NCBI GenBank assembly: GCA_947493005.1
Contig: CANLOY010000001.1
Location: 558,001 to 622,000 of the forward strand
Direction of reading: 5' to 3'
From: an uncultured Roseivirga sp.
GTDB lineage: Bacteria; Bacteroidota; Bacteroidia; Cytophagales; Cyclobacteriaceae
Length of the DNA stretch: 64,000 bases
Position numbers and translations under genes: made by a program. This document shows, piece after piece, positions 1 through 64,000 of this stretch. The first letter of the stretch is position 1. The number at the start of each line of letters is the position of its first letter. Below the pieces are notes generated by a model. The model did not search any database and was not told the origin of the DNA. It worked only from the letters and a program-made list of their open reading frames with translations.

Positions 1-350
1 ATGCAGAGCTCAAGCGCCTTAAGCATTTACTTTCATACATAGATGGTAAAACTCCTGTATTATTCATGATTGATGAAGTTTTGAAAGGCACCAATTCTAA
101 AGACCGACATAAAGGGGCTTTAGCTTTAATCAAACAATTAAACGCTGCCTACGCTTTTGGCTTTGTATCGACTCACGACATTGAACTGGGAACAATTACT
201 AATGAATTGAAAGGGGTCAAAAATTACAGCTTCAATAGTCAAATAGTTGGTGATGAGATTAAGTTTGACTATACATTGACTCCGGGAATTTGCAGAAGTT
301 TTAATGCAACTAAGCTGATGCAAAAAATGGGTATTGAAATTCCAGAGTAG
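1..350 (+). CDS. MutS-like mismatch-repair family ATPase, C-terminal fragment
   Basis: The frame is open to the left edge and stops at 350, so only the last ~115 residues are present. The visible part holds the Walker B region of MutS-type ABC ATPases (PVLFMIDEVLKGTNSKDRH): hydrophobic strand, D-E, then the conserved GTNS-x-DR loop, followed by an H-loop-like segment (FVSTHDIEL) and a C-terminal helix-rich tail. In the family this domain dimerises and hydrolyses ATP to drive DNA clamp movement. Bacteroidota carry several MutS paralogues, including short forms without the mismatch-recognition domain; the DEVLKGTNSKDRH form resembles that shorter group, but the N-terminus is outside the window, so the subtype is undecided. 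Confidence 0.75.
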   Translation, partial: AELKRLKHLLSYIDGKTPVLFMIDEVLKGTNSKDRHKGALALIKQLNAAYAFGFVSTHDIELGTITNELKGVKNYSFNSQIVGDEIKFDYTLTPGICRSFNATKLMQKMGIEIPE

Positions 351-505
351 CTTTATGGACAGGCACGTTTTCTCGCTTCTGAATTTTCTACGCTGAACAC
401 AGCCGAAGGATCTCACTAAATGGTTCCCTCGACTTTGCTAGGTATTAAAGAGAGTAAAGCAATCTAACATACAACTTTTCTTAATCTGAACTCGGGTTAT
501 TTAAT

Positions 506-513
506 TAACTTTG
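506..513 (+). promoter_or_regulatory. Candidate -7 promoter box for purKE
   Basis: TAACTTTG matches the Bacteroidota -7 consensus TAnnTTTG and ends 19 bases before the purK ATG. No convincing -33 TTG element is seen at the usual spacing, so this is a moderate call based on one element and its position. Confidence 0.4.
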
Positions 514-532
514 GCGCTTTCGATAAAAGATC

Positions 533-1669
533 ATGTCATTCAACCCTAACCTTAAAATTGGCGTACTAGGAGGCGGTCAGCTAGGCCGTATGATGATCCA
601 GTCAGCCATTGATTTCAATCTGGATATTCATGTAATAGACCCTGATACCAATGCACCATGTAAAAGCATTGCCACCACCTTTACCACGGGTTCTTTAACC
701 GATTTCGATACGGTATATGAGTTTGGAAAAGATAAGGATCTAATTACTATTGAGATCGAAAATGTAAATACTAAAGCGCTGGCAAAACTAGCTTCTGAAG
801 GTAAAAGCGTTTTTCCGCAGCCTTCAATTATTGAGCTAATCCAGAATAAGCTTCATCAAAAACAATTCTATGCTGCTAACGGAATTCCCACTGCTGAATT
901 CAAGGTAGTAGATGGCAAAGAAGAGGTTGCCGGGAAAAAAGACTTTCTCCCATTTGTAAATAAACTGGCTACTGGTGGATATGATGGAAGAGGAGTTCAG
1001 GTGATTAGGTCAGAAGGTGATCTCGATAAGGCATTTGATGCACCAGGATTTGTGGAAAAGCTGGTAGATTTTGACAAGGAGCTTGCAGTGATAGTGGCCA
1101 GAAACGAAGCTGGAGAAATCAAGACCTTTCCGACAGTAGAAATGGTATTCCATCCGGAAAAAAATCTGGTTGAATATTTATTCTCTCCTGCACAAATCGC
1201 TGCTGATATTGAGCAGGAGGCTCAATCCCTGGCAAAAGATCTTATCCAGAAATTGGATATGGTTGGCCTGCTGGCTATTGAAATGTTCCTGACAAAGGAC
1301 GGTAAGCTATTGGTTAATGAAGTTGCTCCACGCACACATAATAGTGGACACCAATCCATTGAAGGCAATGTCACCTCACAATTCGAGCAACACCTGAGAG
1401 CCATTTCTAACTGGCCACTAGGTGATACGGACAATGTCCTTCCTTCGGCTATGCTGAATGTACTAGGTGAAGATAATTTTACCGGTGAGGCACTTTATGA
1501 AGGTATGAGTGAAGTATTGGCGACAAATGGGGTTCACGTCCATTTGTATGGAAAGAAGTTCACCAAGCCTTTTCGAAAAATGGGTCATGTGACAATTACA
1601 GACTCAGATACCGCTCGATTAAAGGAAAAAGTTAATTTCGTGAAGTCAACACTAAAAGTAAAAGCATGA
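533..1669 (+). CDS. purK: 5-(carboxyamino)imidazole ribonucleotide synthase PurK
   Basis: ATP-grasp enzyme of de novo purine synthesis; it carboxylates AIR with bicarbonate and ATP to give N5-CAIR. The 378-residue length is normal. The N-terminal dinucleotide-like fold begins with IGVLGGGQLGRMM, the PurK hallmark. The central ATP-grasp domain shows FVNKLATGGYDGRGVQV (glycine-rich loop) and later FLTKDGKLLVNEVAPRTHNSGH, with the E-x-x-P-R-x-H-N-S metal and substrate residues. The ATG at 533 puts the GGGQLG motif at the usual distance from the N-terminus. It overlaps purE by four bases (ATGA), indicating translational coupling of the two consecutive pathway steps. A -7-like box lies just upstream. 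Confidence 0.97.
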   Translation: MSFNPNLKIGVLGGGQLGRMMIQSAIDFNLDIHVIDPDTNAPCKSIATTFTTGSLTDFDTVYEFGKDKDLITIEIENVNTKALAKLASEGKSVFPQPSIIELIQNKLHQKQFYAANGIPTAEFKVVDGKEEVAGKKDFLPFVNKLATGGYDGRGVQVIRSEGDLDKAFDAPGFVEKLVDFDKELAVIVARNEAGEIKTFPTVEMVFHPEKNLVEYLFSPAQIAADIEQEAQSLAKDLIQKLDMVGLLAIEMFLTKDGKLLVNEVAPRTHNSGHQSIEGNVTSQFEQHLRAISNWPLGDTDNVLPSAMLNVLGEDNFTGEALYEGMSEVLATNGVHVHLYGKKFTKPFRKMGHVTITDSDTARLKEKVNFVKSTLKVKA

Positions 1670-2178
1670 GCCAGCCAGTAGTAGGAATTATCATGGGAAG
1701 CCAGTCTGATTTGCGAGTGATGCGAGATGCGGCTTCCGTTTTAGAAGAATTAGGTGTTCCTTTTGAACTCACCATTATTTCTGCTCATCGAACTCCTGAA
1801 AGAATGTTCGAATATGCTCAAAACGCTCGTTCCAAAGGTCTAAAGGCTATTATTGCCGGAGCTGGTGGTGCGGCACATTTACCAGGTATGGTAGCTTCTC
1901 TTACAACACTTCCGGTAATTGGAGTTCCCGTGAAATCAAGTAACTCTATTGATGGCTGGGATTCTGTGCTCTCAATACTTCAGATGCCAGGTGGTGTTCC
2001 TGTGGCTACAGTAGCCCTGGATGGTGCTAAAAATGCGGGTATCCTTGCTGCTCAGATTGTTGGTAGTGCTGACGATAATATTGCTGAGAATCTGCAACAA
2101 TACAAGGCCGAGTTGAGAATCAAAGTCGAAAGAAGCATCCACGATGTAGCTGAAAACGGTTGGAAAGAAAAGGCTTAA
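1666..2178 (+). CDS. purE: N5-carboxyaminoimidazole ribonucleotide mutase PurE (class I)
   Basis: Converts the PurK product N5-CAIR to CAIR. At 170 residues it is the standard single-domain length. Visible motifs are GIIMGSQSDLRVM (phosphate and substrate loop), ISAHRTPERM (catalytic His region) and AGAGGAAHLPGM, all diagnostic of class I PurE. The start codon overlaps the purK stop, so the two are co-translated. The C-terminus continues in a charged helix, as in other members. No terminator hairpin is evident directly after the stop. Confidence 0.97.
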   Translation: MSQPVVGIIMGSQSDLRVMRDAASVLEELGVPFELTIISAHRTPERMFEYAQNARSKGLKAIIAGAGGAAHLPGMVASLTTLPVIGVPVKSSNSIDGWDSVLSILQMPGGVPVATVALDGAKNAGILAAQIVGSADDNIAENLQQYKAELRIKVERSIHDVAENGWKEKA

Positions 2179-2326
2179 TTAGGTTTGAGAGGCTTGTTTG
2201 AAGTTTACTTTTTTCAAAACTCAAATAGCTTTATAAACTAGTATTTAATAATACTAATCCTGTACTTCATCAAAAACTTCTTAACAGAACTCCTGATGAA
2301 TCTATATTGTAACAAACGCTCACAAT

Positions 2327-3576
2327 ATGGAAAACCAATATTTCATAGGAGTTCAAAAAAACTCTGACGGATTCATCTTCCGTACAAGGAAGCACCACCC
2401 ATTAAAAACACTTTTGTTCCTTTTCCTACCTTTGGTTCTTATCTATTCTTGTGAAAAAAGGGCAGCAAGCAATAAGCCATACAATCAAGTACTAAGCATC
2501 ACCCCATCTCTCGCCAAGAGCTATCATACTGATGAAGTGTTCGAGAGTATAGAGTATTTAAGTCTGGATAACAAAGAACGCTTCATTGGTTCGATCGATA
2601 AAGTAATTTTTAGGAATAACCAATACTTTGTAATTGACAAAGACAATACAAATGGCCTTTATGTCTTCGATGAAAATGGTAACACATTCGTAAAATTGGA
2701 AACGAGGGTGATGGCCCAGCCGACTATGGTGATATCAACGATTTTACAATTGTGGATATTGACGGTTCACAACAAATTTGGATGCTAGACAACATAAATA
2801 GCTACTTTTCAATTTCAAAATATAGCCTGGACGGAAAGTTTATTGAAAAAGTGAAATCCACATTGATGGCTGATTTCATGGACTTTATCTCTTCTGGCAA
2901 ATTACTTTTTAGCACCTCAAATCAATGCAATGACGATTTTTGTTCAGACTTGTTCACCACAGACCTTAATCTTAACCTAATTTCAAAAACCAATAAACCT
3001 TATCCGCTTTACGAGGAACTTTGGCTTGAACCCAACAATCCTATTTTCATTTCTAAAACAGGAGCTTCAGCAATATCATACGGTCATAATGAAATTGTAA
3101 AAGTTGATCCTGGCACCGGGCAATTAATCAATGATATAAACATTGACTTTGGCTCATGCGGGATGTCCTCAGGATTATTAGAAAAAACGCATGACTCAAT
3201 AGAAGAGTACCTGTTTGAAGTGCAAAAAGAAAAAGCCTGTCACCAGATTGACAATCTTTTCCATACTAATGAAAACTTGTTTTTCAGTTTTGATTATGGA
3301 AGTAAAGAATACTTTTACTTAAAAAGTCCACACCATAATAAGGGTGTCATTATTAAAGAAATCATCCTCAAAACTGGAGTTGATGTAGAGCTACCGATAA
3401 ACATCATAGGTAGCAAAAACAACACATTGTTTTCACTCCTTGATTCAGAAGAACTTATGGAGTTCTATAAAAAATATAAGCATAAAATAGACAAGCATGA
3501 AGGTTGGTTACAAAGTCTTTTAAAAAACATTACTAACTCTTCAAACCCCATTATTCTCAAATTAAGGTTTAAATAG
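2327..3576 (+). pseudogene. 6-bladed beta-propeller lipoprotein, broken by a frameshift
   Basis: Two overlapping frames make up one gene. The first (2327 to 2788) encodes a hydrophobic stretch ending LVLIYSC, a plausible lipobox, then the start of a propeller. After base ~2695 the second frame continues the propeller and runs to 3576. Reading across the join with one extra A in the AAAA run at 2692-2695 gives FDENGNTFVK then IGNEGDGPADYGDINDF, the G-x-G-P-x-[ED]-Y...DF signature of Bacteroidota 6-bladed propeller (NHL-like) lipoproteins. Rejoined, the protein would be ~415 residues, a normal family length. Role unknown; relatives are surface or periplasmic lipoproteins. The lost A could be a true mutation, a slippage site or a sequencing error. 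It stands alone, with 148 bases after purE. Confidence 0.8.
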
Positions 3577-3650
3577 AAGCGTATTTCCAATTGTCAGAAA
3601 GACTTTCACGCTTTTCATAAAGAACTAAGAGAGGGTGGCTCCTTTGCTGA

Positions 3651-3860
3651 TCAAACCTCCGAATCTAGTTCATTGGATGGACACTGAAAGTCAAACCAGT
3701 ACTCGTATTGACTATATTCTATTGCCTCAACCGTCTCTCCATCAACATCTTTAAGTGCGCTTATGCTTTCTTGAGAAATAGACGCTCTCATTGCTGAAGG
3801 AAGCTTTGATACGCGAACATAACTGGTATCTAAATCGGTATGTGAATTAACCTTTGCCAT
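3651..3860 (-). CDS. Small hypothetical protein (69 aa)
   Basis: I do not recognise this protein. It lies in an otherwise empty gap and is not opposite another gene, which favours a real gene. It begins MAKVNSHTDLDTSYVRVSKL, is acidic and soluble with no signal peptide or membrane segment, and ends in an aromatic-rich stretch (YSQYEYWFDFQC). Base composition is like neighbouring genes. It ends without an obvious terminator, and the AsmA-like gene on the same strand follows about 3640 bases of coding further left without clear coupling. Treat as a possible lineage-specific small protein. Confidence 0.45.
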   Translation of the reverse strand: MAKVNSHTDLDTSYVRVSKLPSAMRASISQESISALKDVDGETVEAIEYSQYEYWFDFQCPSNELDSEV

Positions 3861-3954
3861 AGTACTGCAAGCTTACTCAATCAATAGAATAAGCCCACTT
3901 ATTAGGTCTTTAAGGATTTATTATTGAATTGTGAAGGGGGCAATTTCCATAGAT

Positions 3955-6900
3955 TTAATTATCCTTCTTTTTCTTCTTCTTTTTGATCAGGCCATTAAGT
4001 AAGCCTTTGGCTTTTTCCTTTACACCTTCCAGTTTCTTGTCAACACTGTCCTTTTTTACACCCAGTTTCTGAGCTGCAAGGGTGGCAATAGAATCTTTCT
4101 GCGCCTGAATTAGCGTATCAGCTTTAGCTTTCAGAGAATCCTTGGTAGCATCTACTACTTGCCTTGCAGAATCTTTAGCCTGATCTACTTTTTCCTGAAC
4201 CACTTCCTTAGCCTCCTCTTTTTTCTCTTCTACCTTGGCTTTAACTGTAGTGGTGACTGTATTTTTTACTGCACCTCCATTGGCTGAAGAAACACTTCTT
4301 AACCCAAATTCTGGCTTGGTGAAAATACCTCCCATACCTATGTTCAGCACCAGGTTATTTCCTGTCAGGTTTTGTGCGCCTGTTAATGAAGACACCAATG
4401 AGTTCAGTTGACTACCAATCTGCCCTGCTGGCACATTCATTTTCAATAGATAATCAATTGATCCATCAATTCCTGTGCTTCCGGAAATGGTAGTTTTGTA
4501 ATCCCCTAATTTTACATTGAAGGGCTTTACAAACAGTCGACCATCTTTTATCTCAGCTGACATTTTTACTTTTTCAAGGGTTGCTGAACCTACCTTAGCC
4601 AGCTTAGTCACGGAGGTTAAACCAGACATTAAATCTGACTGACCTAGACTGGCCTGCAAAACCTGAATCAGTCCATCACCTGTGATGGTGGAATAGTCAG
4701 GCATCATATCGGCACCCAATGCCCCTTTCAAACTAAAGTCTGTCGAAAACAAACCTGTCATTGTTTCTGTTACCGGAGCCAGTTTCTGTACAATGTCCAA
4801 AGACTGGAATGAAGAAGGTATTGAGATTTCCTTGGCGCCAAACTTAAAGTCGAAAGTAGGTTGTTCAGGTTTACTATCATATTCTCCTTTTATTCCTACA
4901 GTTCCGTTCATTGCCTTGAAACCAGCATCATCAAGACTTACTTTTCCGCCCTTTACAATTACACGTCCTTTCATATCATCCATCTGCAAACTATTGTAGG
5001 TTACTTTTCCCACATTGGTCTGTAATCTGAAGTCCACATTTTCGGGCACCCTAACCACTTCCATGGCTTCCGAGGTAGTTTCTATTTCGGTTTCTTCACT
5101 TTCAACCATCCATTCGCTAATGGCCAGTTGATCGGCTGCAACAGACAGAGAGCCCTTCAAGACTTCATCATTCAGGGCAAAACCCAAATAGTTGGTAATC
5201 TCTCCTTTCAAAGAATAGTTAGTTGAGCCAGCCACACCATTGTACTCTGTCAACTGCATCTTATCATTAGTAAATGAAGCAACAGCTTTTGAGATTGATA
5301 TCGGCTGGTCTATAGCATCTCCTTTATAGTCAAAGTTGGTCAGTGAAAGACTGCCTTTGGTTGGCATTTTACTGTAACGCTTTGCTTCCAGATCACTCAT
5401 TTTCCCTTTACTAGAAAGATTTGTTTCAATCTGTCCTTTCAAGCTAATGCCTTCCATTGGGTAAAGTTTCATTAGCTTATCCAGATCAAGATTCCCTTCT
5501 ACATTGATATCCCATTCAAAGTTATCCGGATTGGCCAGCGTCATATTTCCTTTAAATGGCTGACCATCTAACAACATTGACAAATCGGCTACAGTAATCT
5601 CGGTATCCTTAAGCTGACCACTGTTGTTCTTCACATTGGCTTTTACTATAAAGTTCTCTATTGGTGCAGGAACATAAGGGGTTTTGATTCTCCCGTTTTC
5701 CAGGTCAACGTTGATATCCATAACTGGTACCATGTGCTTTATACTATCATAAACTCCCTGCGCTTTCGCATTCAGGTTAAGCACTCCGCTTAGCTCATAA
5801 CCTTCGAGTGGAATATAATTGGTCAGTTCATTAAGATTTAGCTTTCCCTTAACATCAGTATTCATTCTGTAATCTCTCAGGTTCTCAATAATCAACTTGG
5901 CATCCAAGGGGTTATTACCCATTTCCATGTGAAGCTGATTCAAGTCAATTCTTGTATCTTCAATAACTCCCGAAGTGTTTTCTACTTTGAGGTCTACCTG
6001 CACATTTCTAACTGCATCTGGTAAATCAGGGTATTGAAACTCACCATTATTTACTTTCAATTCCAGACCAAAGGCAGGCATGGTGTTTTCATTATATTCA
6101 CCAGTCACATTGCCTTTGAAAGAGAGTGTTCCGTCCGATTTTAAGTCTTCAAAAGATTCTGTATAAACTCCGGGGATCAAAGAAAGCAGCTGTTTAAATT
6201 CCGACCTCGGTGCCTTAAAGTTCAGGTCCATCCCAAAACCTTCTTCCAACATAGCGAAGTAACCATTTACAGAAAGGGGAAACGAATTGATGTTAAACTC
6301 ATTCTCTTTAAACGTGTATTTAGAATTTGGCAAGTCCATAGAAAGCACCACATCCATATCCAGGTTTTTGTCGGCTATATAGTCGGTACCATCATAGTTC
6401 AGGTCAACCAGATTGAGACTACCTTTTGTGATCAGATCGAAAATATCGGCTTCAAAATCTCCTGATCCTGAAATGTTGATATCGGCCAGCTGAGTAAAAA
6501 AGGCCATTCCCTGATCGAAGTATACAAACTCCCCATCTTCTATACTGAAAGACTTGATTCCAAAACTGACTGCCTCAGATTCTTCTTCAACTACCTCTTC
6601 AGCCTCCTCAGATGCTTTAGCAATATCATAATTAGCTGTTCCATCGCTCAACGTAATAATCGTGATATCCGGTTTGGTAAGCTTGATGGACTTCAGGCTG
6701 ATTGACTCTCCGAAAAGGACTTCCTGTAAGTCTACAGATGCACTCAGGTTAGCTACACTCATTAGCGTATCTCCTTCAAAAACACCCTTGCCTGTGATAC
6801 CCATATCCGAAAGCCCAAGTGTAAAATCTGGAAAGTTCTTAATCAGACTCAGGCTAAAGTCTCCAAAGTATAATTCCGCTTCAGTACTCTTTTTAAACTC

Positions 6901-7008
6901 GTTGATAACAAGTTCCTTTATCTTGTCCTTGAAGAAAACAGGAATTAATAGTATGGCCACTATTAATACACCAAAAACAATCAAAAATATTTTACCGACC
7001 TTCTTCAT
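3955..7008 (-). CDS. AsmA-like envelope protein with a charged helical tail
   Basis: A 1017-residue protein with one N-terminal transmembrane segment (about residues 5-25) followed by a long beta-rich region with repeated patterns (GDFSLSLIKNFPDFTLGLSDM; later SLKGNVTGEY-type strands), typical of the AsmA/TamB/YhdP superfamily. These are bridge-like proteins between the membranes, linked in other bacteria to phospholipid transport and outer-membrane integrity. The AsmA C-terminal-like part lies near residues 770-900. Unusually, the last ~110 residues are a highly charged Lys/Glu/Ala-rich helical tail with regular KxKVEEK, AKDSA and ATKDSLKAKAD-like periodicity, ending in a poly-Lys run before the stop. 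The gene stands alone, with 269 bases upstream to the next gene. Specific cargo is unknown. Confidence 0.85.
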   Translation of the reverse strand: MKKVGKIFLIVFGVLIVAILLIPVFFKDKIKELVINEFKKSTEAELYFGDFSLSLIKNFPDFTLGLSDMGITGKGVFEGDTLMSVANLSASVDLQEVLFGESISLKSIKLTKPDITIITLSDGTANYDIAKASEEAEEVVEEESEAVSFGIKSFSIEDGEFVYFDQGMAFFTQLADINISGSGDFEADIFDLITKGSLNLVDLNYDGTDYIADKNLDMDVVLSMDLPNSKYTFKENEFNINSFPLSVNGYFAMLEEGFGMDLNFKAPRSEFKQLLSLIPGVYTESFEDLKSDGTLSFKGNVTGEYNENTMPAFGLELKVNNGEFQYPDLPDAVRNVQVDLKVENTSGVIEDTRIDLNQLHMEMGNNPLDAKLIIENLRDYRMNTDVKGKLNLNELTNYIPLEGYELSGVLNLNAKAQGVYDSIKHMVPVMDINVDLENGRIKTPYVPAPIENFIVKANVKNNSGQLKDTEITVADLSMLLDGQPFKGNMTLANPDNFEWDINVEGNLDLDKLMKLYPMEGISLKGQIETNLSSKGKMSDLEAKRYSKMPTKGSLSLTNFDYKGDAIDQPISISKAVASFTNDKMQLTEYNGVAGSTNYSLKGEITNYLGFALNDEVLKGSLSVAADQLAISEWMVESEETEIETTSEAMEVVRVPENVDFRLQTNVGKVTYNSLQMDDMKGRVIVKGGKVSLDDAGFKAMNGTVGIKGEYDSKPEQPTFDFKFGAKEISIPSSFQSLDIVQKLAPVTETMTGLFSTDFSLKGALGADMMPDYSTITGDGLIQVLQASLGQSDLMSGLTSVTKLAKVGSATLEKVKMSAEIKDGRLFVKPFNVKLGDYKTTISGSTGIDGSIDYLLKMNVPAGQIGSQLNSLVSSLTGAQNLTGNNLVLNIGMGGIFTKPEFGLRSVSSANGGAVKNTVTTTVKAKVEEKKEEAKEVVQEKVDQAKDSARQVVDATKDSLKAKADTLIQAQKDSIATLAAQKLGVKKDSVDKKLEGVKEKAKGLLNGLIKKKKKKKDN

Positions 7009-7277
7009 TAGACTACATGTGTTTAATCAATATGAGTTTTGATACTAAAACCGCCCCATCGTCACTCTGAGCTATTTAACGTTATTAGTTAAAATCTTAA
7101 AAAGCGAAAGAGTCTCATCTACAAAGGAGATTCCTTCGACTCTTAAAATAAATTTTAATCAGTCTCGGAAAGACGGTTTTGGGTTTACCAACCCTAACTC
7201 ATTTTAACCTAATACGAATTTAGGCAATAATTAAGTGTAGGGTAATACTGGAAATGATTCTTCAAAAAGAATTAATA

Positions 7278-7814
7278 CTATGATTTTTTCTTAAGCCCTC
7301 TGATTTTCTTAGGCCCCCACCACAACCAAACACCTGAAAGAATGAGCACTAATAAGCCAAACCCTAAAAGGTTCATAGAAAAAAGCTTGAAAAAATCGGA
7401 AACTATGGAGCCATCATGAAGACTCTCAATCCAATCGGAATGTCGTTTGGCAACCGACAACACCTTAAGCGTTGTGGCATCGACCTGAACTTCCCAGTTA
7501 CCACTATCAAAAAGTACTTTGGCTATTCCTTTTGAAGGTCTGTATTCTATTCTATCCAGATTGTCTGCACTCAGGTTTAATGAGTCTACGGCTTGCACTG
7601 CAGCCTCAGCCAGTTTGCTTACCGGTTGATATCCATTGAGCGTTTTGTTATCCGCAGACTGTGTGGGAGGTTGAAGCACATCAATATCTTTTTTCCAGGC
7701 TAGTAAAATACCGGTAATGGCACTTATGATAAGAAGGAGTGCAATGGTAAGCCCAAGATACTTATGAATCTTTCTGTATCCTCTGATTGATTTAGCAATT
7801 GACCTGGTACCCAT
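7278..7814 (-). CDS. PepSY-associated membrane protein
   Basis: 178 residues with a basic N-terminus containing the PepSY_TM signature (YRKIHKYLGL), a first transmembrane helix (about 20-40), a periplasmic PepSY-like region (about 65-145: LDRIEYRPSKGIAKVLFD and WEVQVDATTLKVLSV) and a second helix (about 148-167) ending in WLWWGPKK. Short two-helix proteins of this family are often linked to siderophore or heme iron reduction and uptake. No receptor is adjacent here; the closest TonB receptor is 34 kb away. A 16-base inverted repeat lies 24 bases upstream of the start and may be an operator. Confidence 0.85.
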   Translation of the reverse strand: MGTRSIAKSIRGYRKIHKYLGLTIALLLIISAITGILLAWKKDIDVLQPPTQSADNKTLNGYQPVSKLAEAAVQAVDSLNLSADNLDRIEYRPSKGIAKVLFDSGNWEVQVDATTLKVLSVAKRHSDWIESLHDGSIVSDFFKLFSMNLLGFGLLVLILSGVWLWWGPKKIRGLKKKS

Positions 7815-7838
7815 AAGCTGAATAAGGCCGCAATAAGT

Positions 7839-7854
7839 ACAAAATTGATTTTGT
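7839..7854 (-). promoter_or_regulatory. Inverted repeat upstream of the PepSY gene
   Basis: ACAAAA-TTGA-TTTTGT forms a perfect 6-4-6 inverted repeat 24 bases upstream of the PepSY ATG, a good place for an operator. The regulator is not known; the PepSY link to iron suggests a metal-responsive factor, which is inference. Confidence 0.35.
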
Positions 7855-7956
7855 GCGCAAGCCTATTCTTATGTTATCTAAATATTAATACACGAGCGAA
7901 AACAGGCCATTTAGCATTATAATGTAATGCTTGCTTGTCATAATTTGTTTTAATGT

Positions 7957-7974
7957 TAAGTTAATGTTAACTTA
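7957..7974 (+). promoter_or_regulatory. Palindrome and direct repeat before the gene at 7991
   Basis: TAAGTTAA-TG-TTAACTTA is a perfect 8-2-8 palindrome ending 16 bases before the chosen ATG. It overlaps a direct repeat: TTAATGTTAA occurs at 7950-7959 and again at 7961-7970. Position and symmetry suggest a regulator binding site. Confidence 0.4.
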
Positions 7975-7990
7975 TATTTACCTCAAATTT

Positions 7991-8893
7991 ATGTGGAGGT
8001 CATTCTTAGCATATTCAAAACGGTTAGTGAAGGGAAAAATCATCATATTATTTTTGTGTTTTACCTGCATTCATAATGCGGGAATAGCTCAATCATGCAA
8101 AACAATTGATGCCAACCCACCATTAAATACCGCCATCAATCAGTTCTTAATGTCCGAAAGGACTTCTTTAGGGGCCAGGGCTGATTTTACAGAAACGCTT
8201 ACAAAGACAGTTGAAGATTTGGAACGTATCCAGAAAAAAAAGAAAAGTGATGTAAGGTTCCTGAGATCAATATTCTATCGTATCCATAAAAACAGCCTGA
8301 TAAAATATGACAAGCAAGCTACTATGGACGAAACACTAAAGTCTGGAAGGTTTGGTTGTTTATCAGGAACAGCCATCTATGCAATTGTTCTTGAGCATTT
8401 CAATTATGACTACGATATCATAGAGTTACCAAATCATGTATTTCTTAAGGTGAACCTGAAAGGGCGAACAATGATACTGGAATCTACACTTCCAGATGAC
8501 GGCTTCATTACCTTAAACACCGAATTGAGCGAGATTTTGGAACAAAAGGGCTTTGACCCACGTAATATAAAGACATTAACCACAGTAGGCGTAGGAAGTG
8601 TTGATGAGTGGAGTTTAGTCGATGGGCATAATAAGATTAGCCTTCGAGAATTATCGGGACTGCAATATTTCAACGAAGCAGTACGACTCTACACTCAAAA
8701 GGAATATATCAAATCGATGGACATGATTAATGAGGCGTATACACGCTATCCATCTAAAAGGAATGAAAAACTTATGCAATTAGTAATAAATAAAATATTG
8801 AAATACGACTCGATTAAAGAGGAGATCAAGAATAAATACCTGAAACAGTATATCAAAGTTGTTAAACGTCAGAAATTAAGCCAAACAAAATAA
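7991..8893 (+). CDS. Exported transglutaminase-like fold protein
   Basis: I chose the ATG at 7991 rather than 7931: it gives a basic stretch then a hydrophobic core (KGKIIILFLCFTCIHNAGIAQS), a normal signal peptide, and leaves the upstream palindrome in non-coding DNA. The mature protein has a putative Cys-His-acid triad of the transglutaminase/papain-like superfamily: Cys in SGRFGCLSGTAIYA (~123), His in LPNHVFLKV (~149) and an acidic residue in ILESTLPDDGF (~164-170). The spacing resembles the SirB1/transglutaminase-like families. The C-terminal third (QYFNEAVRLYTQKEYIKSMDMINEAY) looks like a TPR hairpin. Substrate unknown; peptidase or peptidoglycan or protein crosslinking roles are possible. 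It converges with the OmpA gene, with stops three bases apart. Confidence 0.6.
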   Translation: MWRSFLAYSKRLVKGKIIILFLCFTCIHNAGIAQSCKTIDANPPLNTAINQFLMSERTSLGARADFTETLTKTVEDLERIQKKKKSDVRFLRSIFYRIHKNSLIKYDKQATMDETLKSGRFGCLSGTAIYAIVLEHFNYDYDIIELPNHVFLKVNLKGRTMILESTLPDDGFITLNTELSEILEQKGFDPRNIKTLTTVGVGSVDEWSLVDGHNKISLRELSGLQYFNEAVRLYTQKEYIKSMDMINEAYTRYPSKRNEKLMQLVINKILKYDSIKEEIKNKYLKQYIKVVKRQKLSQTK

Positions 8894-8896
8894 AGA

Positions 8897-11125
8897 CTAT
8901 TCTAATTTGAGAATCGTAAACTCAACTCTACGATTCAAAGCCCTTCCGGCATTTGTCCTGTTAGATGCAACCGGGACACTCTCCCCATACCAAACAAACC
9001 TTAGTCTTTTCTCATCTATACCCAGAGAGGCGATTCCTTTACGGACTGCTTCTACCCTACGATGTGCCAGGTCTACATTGTAATCATCCGTACCATAGCT
9101 ATCAGTATGGCCCGCCAATTCTACAATGGCATTGGGGTAGTCATTCATGAATTTCACGAGGTTACGGATTTCAACCCATGATTGAGGTTTCAAAATGTCT
9201 TTATCAAAATCGAAGAAGACATTCCTGATTATAAAAGACCTACCCGGCAAGGCTCTAACCATTTGAGGAGAAGCGTTGATGGTTGGTACTTGCACTCCAC
9301 TGGTAATTGCATTTGAACTCAAGACAGGTAACCCTAACTCCCTTCTCTGTGCGTTAAGCACTTCGAAGGTATCTCTTTTGAGTTCTGGTAAAGCTAGCGT
9401 AATAGAAACCGCCTTTATTACATCTTCTGGCACCTCAATTGGCAAACCTTCGGCTACTTGAGCACTGTCCAAGTCCAACCTATCTAGGTTTACTGCATAA
9501 ACATTGAGGTCCGCTATATCTAAAAGATCAATGGTAGAACCAACTGGAACAAAGCCTGGAACTTCAGCTCGATAGCTATATATTTCGTCTGCAGGTAACT
9601 CAATACAGTAATTACCTCCCGCATCAGTTCTGACTCTACCCACTTCCACACCGTCTCTTAATCTTGAAAAAACAACCTCTGAATCAAGGGCTTTTTGAGT
9701 TTCCGGATCTACTATCTTACCACAAAGAGTAACTAATCTCAACTGTCTGGTCACCAATGGCAAAGTCAAGGTGTGAATATCCAAATCATTGCCTTCAACT
9801 TCTCTGGTGAAATATCCATAAGGTCCGTTTTTCGGCACAAATAAGAACATATCATCTTCGTTGGAATTCACCACAGGCCCGAGGTTTTCTGGTTCAGTCC
9901 AGCTTCTCCACGAATTATCGAGCCTTCGGGTCATGAACAGGTCTTTCTTACCGTATCCACTGTGTCCATTTGAAGAAAAGATTAGTGTTTTCTTATCAGG
10001 CATCAAAAATGGTCCCTCTTCTTCCCCAGCTGTATTGATAATATCGCCCATATGAACCGGTTCAGTCCATAAACCATCTCTTTGCAGAAAGCTTACATAC
10101 AAATCTCTTAACCCTTCAGTCCCTCTTCCTTCTTCTGATATAATCAATACTTCACTATCAGGAGTCAACCAGAAATTCACATTCTCATGAACGTTGAGGT
10201 CATTATAGATTTTAAGGTTCTGCGGATAAGTCCATGTAGTTTCGTTAAGTCTACGACTCTTCGAAATGCCGTAATTCATTTTATTGGATAGGTATTCATT
10301 GCCCAGAATAATATATTCATCATCCTGTTGCCTCAAAAAAGAACTGATGAAATTGGGGTCGAGATTGTTTAATGGTTCACCAATGTTCCTTCCTATACCC
10401 CAATCTTTAGTGGTATTATCGAAGTCAGAGAACCAAATATCTTCCAGATCGTCTAATCCTCCCACATTACCTTCGTGGCCTCTTCTGCTAAAGTATAGCG
10501 TTTTAGTATCAGTAGTTAAAAGAGGCTTTATTTCCCTCTTATCACTGTTTATAAGGTCGTTCAGCCTAGATACCTGAAGCTTAGTATTAATGTTGGGCAT
10601 TAGATTGATTGATGCCTGAATTGGTGTTCTGGAATTTGAAACACCAATACAATCTATATCTGAAAACCCATCGACAGAAGACCCGTCAATTACCAACCTT
10701 AGGGCTTTAACATTGTAATCTGTACGGTCAATGAATACTCTGAACATTCTCCATTGTTCACGAACTGGACCCGGTTGCTGCTCAAAAACCAGATATTCAT
10801 TGTCATCGGGGTCGTATGCATAGATCTCAATTATTGCCCCGGGGTTATACGTTTCACCGATTGCGATTTGCTCAATCGGCATTGGAAGGTCAAATTCTAC
10901 TTTGATTGTTTCTTCAGTATTGGGCTTATAGGCTCTCCAGGCATTAGGATTGTCACCTCCACTAGGCAAAATGTTTGGTTTAAGTAGAGCCTGACGTGCT
11001 GAGTATTCAAGTTCAGTATACTCAGAAGATACCTCTACCACCCTGGTAGCCCATTGTACCGTAGTTTGGGCTCCGGCCGATACCAGCATATTGACCAATA
11101 AAAGGAGAGTTAGGTAATATCTCAT
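8897..11125 (-). CDS. OmpA-family outer-membrane protein with PD40 propeller
   Basis: A multidomain envelope protein. The start at 11125 gives MRYYLTLLLLVNMLVSAGAQ, a clean signal peptide; the upstream ATG at 11158 adds 11 residues. An N-terminal jelly-roll-like domain (FDLPMPIEQIAIGETYNPGA) is followed by WD40-like PD40 repeats (TLYFSRRGHEGNVGG; LIFSSNGHSGYGKKDLF), a carboxypeptidase-regulatory-like beta domain (CGKIVDPETQKAL) and a C-terminal OmpA peptidoglycan-binding domain (FFDFDKDILKP; ELAGHTDSYGTDDYN; NRRVEF). In Bacteroidota such PD40-OmpA proteins anchor the outer membrane to peptidoglycan, and relatives such as PorE belong to the T9SS; whether this one does is inference. It is followed upstream by the patatin gene on the same strand. 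Confidence 0.9.
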   Translation of the reverse strand: MRYYLTLLLLVNMLVSAGAQTTVQWATRVVEVSSEYTELEYSARQALLKPNILPSGGDNPNAWRAYKPNTEETIKVEFDLPMPIEQIAIGETYNPGAIIEIYAYDPDDNEYLVFEQQPGPVREQWRMFRVFIDRTDYNVKALRLVIDGSSVDGFSDIDCIGVSNSRTPIQASINLMPNINTKLQVSRLNDLINSDKREIKPLLTTDTKTLYFSRRGHEGNVGGLDDLEDIWFSDFDNTTKDWGIGRNIGEPLNNLDPNFISSFLRQQDDEYIILGNEYLSNKMNYGISKSRRLNETTWTYPQNLKIYNDLNVHENVNFWLTPDSEVLIISEEGRGTEGLRDLYVSFLQRDGLWTEPVHMGDIINTAGEEEGPFLMPDKKTLIFSSNGHSGYGKKDLFMTRRLDNSWRSWTEPENLGPVVNSNEDDMFLFVPKNGPYGYFTREVEGNDLDIHTLTLPLVTRQLRLVTLCGKIVDPETQKALDSEVVFSRLRDGVEVGRVRTDAGGNYCIELPADEIYSYRAEVPGFVPVGSTIDLLDIADLNVYAVNLDRLDLDSAQVAEGLPIEVPEDVIKAVSITLALPELKRDTFEVLNAQRRELGLPVLSSNAITSGVQVPTINASPQMVRALPGRSFIIRNVFFDFDKDILKPQSWVEIRNLVKFMNDYPNAIVELAGHTDSYGTDDYNVDLAHRRVEAVRKGIASLGIDEKRLRFVWYGESVPVASNRTNAGRALNRRVEFTILKLE

Positions 11126-11208
11126 TGATAAGGCTTCTGAAGCAGCACTATTCAACAACCTATAAAGTTAACGATTTATGGTATTCATATATCATAACTG
11201 AGTATACA

Positions 11209-13521
11209 CTAGTCATGAGACTTTCTATTAAAGATAAGATAACCAAACGACAACATGAGGTTGAAATGAACATTATTGTCTTCAATGTAGTTTAACCTGA
11301 GACTTATTGGCCCTGGAAGGGTGTTATAAATCAAGGTTGTCATACCCATAAAAGCTGGCTCATTGAAGCCCTTATCAATAATTGCATTCTGATTAGCGTC
11401 TGGACGAACTCTCTTGTAAGAGCTAAATGCATATAGTTCAGTTCTAAAATCAAGGCTTCTGGTAATACTTATAATGTGTTTCATACCCAAGGCTACATAA
11501 CCTTGTGCTCTGTAGTTGTCCAGAAAATATGTCTCAGAATCAAACAAAGGTTCAAAACTAGGAAGGTAAAGCAGGGTGCCACGATAATTTTCAAAAGTCT
11601 TTACAGTTGAATATTGAGCATTTAACATCCATCCAAAAGTATATCGCTCTCCGACTTTCGTGTACTCATCAAACCCGAAGTTAAATGAAACCCAATTCCG
11701 GTTTTTTGAAATCTCCAAACTTCTGTTGGGTCTGAAAAGTACAGATGTAGAACCTGGTACATAATCCGACTTACCATTGAAATACTTGGCTGATGCGTAA
11801 AAGCGTGTTCCTAATGTTGGGAATTGTTTCTTGTTTAAACTGTTCCTCTCATAGGCTATTTCTGATACAAAGGAAGTGAGTTCTAACTTGTCCAGAATGT
11901 CATTAGAAGAAATTACAGCCTGATTTCCATATTCATCAGAATTTCTTAGCAAGCTAGTGCTTAAAGTGATTACACTTCTTTGACCTGTACCGATACCTAT
12001 TGTTACTCCTGCCTTTCTATCTATTCTATCAATAATTACCGGATCTACGGAGTCATCAAAAATGTCATCCGTACTTAGGTAGTCCCAATGATTAAACACA
12101 AAATTAGGTTCGATGAAAAGCCTGTTTTTAGGATTGATGTTTAGTCTGGCAGCCAAGTTCAAAGATTCATAAAACCTCCCGGTGGAAACATTTAGTTTAT
12201 ACGTATTCAACTTCTTTCTGAAAGAATTCAGTCTGAAGCCCAGTTGTAATGTACTGACCTGCCTGGTAGATAGGTTTCCTCCAAAGTCAAGGGAAAGAGC
12301 ATTCTTAGCTGTTGGCTTTAAAAACAGTTCCAATACATAATGACCAGCATCTGAGTTATACGAAAAGTTCGGATATACATTCTTAAAATAGGGTTCTGAA
12401 ACAAGCTGAAAGTAGGCTTTGCTAATAGCATCTATTGACTTTCTTCCAGATTCAAAATCAATAAGCTTTTCTACAAATCCTTTTTGTTCTTCACTAAACC
12501 CTGTGAGTTTCAATTCTCCGAAAAGAAATGGTTCAAAATCCTTTTTAAAAGCAGCTCTTTTTTGGTTTAACTCTTCTTTGCTTGACCTTCTGGAAACTTT
12601 TGATTTCAGGAATTCAATTTGACTTAAACCAGCTTCATAGCCTGATTTGACAAATCTTTTAGCCTGATCAAAGTCCAATGCGCTTAAGTTGAACACATCA
12701 GGCTCAATGTATATATTACCCTCTCCCAATACATTGGGATCGGTTTTATCGAGAAACATAAACAAGAGTGCATCATTGATGATTTCCTCATCATTTTCAA
12801 AAGGGTATTTAGCACTCTTTTTTGTTGCCACATTGGATCCAATGATAAGATCAGGCCCAAAACCCTCTTGCATAATATCTACAGGGAAATTGTCATAAAT
12901 CCCACCATCAAATAAGTATTGATTGTTATACTTTATCGGCCGGTAAAAAAAGGGAACCGCCATTGAAGACCTTACGGCCTCCATTATTGAACCTGAATCT
13001 ATGGGTACTGTTTTTTGCCTAAAAACATCGGCCGCTACAGACTTGAACGGAACGAACAGTTTTCCGAAGTCAAAGTCAGCTTTTTTTGCAGCTTGAGTCA
13101 GGTACTCGTTCAAAACAAAGTTGATAATTAAGTCATTCGCTATGGGAGTATTGAGTTTAGCACCAGCACCGGAATCTAAAAGTATGTCCAGTGTTAACCA
13201 TGAGGCGTTATCTTCAGACTTTGTGTAATTATACTGATACTTTTCAGTAGATGTACCATTCACCCAGTTCTGAAACTCTTCACTAACCACAAGGCTCTCG
13301 ATTTCATCCGGGCTATAACCAGCAGCATAAAATGCACCTACTACAGCTCCCATAGAAGTGCCCACAATGTAATCTATTGGAATATTATTCTCTTCAAGAG
13401 CTTTAATTACCCCTATATGTGCAATTCCTTTAGCTCCTCCTCCACTCAAAACTAACCCTACCTTCTGTGCAGAAAGCTGAATTGACAGGGTGAGTAACAG
13501 TAAGGTGGAAAGAAATTTCAT
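11209..13521 (-). CDS. Patatin-like phospholipase with outer-membrane barrel (PlpD type)
   Basis: 770 residues. After a signal peptide (ending LSIQLSAQ) comes a patatin domain: oxyanion loop GGGAKG (27-32), nucleophile elbow GTSMG (Ser56) and catalytic Asp in DGG (Asp205), so both dyad residues are present. The region ~310-400 resembles a POTRA-like linker, and the last ~370 residues are alternating aromatic/polar strands ending in FGYLIF-type C-terminal beta signals, like Omp85/BamA barrels. PlpD-type proteins use the barrel to place or anchor the lipase at the outer membrane. It is preceded upstream (right) by a strong terminator, so it has its own transcription start. Confidence 0.92.
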   Translation of the reverse strand: MKFLSTLLLLTLSIQLSAQKVGLVLSGGGAKGIAHIGVIKALEENNIPIDYIVGTSMGAVVGAFYAAGYSPDEIESLVVSEEFQNWVNGTSTEKYQYNYTKSEDNASWLTLDILLDSGAGAKLNTPIANDLIINFVLNEYLTQAAKKADFDFGKLFVPFKSVAADVFRQKTVPIDSGSIMEAVRSSMAVPFFYRPIKYNNQYLFDGGIYDNFPVDIMQEGFGPDLIIGSNVATKKSAKYPFENDEEIINDALLFMFLDKTDPNVLGEGNIYIEPDVFNLSALDFDQAKRFVKSGYEAGLSQIEFLKSKVSRRSSKEELNQKRAAFKKDFEPFLFGELKLTGFSEEQKGFVEKLIDFESGRKSIDAISKAYFQLVSEPYFKNVYPNFSYNSDAGHYVLELFLKPTAKNALSLDFGGNLSTRQVSTLQLGFRLNSFRKKLNTYKLNVSTGRFYESLNLAARLNINPKNRLFIEPNFVFNHWDYLSTDDIFDDSVDPVIIDRIDRKAGVTIGIGTGQRSVITLSTSLLRNSDEYGNQAVISSNDILDKLELTSFVSEIAYERNSLNKKQFPTLGTRFYASAKYFNGKSDYVPGSTSVLFRPNRSLEISKNRNWVSFNFGFDEYTKVGERYTFGWMLNAQYSTVKTFENYRGTLLYLPSFEPLFDSETYFLDNYRAQGYVALGMKHIISITRSLDFRTELYAFSSYKRVRPDANQNAIIDKGFNEPAFMGMTTLIYNTLPGPISLRLNYIEDNNVHFNLMLSFGYLIFNRKSHD

Positions 13522-13541
13522 ACTGTTGAAATAAACGAAAA

Positions 13542-13565
13542 AAAGCAGGGCAAGTGCCCTGCTTT
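13542..13565 (-). terminator. Rho-independent terminator after the M23 peptidase gene
   Basis: On the minus strand AAAGCAGGGC-ACTT-GCCCTGCTTT forms a perfect 10-bp stem with a 4-base loop and runs into a T tract. It lies 21 bases past the stop of the M23 peptidase gene and separates it from the patatin gene. Confidence 0.9.
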
Positions 13566-13585
13566 ACAATATGCTTATTTTAATC

Positions 13586-14875
13586 TTATTCATTACTAGC
13601 CGAAACAGTTTTATCAGACCAGGTATTGGGAATGTCATTAAGCTTTTTTTCTATTAATTCTGTAACTGCCTCAAAGCCGATCATCTCTTCTGCTGTAAGT
13701 GGTTTTTCAGCTGGCAATTTTTCCTTAAGAAAATCTACTTGCTTTCCTCTTTTCCAGAACCTGAAACATAAGTGTGGGCCGGTGGTATATCCTGTTTTTC
13801 CTACATAACCAATAACCTGACCTTTCTTAACTCTTTGCCCATTCTTGAACTTACCAAAACGGCTCATGTGCAAATAACCCGTAGTATAAGTTCCGTTATG
13901 CTTAATTTTTATGTAGTTACCATTTGGTTTTGTATATGCTCTGGCTACGATTATACCATCTGCAGCAGCTTTAATTGGAGTTCCTATACCTGCTGCATAA
14001 TCAGTCCCTAAGTGTGCCTGTACACGGCCATACATTTTTAGATATCTTCTTGGGTTGTATCTGGAAGAAATTCTGGAATACTCAACAGGGTATCTTAAAA
14101 AGGCCTTTTGAACACTTTCTCCACCCTCATCATAAAAATCAAGACCATCACCTTTATCATAGGCATATGCGTAGTAGGAGTTTTTCATGTGGTTGAACTC
14201 TGCTCCAATAATATTGCCTATTCCAACAGACTCACCATCCACAATTCTATCTTCATAAATGACTTTAAACCAATCTCCTTTTCTAAGAGTTCGAGGATCT
14301 ATTTGCCAACCAAAAACATCAGCCATAGCACTCACCAATGCAGGAGATCCCCCTTCTGCACGAATAGAATGATCTAATGACTGTGAGATCACTCCGGCCA
14401 TGGTTCTTTCAAGAATTTCAACCTTCCGCTCTTCTCTGAAAACAGCTAATGAGTCATCTAGTTGATAGACTACATATTCCAGATCATTAGGCTCATAAAC
14501 AAAGTAAGAAGCCTTTTTGATAGAGTCGTTAGTATAAAAAATGGTATACTTTCTTCTCGGAACGAAGTTCCTGACACTAAAAACATCTCTGGAAATTTTA
14601 TCCATAGTGTAGATGTCTTGTCTGCTTAGGTTGTATGGCAAAAGGATATCGGCAAAGGTTTGATTACGTTTGATTCGTCCCTCTTTGATATCAAATAACT
14701 CTACTGGAATGCCAAATTTAAATAGTGGAGCAGGCTCTTCAACGACTTCTTCTACAAGTGTCGATTCAAAGCTATCTTCTTCAACTACCTGATTATCTTT
14801 TGTTGAAACGAAATAAACAGCGGTAAGAATCACCACTAAGCTTATCCCAACTACCGTAATCAAACGTTTGTTCAT
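13586..14875 (-). CDS. M23 family peptidoglycan endopeptidase (LytM type)
   Basis: 429 residues with an N-terminal membrane anchor (about 5-22), an acidic linker, an OapA/LysM-like middle region, and a C-terminal M23 zinc peptidase domain. Visible metal and catalytic residues are H288-LGT-D292, H336 in GYLHMSRF, and H368 in GPHLCFRFW. The usual H-x-H is H-x-C here: the second His, normally a zinc ligand, is Cys370, which could also bind zinc. Family members cut peptidoglycan crosslinks or regulate amidases during growth and division. The gene is monocistronic, with a clear terminator immediately downstream. Confidence 0.92.
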   Translation of the reverse strand: MNKRLITVVGISLVVILTAVYFVSTKDNQVVEEDSFESTLVEEVVEEPAPLFKFGIPVELFDIKEGRIKRNQTFADILLPYNLSRQDIYTMDKISRDVFSVRNFVPRRKYTIFYTNDSIKKASYFVYEPNDLEYVVYQLDDSLAVFREERKVEILERTMAGVISQSLDHSIRAEGGSPALVSAMADVFGWQIDPRTLRKGDWFKVIYEDRIVDGESVGIGNIIGAEFNHMKNSYYAYAYDKGDGLDFYDEGGESVQKAFLRYPVEYSRISSRYNPRRYLKMYGRVQAHLGTDYAAGIGTPIKAAADGIIVARAYTKPNGNYIKIKHNGTYTTGYLHMSRFGKFKNGQRVKKGQVIGYVGKTGYTTGPHLCFRFWKRGKQVDFLKEKLPAEKPLTAEEMIGFEAVTELIEKKLNDIPNTWSDKTVSASNE

Positions 14876-14948
14876 GAGTTATTTTTTGCCTTAAACGCCA
14901 AATTAGCACATTTTAGATGTAAATCATTAAAAAAAACGAGATAGTCCT

Positions 14949-17138
14949 CTATGATATTCTTAACCTGAGGCTATTTAAAACTACGCTCAGGGATGAAAAT
15001 GCCATAGCTGCACCAGCCACCATGGGGTTTAGCATGAAGCCATTCCACGGAATCAATACGCCAGCGGCTATTGGAATGGCGATTAAATTATAGAAAAAAG
15101 CCCAAAAAAGGTTCTGATGCATTGTTCTGACGGTCTGCTTAGAAACCTGAATTAACTCATTGATTTTACTTAAGTCACCCGAAAGCAAGGTAACATCGGC
15201 ACTTTCCATAGCGATGTCGGTTCCGGTACTCATTGCAATACTCAGGTCTGCTGTGGCCAGGGCAGGAGCATCGTTAATACCATCTCCGGCAAAACCTACA
15301 GTGATCTTTTTCTTTGCATCAGATACAATCTGAGCCTTTTCATCCGGCATCAAACCAAAACGGTAGTCATTAACACCGACTTCGTGGGCTACTGAAGAAA
15401 CAGCCCCCTCATGGTCTCCAGACAAAATCTCCAAAGCAATTCCTTGACTTGCCAACAACTCTACTATTTTCTTAGAGTCCGTTTTGAGATTATCTCTGAG
15501 TCCGAACAGGGCTTGAAGTGTCTGGTTTTTCCAGAAAAAAACCAGTGTTAAACCATTTGCTTTGAGCTGATTTATGGTTTCTTTTTGTTCATTAGATAAC
15601 TTGGCAACTCTTGACTTATCTATTCCTGTAACTTCAAAGATATCATCTTCGATAGTCATCTTTAAGCCTACACCTGGTAAGGTTTCAACTTGTTTAACGA
15701 AAAACGGAAACAGATTGTAATTGCTATTCAGGTATTCGACAATGGCACTGGCAATTGGATGAGCAGAACTCGATTCCATTCCGTTTAAAATACTAAGCCG
15801 TTCAAGGCTTTGTTCTTGATCGAAGTAAGTTTTACAATCCGTTACTTCCAACTGACCTTTAGAAATCGTGCCCGTTTTATCAAGGAACAACTTTTTGACT
15901 TCTTTTGCTTTTTCCAAGGCTGTTGCATTTTTAATCAGCACTCCTTTTGAGGCCGCTTTTCCAATGCCCACCATAATAGCAGTTGGAGTAGCCAGACCCA
16001 AAGCACATGGACATGCGATAATCAGCACATTGAAAGTATTAATGAATGCCACCATAAACGAAGTGTCCGGCACCAGAAAATACCAGATCAGAAAAGTGCC
16101 TAAGGCAAGAAGTAAAACAATTGGAACAAAGACAGAAGCAATTCGATCGGCCAACTTTTGTGCCGGTGCTTTGGAGCCCATTGCGTTTGAAACAATCTTA
16201 ATAATCTGCCCAAGCATGGTCTCTGCTCCGAGTACCTCAGCACAAATTTCTATTGTGCCATTTTGGTTCAGTGTTCCTGCCTTAACATAATCTCCAGCAC
16301 TCTTTTCCGCTGGAACAGACTCTCCTGACAGCATACTTTCATCAACTGTTGAGTTACCTGAAACCACTTCACCGTCAACTGGAATTCTGTCACCCGAACG
16401 GATCAGCAGTATGTCTCCTACCGCAACTTCATCTACGTTGATTTGTTGTTGTTCGCCATCTTTAACCTTGATAGCAGTATTAACTTTTAAGCCATATAAT
16501 TTCTCGATGGCTCCTGAAGTACGATGTCTGGCCTTTTCCTCCAGAAACTTCCCCAATAAAATGAAAGTTATAATGACCACGGCAGACTCATAATAAACAT
16601 GTACCTGCAATTCCTGAGATTCTAAGACCTCAGGAAATAATGTGGTATACAAACTAAATAAGAAAGCCGCACCAGTTCCAGTAGCAATAAGGGTATCCAT
16701 GTTGGCCCCACCTCGCAAAAGTTGATTAAAGGCACCTTTATAAAAGCGTAAACCCGACCAGAATAAAACTGGTAACGAAAGTAGGAGGAGTAAATAGCTC
16801 TTCAAGTAAAACTCCCCAACAAACATTGATAGCATTACAACTATCACCGTCAAGGGTAGTGCAACGGTTAAGTGCAGCTTAAGCTTTTTCAGCTCATCCT
16901 CATTGCTCGCCTTACTTCCATCAACGAGCAAATTGTATCCAGACTTCTTAACTGCTTTTTTTAGTGCCGAAAGTTTGGCTTGTTCGGTAAGCTCTAAAGA
17001 AACAGACTTGGTTGCGTAGTTTACTTCGGCAACTTCAACACCAGTTTGGTTCAGTAGTGTTTTTTCAACTGTAGCTGCACAGGCTGCGCAGGTCATCCCT
17101 TTGACAGGTAAAGTAAGTGAGACCCGCTCTTTTTCCAT
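14949..17138 (-). CDS. copA: Copper-exporting P1B-type ATPase CopA
   Basis: 729-residue heavy-metal P-type ATPase. One N-terminal HMA domain has CAAC (residues 17-20, GMTCAACAATVEK). The transmembrane CPC motif (IACPCALGLATP), phosphorylation site DKTGT, TGES-like actuator loop (MLSGESVPAEKSA), HP motif region (SSAHPIASAIV) and GDGINDAPALA hinge are all present. CPC with CxxC HMA and no His-rich tail indicates Cu(I) specificity. It begins 14 bases after the dsbD stop on the same strand, so the thiol-disulfide transporter and copper pump are probably one operon; copper export to the periplasm and disulfide handling or cytochrome maturation are linked processes. Confidence 0.95.
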   Translation of the reverse strand: MEKERVSLTLPVKGMTCAACAATVEKTLLNQTGVEVAEVNYATKSVSLELTEQAKLSALKKAVKKSGYNLLVDGSKASNEDELKKLKLHLTVALPLTVIVVMLSMFVGEFYLKSYLLLLLSLPVLFWSGLRFYKGAFNQLLRGGANMDTLIATGTGAAFLFSLYTTLFPEVLESQELQVHVYYESAVVIITFILLGKFLEEKARHRTSGAIEKLYGLKVNTAIKVKDGEQQQINVDEVAVGDILLIRSGDRIPVDGEVVSGNSTVDESMLSGESVPAEKSAGDYVKAGTLNQNGTIEICAEVLGAETMLGQIIKIVSNAMGSKAPAQKLADRIASVFVPIVLLLALGTFLIWYFLVPDTSFMVAFINTFNVLIIACPCALGLATPTAIMVGIGKAASKGVLIKNATALEKAKEVKKLFLDKTGTISKGQLEVTDCKTYFDQEQSLERLSILNGMESSSAHPIASAIVEYLNSNYNLFPFFVKQVETLPGVGLKMTIEDDIFEVTGIDKSRVAKLSNEQKETINQLKANGLTLVFFWKNQTLQALFGLRDNLKTDSKKIVELLASQGIALEILSGDHEGAVSSVAHEVGVNDYRFGLMPDEKAQIVSDAKKKITVGFAGDGINDAPALATADLSIAMSTGTDIAMESADVTLLSGDLSKINELIQVSKQTVRTMHQNLFWAFFYNLIAIPIAAGVLIPWNGFMLNPMVAGAAMAFSSLSVVLNSLRLRIS

Positions 17139-17152
17139 GCTACAAGAACACT

Positions 17153-19612
17153 CTAACGTTTCTTAAACTCTTCAATTCCTTTATCCAGAAAATCGACAAA
17201 ACTATCTACATCTGGGTCATAAGCTTTAGGGCTTACCAAAGGTTGCTCTTTATTATCCAATAGCACATAATACGGCTGAGCATTGCCATTGAAACGGACG
17301 ATCTGAAAATCGAAGTTTTGCTTACCTATTGTTTTCTTAACCTTTCCATCAAATTCAGAGGTGTACCATTCTGATTCAGGTAACTCTGTTTTATCATCTA
17401 CATAAATAGCAACTACAACATATTCATCTTTCAACCTTTGGAGCACCTCAGGGTCTGACCATACATTTTGCTCCATTTTACGGCAGTTAACACAACCATG
17501 ACCTGTGAAGTCTATAAACAATGGTTTGTTCTCTTTTCTGGCAAAAGCAATTGCCTGATCATAATCGAAAAAGCCTTTTAGTTCATGTGGTAACTCCAGG
17601 AATTCGGCATATTTTACCTTACCGTTAAAACCTTCTGGTGTAACATCATGCTTTCCACTTTTCTCAGCCAGTCCAAGCGCTTCCTGAAAAGAAAAATCTG
17701 TACTCTTTTCAGGAGGAAGATACCCTGCCAATGCACTTAATGGTGCATTTCTAAATCCTTGAAACAGGTATACAGCAAAGGCTATACTACAAACTGCAAC
17801 AATCAGCGCCATAGGTTTAAGCTTTCTTTCTTTAGAGTCATGAGGGAAACTTATCAACCCGAAAAGGTAGAATGCTAAGAAGATTGCTAGCACAAACCAA
17901 ATGGCTATATAGATTTCTCTATCCAAAAGCCCCCAATGATATGCTTGATCGGCCACACTCAAAAACTTAAACCCAAGGCCAATTTCCACAAAGCCTAAAA
18001 CCACTTTCACAGAGTTTAACCATCCTCCAGATTTTGGTAAATCTTTTAACATGCCAGGGAAAAAGGCAAACAAGGTAAATGGAATAGCAAAGGCCGAAGA
18101 AAAGCCAAGCATTCCGATCACTGGTTTAATAACAGCACCTTGAAAAGACTGGATAAGTACAGTTCCTACAATTGGTCCGGTACAAGAAAAGGATACCAAC
18201 ACCAAGGTGAAAGCCATAAAGAAGACCCCTAAAAAGCCTCCCTTTTCTGCTTTCTTATCCATTTTATTGATAAATCCTGTCGGCAGGTTAATCTCAAAAT
18301 ATCCAAAGAAGGAGATTGCAAAAATGACAAACACTAAAAAGAAGATAATGTTGGCCACCGCACCAGTAGCCAGATCATTGGCCAGACCTACTCCAAAGAA
18401 ACTAGTGAAAACCAGCCCAATCAGAATGTATATTGCAATTATGGATAAACCATAAGTCAATGCTTTAATCTTGGCTTGAGACTTAGACTGTGAATTGTTA
18501 GTAAAGAAAGCCACAGTCATTGGTATCATTGGAAATACACATGGTGTTAACAATGCTGCTAATCCAAAAACAAAAGCGGCAATGAAAAAGCCCCAAAGCG
18601 AAGCACCTTCATTTGATTCCAGTAGTTCACTATAATCTCCTGAAGCCGAAGAGTTCGTGGCTTCTATGCTTTCGCCACCTTTTACTTTGATGAAGTCAAA
18701 CTTGATTGCCTCATCACCCAAAACACACAGTTTGGTAATGTCTGAGCAAGTCTGGAAAGCCAATTCACCCCTTATTTTTAAGTCTTTATTGAGTATTCGT
18801 ATTCGTTGTCTGAACTCTGCTTTATTGTTGAAATAAGTAACATCGGCCTTCCAGATATCCTCATACTTCTTTTTGGGGTCAATTGGCACAAGAGGCCCCA
18901 GTACTTCAAACGAACCATTGTTTTCAAATTCAATTGTAGTTGGAATAGGTCCGGTACCGTCTTCAATATCACTGGAATAGAGATACCAATCCTTTTTAAT
19001 ATTTGCCTTAAAAATGAGTTCGATTTCATCTCCAGTATTAACTTCCTTCTGAGTGGCATCGAACGACCAAGTTGCATACTTTTCAAAACCTTGCGGAGAA
19101 CCTGGTATAATTGCTGACGGTCTAGGGGCTCTCCTTTTCTCTTCTACAACCGTGATAAAATCAAAGTCTACATCTTCATAGCCTGGAATACACTGACCAT
19201 CCACATCCGTACAAGTCTGAAAAGCCAGCTCTCCAACAATCTTAAGATTACTTTTGAGCACTTTTACCCGCTGTCTGAACTCTCCTGTTTTTGTGAAATA
19301 AGTAACATCAGCATTCCATATTTTGTCAAATTTTTTCTTGGCATCAACTGGAACTAATGCACCAATTACTTCAAACGAACCATTGTCTTCAAATTCAATA
19401 CTTGTTGGAATTGGTCCCACATCATCAGCGATATCGCTGGAATACAGGTACCAGTCTTTAATAATGCTGACCTTGAATATTAAGTCAATTTCATCACCAA
19501 CTTTCACTTCTTTTTTACTGGCATCAATGGTCCACTTGGTAGTTTTTTTGAACTGTGCCATTGCCTGGACACTGACAAAAAAAAGAAGCAGAAATACTAA
19601 AGACTTTTTCAT
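17153..19612 (-). CDS. dsbD: DsbD-type thiol:disulfide interchange protein with duplicated periplasmic domain
   Basis: 819 residues. A signal peptide (ending VQAMAQ) is followed by two successive copies of the N-terminal periplasmic DsbD domain, about residues 26-156 and 178-310. The copies share long identical stretches (KDWYLYSSDI, GPIPT, NGSFEV, ADVTYF, GELAFQTC) and each keeps a Cys pair (C-x6-C), like the nDsbD redox pair. Next comes the multi-helix CcdA-like membrane domain with its two cysteines (LLTPCVFPM and SFSCTGPIVG), then a C-terminal thioredoxin domain with CVNC (FIDFTGHGCVNCRKM). It moves electrons from cytoplasmic thioredoxin to periplasmic proteins. It is transcribed first, before copA. 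Confidence 0.95.
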   Translation of the reverse strand: MKKSLVFLLLFFVSVQAMAQFKKTTKWTIDASKKEVKVGDEIDLIFKVSIIKDWYLYSSDIADDVGPIPTSIEFEDNGSFEVIGALVPVDAKKKFDKIWNADVTYFTKTGEFRQRVKVLKSNLKIVGELAFQTCTDVDGQCIPGYEDVDFDFITVVEEKRRAPRPSAIIPGSPQGFEKYATWSFDATQKEVNTGDEIELIFKANIKKDWYLYSSDIEDGTGPIPTTIEFENNGSFEVLGPLVPIDPKKKYEDIWKADVTYFNNKAEFRQRIRILNKDLKIRGELAFQTCSDITKLCVLGDEAIKFDFIKVKGGESIEATNSSASGDYSELLESNEGASLWGFFIAAFVFGLAALLTPCVFPMIPMTVAFFTNNSQSKSQAKIKALTYGLSIIAIYILIGLVFTSFFGVGLANDLATGAVANIIFFLVFVIFAISFFGYFEINLPTGFINKMDKKAEKGGFLGVFFMAFTLVLVSFSCTGPIVGTVLIQSFQGAVIKPVIGMLGFSSAFAIPFTLFAFFPGMLKDLPKSGGWLNSVKVVLGFVEIGLGFKFLSVADQAYHWGLLDREIYIAIWFVLAIFLAFYLFGLISFPHDSKERKLKPMALIVAVCSIAFAVYLFQGFRNAPLSALAGYLPPEKSTDFSFQEALGLAEKSGKHDVTPEGFNGKVKYAEFLELPHELKGFFDYDQAIAFARKENKPLFIDFTGHGCVNCRKMEQNVWSDPEVLQRLKDEYVVVAIYVDDKTELPESEWYTSEFDGKVKKTIGKQNFDFQIVRFNGNAQPYYVLLDNKEQPLVSPKAYDPDVDSFVDFLDKGIEEFKKR

Positions 19613-19672
19613 GGTATATTAAAAAATGGATTAAAGTAGTTTTTAGTTCAATACAGCATACCCGTATTAACC

Positions 19673-21061
19673 CTAACCTTTCATCTCAGAAAAATTCTGA
19701 TAAAAGAGTGGAATAGTTTCAATCCCCTTAAAATAGTTAAACAATCCGTAATGTTCATTCGGAGAATGAATCGCATCAGAATCAAGACCAAATCCCATCA
19801 GTACTGTTTTGGTATTCAGGATTTGCTCAAATAGGGATACAATAGGGATGCTTCCACCGCCTCTGAAAGGAACGGGCTCTTTACCAAAAGAAGCTTCCAT
19901 GGCCTTAGCCGCTGCCAAATAAGCTGGTGAATCTGTAGGAGTCACCGCTGGTTGTCCTCCGTGATGCGGTGTTACCTTTACACTAACCGACTCAGGAGCT
20001 ATACTTTTAAAGTGTTCTTCAAATAGTTTAGTAATCTTATCAGGGTCTTGGTTAGGTACCAGTCTCATAGATATTTTCGCATGCGCTTTTGATGCAATAA
20101 CCGTCTTGGCTCCTTCTCCTGTATAGCCTCCCCAAATACCATTGACATCTAAGGTAGGTCGAATGGAGGTTCGTTCCATTGAACTATACCCATTCTCTCC
20201 CTCAACATCACTTAAACCTATTGATGCCTTAAAATCTTCTACATCAAATGGTGCTTTGGCCAAAGCAGCGCGTTCCTCAGCAGTCAACTCAACCACATCA
20301 TTGTAAAACCCAGGTATATTTATTCTTTGATTTTCATCTTTTAAAGATGCAATCATTTCAGAAAGGATGTTTATTGGATTTGGAACAGCGCCTCCATAAA
20401 GGCCAGAATGCAAATCCCTGTTGGGTCCTGTCACCTCAACTTCTACATAGCTAAGTCCTCTTAGTCCAACCGTAATGGAAGGAACATCATTAGCGATTAT
20501 TCCAGTATCAGAAACCAGTACAACATCGCACTTAAGCTTCTCTTTATTGTTCTCAATAAATGTATCCAGATTGTCAGACCCCACTTCTTCTTCACCTTCA
20601 ATAATAAACTTGATGTTGCAAGCCAATGAATCAGTGGCCATCATTGTTTCAAAGGCTTTAATATGCATGTACATCTGACCTTTATCATCGCATGCTCCTC
20701 TGGCAAAAATTGCGCCTTGTGGATGCAGCTCTGTTTCCTTTATCACCGGTTCGAAAGGAGGAGAATCCCATAGTTCATAAGGGTCCGCAGGCTGTACATC
20801 ATAATGCCCATAAACCAAAACTGTTGGCAGGTCTGCTCCAACCATCTTTTCACCATAAACAATCGGGTGCCCTCCAGTCTCACAAATCTCCACTTCATCG
20901 GCTCCTGCAGAAATAAGCTTCTCCTTTATAAAATCAGCTGCTTTTCTAACATCATCTTTGAATTTGCTATCGGCACTAACCGAGGGAATTCTTAATAAAT
21001 CGAGCAACTCGTTAAGAAACCTATCCTTGTTTTCAGATATATAATCGTTTATAGTATTCAT
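19673..21061 (-). CDS. M20 family dipeptidase
   Basis: 462-residue M20/M25/M40 metallopeptidase, close to bacterial CNDP-like dipeptidases in length and motifs. Zinc site 1 is HYD in VLVYGHYDVQPADP; the bridging Asp is in ARGACDDKGQMYMH; the catalytic Glu pair is EGEEEVGS; the dimerisation domain is inserted in the middle (VTGPNRDLHSGLYGGAVPNP), and the last ligand His lies in DAIHSPNEHYG. No signal peptide, so cytoplasmic. It stands alone; upstream DNA of about 100 bases holds its promoter. Substrate is likely small peptides; exact specificity cannot be read from sequence. Confidence 0.93.
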   Translation of the reverse strand: MNTINDYISENKDRFLNELLDLLRIPSVSADSKFKDDVRKAADFIKEKLISAGADEVEICETGGHPIVYGEKMVGADLPTVLVYGHYDVQPADPYELWDSPPFEPVIKETELHPQGAIFARGACDDKGQMYMHIKAFETMMATDSLACNIKFIIEGEEEVGSDNLDTFIENNKEKLKCDVVLVSDTGIIANDVPSITVGLRGLSYVEVEVTGPNRDLHSGLYGGAVPNPINILSEMIASLKDENQRINIPGFYNDVVELTAEERAALAKAPFDVEDFKASIGLSDVEGENGYSSMERTSIRPTLDVNGIWGGYTGEGAKTVIASKAHAKISMRLVPNQDPDKITKLFEEHFKSIAPESVSVKVTPHHGGQPAVTPTDSPAYLAAAKAMEASFGKEPVPFRGGGSIPIVSLFEQILNTKTVLMGFGLDSDAIHSPNEHYGLFNYFKGIETIPLFYQNFSEMKG

Positions 21062-21161
21062 CCATTTGTAGTTTCAGGCAATTTAACCCAAAACTGGGAA
21101 AATGCAGGTTTCAGCAACCAGATTTGAGAGAATACGATTTTAAGATACGGATGCTTAAATA

Positions 21162-24100
21162 CTAAAAACCATCACCCTCAACGGCTTTACCTTTCTTAAG
21201 GGATTGATTGGAATCTGATGCCATTAACAATCGGTAAGGTTCATCAACTCCATAGTAAAGCTTTTTGAAGTCCGTGGCCCACTGAATCACTTCCTCCATT
21301 GTATTCATGAATACCCTGAACGAGCCGATTTTGTTCTTTGAGGAATTGCTATTCATGATAGTAGCATTATAGGCATCGTTGGAAGAAAAGGATCCAAAGC
21401 TAAATCCGTCATAGGTGAAATAATACCATGTACCATCGGTCATCTCCAGCAATACTGTAATAATATCACCTTCGGGGGTTTTTCTGATTTCAACAAACCC
21501 GTCCAGTTGCATATTTAGGTCAATGTTAGACACATTCGATACACCAATTTTTCCTTCGCTATAGAAAGCTTTGTTTTGCTTAGACCATTTTAAGTGAACA
21601 TCGGTAATCACTAAGTCCTTGATAAGTTCGCCATTTGGCGAGGCGGTTGCCAATGGTACAGGAACAGTTTGGTAGCTTCTGTCCCAATTACCAGTTGCAT
21701 CGTTACCAATAAACTCGGCCACACGATATATCAGTTCAGACCTATCCTCCAAAGCCCTTGGAACTCCTAGTTGGTCTCCCATTTCTTTAAGGTTTTGCCC
21801 CATAGCAGCTGCGCCTTCTACAGGTAAGCCAAAAGAGAGCACAAACATAGCGTCCAGTTCGAAATTGGCGGAATCCAGATTTCCAGCACCTTTTCCAGCC
21901 GCTTGAATGTTTGGAAATTTATTGCCAGACATGAAGTTCAGTTTACCTTCGAAGCTTACCTCTTGAGTAACTTCGCTATAGGAGAACATACTTCCAGCAA
22001 AATTGATATCAGGGCTCTGAGATTTAAGAGGGTTTTCAATTCTATAAGCCTCATTTTCGGCATCGTAAAAAAGGTTCCCTCCTCTTGGAACGAAGAAGTC
22101 GTCATCTAAGGAGTTTCTCTTTTCAGTAATAAATGACATATAAGGCTCTCTCTTTGCATCAAAATGGATTCCCGCATTCAACGGTTGTCCCTGTCTGGTC
22201 AATGCCTGGTCAAAAGGAATGATCACCTCCTCTATGTCATCATTAGAAGTGTATTCTATCCAGATATTTCTTTCGTTGAGCTTTTCAAGATCCAGTTTTA
22301 CAGCCCCATCTAATTCAAGTGCTTTTTTGTAGGCATACATAGTCACTTCTCCTTCATAGATGAAACCCGGAGAAATGCGGATACCGTCAGATGCTTTTAC
22401 AGTACCACTGGATTTAGTATGTGGGCCATTGACCTCGTCTTTTTCTACAAAAAGGAATTGGTCGAATTGTATAGAGAAGGTATCCTGAACCGCATTGATC
22501 AGCTCATAGGTTCCTTTGCCCCTGAATCGGTTTCTAGACAGAATTTCAACCTCAGCATTATAAAGCCTGTGAAATGCATTGGCCGTATCAATAATGATTA
22601 CGGCATTTTCAAGTTTTTCAATTCGGGAATTCTCCAGGATAGTCAACTCATTTCCTTCAGGGGTTATCTTGGCATCAGCCACTTTAATGAATGGAATACC
22701 CTTCACATTCAGCTCTTTCTTTTCAATATCATAAAAACCGTCAGTGGCATTAAAAGCCAATGAATCGAGTCTTTTATTAGTGGAGTAAAAAAATGATTGT
22801 TCGAGTGGCACTTCTTCAGGCTTACTCATGGTTACTGTCTTCTCATTTACATCCCAAAGTGCTGTTGGTATAGAAGTTTTAAACTGTGCGAACGGGAATT
22901 CCAATGAAGCCGACCCTGCGACCTCTGGCTCAATAGTAGCCTTGGCATTATCCACATCAAAACTCACTTTTGAATCTACTGTACTCAAGATTGGCTTAGC
23001 AGAATTAGCAGCTTTTAACGTTAAGTCAGAGTGCCTAGATTCGAAGGAATCATCAGTAAAAGCAATTGAATCAGATATTATTTTAGAGCCCTGAATATCC
23101 ATCTCACCGGAACCAAAAAGCCCTACTTTTCTCAGTGTGAGTTCTCCCCTAAGTTGTGCCTGTTTATCAAAAATTTCGAACGGTTTTTGAAGTTCCAGAT
23201 TCTTTAAAATCATACTGTCTTTCTTAGTAAGCCAGTTCATTTCATAGGCCTCCACACTTACCGATGGATATGAAACAGTATCTACAAACCCTTCCTGAAT
23301 TGTTGCTTTTATACCTTTCTGAGAAACCAGTGAATCCAGAAAAAGAGTGGCCACTTCGGTATCAAATGTACCAGTAAGGTATTCTATATAGCCCGGTGAG
23401 CTGATACCATTCTTATCCAATTGAACATCTCCAAAAAGCCTACCTCCTGTTTTATAGAGGTTGTACCCACTATCCGGTATAGCGTGAACAAAACCGAAGC
23501 TTTTATCCTTCATTAACTTCAAGTCCTCTTTGAATTCGGGGAGAATTCCATTGGAATGGAAAGTACCTTCAAAGGCATATTTGGATGGGTCTGCATCTGC
23601 CACACTATCTAGTTCAAAGGGAGGTACATCAAAATAAACAGTACTATCGTAGGCTCCTTTCAATACATCCCCCTTATCAAAAAACACATTGGCACTCTCT
23701 GACGATGTAAATATGGGGTACTCAGGTAAAGGCCTTAAAGCTGATTTATTATCAGGTTCATTAATCTTTAAAACTCCTGAAGTATTTACAAGTTGATTAC
23801 TAAGGGCCTCTCTTCTTCCTTCATCTATTTCTACTTGTAGTTTGATGGAATCAATATTCTCAAGGTTTACAAGAAAGCTGTCGTAACGAAAAGTAAACTT
23901 GGTACCGTTAAACTGAAAATTACCTGCATCTAGTGCGCCATCAAATTCAATATCCCTGTTTTTCAGTACTCTGATTTCACCATCGGTTGGTTCAATAATA
24001 ACATCTAATGAATCACTAATCAGAAAGCGCTGAACCCCTCTTACTGTTAATACTGAGTCTTTAAAACTCATAGTAGCATTAGGAGCACTCGCAATAATTG

Positions 24101-25844
24101 ACGGAATCAATATATCGTCATAGTCAGGCTCTCGATTACCAGATTCTTCGTAGTGATATCCTTTTTCCAGTACATCTACCTGACCAGTTCCTCTATCAAA
24201 TTTCACCATGCCACGAGACATCAGAAGCTCCATAGTTTTGTTAACCAAAGCTTCATCCAGGTTCATATCCTTAGCCATTTGGCTGGTATAAAAAGTACCC
24301 CCATATTTATTTGACATATTAACCGCCATAATCAAAGGGTGGAAACTGAAAATCTGTGCCAGGTCATGAAATTTTTCGGCACTATAAAAGTCTTTGGATT
24401 CGATAATCAAGGGAACTTCAGCACGAGCGGAATTGACTATTAAATCCAGTGAATCCGCGTTTAAATCCCATGACAGTACATCACCGGATATGTCGATGTT
24501 ATAAAATGAAGACCTGAACGGTGTAGTTTTATAACCCTGAACACTAGTTACGGCCTGAAGGAAATCCTTCTTGTAGTCATAGCTTAGCTGTACAGCAGGA
24601 TGATAGATTGAATCTCCCTTATGATAAATCGTTAGCTCTGCGTCATTGGATGACACTATCGAATCTGATGTATTAAAAACAAAGCTTTTGCCCTTGCTTT
24701 TAAATTTTACCTGACCATCATGGAAACCCGTTAATAGCGAAGATTCCTCATAAACAGAACGTGAATAAAAATCAATACCCTGATAATTTATACCTCCTGT
24801 GAATATTAGTTTTTCGGACCCTAAGCCTTTAATAGGAGTATCGGCATTATAAGACAGAAACCTCGGATAAGACCCTTTTTCGTTTCTAGTCGGCCTAATG
24901 TTAAGTAAAAGTTCTCCCTGAACTGGTTTATCAATTTTCTGGGGTTGGCTCAGGTATACATCATCGAATTTATACTCCCTTTGGTTTACCCCAAATTCAT
25001 AACCAGAAAGCCTTACTTTCATCTCTTGTCTGGGAATACCCAGCTTCGACCAGTCTACAATTCCATCCTGGCCTCTAAAAACCTTCTTGTCAAATAAATA
25101 ATAACCTTCTACTCCAGTAATCTCAAAAGTATCTGAGCTACTGGCAAAAACCAGGTCTCCTTTTTTCAAGTGAATAACCGCTCCCAGTTCCTCTAAAAGA
25201 TCTGGAAGCTCCTGAGTCATTTTGTCTATGGGTTTTGGTTCTGGGGCAACATACTCTCCTCTTGCTCTCGCCTGCAATTCCTCTATGCTCACTTCTTTTT
25301 TCGGTTGATAGACTATGACCTCCTCTTCTCCAGCATTGTACTCATTGAACAGCACTTCGTATTCGGCATTTTTAAAAGAGATTGATTGATAACGATCCTT
25401 ATAAATAGCCTTTTCCTTCATAAAGCCATGAAGGGTCTTTATATAGGCTGCGATCTTAACCCTGTTGTATTGTTCTGTTGCTTTTTTGATGGCATAAGTC
25501 AGGTTTTTCATTGACTGGTCGTTGAAGTTGTGCTCTTCTCTAGCCAGTTGTAAGACCTCCAATAATTCTCTTAGGTCGTATCGGACCCTGATGCGCATGG
25601 CATCGAGATTATTCAGACTTGTTAGCAAGTCCTTTTTCATTTCTGGAGTAAATCCGTTCTGCTGATAGTTCTCTATAAAGAACTTATACTGAGGGGGAAA
25701 ACTCTCGGGGTCATCCGTTTTAACAATTGCTTCAACGTTTGGAGTGGTTGGAATAGAGTCAAGAGGAACCTCTTGTGAGTAAACGAGTGTACTCAGGAAG
25801 AAGACCGAAATTATCCCTACTATGAATCTATGACCTCTAATCAT
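21162..25844 (-). CDS. Giant exported protein of unknown function (1560 aa)
   Basis: I do not recognise a characterised family. The start gives a signal peptide (RFIVGIISVFFLSTLVYSQ). Residues ~55-190 form a helical region, followed by over 1300 residues of beta-rich sequence with many short strands of the type F-x-G-x-L-x-x-x-x-G and I-x-D-S-I-x, reminiscent of repetitive scaffolds such as OstA/AsmA-like beta-taco folds. There is no C-terminal T9SS domain and no obvious barrel signal; the C-terminus ends with a soluble helix (EEVIQWATDFKKLYYG). A periplasmic or outer-membrane-associated structural role is likely but is inference. It is separated from prmA by 65 bases and may be cotranscribed after tpiA-prmA. 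Confidence 0.6.
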   Translation of the reverse strand: MIRGHRFIVGIISVFFLSTLVYSQEVPLDSIPTTPNVEAIVKTDDPESFPPQYKFFIENYQQNGFTPEMKKDLLTSLNNLDAMRIRVRYDLRELLEVLQLAREEHNFNDQSMKNLTYAIKKATEQYNRVKIAAYIKTLHGFMKEKAIYKDRYQSISFKNAEYEVLFNEYNAGEEEVIVYQPKKEVSIEELQARARGEYVAPEPKPIDKMTQELPDLLEELGAVIHLKKGDLVFASSSDTFEITGVEGYYLFDKKVFRGQDGIVDWSKLGIPRQEMKVRLSGYEFGVNQREYKFDDVYLSQPQKIDKPVQGELLLNIRPTRNEKGSYPRFLSYNADTPIKGLGSEKLIFTGGINYQGIDFYSRSVYEESSLLTGFHDGQVKFKSKGKSFVFNTSDSIVSSNDAELTIYHKGDSIYHPAVQLSYDYKKDFLQAVTSVQGYKTTPFRSSFYNIDISGDVLSWDLNADSLDLIVNSARAEVPLIIESKDFYSAEKFHDLAQIFSFHPLIMAVNMSNKYGGTFYTSQMAKDMNLDEALVNKTMELLMSRGMVKFDRGTGQVDVLEKGYHYEESGNREPDYDDILIPSIIASAPNATMSFKDSVLTVRGVQRFLISDSLDVIIEPTDGEIRVLKNRDIEFDGALDAGNFQFNGTKFTFRYDSFLVNLENIDSIKLQVEIDEGRREALSNQLVNTSGVLKINEPDNKSALRPLPEYPIFTSSESANVFFDKGDVLKGAYDSTVYFDVPPFELDSVADADPSKYAFEGTFHSNGILPEFKEDLKLMKDKSFGFVHAIPDSGYNLYKTGGRLFGDVQLDKNGISSPGYIEYLTGTFDTEVATLFLDSLVSQKGIKATIQEGFVDTVSYPSVSVEAYEMNWLTKKDSMILKNLELQKPFEIFDKQAQLRGELTLRKVGLFGSGEMDIQGSKIISDSIAFTDDSFESRHSDLTLKAANSAKPILSTVDSKVSFDVDNAKATIEPEVAGSASLEFPFAQFKTSIPTALWDVNEKTVTMSKPEEVPLEQSFFYSTNKRLDSLAFNATDGFYDIEKKELNVKGIPFIKVADAKITPEGNELTILENSRIEKLENAVIIIDTANAFHRLYNAEVEILSRNRFRGKGTYELINAVQDTFSIQFDQFLFVEKDEVNGPHTKSSGTVKASDGIRISPGFIYEGEVTMYAYKKALELDGAVKLDLEKLNERNIWIEYTSNDDIEEVIIPFDQALTRQGQPLNAGIHFDAKREPYMSFITEKRNSLDDDFFVPRGGNLFYDAENEAYRIENPLKSQSPDINFAGSMFSYSEVTQEVSFEGKLNFMSGNKFPNIQAAGKGAGNLDSANFELDAMFVLSFGLPVEGAAAMGQNLKEMGDQLGVPRALEDRSELIYRVAEFIGNDATGNWDRSYQTVPVPLATASPNGELIKDLVITDVHLKWSKQNKAFYSEGKIGVSNVSNIDLNMQLDGFVEIRKTPEGDIITVLLEMTDGTWYYFTYDGFSFGSFSSNDAYNATIMNSNSSKNKIGSFRVFMNTMEEVIQWATDFKKLYYGVDEPYRLLMASDSNQSLKKGKAVEGDGF

Positions 25845-25909
25845 AAAAGATTCCCTAATGTTTTGACCTATTAAATGAACGAATAAAAGATAAGAATAGT
25901 GAAAAGTTG

Positions 25910-26740
25910 TCAGACTTTCTGAAGTACGATACCCACCCAGTTTTTTCTAGTGGTATGTTTTACTTCACTCAAACCATGTTCAGCAGTAAGCTCAAGAACT
26001 TTTGACAAATCACTTTCATAAAATCCACTTAGGAACAAATACCCACCTTCTGTCAAGAGTGTTTCATAAACGGGTATTTCATCCAACAATACATTGGTAT
26101 TTATATTGGCCAAAATTATGTCGTAGCCTCCATCCAGGTTAAGCTCATGAATGGTTCCTTTCTTCACAAAGTCTGGAGCCACAGTGTTTATCTCAAAATT
26201 CTCCAAAGAGTTTTCAATGCACCAATCGTCAATATCAGTTGCGGCTACTTTAGTAGCTCCCAGCTTAGATGCCATAATGGCCAGAATTCCCGTACCTGAA
26301 CCCACATCAAGTACATTCTTTCCTTTATGATCAATATCATACTGAAGTGCCAGCATCTGATGAGTTGTCTCATGATGACCGGTACCAAAAGACATCTTTG
26401 GGTTAATGACTATTTCATATGGGTACTGAGGTTGAGCATCATGAAATGTAGCTCGTACATACACCTTGTCATCAACGTTTATAGGGTCATAATTCTTCTC
26501 CCACTCCTCATTCCAGTTAACCCTTGGTATCTTTTTCAATTCATACCAAATGCGTGTTTGCTTTCGATAATTATTGAATAATACCTGAACAGCCGGGTGA
26601 CTAAATTTTTCTTCGGCCACATATGCCTCAAAACCAACTTCTGTTTCCACAAAAGAATCAAACTCAAGCTGACCCATTTCAGCAATCAGGATATCTGCAA
26701 ACGGAGGGTCGCAGTGAACATTGATGAGTATATAATCCAT
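25910..26740 (-). CDS. prmA: Ribosomal protein L11 methyltransferase PrmA
   Basis: 276-residue class I SAM-dependent methyltransferase that trimethylates ribosomal protein L11. The N-terminal substrate domain is followed by the PrmA signature NPKMSFGTGHHETTHQML and SAM motif I VLDVGSGTGILAIMA, then DIILANINTNVL, the catalytic-loop equivalent of N-[IVL]-x-A-N. The start codon overlaps the last base of the tpiA stop (TAATG), so translation is coupled to tpiA. Confidence 0.95.
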   Translation of the reverse strand: MDYILINVHCDPPFADILIAEMGQLEFDSFVETEVGFEAYVAEEKFSHPAVQVLFNNYRKQTRIWYELKKIPRVNWNEEWEKNYDPINVDDKVYVRATFHDAQPQYPYEIVINPKMSFGTGHHETTHQMLALQYDIDHKGKNVLDVGSGTGILAIMASKLGATKVAATDIDDWCIENSLENFEINTVAPDFVKKGTIHELNLDGGYDIILANINTNVLLDEIPVYETLLTEGGYLFLSGFYESDLSKVLELTAEHGLSEVKHTTRKNWVGIVLQKV

Positions 26741-27501
26741 TAGTAGGATTTAGCGATATCAATAAAATCTCGTGCTTTCAGAGATGCTCCACCAATCAAA
26801 CCACCATCTACATCTGGCTGAGATAAAAGCTCCTGAGCATTACCCGGTTTCATACTACCACCATATAATATGGAGATCTCCTTAGCCACTTCGTGTGTGT
26901 ATTGGGTGGCTATGAACGACCTGATAGAGCGATGCATTTCCTGTGCTTGCTCTGAACTTGCAGTAACTCCTGTACCAATTGCCCAAATTGGCTCGTAGGC
27001 AATTACAATTTTCTTGATATCCTCAGCCGAAAGGTCAAAAAGACTTTCATCTAACTGCTTATTCACAAAGTCAATATGCTCATTTGCCTCTCGTGTTTTG
27101 AGAGATTCACCACAACAGAAAATCGGGGTCAGACCAATTGACAATGCTAGCTTTACACGTTGTGCAAGCTGAGCGTTTGTTTCAAAATGATACTCTCTTC
27201 TTTCACTATGACCAATGATTACAAATGTGGCTCCTGTAGAAGCAACCATATTACCAGATAAATCACCAGTATATGCTCCAGACTCATACTCACTCATATT
27301 CTGCGCTCCAACAAATACATTAGAGCTGTCTTTGGTCGTAGTTGAAACTGCTGATAAATGAATTGCAGGCGTGCACATAACCATGGTTACATCATTGGGC
27401 ACTTCATCTGCTGCCATGTTAGTTACTTCTGAAGCAAGGGATAGCCCTTCTTCAAGGTTCTTATTCATTTTCCAGTTTCCTGCGATAATCTTTCTTCTCA
27501 T
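26740..27501 (-). CDS. tpiA: Triosephosphate isomerase
   Basis: Glycolytic enzyme interconverting DHAP and glyceraldehyde 3-phosphate. Full TIM barrel: N-terminal GNWKMN with catalytic Lys, GHSERR with catalytic His, AYEPIWAIGTG with catalytic Glu, and ILYGGSMKPGN for phosphate binding. I chose the second ATG (27501; MRRKIIAGNWKMN), which matches the usual TIM start; the ATG at 27507 would add two residues. Length 253 is standard. It is first in a tpiA-prmA pair with a one-base stop/start overlap. Confidence 0.96.
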   Translation of the reverse strand: MRRKIIAGNWKMNKNLEEGLSLASEVTNMAADEVPNDVTMVMCTPAIHLSAVSTTTKDSSNVFVGAQNMSEYESGAYTGDLSGNMVASTGATFVIIGHSERREYHFETNAQLAQRVKLALSIGLTPIFCCGESLKTREANEHIDFVNKQLDESLFDLSAEDIKKIVIAYEPIWAIGTGVTASSEQAQEMHRSIRSFIATQYTHEVAKEISILYGGSMKPGNAQELLSQPDVDGGLIGGASLKARDFIDIAKSY

Positions 27502-27641
27502 GGTCATTTTGAATTGAAGCTCAAATATACTTCAGTTAGAAAAACTAACATGCAGGGTGATCAGAAAATTGAAGAATCACCTCTCCATGCAGCACTTTTA
27601 CCAGCACCTCGACTAGTTAAGCAAGACCTACCTTCTTGATT

Positions 27642-30503
27642 GTGAGAAAAAAACATCACCTACTAGCCATTCCAATAGTACTAGTATGCCTTTTACTGGT
27701 AATCTTCTTATTTATTGAGCAAAGGGGAAATGACTCTCAGTACTCATATCCAAATCCGTTTCCCGAAGAAAATCAGGAGGAACTGGATGAATGGCTAAGA
27801 ATGCGCCTTGCCGATCCAAGGACGGGTCAAGTCCCCGTTCAATTACAGGTTCGTGAGTATGAATTTGTAAAAAGCATTCCGAGTCTTGAAACTAATTTTT
27901 CCATTCAATCTCAAAGAGCAGGCGCCCAAAATACCAATAACAACCATTCCATTTCTTTTGTTGGCCCTTATGAGCTAGGAGGTAGAACACGAGCAGTGGC
28001 CATTGACATTACTAACGAGGATGTGCTTTTTGCGGGAGGAGTTTCAGGCGGGCTTTGGAGAACGGAAGATGCAGGAACTACATGGAATAGGGTATCTGAT
28101 CTAGATGCTTCACCAAGTATTTCTTCCATTGTTCAGGACAAACGTCCTGGCAAAGAACACATCTGGTATTATGGAACTGGTGAAACTAAGGGCAGTTCTT
28201 CCTTTCGAAGCCCGGGAGTTGGGGTTTTCAAGTCTCAAGATGGTGGTACGTCATGGAAACATTTAGAAAGCACATTAACAGCAAACGAGGACCCTCTATT
28301 TACTTTCTCAGACTTCTCCTATGTTAACAAACTTGCAATTGATTGTTCAAATACTTCTGAAGACGAAATTTATGCGGCTGTAGGATCGAAGATCATCAGG
28401 TCTGTCGATGGATTTAAAACTTACGATGTTGTCCTTGGTGAGGAAAATGGTGAAGGAGCAAGGGAATGGAGCGATATAGTAGTACTGTCGAACGGTACCG
28501 TAGTAGCTGCTATTAGTGGCCTAGGCGCTGGTGTTAGTCAGTTAGAAGGGGTTTTCATATCTTCTGATGGCTTAGAATGGAAGGATGTAAGCCCAAGCGG
28601 ATTAAAATCAACAACCATTCGAATCAAAATTGCCATTAACCCAACAAGTGAAGACGAAATATATTTCCTTAATCCTGCAAGTCTTCACAAATACACTATC
28701 TCTACTGAAGAATGGGAATCTCTAACTAGTGCATTACCAGAAGGCTATGATACACAAGGGGGTGGGTATAATATGGCTTTGGCTGTAAGTCCGGAAAACG
28801 AAAATGCTGTTTTTCTCGGTGGGGTTTCCATGTATAGATCAACCAACGGTTTTCAAGACCAATCAGGTACAGAAGAACATTGGCCTTATCATTCAGATTT
28901 ACACGATTTCCTTTTTTTCCCTTCAAATGCATCCAAAATGCTACTTGCATCTGATGGAGGTGTTGGTATAACTGAGAACGCTTTGGGAGATGTCTCGTGG
29001 AACACACTTAATGATGGGTACCATACTGGTCAATTCTATTCTGTTGCGTTGCACCCTTTCAATGCCCAGGACACTCAGGTGTTAGGAGGGACCCAAGATA
29101 ACGGCACTTGGTATAGGCAGGAAAGTGAATGGAGAAAAATCATGGGTGGAGACGGTGCCCACTGCGCCATAATGAATAACTACATTTTAGTTTCCTGGCA
29201 AAAAGGAAACCTCTTGCGTGGTGAAACAAACAATGGAGACATTACACTGAATGATATTAAACCGGAAGGAACCTTCATGTTTATTAACCCTTTTACAGTT
29301 GATCAGGTAAACAATGAAAGAGTTGCAGTTGGTGCTTTGGGAGAATTCTTTCTAACCAATAATGTAAGGGAAATAAACATTCCAGAGGATTGGCAAAGGG
29401 TTGATATTCCGCATTTCGGCCAGTCTTTCGTTTCCAGCCTGGAGTTTTCTGTGTCACCAGAGAACACCTTGTTTTTGGGGAGTAATATTGGGCGAATTGT
29501 TAAAATCAGAGACGTAAACAGGCCCGATAACCAAGAAGAAATAGTTATTCCTCAATTGACCCGCGGGTCTAATATTTCCAGTATCAGTTTAGACCCCCGA
29601 ACAAGTAGTAAACTATTGGTTTCTGCCAGCAACTATAATGTCTTAAGTCTGTTTCACTCTTCCGATGGAGGAAGCACATGGGAAAATATAAGTGGAAACC
29701 TGGAAGAATCTGAAGAAGGGAATGGTAGTGGCCCCTCTGTTTTTTGGGTTGAAATATTACCAAATGGAGAAAGCGAATCCATTTATCTGGCTGGAACATC
29801 ATCAGGTCTATACATGACAACAGTCTTAAGTGGAAATTCTACAACATGGAGTAAAATCGGAGATGATGTTATTGGAAACGCTCCTGTTGATATGATGGCT
29901 ACAAGATTTGTAGATGGTACTGTTGCCATCGGCACACATGGCAATGCCATATTTCAGGCAAAGTTTAATACTCCCTTAATGGCTCAAATCAGCTACTCCC
30001 CTCCTCAGGACTTATCAGATCCGGTAATACTTCAAGGCAATAAATCTTCAGGTTCAGATTACAACTTTCAATATCAATGGCTAAGGAATGGCGAAATTAT
30101 CGATGGTGCCACGGGATCAACATATGCAGTAGAATCACATGGAGACTATAGCCTGAGGTTAACCAATACTATAAATAGTGAAATATCTACCTCCAATGCC
30201 ATCCGAATAGATCAGAGGATTATTACCTCTTTCAATGATGACATGGATACCAACAATATTAAGGCTTTCCCCAACCCATCAAGTGGAATTTTTCATATTG
30301 TTTTAGGCGAAAAATATTTGAAAGGATTTGCTTTAAAAATCACAGATATAGGTGGAAAAGAAGTTTATACCTTGAATCAAAAACAAAATACAAAAGAGCA
30401 ACTTGAGATCGATTTGTCTAACATGCCAGATGGAGTTTTCACACTAACCATAAGCAATGGGTTAGAAAGAGATTTTTACTCACTTATTAAAAGCACACAA
30501 TAG
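27642..30503 (+). CDS. Secreted BNR/VPS10-like propeller protein with T9SS sorting domain
   Basis: No ATG is available near the N-terminus: the start is GTG at 27642 or TTG at 27636. Either gives a basic N-terminus and a hydrophobic signal segment (HLLAIPIVLVCLLLVIFLFIE). The body holds BNR/Asp-box repeats of sialidase/VPS10-type propellers (GGLWRTEDAGTTW; GVFKSQDGGTSW; LFHSSDGGSTWENISGN). A short Ig-like region (QWLRNGEIIDGATGSTY) precedes a C-terminal type A T9SS sorting domain (AFPNPSSGIFHI ... LTISNGLERDFYSLIKS), so the protein is exported through the outer membrane by the type IX system and attached or released. Enzymatic activity, if any, is not evident. A terminator hairpin follows the stop. 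Confidence 0.9.
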   Translation: MRKKHHLLAIPIVLVCLLLVIFLFIEQRGNDSQYSYPNPFPEENQEELDEWLRMRLADPRTGQVPVQLQVREYEFVKSIPSLETNFSIQSQRAGAQNTNNNHSISFVGPYELGGRTRAVAIDITNEDVLFAGGVSGGLWRTEDAGTTWNRVSDLDASPSISSIVQDKRPGKEHIWYYGTGETKGSSSFRSPGVGVFKSQDGGTSWKHLESTLTANEDPLFTFSDFSYVNKLAIDCSNTSEDEIYAAVGSKIIRSVDGFKTYDVVLGEENGEGAREWSDIVVLSNGTVVAAISGLGAGVSQLEGVFISSDGLEWKDVSPSGLKSTTIRIKIAINPTSEDEIYFLNPASLHKYTISTEEWESLTSALPEGYDTQGGGYNMALAVSPENENAVFLGGVSMYRSTNGFQDQSGTEEHWPYHSDLHDFLFFPSNASKMLLASDGGVGITENALGDVSWNTLNDGYHTGQFYSVALHPFNAQDTQVLGGTQDNGTWYRQESEWRKIMGGDGAHCAIMNNYILVSWQKGNLLRGETNNGDITLNDIKPEGTFMFINPFTVDQVNNERVAVGALGEFFLTNNVREINIPEDWQRVDIPHFGQSFVSSLEFSVSPENTLFLGSNIGRIVKIRDVNRPDNQEEIVIPQLTRGSNISSISLDPRTSSKLLVSASNYNVLSLFHSSDGGSTWENISGNLEESEEGNGSGPSVFWVEILPNGESESIYLAGTSSGLYMTTVLSGNSTTWSKIGDDVIGNAPVDMMATRFVDGTVAIGTHGNAIFQAKFNTPLMAQISYSPPQDLSDPVILQGNKSSGSDYNFQYQWLRNGEIIDGATGSTYAVESHGDYSLRLTNTINSEISTSNAIRIDQRIITSFNDDMDTNNIKAFPNPSSGIFHIVLGEKYLKGFALKITDIGGKEVYTLNQKQNTKEQLEIDLSNMPDGVFTLTISNGLERDFYSLIKSTQ

Positions 30504-30511
30504 AAAACAAA

Positions 30512-30536
30512 AGAACCCCATCATCCTTGGGGTTCT
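30512..30536 (+). terminator. Terminator-like hairpin after the T9SS cargo gene
   Basis: AGAACCCC and GGGGTTCT form an 8-bp stem 8 bases after the stop at 30503. The T run is weak on this strand, but an A-rich run precedes the stem, so it can serve the opposing cupredoxin gene as well. Confidence 0.6.
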
Positions 30537-30576
30537 CAATTGAATCATTTCAGGGATTGAAACTTATAAACCAAAA

Positions 30577-30903
30577 TCACCTTACAATGATTTTCCCCTC
30601 CATGATTACGTGTAAGCTACAATAGTAGTCAGCACTTTCAGTTATAGCACGTTGCCAGACCGCCTTGCTTTTCATCTCACCAGATTTCCAGCTTTTGCTC
30701 TTCCTGTCAGTTACATCATGAAATACAATGTCTTGATTTATCCATTTGACCGTATCACCTTTCTTAATAGTAAGTTCAGCAGGAACAAACTTTGAGTCCT
30801 TCATTACCACAACATGTACTTTAGGCTCATAGGTCTTCAGGCCAGGATGAATCATGGATATACTTCCAACAGCGATAACCAACAAAAGCAAAAGCCTCTT
30901 CAT
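30577..30903 (-). CDS. Exported cupredoxin (plastocyanin-like)
   Basis: Small periplasmic type 1 copper protein of about 108 residues. The start at 30903 gives the signal peptide MKRLLLLLVIAVGSISM; an upstream in-frame ATG at 30927 adds eight residues. The fold motif KFVPAELTIKKGDTVKWINQD and the copper ligands are visible: His in IVFHDVTD, then Cys, His and Met in YYCSLHVIMEG. All four blue-copper ligands are present, so copper binding is well supported. Possible roles are electron transfer or copper sequestration. It lies 30 bases after the DUF4142 gene on the same strand and is probably cotranscribed. Confidence 0.88.
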   Translation of the reverse strand: MKRLLLLLVIAVGSISMIHPGLKTYEPKVHVVVMKDSKFVPAELTIKKGDTVKWINQDIVFHDVTDRKSKSWKSGEMKSKAVWQRAITESADYYCSLHVIMEGKIIVR

Positions 30904-30933
30904 TTTGTAGTTCCAGTTCATAACCAACGGAGT

Positions 30934-31479
30934 CTACTTTGATACTTTTTCCTGAACTGATTTGGCATGCTTTAGATGTGTTTTGAAGATTGGTACTGCC
31001 GTCTTCAGCAAGTCTCTCAATTCCTTGTTTTCGGTTTCAGGAATAAGCAAACCCTCCACAGCACCAATTACAGCCTCATGGTATGCTACCTCATTGTCAA
31101 TATAATAGCGGTCGAAATCCTTACCCTTTTTGGACATCAAGTCCTTCTTTATTTTTTCTGCTCCTTCCAGCAGCGACTTGCTTACAGCATTAGCCTTTGG
31201 CGTAACTCCAAGTTTCTTTGCCAATTCTCCAGCCAGCCCTAAAACTGAGTTGTGATCGTTCAACATAGTTTCGGCAAACTTTTTCACCTCTTTGTTTCTG
31301 GCCTTTTTCTTAGCGATTTCGGCATAGCTAATGTCAATCTGATTGGCTACAACAGCCACCATTGCTACTTCTGCATCTGACAACTTTGGATTGCCTTGAG
31401 CAATTGCTGCAGCCCCAATAAGCACCATGCCCATTAGCACAAGTACTCCTTTCTTCATTTGTTTCTCTATAGTATTCAT
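30934..31479 (-). CDS. DUF4142 exported four-helix protein
   Basis: 181 residues with a signal peptide (KKGVLVLMGMVLIGAAAIAQ) and a DUF4142 domain with the family pattern NQIDISYAEIAKKKARNKEVKKFAETMLNDH and the later DRYYIDNEVAYHEAVIGAVE and HLKHAKSV. The fold is a ferritin-like helical bundle; His and Glu residues could bind metal, but function is not established. It is directly upstream of the cupredoxin gene and divergent from an ArsR/SufR-like regulator, suggesting a metal or redox response operon. The second ATG at 31458 is an alternative start. Confidence 0.88.
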   Translation of the reverse strand: MNTIEKQMKKGVLVLMGMVLIGAAAIAQGNPKLSDAEVAMVAVVANQIDISYAEIAKKKARNKEVKKFAETMLNDHNSVLGLAGELAKKLGVTPKANAVSKSLLEGAEKIKKDLMSKKGKDFDRYYIDNEVAYHEAVIGAVEGLLIPETENKELRDLLKTAVPIFKTHLKHAKSVQEKVSK

Positions 31480-31590
31480 AATTCTTGAGTTAAATAATGT
31501 CTTCTAAAATTTGATTCTGTAAATGTAAGAGAATTAAACATATTAAATCAAGTATTTACTTTGTTTAATATTCAAATAATTTTTTCTTCT

Positions 31591-31598
31591 TACTTTTG
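31591..31598 (+). promoter_or_regulatory. Candidate -7 box for the ArsR/SufR-like regulator
   Basis: TACTTTTG fits TAnnTTTG exactly, 56 bases before the start at 31655. No clear -33 TTG is found at usual spacing, so the call is modest. Confidence 0.4.
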
Positions 31599-31654
31599 AT
31601 ATTCTCAAACTGATTCAAAAACCAGCTTAAACCGATATTTAAAAGGTTCATTTA

Positions 31655-32275
31655 ATGAGTACTGATCGTAACAAAAATCTCTTTGGCCAATCCAGATGGC
31701 ACATCATTTCACTGCTTAGAAAAAAATCCATGGGAGTAAAAGAACTTGCAACCGAGCTGGGCATGACACCCAATGGCATAAGACCGCATCTTGCTTCATT
31801 GGAAAGAGACAGGCTTGTACGCCAAATTGGTGTAAAGCTGAGTGGTGGCCAGCCGGCTCATATATTCGAGCTTACTTCTGAGGCTGAGTTGTTTTTTCCA
31901 AAAGCCTATGGAACATTGTTATCTCATATGCTTACGGAGATCAGGTCTACTTTGGATGAGTCTAGTTTTAACAAGTTATTATCCTCAACCGCACTCAGAT
32001 TAGCCCGAAACTGGCCTAAAGCATCTGGGGATAAATTGAGCAAGGTTCAAACTGGTATTGATGTCTTGAATGAACTAGGAGGCCTGGCAGAACTTTCCAA
32101 AGAAGAGGAAACTTATTTTATTCAGGGGTACAGTTGCCCCTTAACTGAGGCTACAAAGAACCATCCCGAGGTTTGTTATCTAGCTCAAATTCTATTGGAA
32201 GACTTGACTGATATAAAATTTGAAAGATGTTGTAGCTATGGTGAAAAACCTAAGTGTCGCTTCCAGATCCTATAA
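31655..32275 (+). CDS. ArsR-like winged-helix regulator with SufR-type cysteine tail
   Basis: 206 residues. The N-terminal winged helix-turn-helix (KSMGVKELATELGMTPNGIRPHLASLERDRLVRQI) matches the DeoR/ArsR-like family that includes SufR (COG2345). The C-terminus has Cys161, Cys174, Cys192, Cys193 and Cys201; the first pair is spaced C-x12-C as in the Fe-S-binding regulator SufR, so an iron-sulfur cluster sensor is plausible but the remaining spacing differs. It is divergent from the DUF4142-cupredoxin pair across 175 bases, the likely control region. A box TACTTTTG at 31591-31598 matches the -7 consensus TAnnTTTG. No suf genes are visible nearby. Confidence 0.8.
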   Translation: MSTDRNKNLFGQSRWHIISLLRKKSMGVKELATELGMTPNGIRPHLASLERDRLVRQIGVKLSGGQPAHIFELTSEAELFFPKAYGTLLSHMLTEIRSTLDESSFNKLLSSTALRLARNWPKASGDKLSKVQTGIDVLNELGGLAELSKEEETYFIQGYSCPLTEATKNHPEVCYLAQILLEDLTDIKFERCCSYGEKPKCRFQIL

Positions 32276-32290
32276 AGTCTAATAACTTAC

Positions 32291-32322
32291 AACGCCACTC
32301 CCACTTGCATAGGAATGGCGTT
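32291..32322 (+). terminator. Terminator after the ArsR/SufR-like regulator
   Basis: AACGCCACTCC pairs with GGAATGGCGTT (one internal mismatch), and the stem is followed by a T-rich stretch. It starts 15 bases after the stop. Confidence 0.65.
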
Positions 32323-32346
32323 TACTTTTAAGATATTTTTTCAATA

Positions 32347-35028
32347 CTACTCAGACCGTAGAGATTTAACCGGATTACTCAAAGCAGCTTTAATACTTTG
32401 TTGACTGACCGTTAGAATAGAGATAATTATTGCCAAGAAAGCTGCCAATACTAACACCCACCAGGAAATGTCAATTCTGTAAGAGAAATCCTCCAACCAC
32501 TTGTTCATTATAAACCATGCCAATGGCAATGAAACCACAATAGCAACTGCCACTAGTTTAAGAAAATCGGAAGATAGTTTGTAAGTAACCTGAGCCACTG
32601 TTGCTCCAAGCACTTTTCTTATACCTATTTCTTTGGCCTTTCTTTCTGCATTGTAAGCAGCCAGACCAAACAAGCCCAGACAGGCAATAAAGATTGAAAG
32701 TGTAGTGAAAACCACGAATACCTTACTCAATCGTTGTTCGGCCTTATAAGTCTCATTAAAAGAATCGTCCATGAAATAATAACTGAAAGGCTGACCTGAC
32801 GCTAGCTTGTCCCATACACTTTCAATACCGGCTATCGTCTCAGAAAAATCAGAAGCCTTAAGCTTCACCATCATACGGTCAGACTCTTTTCCAACCACCA
32901 GACTAAGCGCGTCAATACTATTCCTCAGTGTTTCGAAATGAAAGTTTCTCACCACTCCGATGACCGTGTAAAAGTGCATATCCTTCTCAGATTCTTTTCT
33001 GAAATCATCAGTAATTCTCAGACCTAAAACATTTTCGGGAGTTTTCCCAAGCATAGCTACAGCTGCTTCATTTAAAAGCACAGCGCTAGAGTCGGTCATT
33101 AGCTGTTCATTAAAATCTCTTCCCGATATAATGTTAAGGTTGAGTGTTTTTGCATAATCGAAATCAACCTCCCACTGGTCAATTATTATAGCTGCATCTG
33201 CATGTGGCACTCTTCCTTCGGGAAAATAGGTCGTGCCACCTCGTTCAGATGGTGTGGGCAAATAGCTGCTCAGAGAAACACTCTGGACATTACCCAATCT
33301 TTCTACTTCATTCTTTAATGTTTCCTTCTGATCTCCCACCATACCAATATCATTGAGTACTAACACTTGATCCTTTTGAAAACCAAGGTCTTTTTTCTGG
33401 ATAAACCTCAATTGTTGAAAAATCACCAGTGTGCCTACAATCAGAAAGATAGAAACCGCAAACTGTACTACTACCAGCAGGCTTCTGGTCCTCGCTCCAC
33501 CACTTGTCTTTTCTGCACCCATACGCAGACCCTTAAGTGGCGAAAACTTCGACATCAAAAATGCCGGATAGCTTCCAGAAAAAAGTCCTAGCATAAGCGT
33601 TGCACCAAACAAGATGAACCAAAAGACAGGCTCTTCAAATGGAATATGGATAGATTTTCCTGATGACGCATTGAAGTATGGCATTGTGATAATGGCCAGG
33701 ATAATGGCCAGCAACAGAGACAAAAATGTGACCAATGAAGCTTCTGTTAAAAACTGTACAATTAATGCGGGTCTGTTGGAACCAAGTGTTTTACGAATAC
33801 CCACCTCCTTAGACCTTTTTAATGAACGAGCTGTAGACAAGTTCATGAAATTGACACAAGCCAGAAGCACCAAAAACACACCTATTGAGAATAGTATATA
33901 AATGTCCTGAATGTCTCCATTTAGACTAAACTCCCCCGATAAATTAGGAGAATGCAGATGCGTATCTACAAAAGGAGTTGCCCCGAAAATCATATAGTTA
34001 CCGGTTTTTTCTTCCTGTTCTTTTAAAACTTCCATAGTTAGGCCAGGAATCGTTTTCATGGCCCATGGTATTAAATACCGATCTTTAACCTCTCCCAGAT
34101 AGTTCTGAAAATCAGACACATTTGCTCCTTCTTTCAACTTAACAAAAGTGGGGAAACTCCATATATTCCATGCAGGACTATCATGATCGTCAAAACTTGA
34201 AATCGAGATGAAAACTGAATGATCTCTCAAAAAGGAATTCTCTGGGAAATCCTCTATTACGCCAGTAACCATATAAACTTCCTCATTGTCCAGAATCAGC
34301 TGTTTACCCAATGCATCATTTAGTCCAAAGTGTTTTTCGGCTGCCGATCTCGTGAGTACAAGCGTATTTTTCTCACTGAAAGCGGTTCGAGGGTCTCCAA
34401 CCAATAAGTCCAGTCCAAACATATTCAAAAAGGAAGTGTCTGCTCCCACAACATGATCTTCCTTAACATTGTGAACTGCATTGATCTCACGAATCAATTT
34501 GCTTTTGGTATGTCTGAAACGAGTAATTTTTTCGATGTGAGGATAATCCTTTGTCATTACCTCAGCCAGAGGTCCGGAAACCGCTGCGTACTTGTTAACC
34601 TCACCTGCGATCTTATTATCGATGTTTACTCTATAGATGCGTTCAGCATCATCAAACATTTTGTCAAAGCTTAACTCATCGTATATAAAAAGAGAGATGA
34701 GAAGACCTCCGGCAAGGCCTATCGCCAAACCAAAGGTATTTAAGAAGGTAAAGAAAGGCTGACCCTTCAGGGTCCTCCAGGCAATTTTTATGTTGTTTTT
34801 AAACATGGATACTGTATTTGAGTTGTTGACATTTTTGAATGATTTAATAAAAGCAGGCCTGAAGTATTTGATAACGCTCCAGATAAACCTGCGCTTTGCC
34901 ATGGATGGAGATTCATCATAGCGCTTTTCAAAAAGCTCTATTAAGTCTCCTTCTACCTCTTCGAGGTAATCCTCTCGGCAGAACCACCGAAGAAATCTCC
35001 ATGCTATTTTGGGTGGTTGAATTTTCAT
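32347..35028 (-). CDS. ABC transporter permease with permease-prefix region (FtsX/MacB type)
   Basis: 893 residues. The N-terminal ~65 residues (KIAWRFLRWFCREDYLEEVEGDLIELFEKRY) match the permease-prefix domain 2 seen in Cytophagales and Acidobacteria. Two MacB periplasmic-core regions and two FtsX transmembrane regions follow (NFMNLSTARSLKRSKEVGIRKTLG; later AYNAERKAKEIGIRKVLGAT), giving the doubled eight-helix layout. Such permeases work with an ATPase for lipoprotein or peptide export or stress signalling; no ATPase is next to it. The start overlaps the padR stop by four bases (ATGA), so it is under the PadR regulator. Confidence 0.92.
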   Translation of the reverse strand: MKIQPPKIAWRFLRWFCREDYLEEVEGDLIELFEKRYDESPSMAKRRFIWSVIKYFRPAFIKSFKNVNNSNTVSMFKNNIKIAWRTLKGQPFFTFLNTFGLAIGLAGGLLISLFIYDELSFDKMFDDAERIYRVNIDNKIAGEVNKYAAVSGPLAEVMTKDYPHIEKITRFRHTKSKLIREINAVHNVKEDHVVGADTSFLNMFGLDLLVGDPRTAFSEKNTLVLTRSAAEKHFGLNDALGKQLILDNEEVYMVTGVIEDFPENSFLRDHSVFISISSFDDHDSPAWNIWSFPTFVKLKEGANVSDFQNYLGEVKDRYLIPWAMKTIPGLTMEVLKEQEEKTGNYMIFGATPFVDTHLHSPNLSGEFSLNGDIQDIYILFSIGVFLVLLACVNFMNLSTARSLKRSKEVGIRKTLGSNRPALIVQFLTEASLVTFLSLLLAIILAIITMPYFNASSGKSIHIPFEEPVFWFILFGATLMLGLFSGSYPAFLMSKFSPLKGLRMGAEKTSGGARTRSLLVVVQFAVSIFLIVGTLVIFQQLRFIQKKDLGFQKDQVLVLNDIGMVGDQKETLKNEVERLGNVQSVSLSSYLPTPSERGGTTYFPEGRVPHADAAIIIDQWEVDFDYAKTLNLNIISGRDFNEQLMTDSSAVLLNEAAVAMLGKTPENVLGLRITDDFRKESEKDMHFYTVIGVVRNFHFETLRNSIDALSLVVGKESDRMMVKLKASDFSETIAGIESVWDKLASGQPFSYYFMDDSFNETYKAEQRLSKVFVVFTTLSIFIACLGLFGLAAYNAERKAKEIGIRKVLGATVAQVTYKLSSDFLKLVAVAIVVSLPLAWFIMNKWLEDFSYRIDISWWVLVLAAFLAIIISILTVSQQSIKAALSNPVKSLRSE

Positions 35029-35354
35029 TGACCAAATGAAATCTTCGGAATCTGTTTGTAAATACTCGTTCTCAGTTCATATTGTCGATCAAGCACTTTC
35101 TTACCTAATGAAGTAATGCTATAGAACTTTTTTCTTCTACCTCCTCTCTCTCCAGTAATTCCTCCATAGCTCGATTCAACGAAACCCTTATTCTCCATAC
35201 GCTTCAATGCCACATGTACAGCACTGATATTAACTTTCTTTCCAAGTTTTTCTTCGAGGTTTTCAAGGATTAAGACACCGTATGCTTCGTTATTGTAAGC
35301 CGCAACAAAGAGTAGCACTAACTCTTCAAACTCTCCCAGTGAATGTTCTGACAT
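35025..35354 (-). CDS. PadR-family transcriptional regulator
   Basis: 109 residues, short form. The winged helix shows GEFEELVLLFVAAYNNEAYGVLILENLEEKLGKKVNISAVHVALKRMENKGFVES then GRRKKFYSITSLGKKVL, the PadR pattern. It is probably an autorepressor: two palindromic sites lie immediately upstream and one overlaps its predicted -7 box. The stop overlaps the start of the ABC permease by four bases, so regulator and transporter form one unit; this padR-permease pairing is common in Bacteroidota. Confidence 0.93.
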   Translation of the reverse strand: MSEHSLGEFEELVLLFVAAYNNEAYGVLILENLEEKLGKKVNISAVHVALKRMENKGFVESSYGGITGERGGRRKKFYSITSLGKKVLDRQYELRTSIYKQIPKISFGQ

Positions 35355-35362
35355 AAGTGATT

Positions 35363-35415
35363 ATTTACTTAACAAAAGTAAAAGTAATAATTATTTTCAT
35401 ACTTGTTAAGTAAAT
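35363..35415 (-). promoter_or_regulatory. padR promoter with two operator-like palindromes
   Basis: A perfect 13-base inverted repeat pair (35363-35375 and 35403-35415) frames the region. Within it TACTT-aacaa-AAGTA (35366-35380) and TACTT-gtt-AAGTA (35400-35412) are two separate palindromes with the same half site. On the minus strand the sequence 35373-35380 reads TACTTTTG, an exact -7 box, so a repressor bound to the first site would cover it. The padR ATG is 18 bases further on. Confidence 0.65.
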
Positions 35416-35490
35416 GGATTAGAATCTTCAAAATCGCACTTTAGAGTAGGCAGAATCAAATAAATACACTTCTTTATGTAAGTTTAATGG

Positions 35491-36054
35491 ATGGAATCTC
35501 TCCTTAGATATATCGGCTATTATGTCAACCTTAGTTCACAGTCGAAAGAATTAATCACCAGTACTTTTAAAGTCAACACTTATAAGAAAGGACATATTCT
35601 CTTCAATGAAGGAGATACTTGTCGAAACTTATATTTCATAATAAATGGAGTTTGCAGGACGTATCATGATCATGAAAAAAAAGAAGTGACCACATGGATC
35701 TATCCCGAAAACTATTTTGTGACAGCCTGGTCTAGCTTCATTTTTCAACAACCCAGCCTTGAATCAGTTCAGGTTCTGGAAGATTCTCAAATTGCCTATA
35801 TCACTAAAGATTCACTTAATCTCCTATATGATCAAGACCGTCTTATTGAGCGTTTTGGCAGGCATCTGGCTGAAGAACAATTGGCTCTTTTAGATGATTA
35901 CTCCAGAGGTTATGACCTTAAAAGTGCAAAGGAAAAATACCAGTCACTGTTGTCCTTCTTTCCTGATGTAACTCAGAGAGTAAATCTTGGCTACATCGCT
36001 TCGATGCTAGGGATTACCCAAGAGACCTTAAGTAGAATCAGGCGAAATGCTTGA
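35491..36054 (+). CDS. Crp/Fnr-family transcriptional regulator
   Basis: 187 residues: an N-terminal cyclic-nucleotide-binding-like barrel (VNTYKKGHILFNEGDTCRNLYFIINGVCRTYH) and a C-terminal winged helix (RVNLGYIASMLGITQETLSRIRRN). The recognition helix carries E-T-L-S-R, the E-x-x-S-R pattern that in FNR reads TTGA half sites. Only two Cys (44 and 55) are present and there is no N-terminal Cys cluster, so it is not an FNR-type Fe-S sensor; the ligand is unknown. It converges tail to tail with the Rieske oxygenase, and three TTGA-N6-TCAA sites occur in the next 6 kb, making it the best candidate regulator of that cluster. Confidence 0.9.
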   Translation: MESLLRYIGYYVNLSSQSKELITSTFKVNTYKKGHILFNEGDTCRNLYFIINGVCRTYHDHEKKEVTTWIYPENYFVTAWSSFIFQQPSLESVQVLEDSQIAYITKDSLNLLYDQDRLIERFGRHLAEEQLALLDDYSRGYDLKSAKEKYQSLLSFFPDVTQRVNLGYIASMLGITQETLSRIRRNA

Positions 36055-36069
36055 TTGATAAGCCTTTGC

Positions 36070-37221
36070 TCAGAAGTCTCTATTCATCCATTGTTTTATT
36101 AATGTCTGAAAGCCTCTTATGGGTTCTTCACCATGCTCTGCAAAATGTTGTACGTCATAAAGAGGGTTTTTTAGAGATTTTTGCTGTTGTTCACATGCGA
36201 AAATATCTTCTTCCATAAAGTCCATTAGTGAAAATACGTCCTCTTTGTCCGTACTATCATATTTTGCCGAACCACCCATAATCTTTGACCAGTTCTTCTT
36301 AGACTTCCTGTTTTGATAGTAGTACTCCATAGACGTCATCTCTTCCAACTTCGTTCTAATTTTAATTTTTGTCCTATCAGGAGATAATGGTTCGATGTGA
36401 AAAGTACTCCATGAAGACTCTGTCTCTGCTAATCCGAGGCTCGGAAAAAGCCAAGGTACAAAAGCACTTAAATATGAATCTGTCACCTCCTGTATCCTTT
36501 TGAACGGTATTAAATCTTCAAGATTCTCTCTGTATTTTCTTTCCAGTGGTTCTCGAAACATATAGTGATTCTCCACAAAGCAAAACTCTCCTTTTCTATG
36601 ATCATACATGTTGAGCGTATTCGAGTGCAAGTGTGACAGGTGATAAATGTCAATATAGTTTTCAACAATGATCTTCCAATTTGCGTTAACTACCTTCTCA
36701 TAGCTAGAGTCAGGATATTCGATCAGTCGTGAAGGAACATGAGGCCCCAGGTATTGGTCGGTGCCATTAAACCATCCCTCAATATTCTTACCCGGTTTTG
36801 GATGCACCCAAATAATTCCTCTCCAAATTCCAACAGAAGCTTTGTGTAAACAAATGGTATTTAAATCGAGCGATGGGAATTCTTTTTTTCTATCAGGAAC
36901 ACCTATCAGTCGCCCCTCCAAATTATATGTCCAATCATGATATGGACAGGTAATAAGTTTCTGTCTTTTTCCTGCTGTTCTAAGTAGCTGTGTTCCACGA
37001 TGACGACATATATTATGAAATGCCATTAATTTCCCCTCTCCATTTTTGATAATCAAAATGCTTTGAGAACCACATTGAGTTATTAATGAATCTCCTGAGT
37101 CACTTAGGTCTTCAATCAATCCGGCATACTGCCAGGAATTTCCAAAAATGTACTGCTGTTCTTTTTCAAACCATTCTTGAGAAGTATAGGCCGATTTCGG
37201 AAGTATTGTTGTTTGGTTCAT
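36070..37221 (-). CDS. Rieske non-heme iron oxygenase, alpha-subunit type
   Basis: About 383 residues, aromatic-ring-hydroxylating dioxygenase family. In the longer reading from 37236, the Rieske cluster ligands are C77-x-H79 and C97-x2-H100 (CRHRGTQ, CPYHDWTYN). The catalytic iron ligands are H199 and H204 in ENYIDIYHLSHLHSNT and a C-terminal acid near D344 (EEDIFACEQQ). Both centres are intact. Substrate is not readable; close types act on aromatic acids, quaternary amines or sterols. No ferredoxin or reductase partner is adjacent. I prefer the second ATG (37221), because a -7 box at 37241-37248 would make the first ATG (37236) nearly leaderless. Confidence 0.9.
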   Translation of the reverse strand: MNQTTILPKSAYTSQEWFEKEQQYIFGNSWQYAGLIEDLSDSGDSLITQCGSQSILIIKNGEGKLMAFHNICRHRGTQLLRTAGKRQKLITCPYHDWTYNLEGRLIGVPDRKKEFPSLDLNTICLHKASVGIWRGIIWVHPKPGKNIEGWFNGTDQYLGPHVPSRLIEYPDSSYEKVVNANWKIIVENYIDIYHLSHLHSNTLNMYDHRKGEFCFVENHYMFREPLERKYRENLEDLIPFKRIQEVTDSYLSAFVPWLFPSLGLAETESSWSTFHIEPLSPDRTKIKIRTKLEEMTSMEYYYQNRKSKKNWSKIMGGSAKYDSTDKEDVFSLMDFMEEDIFACEQQQKSLKNPLYDVQHFAEHGEEPIRGFQTLIKQWMNRDF

Positions 37222-37240
37222 GGAATTGACATTCATTAAC

Positions 37241-37248
37241 CAAAATTA
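37241..37248 (-). promoter_or_regulatory. Predicted -7 box of the Rieske oxygenase gene
   Basis: On the minus strand this reads TAATTTTG, an exact TAnnTTTG. The predicted transcription start is ~37235, about 42 bases from the centre of the upstream Crp/Fnr-type palindrome, the class II activator distance. Confidence 0.5.
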
Positions 37249-37267
37249 TACCTCCAGTTATCCTACT

Positions 37268-37287
37268 TTTTTGACTTAAGTCAAAAA
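37268..37287. promoter_or_regulatory. Crp/Fnr-type binding site between divergent genes
   Basis: TTTTTGACTTAAGTCAAAAA is a perfect 20-base palindrome with the core TTGAC-N4-GTCAA, the form used by FNR/DNR-like members of the Crp/Fnr family. Its centre is ~42 bases from the predicted start of the Rieske gene on the left. On the right it is ~42 bases from the start predicted by TACATTTA (37307-37314) for the lipoprotein operon. A Crp/Fnr gene lies 1.2 kb away. Confidence 0.75.
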
Positions 37288-37330
37288 CTCACTGATTATC
37301 AGACTCTACATTTAAGCTCTATTTGATCTT

Positions 37331-37723
37331 ATGAGAGCAGGATTTGTTTTGATAGTTATACTTGGTATAAGCTCATGCAACCAGACGCCCAATCTGCTTG
37401 AGGGTAGTTGGAGTGTCTCAAGTGATTTTTACAAAGCCAACTATAGAATCACAAAGCAAGGTAGAATGCATCATGCATTGATTTTAATGTACGATGATGG
37501 TACAACCAGATTCAAACATGATCCACTAAATCCTAATTACCTCTTTAAATCTTTAAGAAGCAGGAATGATGGAATATATGTTGACGCTATTAGTGGAGCA
37601 ACTAAAAGCAAGAATACTCAAGCCAACTTTCGAATAAGTCAAATAAATATAGACACACTGTTTGTTGACCAATACATCAAAGGGAAACCAATTAGTGAAG
37701 TATGGGTCAGAATGAAAAATTGA
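37331..37723 (+). CDS. Small lipoprotein of unknown function
   Basis: 130 residues. A short signal peptide with a lipobox (VILGISSC, Cys16) predicts a lipoprotein. The body starts LLEGSWSVSSDFYKANYRI and ends KPISEVWVRMKN; the G-x-W start and alternating strands suggest a small lipocalin-like beta barrel, but no family is recognised. It is first in a four-gene plus-strand run (lipoprotein, lipoprotein, cytochrome c, DUF5777 protein) whose genes are 2-10 bases apart. Its promoter region contains the Crp/Fnr-type palindrome 43 bases before the ATG. Confidence 0.75.
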   Translation: MRAGFVLIVILGISSCNQTPNLLEGSWSVSSDFYKANYRITKQGRMHHALILMYDDGTTRFKHDPLNPNYLFKSLRSRNDGIYVDAISGATKSKNTQANFRISQINIDTLFVDQYIKGKPISEVWVRMKN

Positions 37724-37725
37724 TT

Positions 37726-38871
37726 ATGAGTGATTTAGTAAAAGCAACTTCCATTCTATTGCTGATTGTATTTTTTAGCGGTTGTGAAGATGAAATTAGA
37801 AACATAGCTGAGATTAATGAGTCTCCTTCTCCCGACTTGTCCCGAGAAGTAAATCCATTAGATATCAACGTTGATGGCTTTGACTTTTTAGAAAAAATGC
37901 AAGGTCACTGGACAGGACCTCTACGAATTATCGCAGATGATTTTGATTGGTTTGCTTTTGATTATCGCGCTATTTCTCCCTCACATATCCATGGAATTTT
38001 TGAAGGCGGTTCTGCAGGCAATTTGCTCACTTCCTTTTTTGTCACCGACTTTAAAAATACCAGAACCATCATGGCAAGAAACGGTGGGTTACTGAATGGG
38101 ATTTATCGTACCAGTTACTTCGTGTTGGACAGTATCAGGTATGACGCTGACAATAGCAAATATTTCAGGCTTGTAGATGCTAATGGAGGTGCGGCCATTA
38201 TGTACATGGAACTAAGGTTTAAAAGTGACAGCCTTTACTTCAATGCCTATACAAGTAGACTCGGATTGAATCTAATGCCTGTTAGACACATGACCTTTAG
38301 ATCTAGTCGAAAAAACCCTGAACTGGCATTGCAAGCAGCTCAACAATTAGGTTTCCCTCAGAACAATTCTGCCTGGGATTTTTCCGGTGGATTTAGGCAA
38401 GATCTTCTCTACATCAACCCTGGTGATACAGAACCAAAATCAGCGACTTTTCTCGCTCAACAAACAGGAAGTAATGATGTCTTTACCTTAGCGGACGAAT
38501 CTCGCGACCCATTCAGAATTCAAGATCACCCATATCTTGGCTATTTGACGGTAAACATTGTTAGAAATACAGCTATCGAAGACAAAGGTTGGTTTCTGTA
38601 TTTATCTAAAGAACCATTGACAGACAGTAATGGGTTTTTTATTAATGAGTCATTCAGTTCTGTACTTCGTTTTCCTGAGATTATAGCTACGGAGAACAGC
38701 TTCAATTTCACATATATGCATCCTGGTGAATACTATGTAACCGTAATCGCTGATGCCAATGAAGACGGGAGTATCTCTGCTGGAGATATAACTCATGTGA
38801 GTCAAAAAATTGAATTAAGTCCGGAACAGACTTTAACAGTTACCATTGACAATATCAATATCCAGAATTAA
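37726..38871 (+). CDS. Lipoprotein of unknown function, second gene of the cytochrome cluster
   Basis: I chose ATG 37726, two bases after the preceding stop, giving a 381-residue protein with signal peptide and lipobox (LLIVFFSGC, Cys20); the upstream in-frame ATG overlaps the previous gene. The region after residue ~55 begins EKMQGHWTGPLRIIADDFDW, again a W-containing beta-barrel-like start as in the neighbouring lipoprotein. The C-terminal ~100 residues (PHPGEYYVTVIADANEDGSISAGDITH-like, about 330-365) resemble a dockerin/EF-type calcium loop, D-A-N-E-D-G-S-I-S-A-G-D. No family is recognised. It is part of the operon with the cytochrome and DUF5777 genes. Confidence 0.75.
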   Translation: MSDLVKATSILLLIVFFSGCEDEIRNIAEINESPSPDLSREVNPLDINVDGFDFLEKMQGHWTGPLRIIADDFDWFAFDYRAISPSHIHGIFEGGSAGNLLTSFFVTDFKNTRTIMARNGGLLNGIYRTSYFVLDSIRYDADNSKYFRLVDANGGAAIMYMELRFKSDSLYFNAYTSRLGLNLMPVRHMTFRSSRKNPELALQAAQQLGFPQNNSAWDFSGGFRQDLLYINPGDTEPKSATFLAQQTGSNDVFTLADESRDPFRIQDHPYLGYLTVNIVRNTAIEDKGWFLYLSKEPLTDSNGFFINESFSSVLRFPEIIATENSFNFTYMHPGEYYVTVIADANEDGSISAGDITHVSQKIELSPEQTLTVTIDNINIQN

Positions 38872-38881
38872 TAATCTACTG

Positions 38882-39238
38882 ATGAAAGTAAAATATAGTA
38901 TTGTCAGCCTTCTGGCTATATGGGTTTCAAGCTGTACCACAGCAGTCATCGAAGAGACTAACCCTGAGGAGCTACCACCTATCACTGAAGTTGTACGATA
39001 CAACCCAGAAATACAGACTATCATGTTTAATTATTGCACAACCTGTCATTCGGGTCCCAGTGCCAATGCTGGGGTTGAACTGGATACTTACCAGAGCGTG
39101 AGATTTTATACTGAAAGTAGTAACCTCATTAACAGGATTAATAACCAGGTTAATCCTATGCCTCCTAGCGGACTGATTCCAGCAGTGGATCGTCAAAGAG
39201 TTGCTAAATGGCTAGAAGACGGATTTCCTCAAAACTAG
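38882..39238 (+). CDS. Lipoprotein c-type cytochrome
   Basis: 118 residues from ATG 38882 (MKVKYSIVSLLAIWVSSC, lipobox Cys18). An in-frame ATG at 38846 overlaps the previous gene and lacks a signal. One heme site CTTCH (52-56) and a plausible axial Met93 in NPMPPSG define a monoheme cytochrome c of the short planctomycete/Bacteroidota-type domain (YCTTCHSGPSANAGVELDTYQSV). It is tethered to a membrane facing the periplasm and probably passes electrons. It lies 10 bases after the lipoprotein gene and 5 before the DUF5777 gene. Confidence 0.88.
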   Translation: MKVKYSIVSLLAIWVSSCTTAVIEETNPEELPPITEVVRYNPEIQTIMFNYCTTCHSGPSANAGVELDTYQSVRFYTESSNLINRINNQVNPMPPSGLIPAVDRQRVAKWLEDGFPQN

Positions 39239-39243
39239 AAATT

Positions 39244-40107
39244 ATGGTAAGAAAATTAAGAATTATATCAATAGCCCTTTTCGTGAGCTTTAACATTTCA
39301 TACAGTCAGGATGAAGAAGACCTATTGAGCATACTTGAATCCGAAAATAAAGCAGAGACCTTTAATTTACCATCATTCAAAGCGATGAAGATTGGAAACT
39401 TACAATCTACAAAGGTGGCTGACAAAGGCGATTTATACTTGTATGTTTCTCATCGGTTTGGAACCTTAGAAAATGCTGGATCAACTTTTTTTGGTTTTGA
39501 TAATGCCAATACAAAAATTCAAATCATCTATGCCATTTTCAATGGTGTACAAGTCGGAATAAGTCGAGAATCATTAAGAAGAACCTTTGCCAGTTCTGTC
39601 AAAGTTCGGCTTAAAAATCAAACAGCCCAGTTTCCAGTTAACATCAGCTTTTATAGCACGGTCAACCTCAATACTGACTTAAGCAAAGAAAGGTATCCTA
39701 AACTTAAATATTTCGATCGCCTTAGTTATGCTTCTCAATTACTGATTTCACGAAGATTGAATGTAGATTTCTCCTTGCTGTTAGCTCCTACTTTCGTTCG
39801 ACAAAACCTGGTTTTAGAAGCATTTCAAAATCATGAGCAGTTCGCTTTGGGAATGGGAGGCAGACATAAACTCAGCAAACGTCTTTCTGTAAATGTTGAC
39901 TACGTTTACAATTTCAGTAGAGCGGAGCAGTCTATCTATAAAAATCCCTTAACGATAGGAATAGATATTGAGACTGGTGGACATGTATTTCAGTTATTGT
40001 TTTCCAATGCTCAATCTACTAATGAACCTGGGTTCATCAGTAATGCAGAAGGTAATTGGAGTCAAGGAGATATATTCTTTGGGTTTAATATAGTAAGGTC
40101 CTTCTAG
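39244..40107 (+). CDS. DUF5777 family outer-membrane beta-barrel protein
   Basis: 287 residues from ATG 39244 (MVRKLRIISIALFVSFNISYSQ, a signal peptide); the longer reading from 39208 overlaps the cytochrome gene and is less likely. The rest is strands with aromatic ends (YLYVSHRFGTLENAG; LLFSNAQSTNEPGF; GDIFFGFNIVRSF with terminal Phe), typical of an outer-membrane barrel. The family is usually encoded next to c-type cytochromes, as here, but its role is unknown; it could be a pore or an electron conduit. It ends the four-gene run and converges with the small membrane protein at 40138-40293. Confidence 0.85.
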   Translation: MVRKLRIISIALFVSFNISYSQDEEDLLSILESENKAETFNLPSFKAMKIGNLQSTKVADKGDLYLYVSHRFGTLENAGSTFFGFDNANTKIQIIYAIFNGVQVGISRESLRRTFASSVKVRLKNQTAQFPVNISFYSTVNLNTDLSKERYPKLKYFDRLSYASQLLISRRLNVDFSLLLAPTFVRQNLVLEAFQNHEQFALGMGGRHKLSKRLSVNVDYVYNFSRAEQSIYKNPLTIGIDIETGGHVFQLLFSNAQSTNEPGFISNAEGNWSQGDIFFGFNIVRSF

Positions 40108-40137
40108 CTTACCTGAGTTTTCGAAATAAAAGCTACT

Positions 40138-40293
40138 CTACTTACCATTCTTTGGGTTTTTGTAGGCTACCAAATAGTCTATTCCAAACCATAGAATGAT
40201 AAAAACACCCCAAATCATCCATGAGTATACCCCATAAATGTACATTACAATCATTAGGAGAATGAAGATAATATTGACAGTGGTACGAATCAT
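40138..40293 (-). CDS. Small membrane protein (51 aa)
   Basis: A complete small frame with ATG at 40293 and TAG at 40138. It encodes MIRTTVNIIFILLMIVMYIYGVYSWMIWGVFIILWF-type sequence (given here only as two helices separated by GVYSWM), i.e. two hydrophobic segments followed by a short basic tail ending AYKNPKNGK. It follows the fatty-acid-hydroxylase gene by 30 bases on the same strand, so it is likely co-transcribed with 41209-41697 and 40324-41202 and under the same Crp/Fnr-type site. Function unknown; it could be a partner or anchor of the hydroxylase. Confidence 0.65.
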   Translation of the reverse strand: MIRTTVNIIFILLMIVMYIYGVYSWMIWGVFIILWFGIDYLVAYKNPKNGK

Positions 40294-40323
40294 AACTCTA
40301 ATCGTTCGGACTTTGTAATTCTA

Positions 40324-41202
40324 CTATTTTTCAGGCTCCCAACCGGGAGGTTTGATAAGGTAATTAACCTTGTTTTTAAATCCTTTGGTGGATTTGATAC
40401 TACGATATAAACGAGTAAAACCGTGGAAAAACACCTTGATCGGGTTTATACTATTCAAAGGCTCTGTTATCCCGTATACGACTTTCTCCTTTTCTTCAGC
40501 AAAAGTGCCTAAAAGACGATCCCATATAATAAAAATCCCTGCATAGTTTTTATCTAAATATTGTTCATTCGAACCATGATGCACTCTATGATGAGAGGGT
40601 GTATTAAAAATGTATTCGAGTGGTCTGGGAAGCTTTCCAATTACCTCTGTATGTAAGATTGCCTGAAAAGATTGCACAAAGAGTTCGACAAACAAAAGCA
40701 TCCAGGGGTTAAAGCCCAACATAACAATGGGAAGGGAAAAGAAGATCGGAAAAACAGCATCAAGAGGACCAAACCTGTATGCTACTGACATATTAAAATG
40801 AGGCGAACTATGATGTACTGTATGTGTTGCCCAGCCAATCCCGATTCGATGCATCACTCTATGATCCCAGTAGTAGGCAAAATCGGCTAACAATATGCAG
40901 CAGGTTACTGTAACAATATTCAAAGGCAAGTGTGGTAGACTTATGTATTCATATACATAGAAATAAAGCTTGTAAAGCAGTAGTGCTCCTAATGTAAACT
41001 CGATCATAACAAAAGCAACAACTGTTATTATATTGGCAATTGAGTCACCCAGAATATTCCAGTTAAGTTTTTTAAGAACGGCATATCGGATCAATTCCAG
41101 TATAAAAAAAGGAATGATAAGATAGAATACGCTACCATTATTAACGTAATCGAAAAAATACTGTAGCTCTTCTAGCTCAAATGTTTGGGTTAGAAATTCC
41201 AT
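40324..41202 (-). CDS. Sterol desaturase / fatty acid hydroxylase superfamily membrane enzyme
   Basis: 292 residues with membrane helices at about 25-45, 55-85 and 155-180 and the di-iron His clusters of the superfamily: H114-x3-H118 (HRVMH), H127-x2-HH (HTVHHSS), and H204-H205-x2-H208-H209 (PSHHRVHHGS). All expected histidines are present. The family uses O2 to hydroxylate or desaturate lipids, including sterols, hopanoids, carotenoids and fatty acids; the substrate cannot be assigned. It is the middle gene of a three-gene minus-strand unit (6 bases after the secreted protein gene) and pairs functionally with the nearby Rieske oxygenase as a second O2-dependent enzyme. Confidence 0.9.
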   Translation of the reverse strand: MEFLTQTFELEELQYFFDYVNNGSVFYLIIPFFILELIRYAVLKKLNWNILGDSIANIITVVAFVMIEFTLGALLLYKLYFYVYEYISLPHLPLNIVTVTCCILLADFAYYWDHRVMHRIGIGWATHTVHHSSPHFNMSVAYRFGPLDAVFPIFFSLPIVMLGFNPWMLLFVELFVQSFQAILHTEVIGKLPRPLEYIFNTPSHHRVHHGSNEQYLDKNYAGIFIIWDRLLGTFAEEKEKVVYGITEPLNSINPIKVFFHGFTRLYRSIKSTKGFKNKVNYLIKPPGWEPEK

Positions 41203-41208
41203 TGTGGT

Positions 41209-41697
41209 CTATTGTTCAAGTCTTTTCCAGTTTTCTTTACCCTCATACCCATAGTAATTATAACTGAGTGTTACATTACCTTCGTCATCCATTTTCATTT
41301 GACTATCCACTTTAAGTTTCTTCCCTTCATATTCAATTTGATACACGGCTTTTGCAATTGAATCAGTTATTTGAATGTCCTCCATGACGATGGCATTGTC
41401 TTCAAAGCTATTTCCGTTTGCATCAATTAATAAGATCGAGTAGCATTTATATTGATCTGACTTTTCACGGATTTCATAGTGTGCTTTCTCTTTTATCCCA
41501 TCAAAGCTTACTTCATATTTCCCAACCCAATATGGTTCCCAGCCTTCGTTTACTTCATCTGTTACTATTTCCGGAATTTGTGGCTCTGCTATATCGCTTT
41601 CTTTGGTTGAACTGACATACAATGCTAGAGTATGAGGGATACCTGCTATAGTTACAACAATAAGCAATGACCTCAATAGAAGGGTAGAGTTCTTCAT
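41209..41697 (-). CDS. Exported protein of unknown function (162 aa)
   Basis: N-terminal signal or anchor segment (LLLRSLLIVVTIAGIPHTLALYV), then an acidic linker and a compact beta-rich domain (EPYWVGKYEVSFDGIKEKAHYEIREKSDQYKCYSILLID; ENWKRL end). The G-K-Y-E-V start and strand pattern resemble small lipocalin-like domains, as in the two lipoproteins of the neighbouring operon, but no family is recognised. First gene of the unit with the hydroxylase; the Crp/Fnr-type site is 45 bases upstream. Confidence 0.7.
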   Translation of the reverse strand: MKNSTLLLRSLLIVVTIAGIPHTLALYVSSTKESDIAEPQIPEIVTDEVNEGWEPYWVGKYEVSFDGIKEKAHYEIREKSDQYKCYSILLIDANGNSFEDNAIVMEDIQITDSIAKAVYQIEYEGKKLKVDSQMKMDDEGNVTLSYNYYGYEGKENWKRLEQ

Positions 41698-41742
41698 TAT
41701 CTTCGATTAAGATTCAAATATGAGCTATAATAAAATAGTCAA

Positions 41743-41760
41743 TTTTGATCTATATCAAAA
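41743..41760 (-). promoter_or_regulatory. FNR-like binding site before the hydroxylase unit
   Basis: TTTTGAT-CTAT-ATCAAAA contains the exact FNR core TTGAT-N4-ATCAA. Its centre (41751.5) is ~42 bases from the start predicted by a near-match -7 box (41715-41722, CATATTTG on the minus strand). Same spacing and flanking A/T pattern as the site at 37268-37287. Confidence 0.7.
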
Positions 41761-41807
41761 AGAGCCAACAATGTTTAACCATTAGGCTGATACTCAAATG
41801 GGTAAGA

Positions 41808-44282
41808 TCACAACTTTAACTGAAGTGTAAAATAGTAGCTCCTTGGGTCTGAAGGTATAATTCCAGGGCCAGGATAACCCGTTGCTCTTCTGGTAAAATA
41901 CTTGTTGTCTAAAAGGTTATTGATTCCTGTTTCAACCTTCCAGTTTTTAAAAGTGTATGAAAAAGACAAATCCATTATAGAGTAGGCTGGAATTTCGCCA
42001 ATAACACCATTTCTCACATCTCCATCTGTAGGTACTGATGAATTCTCTACGTCAGTAAACTGCTTTGAGAGGTAGGTAAACTGTAAGTTGGCCAGTAAGT
42101 TTTTATAGCCAGCTTTTATACCCGTCTTCAAATTCACAGTAGGAATAAATTCCACTTTCTTTCCTTTTACGTTGTTCTCTTCAGATTCAAGGTACTCTGA
42201 AGTTGTTAAGGCTCCATTAACAAACCAATTCAACCTATAGAGTCCATCATTCATATTTAGCGTATTTGCCAGATTCCAGTCCGCAAACCCTTCAAGCCCA
42301 TAGATAAAAGCTTTACCAATATTCTTTCTCACTCTATTGGCACGATCATCAAGAATGATTCCTATCCTATCGTCATACAATAATGCGAAACCACCCACAT
42401 CATAAGAAAGTTGATTATTCCATTTTCCCCGTAGACCAAAATCTCCTGTAAAGCCTTTTTCATCTCGAATGTTGGGGTCAATAATAAAGGTTGGATTGAC
42501 TGTTCTGATATCACTGAAAGTTACTGAGCGATAGTTTTGTGAAATGTTAGCATATATCTCGAGGTTCTCAGAGTGATCATAACTTGCTCCTAGTCCTAAA
42601 AGCAAGAAGGTTCTCTTTAGTTCTCTATTGTCCTCAAGGGTTCTGTTAAAAATAGGATTCCCTGCATTATCAAAATTCACCTGCCTGAAAGCACCTATAC
42701 TTTCTGTTTTGATATGTTCCAGTCTGAAACCAGGAGTAAGAGAAATCTTTTCGTTCAGGTAAAAAATATGCTCACCGAAAAGTGTAGCATTCAGGTTAGG
42801 GAAGTTAAAATCAGACTGGTTAGGATAGTCTGGGAACCGACTGTTTGCAAAGCTGAAATTCGCATCTGTCCCCCTGGTACCAGCACCCTGTCTGCTAAAA
42901 TTATCAGCCTTGTAAAACTTGGCACCAATAAGAAACACAGCATCTTTGTCCAACAGCTGATACCTTGTTAATAACCTTGCCTCAGCTCCCCAGTTATTAA
43001 AATCTCCTTTGATTAAATCCCTTGGGTTTACAAACCCTCTATCAACGTTTTGTTCATCTAATTCTAAAACAGGATTTGTATTGAGAAGTGTTGGGTTACC
43101 TCTAAAACCTAATGCATTTCTGGATGCATCTAAACCAAATACATTCAAGCTAAAGTCTGTTCTCTGCGAGAACTTATGTTCCAGTTTAAGGGAAAAAAGA
43201 TTCCAGATCACATTAAACCAGTTTCTGGTTCGATTACTAAAATTAGGATTGTTTCGAAATTGTGTATCGGTTAACCCTCCAGCTTGTTGAGCCAAATAGT
43301 TCAGGTGAGTAAAATCAAAGGAGAGTGAGGTTTTCGGATTAAATGCATAATTGATATTGGCAAAGTAATTCTTTGACTCATATTCAGAATTAGCTCTGAA
43401 CCCATCACCTCTTTTGTAATTGAAATAAGTGTAGTAGCTCAATTTACCCAAGGTTCCACTAGCGCTATTAAAGCTGGTGAAAAGACCAAAAGAGCCTGCA
43501 GATTGACGTGACACCCATTCAAGTTTCTTAGATGGATGAGGAGTTTTCATCTTAAAGTTAATTAAGCCTCCAAACTGAGTTCCATATTGCAAAGATGCTG
43601 CTCCACGAATCACCTGGATTTCACTTAAACCCTCAGCGGGTGGTGTATAATAACTTTCAGGGTAGCCTAATACATCGGCACTGATATCATATCCATTCTG
43701 ACGTGTATTGAAGTTAGCTGTTCGATTAGGATCAAGCCCTCTTCCTCCTATGCTTAACTGAAGTCCGGCATCAGCCGATTCATAAATATTCAGCCCAACC
43801 ACCTGAGCATATACCTGCCGTGCATTGTTTGAGGCAAGATTACCAATTGTCTGATCTAGCAATACAACTTCTGATTTTTTCCCGGCAAAAATCGAAGTGC
43901 CTTCTACTGGTTTAAGACGATTAATGCTAAAAATTTTCTCTCTTTCCTGCGAAACCACTACTGCCGAAAGTTCTCTGGAGATCTCTTTCAATTCAATATC
44001 CAGAACTATGCTTTTGGAGACCACCACAGCTCTTTCTTCTACTTGATAAGAATGAGAATAAACTACCAGATAATAAGTCCCTTCAGACAAGTCTGGCATA
44101 ATGTATTCTCCACGGGAGTTGGTTTCAATGATCTGCTGTGTGTTCTTGTTATAGACTTCCGCCTTCGTCACGGGTCTTCCACTTTTAGCATCGGTGATTT
44201 TCCCTTTAACACTATACTGTGCCCAAACTGCTGTAGGCAATAGCATTAACAATATGAAACTATAAACCTTTGATTTCATCAT
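41808..44282 (-). CDS. TonB-dependent receptor (FecA-like)
   Basis: 824 residues: signal peptide (LPTAVWAQ), a carboxypeptidase-regulatory-like beta domain (~23-105), a plug domain (NNARQVYAQVVGLNIYESADAGLQLSIGGRGLDPNR), then a 22-strand barrel ending YYFTLQLKL with terminal hydrophobic residues. Sequence is closest in type to Fe(III)-citrate/siderophore receptors (FecA-like), supported by the imelysin and DUF4856 genes upstream. The start overlaps the HTTM gene by 23 bases, so it is the last gene of the operon transcribed from 48064. Ligand not proven; ferric citrate or another siderophore is likely. Confidence 0.92.
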   Translation of the reverse strand: MMKSKVYSFILLMLLPTAVWAQYSVKGKITDAKSGRPVTKAEVYNKNTQQIIETNSRGEYIMPDLSEGTYYLVVYSHSYQVEERAVVVSKSIVLDIELKEISRELSAVVVSQEREKIFSINRLKPVEGTSIFAGKKSEVVLLDQTIGNLASNNARQVYAQVVGLNIYESADAGLQLSIGGRGLDPNRTANFNTRQNGYDISADVLGYPESYYTPPAEGLSEIQVIRGAASLQYGTQFGGLINFKMKTPHPSKKLEWVSRQSAGSFGLFTSFNSASGTLGKLSYYTYFNYKRGDGFRANSEYESKNYFANINYAFNPKTSLSFDFTHLNYLAQQAGGLTDTQFRNNPNFSNRTRNWFNVIWNLFSLKLEHKFSQRTDFSLNVFGLDASRNALGFRGNPTLLNTNPVLELDEQNVDRGFVNPRDLIKGDFNNWGAEARLLTRYQLLDKDAVFLIGAKFYKADNFSRQGAGTRGTDANFSFANSRFPDYPNQSDFNFPNLNATLFGEHIFYLNEKISLTPGFRLEHIKTESIGAFRQVNFDNAGNPIFNRTLEDNRELKRTFLLLGLGASYDHSENLEIYANISQNYRSVTFSDIRTVNPTFIIDPNIRDEKGFTGDFGLRGKWNNQLSYDVGGFALLYDDRIGIILDDRANRVRKNIGKAFIYGLEGFADWNLANTLNMNDGLYRLNWFVNGALTTSEYLESEENNVKGKKVEFIPTVNLKTGIKAGYKNLLANLQFTYLSKQFTDVENSSVPTDGDVRNGVIGEIPAYSIMDLSFSYTFKNWKVETGINNLLDNKYFTRRATGYPGPGIIPSDPRSYYFTLQLKL

Positions 44283-45621
44283 TAAATGGAAGTATCCATG
44301 ATTTATGTTTGAAAGATTCTTTAAAAGAAGTCAGGTCAACCTCAGGGTTTATATATGGCCGGCTTCTTCTACCATTAAGTGCCACATAGCTCTCGACATA
44401 AACTCCTATATTTTCATGTCCCTGACTACTGAAATGTTTTTTTAGGTAGTGTGCGTATTCTAAAATAAAGTCTGGCTGCGTAGCCATTTGCTTTTCCTGA
44501 AAAGGCGTAAGAAAGTCTGTATTGTCTACATAAAACCGGTCTCCGGTTTTCTTATTTACAATTTTAAAATTGGCATAGCCGGCTTTTTCCATCAGCATTA
44601 CTCTCCATGAAAACCGAAAGCCCTCTTCAGTCCAGAAGAGTTCTCCCGGATACAGGTAATGTCGAAAAGGCAAAAGCAGTTGAATGGCAAAAAAACCGGT
44701 TAGCAGATAAAGACTGAATCTCCGTCCAGAATTAATAGCCATGTTCAATCCATTGTCAAACGTTGGCTTTTGAATTCTGAATAAGCGGGAAATTGTGTTA
44801 AGTATCTTATGATGCAGGCTTGAGTCAAAGAAAATTAGTCCGCTCACAATCATGATGTATGGGAACATTCCGATTGGAAACAATATCCTTGTAATTACAT
44901 GAAAGAAGACAACTGCACCAAAAGCATAAACGCGTGTTTTTTTGTTAATCAACAAAAAGGGTATAGTTAGATCATACAATGCTCCACCCCAACTGAAAGC
45001 ATAGTGTACCCATTTTTCCTGCAAAAAATCCCCCAACAAGGGTATGTCATACTTAGAGGGCAACCAGATTTTTAATGGCATAGCTTCAACTAACCAGTCT
45101 GAATTAAGCTTTGCCAAGCCAGCATAAAAATATACAATAGCCAAAAGCAGTTTAATACTATCAATTGTCCATTGAGGGACTCTCTGAAATCTCTTTGTTT
45201 CATCTTTAGCGGCATCAAAAGATAAGTAGCTATCTGCGGGTAAAAAGATCATGACAAACGCCACCAGACTAATGAAATAATAATGGTTGAGATAGGTGGT
45301 TTTATCCATCAATTCGATGTAAGTGAAACTGATGAAAAATGTAATGATTGAAATTCTATACCTGAACCCTAACATTACTCCCACTGCTGAAAGTGCGCAA
45401 ACGACAAAGAGTAAGTAGGTATATTCACCTAAAGGTTTTACAAACTCAAAGCCATAATAAGAAAAGGAGAAGTTGGGTTGTATATAGAGTTTATCGATCC
45501 AGCCATAGCTCCAGAAGCGAATGATGCTGACTAGCATCATCAGGCCAAATAAAATACGAAAGACTGCCAATGGCGCAGCCTCCGTAGTTTTTTGAAAATA
45601 TGACCGATCAAACAACCTCAT
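44260..45621 (-). CDS. HTTM / vitamin K-dependent gamma-carboxylase-like membrane protein
   Basis: 453 residues with several transmembrane helices in the first ~320 residues and a soluble C-terminal domain. Motifs DKTTYLNHYY (106-115) and YAGLAKLNSDW (167-177) are the HTTM/VKGC hallmarks; Lys171 aligns with Lys218 of human gamma-glutamyl carboxylase, the proposed catalytic base. The family carboxylates Glu in eukaryotes; bacterial HTTM proteins in iron operons have no proven reaction. The stop-start junction with imelysin has no gap and its 3' end overlaps the receptor gene, so the four genes are one unit. Possible roles: modifying the neighbouring Glu/Asp-rich lipoprotein or a ligand; inference. 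Confidence 0.88.
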   Translation of the reverse strand: MRLFDRSYFQKTTEAAPLAVFRILFGLMMLVSIIRFWSYGWIDKLYIQPNFSFSYYGFEFVKPLGEYTYLLFVVCALSAVGVMLGFRYRISIITFFISFTYIELMDKTTYLNHYYFISLVAFVMIFLPADSYLSFDAAKDETKRFQRVPQWTIDSIKLLLAIVYFYAGLAKLNSDWLVEAMPLKIWLPSKYDIPLLGDFLQEKWVHYAFSWGGALYDLTIPFLLINKKTRVYAFGAVVFFHVITRILFPIGMFPYIMIVSGLIFFDSSLHHKILNTISRLFRIQKPTFDNGLNMAINSGRRFSLYLLTGFFAIQLLLPFRHYLYPGELFWTEEGFRFSWRVMLMEKAGYANFKIVNKKTGDRFYVDNTDFLTPFQEKQMATQPDFILEYAHYLKKHFSSQGHENIGVYVESYVALNGRRSRPYINPEVDLTSFKESFKHKSWILPFNDEIKGL

Positions 45622-46719
45622 TTAATCTCCATCAGCATCAACAAAATCAACCTGAATACTCAATGCCTGAAACATATCGACCTTCATCAATACCACATTC
45701 ATTTGAAGCTGATCATAGGTCTGGAGCATCAAGGTATTATTAGTTGTTACTTGCTGTGAGAAGCTATTTTCCAGATTTGTTGCACTAGTCCTGCTACCAT
45801 TAAACTGATTGTTAATCAGCTGGCTTAAATCTGTTCCTTCTTTTATGGTATTAAGAAAATCCAGATAAGACTTGAGGCTTTGCCCTGTTGTGCTACTGCT
45901 ATAATGCTTACCATTGAAGAAATTCTGCGCAGCATTCAGCGCCTCTAAGAATAATGCTTTTGAAAAGTCCCCTTTATAAAAAGCCTCTACTTTTTCATTG
46001 AAAGTATTGTTAGAAAATACCCCTGCAGGAATGCCGATTTTACCTGCTCTCAGCGATTTCTCATAGTAAAACATGAAGTCGTTTACTAATTTATTCACTG
46101 CACTTGAAGCAGAAGATCCATTGTTATTCACAAAAGTGTCTCTGTAAGTAGTAGTCCAATCGTTCAGTACCTCTGTTCCCAAATCACGAAGTCTGGTGAC
46201 CACATCATTCAGATAGTTCTTATGATTGGTTGTATTAAGCGCATTAACTATTGAGGCATCATCACTTGCTATTCCGTTAAGCAAATAATCCAAAGCAGGG
46301 AAACCTTGTTCATCGTTGGTCGATGGAAGTGTAAGGTTATAATTTCCTTGTGCTATATTCTGGTCAATCTCACTGGCATCGGCCGGGAATATATTGGTAA
46401 AGTTCCTTAAAGTCAGTGCTTCGGCTCTGCCAATTTCGAACATGGAAACGTGCTGCCACTTTTTATAGGCCTCTTGCCAGGCTGTTCTTAATTCGTTAAG
46501 AGTTGCCACAGAAGGAGAGGCTATAAATCCGTCTGACTTAGTCTTCAACTCATCAAGTTCACCTTTGTAGGCCTGATAAGAAGGAACTATGATATTGTCG
46601 GCCCAATTAACGAGCATGGCAGACCTGTCAAAGTTGTCTGTAGTATCTGGTCCATTATCGGAAGACGAACAACTAGCAACGATACTGATGACAAATAATA
46701 GTGTTAATACTTTTTTCAT
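45622..46719 (-). CDS. Imelysin-family lipoprotein (iron-regulated)
   Basis: 365 residues: lipobox (ISIVASC, Cys17), then a helical imelysin domain in two similar bundles (QAYKGELDELKTKSDGF; WQEAYKKWQHV). The family signature G-x-H-x-x-E is changed to GFPALDYLL (139-147): His is Pro and Glu is Asp, so the putative metal/peptidase motif is lost. Family members (IrpA/ICMP type) are induced by iron shortage and occur beside FecA-like receptors, as here. Second gene of the operon, 76 bases after DUF4856; a hairpin (46746-46773) lies in that gap. Confidence 0.9.
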   Translation of the reverse strand: MKKVLTLLFVISIVASCSSSDNGPDTTDNFDRSAMLVNWADNIIVPSYQAYKGELDELKTKSDGFIASPSVATLNELRTAWQEAYKKWQHVSMFEIGRAEALTLRNFTNIFPADASEIDQNIAQGNYNLTLPSTNDEQGFPALDYLLNGIASDDASIVNALNTTNHKNYLNDVVTRLRDLGTEVLNDWTTTYRDTFVNNNGSSASSAVNKLVNDFMFYYEKSLRAGKIGIPAGVFSNNTFNEKVEAFYKGDFSKALFLEALNAAQNFFNGKHYSSSTTGQSLKSYLDFLNTIKEGTDLSQLINNQFNGSRTSATNLENSFSQQVTTNNTLMLQTYDQLQMNVVLMKVDMFQALSIQVDFVDADGD

Positions 46720-46745
46720 ATGGCTTCTTTTCTTTTAAGCACAGA

Positions 46746-46773
46746 AGAGGATAGCGCTTCCGCACCATCCTCT
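46746..46773 (-). promoter_or_regulatory. Hairpin between DUF4856 and imelysin genes
   Basis: AGAGGAT ... ATCCTCT, a 7-bp stem in the 76-base intercistronic gap. No T run follows on the minus strand, so it is more likely an mRNA processing or stability element that sets different levels of the two proteins than a full terminator. Confidence 0.45.
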
Positions 46774-46795
46774 TTATCTCATTAATTATCTTTTC

Positions 46796-48025
46796 TCAGC
46801 TGCCTGCCTGGGCAACCGTGAAATCGAATTTAGCTGCAATACTATTTGAAATTTGATCTAAAGTAGCGGAAGTCAAATCCCAGAAACCGTTTCCATTTCC
46901 AACCAAGCTGTTGATAAATCCATCAACTTCTGACTTGGTGAAATAAGATGCTCCGGTTTGAGGGTTTCTGGTAAATCTTAAGCTATACACAAAACCAAAA
47001 CCTTCCGACAAATCATGGAAAGCCTGTCCATATGCAGGAGGGTTTTGTGATAGTCCATTCTTTCCTTGTTGTAAGTAATAAACTGCTCTAATAGCAATTA
47101 CCTGAGACAACAGATCTCTAAGAACGACTGCTTGCTCATCTCTGACAGTGTAATCCCTAGCTACAATCGCTGCTCTTCCTAATTTAAAAGCATCGAAAAC
47201 TTTTTGAGCTATACCCGCAAAATCACTATCTCCTTCAACTCGTCCTAAGTATTTGTTAAGGAAGGCATCTTCATTACCAATCTCACTTACTGGGTTAGTA
47301 GGATTAACTGAAGTACCAAAAAGATATCCGTATGCTTCATCCCATTTGTGCTCCATTGTTGTATAGGTTTTACCAGAAGCCACGGTACCCGCATCATTGT
47401 CAGCACGGTTCGAAGCCTCATTCAATACTGCCGTACCCAAGTAATTATTCAACATCTGATCAAGCATCAATGCACCAATCAAACCTTTGTTAACTGCTTG
47501 ATTATATTCCAACCCTTTTGCGCTTATATACCTAGTTGAAGAACCATCTGCAATCTGACCTGCTGTTCCGGCAGCAGCAGCCGTATTTTCATTAGGGAAT
47601 ACTTCATTGATCTGAGCAGTAATCCAGTTTTCAAAATCCTGCTTTATAGCAGTGGCTTCAGTGACATTAGTAGAGAAAAAATCTCTTGAAGCTGCTGTTT
47701 TGCTCCTAACACTCTTTGTTGAAGCATTCAATTCTGCAGATGCAAATGGGTTGGCATCACCACCATTTGCTGTTTCATTTCTAAACATTTCTAATGCTGT
47801 AATCAAAGTCGCATTATCGAAATCTTTCATTTCACCGATGAGCTCAGTTGCCATTTGAATTCTAGCAGTCTGACCACTAAAAGACACTGTAGACTGGCCA
47901 TCTCTCATAAATGAATAGGTAGCAGGCGCCTCAACAGAAGGCTTATTATCATCATTATCACAAGAACTTACAGCAACCAAACTCAACATTGCCAAAGTCC
48001 ATATCTTCACTTTTTCAATCTGCAT
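46796..48025 (-). CDS. DUF4856 lipoprotein
   Basis: 409 residues. Signal peptide with lipobox (MLSLVAVSSC, Cys ~22). The DUF4856 pattern follows: ATYSFMRDGQSTVSFSGQTARIQMATELIGEMK, GLIGALMLDQMLNNYLG, and TYTTMEHKWDEAYGYLFG. Mostly helical, acidic. DUF4856 proteins regularly accompany imelysin and FecA-like receptors in Bacteroidota and probably sit on the outer membrane as substrate-binding or scaffolding lipoproteins, function unproven. It is the first gene of the operon, with a promoter and palindrome upstream. Confidence 0.9.
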   Translation of the reverse strand: MQIEKVKIWTLAMLSLVAVSSCDNDDNKPSVEAPATYSFMRDGQSTVSFSGQTARIQMATELIGEMKDFDNATLITALEMFRNETANGGDANPFASAELNASTKSVRSKTAASRDFFSTNVTEATAIKQDFENWITAQINEVFPNENTAAAAGTAGQIADGSSTRYISAKGLEYNQAVNKGLIGALMLDQMLNNYLGTAVLNEASNRADNDAGTVASGKTYTTMEHKWDEAYGYLFGTSVNPTNPVSEIGNEDAFLNKYLGRVEGDSDFAGIAQKVFDAFKLGRAAIVARDYTVRDEQAVVLRDLLSQVIAIRAVYYLQQGKNGLSQNPPAYGQAFHDLSEGFGFVYSLRFTRNPQTGASYFTKSEVDGFINSLVGNGNGFWDLTSATLDQISNSIAAKFDFTVAQAGS

Positions 48026-48040
48026 TTCTTCTTATTCTTA

Positions 48041-48057
48041 TTTAGATCAATTCTAAA
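48041..48057 (-). promoter_or_regulatory. Palindromic operator of the imelysin/receptor operon
   Basis: TTTAGA-tcaat-TCTAAA, a perfect 6-5-6 inverted repeat 15 bases upstream of the DUF4856 start and just downstream of the predicted promoter, where a bound repressor would block transcription. In an iron-uptake-type operon, an iron-responsive Fur/DtxR-like repressor is the natural candidate, but that is inference. Confidence 0.55.
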
Positions 48058-48063
48058 GAGCTG

Positions 48064-48094
48064 CAAATGTATGCTTCGTTTTTTAACCAGACAA
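48064..48094 (-). promoter_or_regulatory. Promoter of the DUF4856-imelysin-HTTM-receptor operon
   Basis: On the minus strand -33 TTG (48092-48094) and -7 TACATTTG (48064-48071) are 20 bases apart, matching the Bacteroidota pattern TTG-N~20-TAnnTTTG. The predicted start is ~48058, right at the palindrome. Confidence 0.6.
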
Positions 48095-48422
48095 TCACTA
48101 GTACTAGTAAAAATCAAATTCTATGAAAATGGAGTTAAGGAAGTTGAGCAATGTTGAAACGTGAGCCTCTAAGGGGTAGAATTCAAACTCTCACTTAATG
48201 AAGAAATTGTAATTTATTAGCTTTAATTATCAGCATTTAATCAATTAGTAACACAGTAGCCTCAATTGGTAACTTTAATTCTTTTTTATACATGACATGG
48301 CTTATACTTGTCTTTAATAGATATTCTTGGAATTGAGTTGAGAAAGTGGCTATGGTTAGTGTATTCTAATGTTACTAATTGAGTAAGCAAGGTTCTACAG
48401 AAATAAAACAAACGTTATCCTC
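48095..48422. other. Intergenic region left of the polysaccharide locus
   Basis: About 330 bases between the operon promoter and the first glycosyltransferase. It is AT-rich. I see no open frame of note and no terminator; ACTAGTACTAGT at 48097-48108 is a short palindrome of unclear meaning. Confidence 0.5.
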
Positions 48423-49472
48423 TCACAAAAACATAATATATCGATTATCATACCTGCTCATTGCAACACTCCGGAGCTTGCTCGCAGTCTGTCTTCGATC
48501 AAAGCTTATGGTCAGGATGTTTCTGAGGTTATTCTAGTACTGGATGGGTTGAAATTGACAGCTAAGCATTTCGAATCATTAGGTTTAGAGAATCTAATTA
48601 TCATAAGCCTTAATGAAAACAGAGGGCCTGCTTTTGCGCGAAACCATGGAGCTGGTATAGCTTCTGGAAATATATTATTCTTCCTCGATTCAGATGTAGA
48701 GCTTTTGCCCGACACGATTTCCCGACTGAATGCTCATTTTTCAACACCAAATCACCAAACTGCATTAATCGGTTCTTATGACAACATTCCTTCAGAAAAA
48801 GCACTTGTCTCTAAATACAGAAATCTCTTGCATCACTATACTCATCAAACGGCTAAAGAAAATGCTACCACTTTCTGGGGAGCCTGTGGTGCTATAGAAA
48901 AGAATACTTTCCTAAGTATTGGTGGCTTTGATGATTCTTTTGGTAAACCTAGTGTGGAAGATATAGAACTAGGCTATCGATTATGTGAAAAAGGACAATG
49001 TATTAGACTCGACAAGGAGTTACAAGTAAAGCACCTTAAGAAATGGAGTTTTTGGAACATGGTTCGAACAGATGTTTTATATAGAGCCAGGCCATGGACA
49101 AGGTTATTAAAATTATACCCCAAAATAAATGCAAACAACTTAAACATAAGTTACAACGAACGCTTAGCAGTAGTCATGTTACTAGTCGGGTTGAGTGGTT
49201 TATCTTTAAGCATTGAATTTAGTTTTCTACTTCCAATGGGCCTTGTGAGTTTTACACTGCTACTGCTTGTCAAAAGAAAAATCTATAGCTTCTTTACTAA
49301 ACATTTTGAGTGGTATAAGGTTCCAGCAGTAATTCTTCTACATTGGATTTATTTGCTCTGTGCCTTTATTGGTTTTGTATTAGGTACAATAGATCATATT
49401 CTTTCCAGAAAACACAGAACCAAAACATTGCAAACCTCAAATAGAGAGGGAAAGCTTGTACTAGATGAATGA
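48423..49472 (+). CDS. Family 2 glycosyltransferase, start codon unclear
   Basis: The GT2 fold is complete when the frame is read from ~48423: [20 protein letters not shown] gives the first Rossmann strand, then [12 protein letters not shown], the DSD metal motif in [11 protein letters not shown], and [23 protein letters not shown]-terminal hydrophobic region (two helices, ~residues 235-320) suggests membrane association. The frame has no ATG, GTG or TTG between the stop at 48384 and a TTG at 48549, which would remove the first strand and inactivate the enzyme. So the gene either uses a rare start or has lost its start. It overlaps the oxidoreductase gene by eight bases. Confidence 0.7.
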
Positions 49473-51036
49473 TCAAAGAGAAACGATAGTGATCATTGGT
49501 GCGGGACCTGCTGGACTCACAGCAGCTTATGAACTAGCAACAAGTAATAAGGACTACAACATTGTAATCATCGAAGCTGATAATCAAGTAGGAGGCATTA
49601 GTAAAACCGTTGATTATAAAGGAAATAAGATTGATATAGGAGGGCATCGTTTTTTCTCTAAATCCGATTGGGTTCTGAACTGGTGGCAGCAGTTTTTACC
49701 AATACTCAACGATGGAAAAGAAGTGCTTACCACTTATCAAAACCGCCAAAAGTCTTTTCAAGTCAAGCCTTTCTCAGATGCGTCAAAGCCTCATATGCTT
49801 ATACGCCCGCGTAAGTCAAGAATCTTTTACAATCACCAATTACTTGACTACCCCATTAAACTAAACCTGAATACACTTTTAAAAATTGGATTCTGGAAAA
49901 GCCTGAGCATATTTATCTCTTTGCTGAAAAGTCGAATTACGCCAATACATGAAGAAAAGAACCTTGAAGACTTCTTTATCAATCGTTTTGGAAAAAAACT
50001 CTACGAAACATTCTTTAAAGAATATACACAAAAGGTATGGGGTAAATCATGTACGGAAATAAGTCCGGAATGGGGAAGGCAAAGGGTAAAGGGTTTGAGT
50101 TTCAAAAAAATTGTTAAGCATTATTTCACCACACTCTTCTATCCAATGCGCCAATCTTTTGGAAATAAAGAGGTTGAACAAACGCTTACAGAGTATTTCT
50201 TGTATCCTCAAAAAGGACCAGGTCAATTGTGGGAAATTGTTGCCGAAAAGTGTAAATCAAAAGGGGTAGAACTTAAGTTTCAACAGAAAGTTATTGGACT
50301 TAATCGTAAAGACAACAACATCGATGAAGTCAATGTATATGACACAATAAACCAAAACACCTATACTCTTGCTTGCGATCAGGTAATTTCAACTATGCCA
50401 GTAAAACACCTGATTGAGGGGCTTGGCAAACCTGTTCCAAGTAAAGTGAAAGAAATCGCCTCCAACCTTGAGTATAGGGATTTTATGATTGTAGGTCTTC
50501 TGTTAGATGAACTGAATCTCAAAAACAAGAAAGGTGAAGCTATTGATGATAACTGGCTCTATATTCAAGATAATGGGCTAAACGTTGGTCGCGTACAACT
50601 CTTCCATAACTGGAGCTCTGAAATGACTTCAGAATCTGGTAAACATTGGATTGGAGCTGAATTCTTTTGTCAAAAGAATGATCAACTCTGGGCATGCTCA
50701 GATAAAGAGTTAATAAATCTGGCAACAAACGAACTTTCAAGTATCGGGCTTCTAAAATCATCAAAAGTCCTTGACGGTACTGTGGTAAGAATGCCAAAGG
50801 CATATCCATCTTATGTAGGTAGCTACCAAAAATTTGATGTTGTTAAAGAGTTTCTAAATACAATAGAAAACCTTTATATGATTGGGCGTAACGGAACTCA
50901 TCGCTACAATAATCAAGATCACTCAATGCTTACCGCATTAGAAGCAGTCAATAACATCCTCACAAAGGAGAATAAAAAGGAAAACATCTGGAAAGTGAAC
51001 ACCAACCCTGAATATCATGAGACCCTTGAAAAGTAA
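49465..51036 (+). CDS. FAD/NAD(P)-dependent oxidoreductase, UDP-galactopyranose-mutase-like
   Basis: 523 residues. N-terminal FAD-binding motif [18 protein letters not shown] and the second glycine/acid patch [23 protein letters not shown] and C-terminal [24 protein letters not shown] are typical of the amine-oxidase-like branch found in glycan loci (protoporphyrinogen oxidase/UDP-galactopyranose mutase relatives). Likely modifies a nucleotide sugar or lipid-linked sugar; exact reaction unknown. Overlaps both neighbours (8 bases upstream, 20 downstream), so it is translationally coupled within the polysaccharide operon. Confidence 0.85.
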
Positions 51037-52546
51037 ATCAAAGGTTTGGCTGTTTGCAGTCTTGATATTCTGCATTGCCTTTGCAACTGTTTACTTTACA
51101 ATGCCTAAAAATGAGTTCAGATATAACCCAGATGTTGGTATAAGCCCCTTTGGTATGGCCCTAAGTAAAACTTACATGGACATGCCGGAAAATGCACCTG
51201 ACAACTTTCAAGGCTATGTTCAAAATGGAAAATTCACAACATACAAGAACTGGCCACCACTTCCTTTTATTGTTCTGGCCAATTGGTTTAAACTGACAGG
51301 TCAAAGCGATATTTATGCTGCAAGACTTTTTTACACACTATTGTATGCTATCAATGCGCTCTTATTCTTAGTTTTTTTAAGACAGTCTCAAGTGGGTATT
51401 AAAACAAGTATCATATCCACCATCGGCTTTATACTTCTCCCTTCTCATCTGGATTTTGCTTCCGTGATTTATGTTGATCAATGGCAAGTGACTTTCTGGT
51501 TGTTAGCATTAATCATATACAATTCCAAGCTTCTCATAAGGACATTGCTTTTTTACTCTACGATTCTTTTGGGCTCTTTCTTTACTTGGTTTACTATTTT
51601 CCTTTTGCCAACGCCTGTGATTCTTTACTTAACTAAAAGGCACAAAACCAACCTCAAACAAGTTTTGGGTATTATTAGCATCTCTATTGTTGTATTATGG
51701 ACACTCCAACATTTATTATTCACAGCATTTTCTGAGGCCTACGCAATCAAAAAAATCTCAGCATATTCAATTTTTGGTATAGTGGATTCTCCCCAGGTTT
51801 TTGGTAAATGGTTTCTAAAGAGGATTGTTTCAATGGGTTATGAAGTATTAGTGATTTTTCCACTTCTGATTTTATTAGGTAGAAAAAACTGGAAATCAAC
51901 ACTTGTTTCTACAAAACCGGTATTACTCAATTCCCTTCTCCTCTTGTCAATAGCACTGTTTCTTTATACTGTGTGTTTTACCAATTGGTTTGGCATGCAT
52001 CGCCATGGACTGGGAATGTTCTCCATATTAATTGGGGGAATAATTGCCATGCTTCTGTCGCAACTGGAAAATGAATCCGTTCGAAAGTTCAAGCTAGGTT
52101 CAATACTCACTATTACCATTCCTTGTATCTTGTTTTTGTTACTACCTCATTTCACTAAAATTGCTTCTGAAGTGAAAGAACAAGATGCTCAAGTCGCAAA
52201 CTTTATCAACCAAAGACGAACAAGCCCTTCAAAAAAAACATGCTTATTCTTCGATTCCCCTAATATAGCGGCAAAGGACTTTTTCAAGTTCTATATGGGT
52301 CAGTTTGCGATTAAAGAATACACCAATGCATATACTTTCAACTTACATGAAATGCACGAGCAGGTGAACATAGAGGAAAATATTATATACGGTATTTCCA
52401 GGCTAGAAAGTAATCGGATTCCAGACTATGACCCAAACTCCGCATTTCTGGTTTCAATTAAGAATCAACGTTTTGATAACATTGAAGTTCTTGACTCCAT
52501 TATCGTCAATGGTTACCATGTTTATCAACTGCGCATCAAAAAGTAA
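51017..52546 (+). CDS. Polytopic membrane protein, GT-C-like glycosyltransferase candidate
   Basis: 509 residues, about ten hydrophobic segments beginning with [20 protein letters not shown]. After the first helix comes a periplasmic loop with acidic and aromatic residues ([29 protein letters not shown]), like the catalytic loop of GT-C (ArnT/PMT-type, GT39/GT83) enzymes that use lipid-linked sugars. The C-terminal ~110 residues form a soluble domain. No exact family is assigned. It overlaps the oxidoreductase gene by 20 bases and the next glycosyltransferase by 29. Confidence 0.7.
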
Positions 52547-53396
52547 AACTCTGTTTGTTTCTGTAATTATACCGACCTATAACCGACCAAACTCTTTAAG
52601 AGCATGTCTTAACTCATTAAAAGCGCAATGTTTAAGTGAGGATTGGGAAGTAATAGTGGTAGATGATGGTGGAAAAGAGAGCTTGAATGCCCTGAAAAAA
52701 GAGTTTCAGCAATCTTTGAGCCTAACAGTGATCAGGCAAGAAAATTCAGGGCCCGCTACCGCTAGAAACAGGGGAGCTGCTGTAGCTAAGGGCAAGTTTC
52801 TGGCTTTTCTGGATGATGATTGCGAGCCTGAAATGGACTGGCTTGAAAAGCTACTGATAAACGCTCAAACTGGAGTGATGATCGGAGGAAGAACAAAAAA
52901 TAAGCTGATACAAAACAACTGCTCCGAAGCCAGTCAGATACTTGTTTCATTTTTATATGAATACTTTGAGGACACTCCTTGGTATTTCTTTACTTCCAAT
53001 AATTTCTTGGTTGATAAACAGGCTTTCATCAGTATAAGTGGTTTCGATGAAAGCTTCAGGACTTCAGCAGGAGAGGATAGGGAGTTCTGCACGAGATGGA
53101 AACAGAAGGGATACAGAATGGATTATAGGATAGAAGCACTCATACATCATTCACACAATTTATCTATGAAGTCTTTCTGGAAGCAACATTTAAAATATGG
53201 TACCGCAGCGATTCAGTATAGAAAAAACTCAAAGAAACTCAATATCCCTTCCCCTCCCTTTAGAATAAAATTCTATTTTAAAATGTTGAATCGTGCCTGG
53301 ACTTCAGGGAATAATCTCTTTGGAAGAATCAAACTATTGTCCTTAATCATGATTTCTCAAATAGCCACCTTCATTGGTTTTGTAAAAGGCAATTAG
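52518..53396 (+). CDS. Family 2 glycosyltransferase
   Basis: I chose ATG 52518, giving 292 residues that begin [25 protein letters not shown] 52509 or 52428 are longer options inside the previous gene. GT2 motifs: VSVIIPTYNRPNSL, NSGPATARNRGA, the metal motif DDDCEPEMDW, GFDESFRTSAGEDREFCTRW. Transfers a sugar from a nucleotide donor; acceptor unknown. It overlaps the GT-C-like gene and precedes the methyltransferase by 15 bases. Confidence 0.9.
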   Translation: MFINCASKSKTLFVSVIIPTYNRPNSLRACLNSLKAQCLSEDWEVIVVDDGGKESLNALKKEFQQSLSLTVIRQENSGPATARNRGAAVAKGKFLAFLDDDCEPEMDWLEKLLINAQTGVMIGGRTKNKLIQNNCSEASQILVSFLYEYFEDTPWYFFTSNNFLVDKQAFISISGFDESFRTSAGEDREFCTRWKQKGYRMDYRIEALIHHSHNLSMKSFWKQHLKYGTAAIQYRKNSKKLNIPSPPFRIKFYFKMLNRAWTSGNNLFGRIKLLSLIMISQIATFIGFVKGN

Positions 53397-53411
53397 ACAC
53401 ATTAAAAAAAC

Positions 53412-54263
53412 ATGTACAACTTTTGGAAAACACATATTAAGCCAATAGCGAACATTATTAAAGCCACTGACTTTCTTGAAATCGGGGCCGAATATGGTCG
53501 AAATACAGAACAGTTGTTAGCTTTTTGTAATGAAGTCAATGGCAAACTCTCTGTAATCGACCCGGCACCAAAGTTTGATGAAGCATTTTTAAGAAATAGA
53601 TACAAACAGTGTCATTTCCGTTCGTACAAAGACTTAAGCGTCAATGTTATTCCAGACATCGAAGATTTTCATATAGGCCTGATCGATGGTGACCATAATT
53701 GGTATACTGTTTTTAATGAGTTGAAACTTATTGAAGAAAAATATGCTCATAGAATAGATCAATTCCCTGTCCTTTTTTTTCATGATATCAGTTGGCCATA
53801 CGGAAGGCGAGACTTATACTATAACCCGAAAGTAATTCCTCAAAAGTATCTTCAGGAACACCAAAAGGCTGGGTTGTTATTAGGCGAGTCGGAACTTAGT
53901 CAAAGTTGTTACTTTAATGCACACTTATTTAACGCTACAATAGAAGGAGGAGATAAGAACGGTGTTTTAACAGCTATTGAGGATTTTATTGATGAAAGTC
54001 TGATAGATTTTGATTGGCTAAAATTCCCAACCTCGCATGGTTTAGGAATATTGGTATGTCAGGATAGAAAACTCAGTGCGCCTGAGCTTTCTCATTACCT
54101 TGATAAGATAAGACTTTCACCAACAGTATTCCAAGAAATGTGGGAAGGCGAAAAGCTAAGACTACAAAAACTGATTCAGGATTATCATAACCGGATTGAA
54201 AGAGAAAAAAAGAACAAAAGGTGGTTCAACTTTCTGCCCCAGTTAAAATTTAGAAACAGATGA
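53412..54263 (+). CDS. Class I SAM-dependent methyltransferase (Methyltransf_24 type)
   Basis: 283 residues. SAM motif I is DFLEIGAEYGRNTEQLL; LIDGDHNWYTVFNE matches the D-G-D-H motif of the glycan/cephalosporin-hydroxylase-like Methyltransf_24 group; FFHDISWPYGRRDLYY follows. The C-terminus is a charged helix (QKLIQDYHNRIEREKK). It probably methylates a sugar, consistent with its position in the polysaccharide locus. Start at 53412 is supported by a short leader before the Rossmann domain. Confidence 0.85.
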   Translation: MYNFWKTHIKPIANIIKATDFLEIGAEYGRNTEQLLAFCNEVNGKLSVIDPAPKFDEAFLRNRYKQCHFRSYKDLSVNVIPDIEDFHIGLIDGDHNWYTVFNELKLIEEKYAHRIDQFPVLFFHDISWPYGRRDLYYNPKVIPQKYLQEHQKAGLLLGESELSQSCYFNAHLFNATIEGGDKNGVLTAIEDFIDESLIDFDWLKFPTSHGLGILVCQDRKLSAPELSHYLDKIRLSPTVFQEMWEGEKLRLQKLIQDYHNRIEREKKNKRWFNFLPQLKFRNR

Positions 54264-54350
54264 AAAATCAATCTTATGTTGACATTGAAATAAATATCTA
54301 CAAACCAATGGCTCTGAAATGGTGTGCTAGAAGAAAGAAAATTTAGCAGT

Positions 54351-55133
54351 ATGGAGACGTTGAGGTCAATAAGAAAATACTCAGAATTCTTCTGGACATT
54401 CACATGGCGAAACATCAGGTTGCAATACAACAATTTTTGGTTTGGTCTATTCTGGGGAGTAATGCAGCCTCTGTTGATGTCCGCCATCTTCTATATAGCA
54501 TTGAACAATAGTGTAGGAGTTAACATCCCCCAGTATTTTATTTACATCTATTCCGGTTTTATTTTTTGGAGTGTTTTTTCCGGTAGCCTGTCTCAAGCCT
54601 ATGTCTGCTTTTTGCAAAATGATGATATGATAAAGCAAATATACTTTCCGAGATTCTTACTCCCAATCACTTTTCTTGCTGGCAAACTACCGGATCTTCT
54701 GATTGCTCTGGTCATTCTGATGGTCACGTTAGTTATCTCAGGAGTTGACATTCAAGTAGGCTGGTTTCTAATTTATTCCTTCTTGAGCCTGATCCAGCTC
54801 TTGTTGGTGTCAATTGGTTCTAATCTGCTTTTTTCGGTGATCTGTGTGAGATATCGCGGATTTCAGGTAGTTTATCCATTCATGAGTCAGGCCATCTTCT
54901 TTACCTCTTCCATACTCTACAATGTCTCGCTTTCCATAGAAAACGAGTGGATAAGACCCATTTTTGAATTCAATCCTATTAGCACTATTCTCTACACATT
55001 CAGGTTGGGTATTTTTCCTGAGGACGGGCAACTTGTTAAAGTAGTTCTGTTTACACTCTATGCTATGGTCATATGCGCGTTAGGGTACATCTGGTTTAAA
55101 AGTGAAGACAAAAATTTGATAGACCGGTTATAG
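54351..55133 (+). CDS. Polysaccharide ABC exporter permease (Wzm/KpsM type)
   Basis: 260 residues from ATG 54351 (METLRSIRKYSEFF); a GTG at 54324 would add nine. Six transmembrane helices; the Wzm-like entry motif WRNIRLQYNNFWFGLFWGVMQPLL is clear, as is the late ALGYIWFKSEDKNLIDRL tail. It moves a lipid-linked or capsular glycan across the inner membrane with the ATPase encoded three bases downstream. Confidence 0.92.
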   Translation: METLRSIRKYSEFFWTFTWRNIRLQYNNFWFGLFWGVMQPLLMSAIFYIALNNSVGVNIPQYFIYIYSGFIFWSVFSGSLSQAYVCFLQNDDMIKQIYFPRFLLPITFLAGKLPDLLIALVILMVTLVISGVDIQVGWFLIYSFLSLIQLLLVSIGSNLLFSVICVRYRGFQVVYPFMSQAIFFTSSILYNVSLSIENEWIRPIFEFNPISTILYTFRLGIFPEDGQLVKVVLFTLYAMVICALGYIWFKSEDKNLIDRL

Positions 55134-55136
55134 ATC

Positions 55137-55787
55137 ATGCTATTATCTGTAGAAAATATCAGCAAGAGTTATTTAGTGAAAGATCCTGAAACAGGTAAAA
55201 AAATGCCTTTTTGGGCTTTGAAAGATGTTTCTTTTGAGCTGGAGAAAGGTGATTGTGTAGCGTTAGTTGGAACTAATGGCTCAGGAAAATCCACTCTGCT
55301 TAAAATCATCAGTAGTATAGTTACCCCAACTTCTGGTTGGGTGAAAATACAGGGTTCTCTGGCGCCCTTGTTAGGTCTGAACGCTGGGTTTCACGATCAG
55401 CTAACAGGGCGGGAAAATGCCTATGTATATGCCTCTCTCATTGGAATCAAACGGAAAGAACTCAGGCAAAAACTGGATGAAATCGTTGATTTCGCAGGTA
55501 TCAGTTTGTTTCTGGACACAAAACTAAGGAGTTATTCAAACGGGATGAAAACACGGCTCGCCTTTAGCATTGTAAGTCATTTAAAGCCTGACATTCTTCT
55601 GGCCGATGAAATTCTGGCTTTCGGTGATAAGCAATTTCAAGAATTGTGTTTGAAGAAAATGAAGGACTTAAAAAAATCCGGCACAAGCATTATCATGGTA
55701 CAGCACAATGAAAAACTCATTCAAAGCATCTGTAACAGAACTCTCTTGTTGAAAAATGGAAGACTGAGCGACCCTGATTTCAATTAA
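55137..55787 (+). CDS. Polysaccharide ABC exporter ATPase (KpsT/short Wzt type)
   Basis: 216 residues: Walker A GTNGSGKST (45-53), signature YSNGMKTRLAF, Walker B DILLADEILAF. It ends without the C-terminal carbohydrate-binding domain of long Wzt, so it is the short KpsT-like form; substrate recognition must lie elsewhere. It pairs with the permease just upstream. Its last eight bases overlap the 3' end of the convergent SGNH gene. Confidence 0.93.
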   Translation: MLLSVENISKSYLVKDPETGKKMPFWALKDVSFELEKGDCVALVGTNGSGKSTLLKIISSIVTPTSGWVKIQGSLAPLLGLNAGFHDQLTGRENAYVYASLIGIKRKELRQKLDEIVDFAGISLFLDTKLRSYSNGMKTRLAFSIVSHLKPDILLADEILAFGDKQFQELCLKKMKDLKKSGTSIIMVQHNEKLIQSICNRTLLLKNGRLSDPDFN

Positions 55788-56697
55788 GGATTGATGTCAA
55801 GTCGCTATTCAATACTTTAGTGAATTGAATCGACCCTTCATTATTCAGGTGATTGACATCGAAAAATAACTGAGAGTTTTTCTCGTAGAGTGTATCATAA
55901 TTTAGGAAGAAGACATGTTCGTTATCCACTACTTCTTCCATAAAAGCCTCTCTTTCATCCAAATGCAGTCCATCAACGTATCGATTAAATAAGTGATACT
56001 TGGGAGTACTAACAAATATTATTCTGATGTTTTTATCCAGGCATTCTTTTAAGATTCTCCTGTAGAGATCAAGATTTTCTTTTGTCTTGTCAGCACGAAT
56101 ATTTCCTTTCACAAATGTATACAACGCTTCCATTCGAGGATGATTGAGGATAAGACTATCCTGATAATCAAGCTTTTTGAAAACATTCCACTCTTCGGGT
56201 ATTTCAGGCTGGTACCCCCATTGATCATAATTTGGCGAGGTTTCTAAGGGGAAATACTGGTTTAATGGTATCTCGGTAAGAAAATATCCTGTTAGCTCAC
56301 TAGCTTTGATCGTTGGGAAATAATAAGGAAGCCTAACAGACTTGATGAAATTGGGTGTTCGGTAATTAATTAAGTAAGTTTTAGAGGCGTCCAGCAGCAC
56401 AAATTTTGGCCTTGATACTTCTTTCGCATAGGTAAATATCGAATAGTCAATATTAAGGGCACTTCCTTCTAATGCAAAAGAAGCTACATTGCCATCCAAA
56501 TATTGTGGTTGAATACCGCACCACATGTAGGAGGATCCGAAAACCAGTCCATCCAGCTTACTGGAATTCTCCAGGAAATACTCATTCTGAATATAAATAG
56601 AAGACCCATCATTTCTTCGATTTAACACTTCCATAGTAACCAGAAGTATTCCAACAGGAATTATGACGATCAGTAACTTGGACAAAAATAGCTTCAT
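55780..56697 (-). CDS. SGNH-fold protein paired with MBOAT acyltransferase
   Basis: 305 residues with an N-terminal membrane anchor (LSKLLIVIIPVGILLVTMEVL) and an SGNH/GDSL-like domain: first block GSSYMW (nucleophile Ser), a C-terminal D-V-N-H-L block (FFDVNHLNNEGSIQF) for the Asp/His pair. AlgX/DltD-like partners of MBOAT enzymes catalyse or assist acetyl transfer to extracellular glycans. It follows the MBOAT gene by six bases on the same strand, so the two form an acyl-transfer pair. Confidence 0.8.
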   Translation of the reverse strand: MKLFLSKLLIVIIPVGILLVTMEVLNRRNDGSSIYIQNEYFLENSSKLDGLVFGSSYMWCGIQPQYLDGNVASFALEGSALNIDYSIFTYAKEVSRPKFVLLDASKTYLINYRTPNFIKSVRLPYYFPTIKASELTGYFLTEIPLNQYFPLETSPNYDQWGYQPEIPEEWNVFKKLDYQDSLILNHPRMEALYTFVKGNIRADKTKENLDLYRRILKECLDKNIRIIFVSTPKYHLFNRYVDGLHLDEREAFMEEVVDNEHVFFLNYDTLYEKNSQLFFDVNHLNNEGSIQFTKVLNSDLTSILN

Positions 56698-56703
56698 GAT
56701 TCT

Positions 56704-58128
56704 TTAAAATTGAAAATAGAAAAATTGAGAACCTGGAGCTGAGAAAAACAGAATGAGTAAAATGAGAGAAAAGTAAATACTCCACCGAATTGTGCCCTTT
56801 GTTTTTTGGCTATTCATTTCAAGACCATGATTCTTGTTACGCTGTAACCATTCTACACTAAACAATATTATACAACCTACACCTAGGGCTGGGTCCGGTA
56901 AATAAGGGACACTGAAAAAAGACAGGCTAAACATTTCCAAAATAAAATTTAGCCCGTCGTCAAAAGTGTCAATTCTGAAAATGATATTAATGACTGCAAA
57001 AATCAGGAAGGTTCTAATCATTTGAAAAACTTCTACACATGAAGGTAGAAAGCCATTCCTGGCAACTTGACCCCTAGGTCTTCTCTCTCGCCATATAATA
57101 TGGAGAAGAAAAGCAATGCCATGCAAAACACCCCAGAGTACAAATGTGAGATGGGCACCATGCCAAAGCCCGCTCAGGGTAAAGATGGCCAGAATGTGCA
57201 AGAGCTTCCTGATTTTACCCTTTCTACTGCCACCTAAGGGTATATATACATAGTCTCTGAACCATGAAATAAGCGTGATATGCCATTTATTCCAAAGCTC
57301 AGAGATATCTCGAGAAAATAAAGGATAATCAAAATTCTTAGTCAAATTAAATCCCAAAATTCTTCCCAAACCTATAGCCATATCTGAGTAACCAGAAAAG
57401 TCGCAATAGACCTGAATAGTAAAAGCAATCGCGGCAATGAATAGCGTACTACCTTGTTGATCTCCAAAGGATGTGAAAACCTCAGTGACAAAAATGGCAC
57501 AATGATTGGCCACAAAGAGCTTTTTAAATAACCCCCATAATATTTGTCGCATTCCATCGGCAGCCTTTTCATAACTAAAAACTCTTTCTTTGCCGAACTG
57601 AGGGAGTAGGTTGGCTGCTCTTTCTATAGGGCCAGCTACCAATTGAGGGAAAAAACTGACAAAAGCAAAGAAGCTAACGATGTCATGATGCGGTTTTATT
57701 TTTTTGTTATACACATCTATGGTATAGCTTAAGGTTTGCAATGTGTAAAAGCTGATTCCTACAGGTAAAACCACATCAATGGCTTGAAAGGGGGTGCTTT
57801 GAATTGAAAAAAGCACTTTGAAAGCATCGAGAAAAAAGTCAAAATATTTAAAGAGGAACAATATCCCCAGATTAGTAGCCAGACTGCTGTAAAGCAGCAT
57901 TTTTCTCTTCAGGTTATGCTTAGTTCTGCCAAGTCCCATACCTATCAGATAATCTACCAGACTACTGATGATGATTAGAGAGAGGAACTTCCAATCCCAC
58001 CAACCATAGAACACATAGCTCGCTATGAGAATTAGCGTATTTTGTCTCTTAAGGCTGTTGAAGAGAAACCAGTAAAGTAAGAAAACAATACTAATGAAAA
58101 CCGCGAAATCCAGTGTAGTAAAGCTCAC
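56704..58128 (-). CDS. MBOAT family membrane O-acyltransferase (AlgI type)
   Basis: 474 residues, ~10 helices. Motifs: VLPVGISFYTLQTLSYTIDVYN, FPQLVAGPIERAANLLP, YCDFSGYSDMAIGLGR, FNKWHI-like ISELWNKWHITLISWFRDYVYIPLGG, and the catalytic His in SGLWHGAHLTFVLWG. AlgI-type enzymes move acyl groups from cytoplasmic donors to a partner for O-acetylation of exported glycans. Encoded first, then the SGNH partner; they lie convergent to the ABC exporter. Confidence 0.95.
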   Translation of the reverse strand: MSFTTLDFAVFISIVFLLYWFLFNSLKRQNTLILIASYVFYGWWDWKFLSLIIISSLVDYLIGMGLGRTKHNLKRKMLLYSSLATNLGILFLFKYFDFFLDAFKVLFSIQSTPFQAIDVVLPVGISFYTLQTLSYTIDVYNKKIKPHHDIVSFFAFVSFFPQLVAGPIERAANLLPQFGKERVFSYEKAADGMRQILWGLFKKLFVANHCAIFVTEVFTSFGDQQGSTLFIAAIAFTIQVYCDFSGYSDMAIGLGRILGFNLTKNFDYPLFSRDISELWNKWHITLISWFRDYVYIPLGGSRKGKIRKLLHILAIFTLSGLWHGAHLTFVLWGVLHGIAFLLHIIWRERRPRGQVARNGFLPSCVEVFQMIRTFLIFAVINIIFRIDTFDDGLNFILEMFSLSFFSVPYLPDPALGVGCIILFSVEWLQRNKNHGLEMNSQKTKGTIRWSIYFSLILLILFFSAPGSQFFYFQF

Positions 58129-58457
58129 CTTAACACTTTTGTTTTACTTATTATTCGTTGACAAAGCCTCCATTTTAATCTAACTTTTCATTAATTCTTT
58201 TCAGGTAAATATTTGAGCGTTTACCCTGAGTTGATTGTTCTGTCAAGGCATCAAATTAAGATTCATTCCTCTAAAGTCATTACGTTTTCATACCGTAAAT
58301 AAATGTGATTTTTTTCCTTTTAGACTATCCTATTTTCAAAAAATTTAAATAGCTTTTAATAAAGCTAATCATTGCTATTTAAAGTGTAACTTTTACCTTC
58401 AGGTTCAGCAATCCAATGTGACCCAGGACTATTCCTTTCAATTAAAAGAACACGTAA
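58129..58457. other. Divergent intergenic region with a 10-bp inverted repeat
   Basis: 329 bases between divergent genes, no credible frame. TTTAAATAGC (58344-58353) and GCTATTTAAA (58374-58383) form a perfect 10-bp inverted repeat around a smaller hairpin (58351-58366, AGCTTT-TAAT-AAAGCT). It lies ~75 bases before the sulfotransferase start and could be an operator or leader structure. Confidence 0.45.
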
Positions 58458-59090
58458 ATGGATGGCAAAATCTTTTGTATAGGAGTGAATAAAACAGGCA
58501 CCAGTTCCCTTCATCAGGCATTGGGGTTACTAGGATACAAGAGCGTTCATTACTTAGATGATCAAGGTAATAATATCAAGGCAATGATTGAAAGTAATTA
58601 TCTCAACAATCGTAATGTTTTGGCCGGTCTTGAACAATATGATGCCATCTCAGACTGGGATTATCCAACTCATGCCGTTGCTATTTTTAAAGCATTTGAT
58701 GAACAGTACCCCAATAGCAAATTCATCTTGAACACACGTGAAATGAATAGCTGGCTAGCAAGTAGAAAAAATCATGTATTAAATAACCAAGCTAAGAAAT
58801 TGCGTAATCCAGATTCTCAAGAGCCAGGTCTTGAATGGCAGATTTTTGATATAGATGCTTGGAAAAGAGAATATGAATTACGTCATCAAGAGGCATTCAA
58901 TTATTTTAAGGATCGAAAAAATGATTTATTAGTCTTCAATTTGAGCAAAGGAGATGGTTGGGAAAAGCTATGCCATTTTTTGGATAAGCCAATTCCATCG
59001 AGGCCTTTTCCCAGAGTCAATGAAACTACTCTAAAGGAACGAATTACTGCCCGTTTGTTTTCGATTTTCTTTTCCAGACCTAATAAATAG
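58458..59090 (+). CDS. Sulfotransferase-family protein
   Basis: 210 residues. The N-terminal motif KIFCIGVNKTGTSSLHQAL is the PAPS 5'-phosphosulfate loop of sulfotransferase-family proteins, and SKFILNTREMNSWLASRKNHV is the typical 3'-phosphate-binding region (N-T-R-x-x-x-x-W). The C-terminus is short and basic. Likely sulfates a sugar of the surface glycan or a lipid; acceptor unknown. Cytoplasmic, no signal peptide. Single plus-strand gene among minus-strand neighbours, so it has its own promoter. Confidence 0.85.
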   Translation: MDGKIFCIGVNKTGTSSLHQALGLLGYKSVHYLDDQGNNIKAMIESNYLNNRNVLAGLEQYDAISDWDYPTHAVAIFKAFDEQYPNSKFILNTREMNSWLASRKNHVLNNQAKKLRNPDSQEPGLEWQIFDIDAWKREYELRHQEAFNYFKDRKNDLLVFNLSKGDGWEKLCHFLDKPIPSRPFPRVNETTLKERITARLFSIFFSRPNK

Positions 59091-59376
59091 CCCCCCTTCT
59101 CCGTAGACATCTCTCTGAAACATTACCTAGAAGAAAGGATCGAGTCCAAACCCTTCCAATTCCATGATAATATAAGTAACCATAAAAATAACCTGTAGAC
59201 CATTAATGCCTTTGATACAGGTTGGGGTAGGGTTATGCAAGTGTGGTTTAATATCCTGACGCTCTGGGTCGGAAACAGCTTTGTTTGTGAGACAAACTCT
59301 ATTGAATACCTCTACACCCCCGTCTCGGGGTAGTTTAGTAGCGGCATTCTCATTACTTTCCTGGCTCATATGCACG
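59091..59376 (-). other. Hairpin-rich insert of unknown origin
   Basis: Richer in G+C than flanking DNA and full of short inverted repeats: AACCTGTA/TACAGGTT (59190-59197 and 59216-59223), GTTTGT-GAG-ACAAAC (59283-59297) and CCCCG-TCT-CGGGG (59318-59330). This could be a small structured RNA, a recombination site or the remnant of a mobile element; I cannot decide which. Confidence 0.35.
59127..59375 (-). CDS. Doubtful small ORF over the hairpin-rich insert
   Basis: An open frame of 82 codons, starting with GTG one base after the stop of the SGNH gene upstream (ATG two codons further on). It encodes a sequence rich in Asn, Pro and Thr (HNPTPTCIKGINGLQ) with a hydrophobic end (VIFMVTYIIMELEGFG). 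I recognise no family. The presence of strong hairpins within it argues that the frame could be incidental. Confidence 0.25.
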   Translation of the reverse strand: MHMSQESNENAATKLPRDGGVEVFNRVCLTNKAVSDPERQDIKPHLHNPTPTCIKGINGLQVIFMVTYIIMELEGFGLDPFF

Positions 59377-60510
59377 TTAGCGATTATTGGAAGTTATTAT
59401 AGCCTGATTTTGTTTACATAGAATATTAGCAAGGTGTCTATTAAATTCACCAGTAGGGTGCCCATCTCCTGGAATAAACAAATGATTGTCAGTCTGATTA
59501 CCATGCAATACAGCTTCATCCACATGGATGAATTGAATGCTTTGCTCTTCCAAATACTGTATTATATTTTCCTGTATATTTTTGAAGTACTTACCAAATA
59601 GTGGGTCAGATCCAGATGTATTCTGAACCAGAACAGTAAATTCAAAGCCCTTTTCTTTGAACAAAAGATGAGTCTCTTTAATAAGCCTCAAAACCAAATC
59701 GATTTCGTCTTTTCGGGAGGCCACTCGATTTTTTATGCGATTGAAAACACCTGAATTTGTCCAGATGAAACTTAAAATTTTTGAGACTAAAAAGCGGGTG
59801 TTTTTTGATTCCTGAAATGTACCCGTATGTTTAATTCTCCCATTTTCCACCATGAATTTAGCACTATTCTGATCCCATTGCGAATAACCGTTTGCTCTAA
59901 GTATATGAGGATCGATAAACCAATAAAAGATTTCGACATTTTCCGCGGTATGCAAAGCAGAATCCGTGACAAGGTATTTTTTGGCAATGGTATATACCTG
60001 ATGCGTGCCATAGCCATGAAAACCATAGTTTCTAATGTTTCTCTTTTGGGAATAGAGTTGATTGTAATAATAGGGTAAGGTTTCTGTATCGTTTATCCCT
60101 TCACCAAATGTAAACGACCCTCCCAAAAAAACACTATACTTCTTACTAGACGAATCTGATCCAGGAGTCACTCTTCTACCATCTGCGAAAGAATACGTAG
60201 CATCATAAATTTCTTTACCTGACTTTTTCCAACGTTTGGTTGCTTGAACCGAAAACGAATTATCGACCACTCCATAACCTAACTCCTGATCGTGAGTATA
60301 GTAAGTGTTGCTATAGGTAAGCTCTGACTTTGGTCTATTTCCAATTGTCAAGAAAAATTCGAATAGAAGCAAGGCTATGAAAATAGCAGACAAGTTGAAA
60401 AAAAGATGTTTCCGCAGTTTCTTTTTGGCTCTTAATCCAAACCAAATAATGAATGCAATTGTCATTAACAGTGCCAACTCAAAACCGAAAACAGCCAAAA
60501 ACAGCTTCAT
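59377..60510 (-). CDS. Membrane-anchored SGNH/GDSL-like hydrolase
   Basis: 377 residues with two N-terminal membrane segments (about 5-25 and 38-56) and a soluble SGNH-type domain: block I VFLGGSFTFGEG (nucleophile Ser), and C-terminal GDGHPTGEFN with the Asp-x-x-His pair. Probably an esterase or acetyl-transfer partner for exported glycan. Second such protein in the locus, without its own MBOAT. It follows the glycosyltransferase gene 60540-61451 by 29 bases on the same strand. Confidence 0.75.
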   Translation of the reverse strand: MKLFLAVFGFELALLMTIAFIIWFGLRAKKKLRKHLFFNLSAIFIALLLFEFFLTIGNRPKSELTYSNTYYTHDQELGYGVVDNSFSVQATKRWKKSGKEIYDATYSFADGRRVTPGSDSSSKKYSVFLGGSFTFGEGINDTETLPYYYNQLYSQKRNIRNYGFHGYGTHQVYTIAKKYLVTDSALHTAENVEIFYWFIDPHILRANGYSQWDQNSAKFMVENGRIKHTGTFQESKNTRFLVSKILSFIWTNSGVFNRIKNRVASRKDEIDLVLRLIKETHLLFKEKGFEFTVLVQNTSGSDPLFGKYFKNIQENIIQYLEEQSIQFIHVDEAVLHGNQTDNHLFIPGDGHPTGEFNRHLANILCKQNQAIITSNNR

Positions 60511-60539
60511 AGTTTATTCAGAAATTCCATCTTTTAATA

Positions 60540-61451
60540 TCATTCACTTAAGTAATTCTCAGGAGCATAATATTTTCCGCTTTTTCCAACAAAAGCATGG
60601 AAAATACCCATCAAATGTTTCTTTGTCAAAGCAGGTACCTTTCTCTTTCGAGCGACATTTGCTGATAAAAAACGCATTGAAAAGCGCCTGAGATAATATA
60701 ACACCATCCGAAAAGCACCATGCCTTTTTAAAAGAATAAACAGGTTACGATAAAGATAATACTCCATGACCTCTTTTAACAAAGGATTCCCACTTGTGCT
60801 TCCTTCTTTTTCGTGATACACTCTACTGCTGCCTACCCAATAAGAAGGGACTCTCTTTTTGAGCAACCTCAGGCAATAGTCTGTTTCTTCATAATAGAGA
60901 AAATAGGAAGTATCCATAAAGCCATGCTTCTCAATAAGTGATATTGGAATGATTAAACTATACCCCACTACGTTGGCTACTCGAAGGGTATGATTCTGAC
61001 TTAGTCTTTCTTTGGAAACAGCCTCAAATCGGGTGTTAAAAGTGTTTTCATCCAATTGCCAGATAAGCTCAGTCGTAAGGTTTAGATCAGTGCTCACTGA
61101 TGCACTTCCATAGACTCCATTTCCATTGGTCTGATAAGCATCCAGTAAATGGATCAGCGTATCGGGAAATACTTCAGTGTCATTATTTAACATCCAGAAA
61201 AGTGTAGCCCCAATATTTTTGGCATACCCAAGTGCTTGCAATTGACCAGCTGCAAAACCAAGGTTTTCATCATTTTTGAAAATTATCAAGTCGTTATAAA
61301 CACCTCGAAGTTCTTTATCATTGAAGTTCAATGAACCATTGTCCGTTACACAAACAGTCAGGTTTGGATAGTTAAGCTTTTGGAGTGACTCAAGGCATGC
61401 AATAGTTTTAGTAATACTATTCCAGTTTAGTATAGAGACAACGACAATCAT
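60540..61451 (-). CDS. Family 2 glycosyltransferase (rhamnosyltransferase-like)
   Basis: 303 residues. VVVSILNWNSITKTIACL, CVTDNGSLN, ENLGFAAGQ, and metal motif NNDTEVFPDT, then YEETDYCLRLLKK. This N-N-D form and the E-E-T-D-Y block are typical of the dTDP-rhamnosyl-type GT2 group. Transfers a sugar to the growing glycan. Its start directly abuts the stop of the next glycosyltransferase gene (no gap), so they are co-translated. Confidence 0.9.
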   Translation of the reverse strand: MIVVVSILNWNSITKTIACLESLQKLNYPNLTVCVTDNGSLNFNDKELRGVYNDLIIFKNDENLGFAAGQLQALGYAKNIGATLFWMLNNDTEVFPDTLIHLLDAYQTNGNGVYGSASVSTDLNLTTELIWQLDENTFNTRFEAVSKERLSQNHTLRVANVVGYSLIIPISLIEKHGFMDTSYFLYYEETDYCLRLLKKRVPSYWVGSSRVYHEKEGSTSGNPLLKEVMEYYLYRNLFILLKRHGAFRMVLYYLRRFSMRFLSANVARKRKVPALTKKHLMGIFHAFVGKSGKYYAPENYLSE

Positions 61452-62381
61452 TTACTCATTAATTGTTTGGTTAGCATTTAATGCTGTTTTTGAATGATCT
61501 TTCACGATCGAAGAGCTTCTTCTTAAAAGTTTAATACCCTCCAGAGTATAGCCAGATAGCAAACAAAGCCACTGAAGAATCACCAAAAAGTTATTAATCA
61601 ACACTGATTTCTTTTTAGCAGTTGAAGGCAGAGGCACCAAGCTTACCTTATGAAACTCTCTAACCAACCTGTTCCCTCTTCCATATCTTATAAATCGCTT
61701 CACAAAGCCAGTTAAGCCATCATTGAACTCATGCAAAATCACTGAACCTGGAGTATACGCTAACTCTCCGACTTTTGAGAGGCGTAAACCCAAATCAATA
61801 TCCTCACCTCCAGCTAGATTAAAGGTCTCGTCAAAGCCATTAATTTTATTGAACGCTTCTTTTAAGATTAATACATTGGCAGTTATAATGTGATTAGGTA
61901 AGCCACTGGCTTCTGATGGGGGTTTATGTATCTGTTGACTCTCGTAATATTTAGAAACATAGTCATTACCCAAAGCGGCTACAAAACCCTGATAGCCAAC
62001 AGCACTCCCCTCTTCGGTCAAATAACCTTTGATCATACTTTCAGTAGATATACAGTCACTATCCACAAACAATAGCCATTTTCCTTTAGCGTGCTTAGCA
62101 CCTACATTACGAGCACTTGCAGGCCCAGGCTTATCACATGTCAATAATTGTATCGTTATGCTTCGTTTTGCATATTCTTCTGGAATAAAAACAGGGATAG
62201 CAGAGTTATTATCGACAACAATGATCTCTCTTGGAAAGTCCTTTAGCTGGTGGGTCTGAAAAAACGAGTCTAGAAAGTGGTTTACTCCCTGTTGGTTGTC
62301 CTTGACAGGAATAATAATAGAAATTTCATCGAGTGTTACTTTACTGCATGACCCCATTCTATTCAAATCAAGTAAATTCAA
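61452..62381 (-). CDS. Family 2 glycosyltransferase
   Basis: 309 residues. EISIIIPVKDNQQGVNHFL, GPASARNVGAKHAKGKW, metal motif DSDCIS, and INGFDETFNLAGGEDIDLGLRL. The C-terminal ~50 residues contain one hydrophobic segment (VILQWLCLLSGYTLEGI) that may attach it to the membrane. A second in-frame ATG at 62357 is possible. First gene of a three-gene minus-strand unit with the rhamnosyltransferase-like enzyme and the SGNH protein. Confidence 0.9.
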   Translation of the reverse strand: MNLLDLNRMGSCSKVTLDEISIIIPVKDNQQGVNHFLDSFFQTHQLKDFPREIIVVDNNSAIPVFIPEEYAKRSITIQLLTCDKPGPASARNVGAKHAKGKWLLFVDSDCISTESMIKGYLTEEGSAVGYQGFVAALGNDYVSKYYESQQIHKPPSEASGLPNHIITANVLILKEAFNKINGFDETFNLAGGEDIDLGLRLSKVGELAYTPGSVILHEFNDGLTGFVKRFIRYGRGNRLVREFHKVSLVPLPSTAKKKSVLINNFLVILQWLCLLSGYTLEGIKLLRRSSSIVKDHSKTALNANQTINE

Positions 62382-62576
62382 AATAACAGGATTCTAATTA
62401 AGAAAAGAATCTGTTCGGAACATAATTACCCCTTTTCAGAACATAAAGTGGCAATAATAAAAATTAACCTTCTTATTAGATTGAAATCCTGTTTTAAGGT
62501 AAAGCAATATTAAAAGATTAAAAATTTAAGATTGATGGCTACTTATTTTGGTTGAGGAATAAATAATAGTCCAACA

Positions 62577-62601
62577 AAAAGCCACCAGAAGGGTGGCTTT
62601 T
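62577..62601 (+). terminator. Rho-independent terminator at a recombination junction
   Basis: AAAAGCCACC-AGAAG-GGTGGCTTTT, a 10-bp stem with A run before and T run after, so it can work in both directions. No gene ends here on either strand; it directly abuts the cut 5' end of the glycosyltransferase remnant. Confidence 0.85.
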
Positions 62602-62602
62602 A

Positions 62603-63391
62603 CATTATATATCATATCCAAGTGACACCATAGAAAGTGTATTATGTCAGGACTTTCAAGACATTGAATATATTGTTTTTGATGGGGGGTCAACAGATGG
62701 GACTGTTGAAATTGTTAAGTCGTATGGAGACAAGGTCAAACTTATTTGTGGTAGTGATAAAGGTATTTATGACGCTATAAATCAAACCATTTTACAATCT
62801 TCTGGAGAAATTGTTGGTATCCTAAATTCTGATGATTTTTATACTCATCCAAATGTTATTTCCAGAGTAATGGAAGAGTTTGAATCAACCAATACTGATT
62901 CAGTCTATGCCGACCTAGACTATGTCTACCATAATGATGTAGACCGTGTATATCGCAAGTGGAGCGCGGGACAATTTGATACTAGAAAATTTGAGTTTGG
63001 GTGGACTATTCCTCATCCTACTTTTTTTGTTAAGCGTAAGCTATACGATGAGTTAGGCCTCTATGATACCGAATTTAAATTGGCTGGAGATTATGAATTG
63101 TTGATAAGGTTTCTTTATAAACATAGAATTTCGTGTAGCTATATCCCCGAAACACTCATAAAGATGAGAAACGAGGGCTCCAGCAATGGTTCATTTAAAA
63201 AAAGATTTCTGGGGCATAGTGAAGATTATCTTGCCTGGAAGAAAAATGAAATTAAACCACCTTTCTATACCGTTCCGTTGAAACCAACCCGGAAACTCAT
63301 TCAATACATTATTCCAAAACTCATTAGGCGTAATAGGCAGTACTCTAAACAACCCCAAAGAAAGGTACTGGAAGTTGCTAAAGGTATTTAA
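62603..63391 (+). pseudogene. Glycosyltransferase family 2 gene lacking its 5' end
   Basis: The plus frame is open from 62570 and encodes SDTIESVLCQDFQDIEYIVFDGGSTDGT, i.e. the GT2 fold starting inside the first helix; the first strand (usual S-I-I-T-V-T-Y-N) is missing. There is no ATG, GTG or TTG in frame before the ATG at 62870, which is too late for activity. The remainder is intact: LNSDDFYTHPNV (metal motif), HPTFFVKRKLYDELGLYD, AGDYELLIRF. The break coincides with a terminator hairpin, so a deletion or insertion fused an unrelated end to this gene. Related to WcaA/colanic-type GT2 enzymes. Confidence 0.8.
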
Positions 63392-63516
63392 ACCGTTCGA
63401 ACGCTGCTTTTTCAAGAGATTCCTGATGACTTCGATGGGCAATAGAAATTAGTGATTTTGCTCTTTGTCGAATGTTTTTATTCCTCTAAGGATTATACTC
63501 AGAAATTTTTAGCTTG

Positions 63517-64000
63517 TTAAAGCAATGTGGTTGGACAAAGGTAGTCCGTAACCCTAAACTGACCTGATTCTTTTATAGCATCAAAGCCTCCTTTAACATC
63601 TATGAGATTGCTAAATCCCCTGGATCGTAATATGGAAATGAAAATCAGTGACCTGTAACCTCCAGCGCAGTGTACATAGCACACTTGCTCATTTGGCATC
63701 TGTTTTATGCTATCATTTACATAGTCGAGCGGAGCATTTTCCGCACTCATTACATGTTCGCTGTTATACTCACTAGCTTTTCTAACGTCAATTATAAATG
63801 GTTCTTCTTTCTTGGCAAGATCCATAGTGGTTATCACATCTACTGAATCTACTGCTTTTCCACTTTCCTTCCAGCTCTCAAAGCCTCCTTTCAAATACCC
63901 TTGAGTATTGTCATATCCAACTCTTGACAAACGAGTAACCACTTCTTCTATACGATCTTCTTCTGACACTAAGAGAATTGGCTGTTGAACATCAGGAATG
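63517..64000 (-). CDS. MBL-fold/rhodanese protein, C-terminal rhodanese part
   Basis: The frame continues past the right edge (it reads IPDVQQPILLV before SEEDRIEEVVTRLSRVGYDN), so only the last ~160 residues are present. They form two rhodanese modules: a first partial one (RVGYDNTQGYLKGGFESWKESG) and a second with the active loop CAGGYRS (CYVHCAGGYRSLIF). In full-length relatives an N-terminal metallo-beta-lactamase domain gives a persulfide dioxygenase-like enzyme for sulfide handling; that domain lies outside the window, so the assignment is by family knowledge. Confidence 0.85.
   Translation of the reverse strand, partial: IPDVQQPILLVSEEDRIEEVVTRLSRVGYDNTQGYLKGGFESWKESGKAVDSVDVITTMDLAKKEEPFIIDVRKASEYNSEHVMSAENAPLDYVNDSIKQMPNEQVCYVHCAGGYRSLIFISILRSRGFSNLIDVKGGFDAIKESGQFRVTDYLCPTTLL

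Follow-up and report, generated by a model that had tools for sequence, protein, structure and literature searches.

A local Crp/Fnr regulator of an uncultured Roseivirga sp. probably binds palindromes centred at -41.5 and activates, from this class II position, three transcription units that together would form an accessory envelope redox module. We base this reading on a site in the window (the whole stretch of DNA that was analysed, 64,000 nucleotides in length) and on its conservation, the constant distance that separates it from a -7 box, and the fact that it occurs together with the regulator and the gene set, all of which were computed. The features concerned are as follows.

35491 to 36054, + strand: Crp/Fnr-family one-component regulator, 187 aa, helix Q-E-T-L-S-R (PF00027 cNMP_binding, E 4e-13)
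36070 to 37236, - strand: Rieske non-haem iron oxygenase alpha subunit (PF00355, E 1.9e-18; PF00848, E 1.9e-21)
37241 to 37248, - strand: -7 box TAATTTTG of the oxygenase promoter
37268 to 37287, no strand: Crp/Fnr box TTTTTGACTTAAGTCAAAAA, common to two divergent promoters and conserved in relatives
37307 to 37314, + strand: -7-like box TACATTTA of the lipoprotein operon promoter, weaker, with TTTA instead of TTTG
37331 to 37723, + strand: LP130, 130-aa lipoprotein, first gene of its unit (lipobox Cys invariant in alignment A5 of 17 sequences)
37702 to 38871, + strand: LP389, 389-aa lipoprotein with a predicted nitrobindin-like beta-barrel and a C-terminal domain (AlphaFold2, Foldseek)
38882 to 39238, + strand: lipoprotein monohaem cytochrome c, CxxCH (PSCyt1, E 1.3e-05; start picked by eye)
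39208 to 40107, + strand: DUF5777 predicted outer-membrane beta-barrel (PF19089, E 1.3e-81)
40138 to 40293, - strand: 51-aa membrane protein (BLAST relatives in loci L035 and L030)
40324 to 41202, - strand: membrane di-iron hydroxylase, FA_hydroxylase family (PF04116, E 2.2e-30)
41209 to 41697, - strand: EXP162, 162-aa exported protein, first gene of the third unit (homologues have the site upstream in L035 and L128)
41715 to 41722, - strand: -7 box CATATTTG of the third promoter
41743 to 41760, no strand: Crp/Fnr box TTTTGATCTATATCAAAA of the third unit

The open reading frames are as an earlier note on this DNA described them, and Pfam backs the cNMP_binding, Rieske and Ring_hydroxyl_A, PSCyt1, DUF5777 and FA_hydroxylase assignments; at E 0.01 no Pfam family was found for the two lipoproteins, the exported protein or the 51-aa protein, and no HTH model for the regulator. 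By eye, the oxygenase translation shows the Rieske CxH/CxxH and DxxHxxxxH motifs, and, since transcription is predicted to begin on 37236, ATG 37221 may be the oxygenase's real start codon; the start of LP389 could be the invariant Met9. The TonB receptor, HTTM-like and imelysin-like genes at 41808-46719 were set aside as members because none of the window's five palindromes is their own and because in genome G008 the receptor and the cluster are on different contigs (C73 and C24, respectively); the neighbouring TonB-receptor unit, from 41808 onward, seems to lie outside the module.

Palindromes had been placed by the earlier note at 37268-37287 and 41743-41760, and both are present in the sequence, the former as a perfect 20-mer and the latter with symmetry at 16 of 18 positions; TTGA half-sites, a feature of FNR-type boxes, are found at the cluster sites. 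Of the extended form TTTTGAY-N4-RTCAAAA the 4.88-Mb genome has just two copies, both of them inside this cluster, a count read off the 50 places given by a genome search with two mismatches allowed; with two mismatches the form is not enriched genome-wide (50 places vs 62 in the reversed control). In the window the bare TTGA-N6-TCAA core is no commoner than chance predicts: 5 were found vs 3.39 expected, and 23 of 100 shuffles reach 5. TTGAY-N4-RTCAA is enriched in the genome (60 vs 29 in the control). Of the 60 places with TTGAYNNNNRTCAA, 50 were listed and all of these read; six of the 50 are outside every selected ORF of at least 60 aa, namely this cluster's two and four others, each of which adjoins the gene of a Crp paralogue.

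The site and the gene set are kept in relatives, which the earlier note had named as the support that its reading of co-regulated units would need, and that reading is now strongly supported. The palindrome is found upstream in all 23 orthologous LP389 units read, the window's counted (22 loci of 18 genomes, several of the loci closely related), always 26-100 bp from the first gene, vs none of 24 distant-paralogue loci. Among sampled genomes the strict site is present in 6/6 that carry LP389 vs 25/389 others (Fisher p 1.4e-7), its inner-TA pattern having been partly derived from loci later counted in this test. Oxygenases, lipoproteins and cytochrome travel together across the LP389 loci, and the FA_hydroxylase homologues of relatives' module loci are 62-89% identical, with one at 40%. 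The module is accessory and sporadic (6 of 395 sampled genomes), and its gene content is variable, a Rieske match at E 1e-30 being absent from G020 and G028 despite the presence of LP389.

All three promoters of the cluster have a -7-like box at equal spacing from the palindrome. Of 49 oriented promoters, 40 have the TTTG of the -7 box beginning at a distance of 33.5 bp from the centre of the palindrome, vs a mean of 0.28 and a maximum of 3 in 1000 shuffles. The full TA-n-n-TTTG box is correctly placed in only 18 of 57 promoters, and the inner TA of the site is near-strict (T in 56/57, A in 51/57). In Flavobacterium psychrophilum the -7 box is at -12 to -5, according to PMC9723704, and this placement together with the 33.5-bp spacing sets the palindrome centre at -41.5, the class II position, in the 40 promoters, the starts here being predicted ones (near 37236, 37319 and 41710 in the window). 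The distance of about 42 bases from palindrome to start, which the earlier note had given as that of a class II activator, is thus retained.

The adjacent Crp/Fnr gene and its E-T-L-S-R motif were also confirmed, the helix lying near the end of the 187-aa protein, and QETLSRIR is invariant in 9/9 cluster regulators (alignment A2). FNR proper needs cysteines for its oxygen-sensing iron-sulfur cluster. Alignment A2 of nine sequences contains no invariant cysteine, and in this the cluster regulator differs from FNR. Among this genome's paralogues a palindrome is close by in 5/5 with an E-T-[LF]-S-R helix and in 0/3 without it, a comparison from which a ninth Crp match, the partial L172, was omitted. 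From this link between helix and palindrome the Crp/Fnr proteins with such a helix look like local one-component regulators, of which the one described here would be one of several with similar palindromes, and the comparison suggests a rule that short Bacteroidota Crp/Fnr proteins with an E-T-x-S-R helix act on next-door genes. A close orthologue of the regulator (E below 1e-65; next best 1.4e-52) was found in 6 of 390 class genomes, using a profile built from cluster regulators with the window's own included, and these are the same six that carry LP389 in the 395-genome sample.

The remaining proteins were compared with solved and characterised relatives. An AlphaFold2 model of LP389, with pLDDT of 70 at first, reached 88.8 with a 43-sequence alignment. 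In Foldseek eight nitrobindin chains matched it with prob 1.00 (TMt 0.55-0.59, rmsd 6.4-8.1, E about 1e-3), and two further chains had TMt of 0.39 and 0.45 with rmsd above 13; the top matches by E-value, rhamnogalacturonan lyases and a glycosyltransferase, were full-length, loose multi-domain matches with rmsd above 17 and were rejected. H196, a candidate for the proximal haem histidine of nitrobindin, is invariant in 37/37 homologues and lies in strand 194-204, the last of the barrel. Kinship to nitrobindin found no support at the sequence level: with E values up to 10 allowed, the nitrobindin model PF08768 matched none of 13 members, profile comparison (hhalign) gave E 0.64, and a PDB profile search returned one chance match (E 1.8). 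On the fold search only, LP389 has a predicted nitrobindin-like barrel. It also differs from nitrobindin in being a lipoprotein with an extra C-terminal domain, and in five relatives' loci (L038, L032, L034, L130 and L132) the cytochrome and the LP389 domain are one protein.

The top-scoring solved relative of the oxygenase is carnitine monooxygenase, and its top-scoring characterised relatives are GbcA/CntA-type Rieske monooxygenases with GbcB/PaaE-type reductases, although it scores far under the equivalog cut-offs. As in the GbcB/PaaE systems, a reductase gene is present in 8 of 22 loci read, with none in the window's cluster. The hydroxylase shares PF04116 with di-iron enzymes of the FA_hydroxylase family and has a weak match to OlsE, far under the cut-off (66.8 vs 475 bits); a PDB search with it gave three weak matches, to receptor constructs only, which were set aside.

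Several other explanations of the palindromes were weighed. Chance occurrence in AT-rich intergenic DNA would agree with the counts for the short core in the window and for the two-mismatch form in the genome, but the conservation in relatives, the co-occurrence and the spacing make it negligible. A repressor could have its operator over the -33 region, since the palindrome, from its spacing, covers the stretch from about -50 to -33 and with it the place expected for a -33 element; we consider this improbable, because the spacing to the -7 box is constant in the 40 of 49 promoters, as polymerase contact demands and as is not required of a repressor operator. It is also rather unlikely that the palindromes are the target of a different Crp/Fnr paralogue or of an FNR-like global regulator, with the nearby gene a bystander. 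Cross-talk is possible, given the five E-T-[LF]-S-R paralogues with similar palindromes close by, and 9 of the 23 units come from fetched loci in which there is no regulator gene (L038, L026, L031, L032, L033, two in L034, L130 and L131). For six of these nine the same genome has a regulator in another fetched locus (L037, L128, L121, L126, L135 and L132), and for L026 and the two L034 units none was seen in the other fetched loci of their genomes. Against a bystander, however, are the restriction of the extended site to this cluster and that of the close regulator orthologue to sampled genomes having the operon. We infer that the palindrome is bound by the product of the nearby gene and that binding activates.

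An explanation by function is nitrosative-stress defence, in which the regulator would sense NO like DNR/HcpR, and the nitrobindin-like lipoprotein and the cytochrome would scavenge NO or peroxynitrite at the envelope. The cluster box resembles the DNR/FNR motif TTGATnnnnATCAA and the delta-proteobacterial HcpR motif wyTTGACnnnnGTCAArw, both as given in PMC1274295; the barrel fold with its invariant H196 and the cytochrome-LP389 fusions point the same way. We nevertheless think it unlikely, as LP389 has no Pfam or profile match to nitrobindin, no NO reductase, hcp or denitrification genes were recognised by eye beside the sites, and the Rieske and di-iron oxygenases are left unexplained.

In the preferred explanation, a local Crp/Fnr regulator with an FNR-type helix would bind TTTTGAY-n-TA-n-RTCAAAA palindromes centred at -41.5 and, bound there, activate the three units, with NO, oxygen tension and lipid oxidation as candidate signals. 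More speculatively, the Rieske enzyme and the membrane-bound di-iron hydroxylase might oxidise a membrane lipid or isoprenoid, and the lipoproteins and DUF5777 barrel might deal with the oxidation product or the accompanying redox chemistry. Among the lipoproteins the nitrobindin-like barrel might work with the monohaem cytochrome c, alongside small exported proteins and, in relatives, a YceI protein; redox-linked lipid oxidation is our best guess at function, and a plausible one. A doubtful but possible extension is that this is a new kind of envelope redox module. Electrons would pass between the cytochrome c and a nitrobindin-like haem lipoprotein, this exchange would be coupled to hydroxylation of membrane lipid by the Rieske and di-iron enzymes, and control would lie with one member of a clade of local Bacteroidota Crp/Fnr regulators which have a -41.5 palindrome in common as their site and which recur near lipid-modifying enzymes. 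Proteins of obscure function (two lipoprotein families, DUF5777 and a small exported protein) are here grouped with oxygenases and a cytochrome as one co-regulated unit, and the promoter set can be tested directly, now that it has a defined site, predicted starts of transcription and a candidate regulator. No paper on DUF5777 was found in a literature search, and none of the literature matches listed for the motif and gene set (in one case the best 12 of 30) concerns this cluster, so the earlier description of the system as undescribed is not contradicted.

The module is like the FNR, DNR and HcpR regulons in its TTGA-type palindrome, E..SR helix and class II position, but differs in its targets (oxygenases, lipoproteins, a barrel) and in the near-strict inner TA. 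Like the cluster regulator, HcpR2 is often encoded beside its own target, according to PMC1274295. In individual cases, homologous regulators elsewhere adjoin or neighbour genes for the lipid enzymes FA_hydroxylase, Lipid_desat and Ceramidase.

Both palindromes claimed in the earlier note are present in the window at the positions it gave, and the nearby Crp/Fnr gene to which it ascribed an E-T-L-S-R helix encodes a 187-aa protein with a cNMP-binding domain and a Q-E-T-L-S-R helix near its C-terminal end. The computed evidence gives good support to reading the palindromes as a conserved Crp/Fnr box, centred at a predicted -41.5, which this nearby regulator probably reads.

35491-36054, plus strand, regulator
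37268-37287, palindrome 1, a perfect 20-mer between two divergent genes
37331-37723, plus strand, LP130, a 130-aa lipoprotein
37702-38871, plus strand, LP389, a 389-aa lipoprotein
41209-41697, minus strand, EXP162, a 162-aa exported protein
41743-41760, palindrome 2, upstream of the third unit

The number of short TTGA-N6-TCAA cores in the window is in line with chance (5 observed vs 3.39 expected). In the 4.88-Mb genome TTGAY-N4-RTCAA is enriched about twofold (60 vs 29 for the control), and the extended TTTTGAY-N4-RTCAAAA occurs exactly twice, at the two window palindromes; with two mismatches allowed, the extended form showed no genome enrichment (50 places vs 62 for the reversed control).

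LP389 served as the marker in a survey of conservation. Four of 59 near relatives carry it, as do, with a clear orthologue (E < 1e-100), 6 of 395 class genomes, its own genome being counted in both, and ten named contigs, nine from Flavobacteriaceae and one from Saprospiraceae, also have it; matches of any kind at E 0.001 extend to 67/395 class genomes and are mostly distant paralogues or short repeats. The scan for conservation of site and gene set that the earlier note had proposed came out positive: a palindrome (TTGAY-N4-RTCAA or longer) lies 26-100 bp 5' of the first gene in 23/23 orthologous units from 22 loci and 18 genomes, which are not 23 independent events since several Tenacibaculum records are closely related. 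Among 24 fetched control loci with distant LP389 paralogues, using a pattern defined solely on the window, a palindrome was upstream of the paralogue in none, and one locus had a match within a different ORF. The strict pattern TTTTGAYNTANRTCAAAA was present in all six LP389 genomes vs 25/389 others (Fisher p 1.4e-7), a test that is not fully independent because the inner TA was partly derived from the same loci; its reversed control was in 19/395 genomes by our own count of rows. Strict sites, at most six, were present in 18 of 19 carrier handles (two of which are one genome), and the Saprospiraceae MAG carrier had a looser site only.

A close regulator orthologue (E < 1e-65; next best 1.4e-52) was found in 6/390 genomes, the same six as LP389, using a profile of nine regulators from such clusters; the window's own is the sole one drawn from those six genomes. 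Nine of the 23 orthologous LP389 units have no regulator gene nearby in their locus as retrieved. Comparative work (PMC1274295) links residues 180 and 181 of the Crp/Fnr family to motif bases 3 and 6, and the regulator's Glu at 181, with no Arg at 180, fits TTGA.

The site is also placed consistently relative to the promoter. After removal of identical pairs there were 49 oriented site-promoter pairs in which the site is 25-80 bp from a start; in 40 of them the palindrome centre and the beginning of the -7 box TTTG are exactly 33.5 bp apart, whereas 1000 shuffles placed TTTG there in 0.28 pairs on average and in 3 at most. A looser earlier set had TTTG at this spacing in 40/57 and the full TAnnTTTG in 18/57. 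A Flavobacterium psychrophilum study (PMC9723704) places TAnnTTTG at -12 to -5, which puts the predicted palindrome centre at the class II position of -41.5, in agreement with the distance of about 42 bases proposed earlier. TTTG is present at two of the three window promoters, with TTTA at the lipoprotein operon. The predicted Rieske transcript start coincides with ATG 37236, so translation may begin from ATG 37221; the Rieske proteins of relatives have a similarly short stretch N-terminal to the conserved AYT motif.

Module loci contain genes for Rieske oxygenase, FA_hydroxylase, EXP162, LP130, cytochrome c, YceI, DUF5777 and small membrane proteins, together with a weakly OB-like protein and, in 8/22, a GbcB/PaaE-like reductase; composition differs between loci, and genome searches found no Rieske oxygenase in two sampled genomes, G020 and G028. 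An LP389 copy is split over two frames at L131, and a Rieske gene over two ORFs at L134. In T. holothuriorum (L123, L124) strict palindromes are upstream of a second Rieske oxygenase and of aldehyde-dehydrogenase-like and EtfB-like genes, and in two Tenacibaculum genomes (L125, L127) one lies between hemA-like and AraC-like genes, all but the Rieske gene being named by eye. The neighbouring unit of the window (41808-46719) comprises TonB-dependent receptor, HTTM-like and imelysin-like genes, the latter names by eye; in genome G008 the receptor and the cluster are on different contigs.

From the oxygenases, barrel lipoproteins and cytochrome we infer that the module may serve redox handling of membrane lipid. 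The main rival is that it serves nitrosative defence, and the LP389 model (pLDDT 88.8) bears on this: it contains a barrel whose predicted fold resembles nitrobindins (eight chains, prob 1.00, TMt 0.55-0.59, E ~1e-3), and sequence methods found no link between LP389 and nitrobindin. H196, on the last barrel strand of the model, is invariant in 37/37 homologues; the distant LP389 paralogues (L080-L103), a family of ~350-aa proteins that many of the sampled class genomes encode, keep this His and lack the palindrome. Five loci (L032, L034, L038, L130, L132) encode the LP389 domain fused to cytochrome c as one lipoprotein of 481-497 aa, which suggests that the two work together, and a palindrome precedes each fusion gene.

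Against the window's own genome the regulator profile gave nine matches, one of them partial and omitted from the helix comparison. Each of the five E-T-[LF]-S-R paralogues has a nearby TTGAY-N4-RTCAA that lies outside any ORF: in the window it is one gene away, and in the other four (L165, L166, L168, L171) it sits immediately between the regulator and the gene beyond. That gene is, in one case each, alpha/beta-hydrolase-like, one for a small membrane protein, one weakly matching DUF4386 and DinB-like, some of these names being by eye. Paralogues with other helices had such a palindrome outside ORFs in 0/3. Among non-module homologues elsewhere in the class, TTGA-N6-TCAA was outside the ORFs of the locus in 10/18 and not in 8/18, and a lipid enzyme was adjoining or one gene off in 6/18, a raw count with no baseline rate: FA_hydroxylase in four (L181 and L183 by Pfam, L191 and L192 by BLAST), Ceramidase at L182 and Lipid_desat at L184. 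Pattern search gave two additional Crp/Fnr homologue-FA_hydroxylase pairs with sites (L159, L162), and most of these eight homologues near lipid enzymes have a palindrome outside ORFs.
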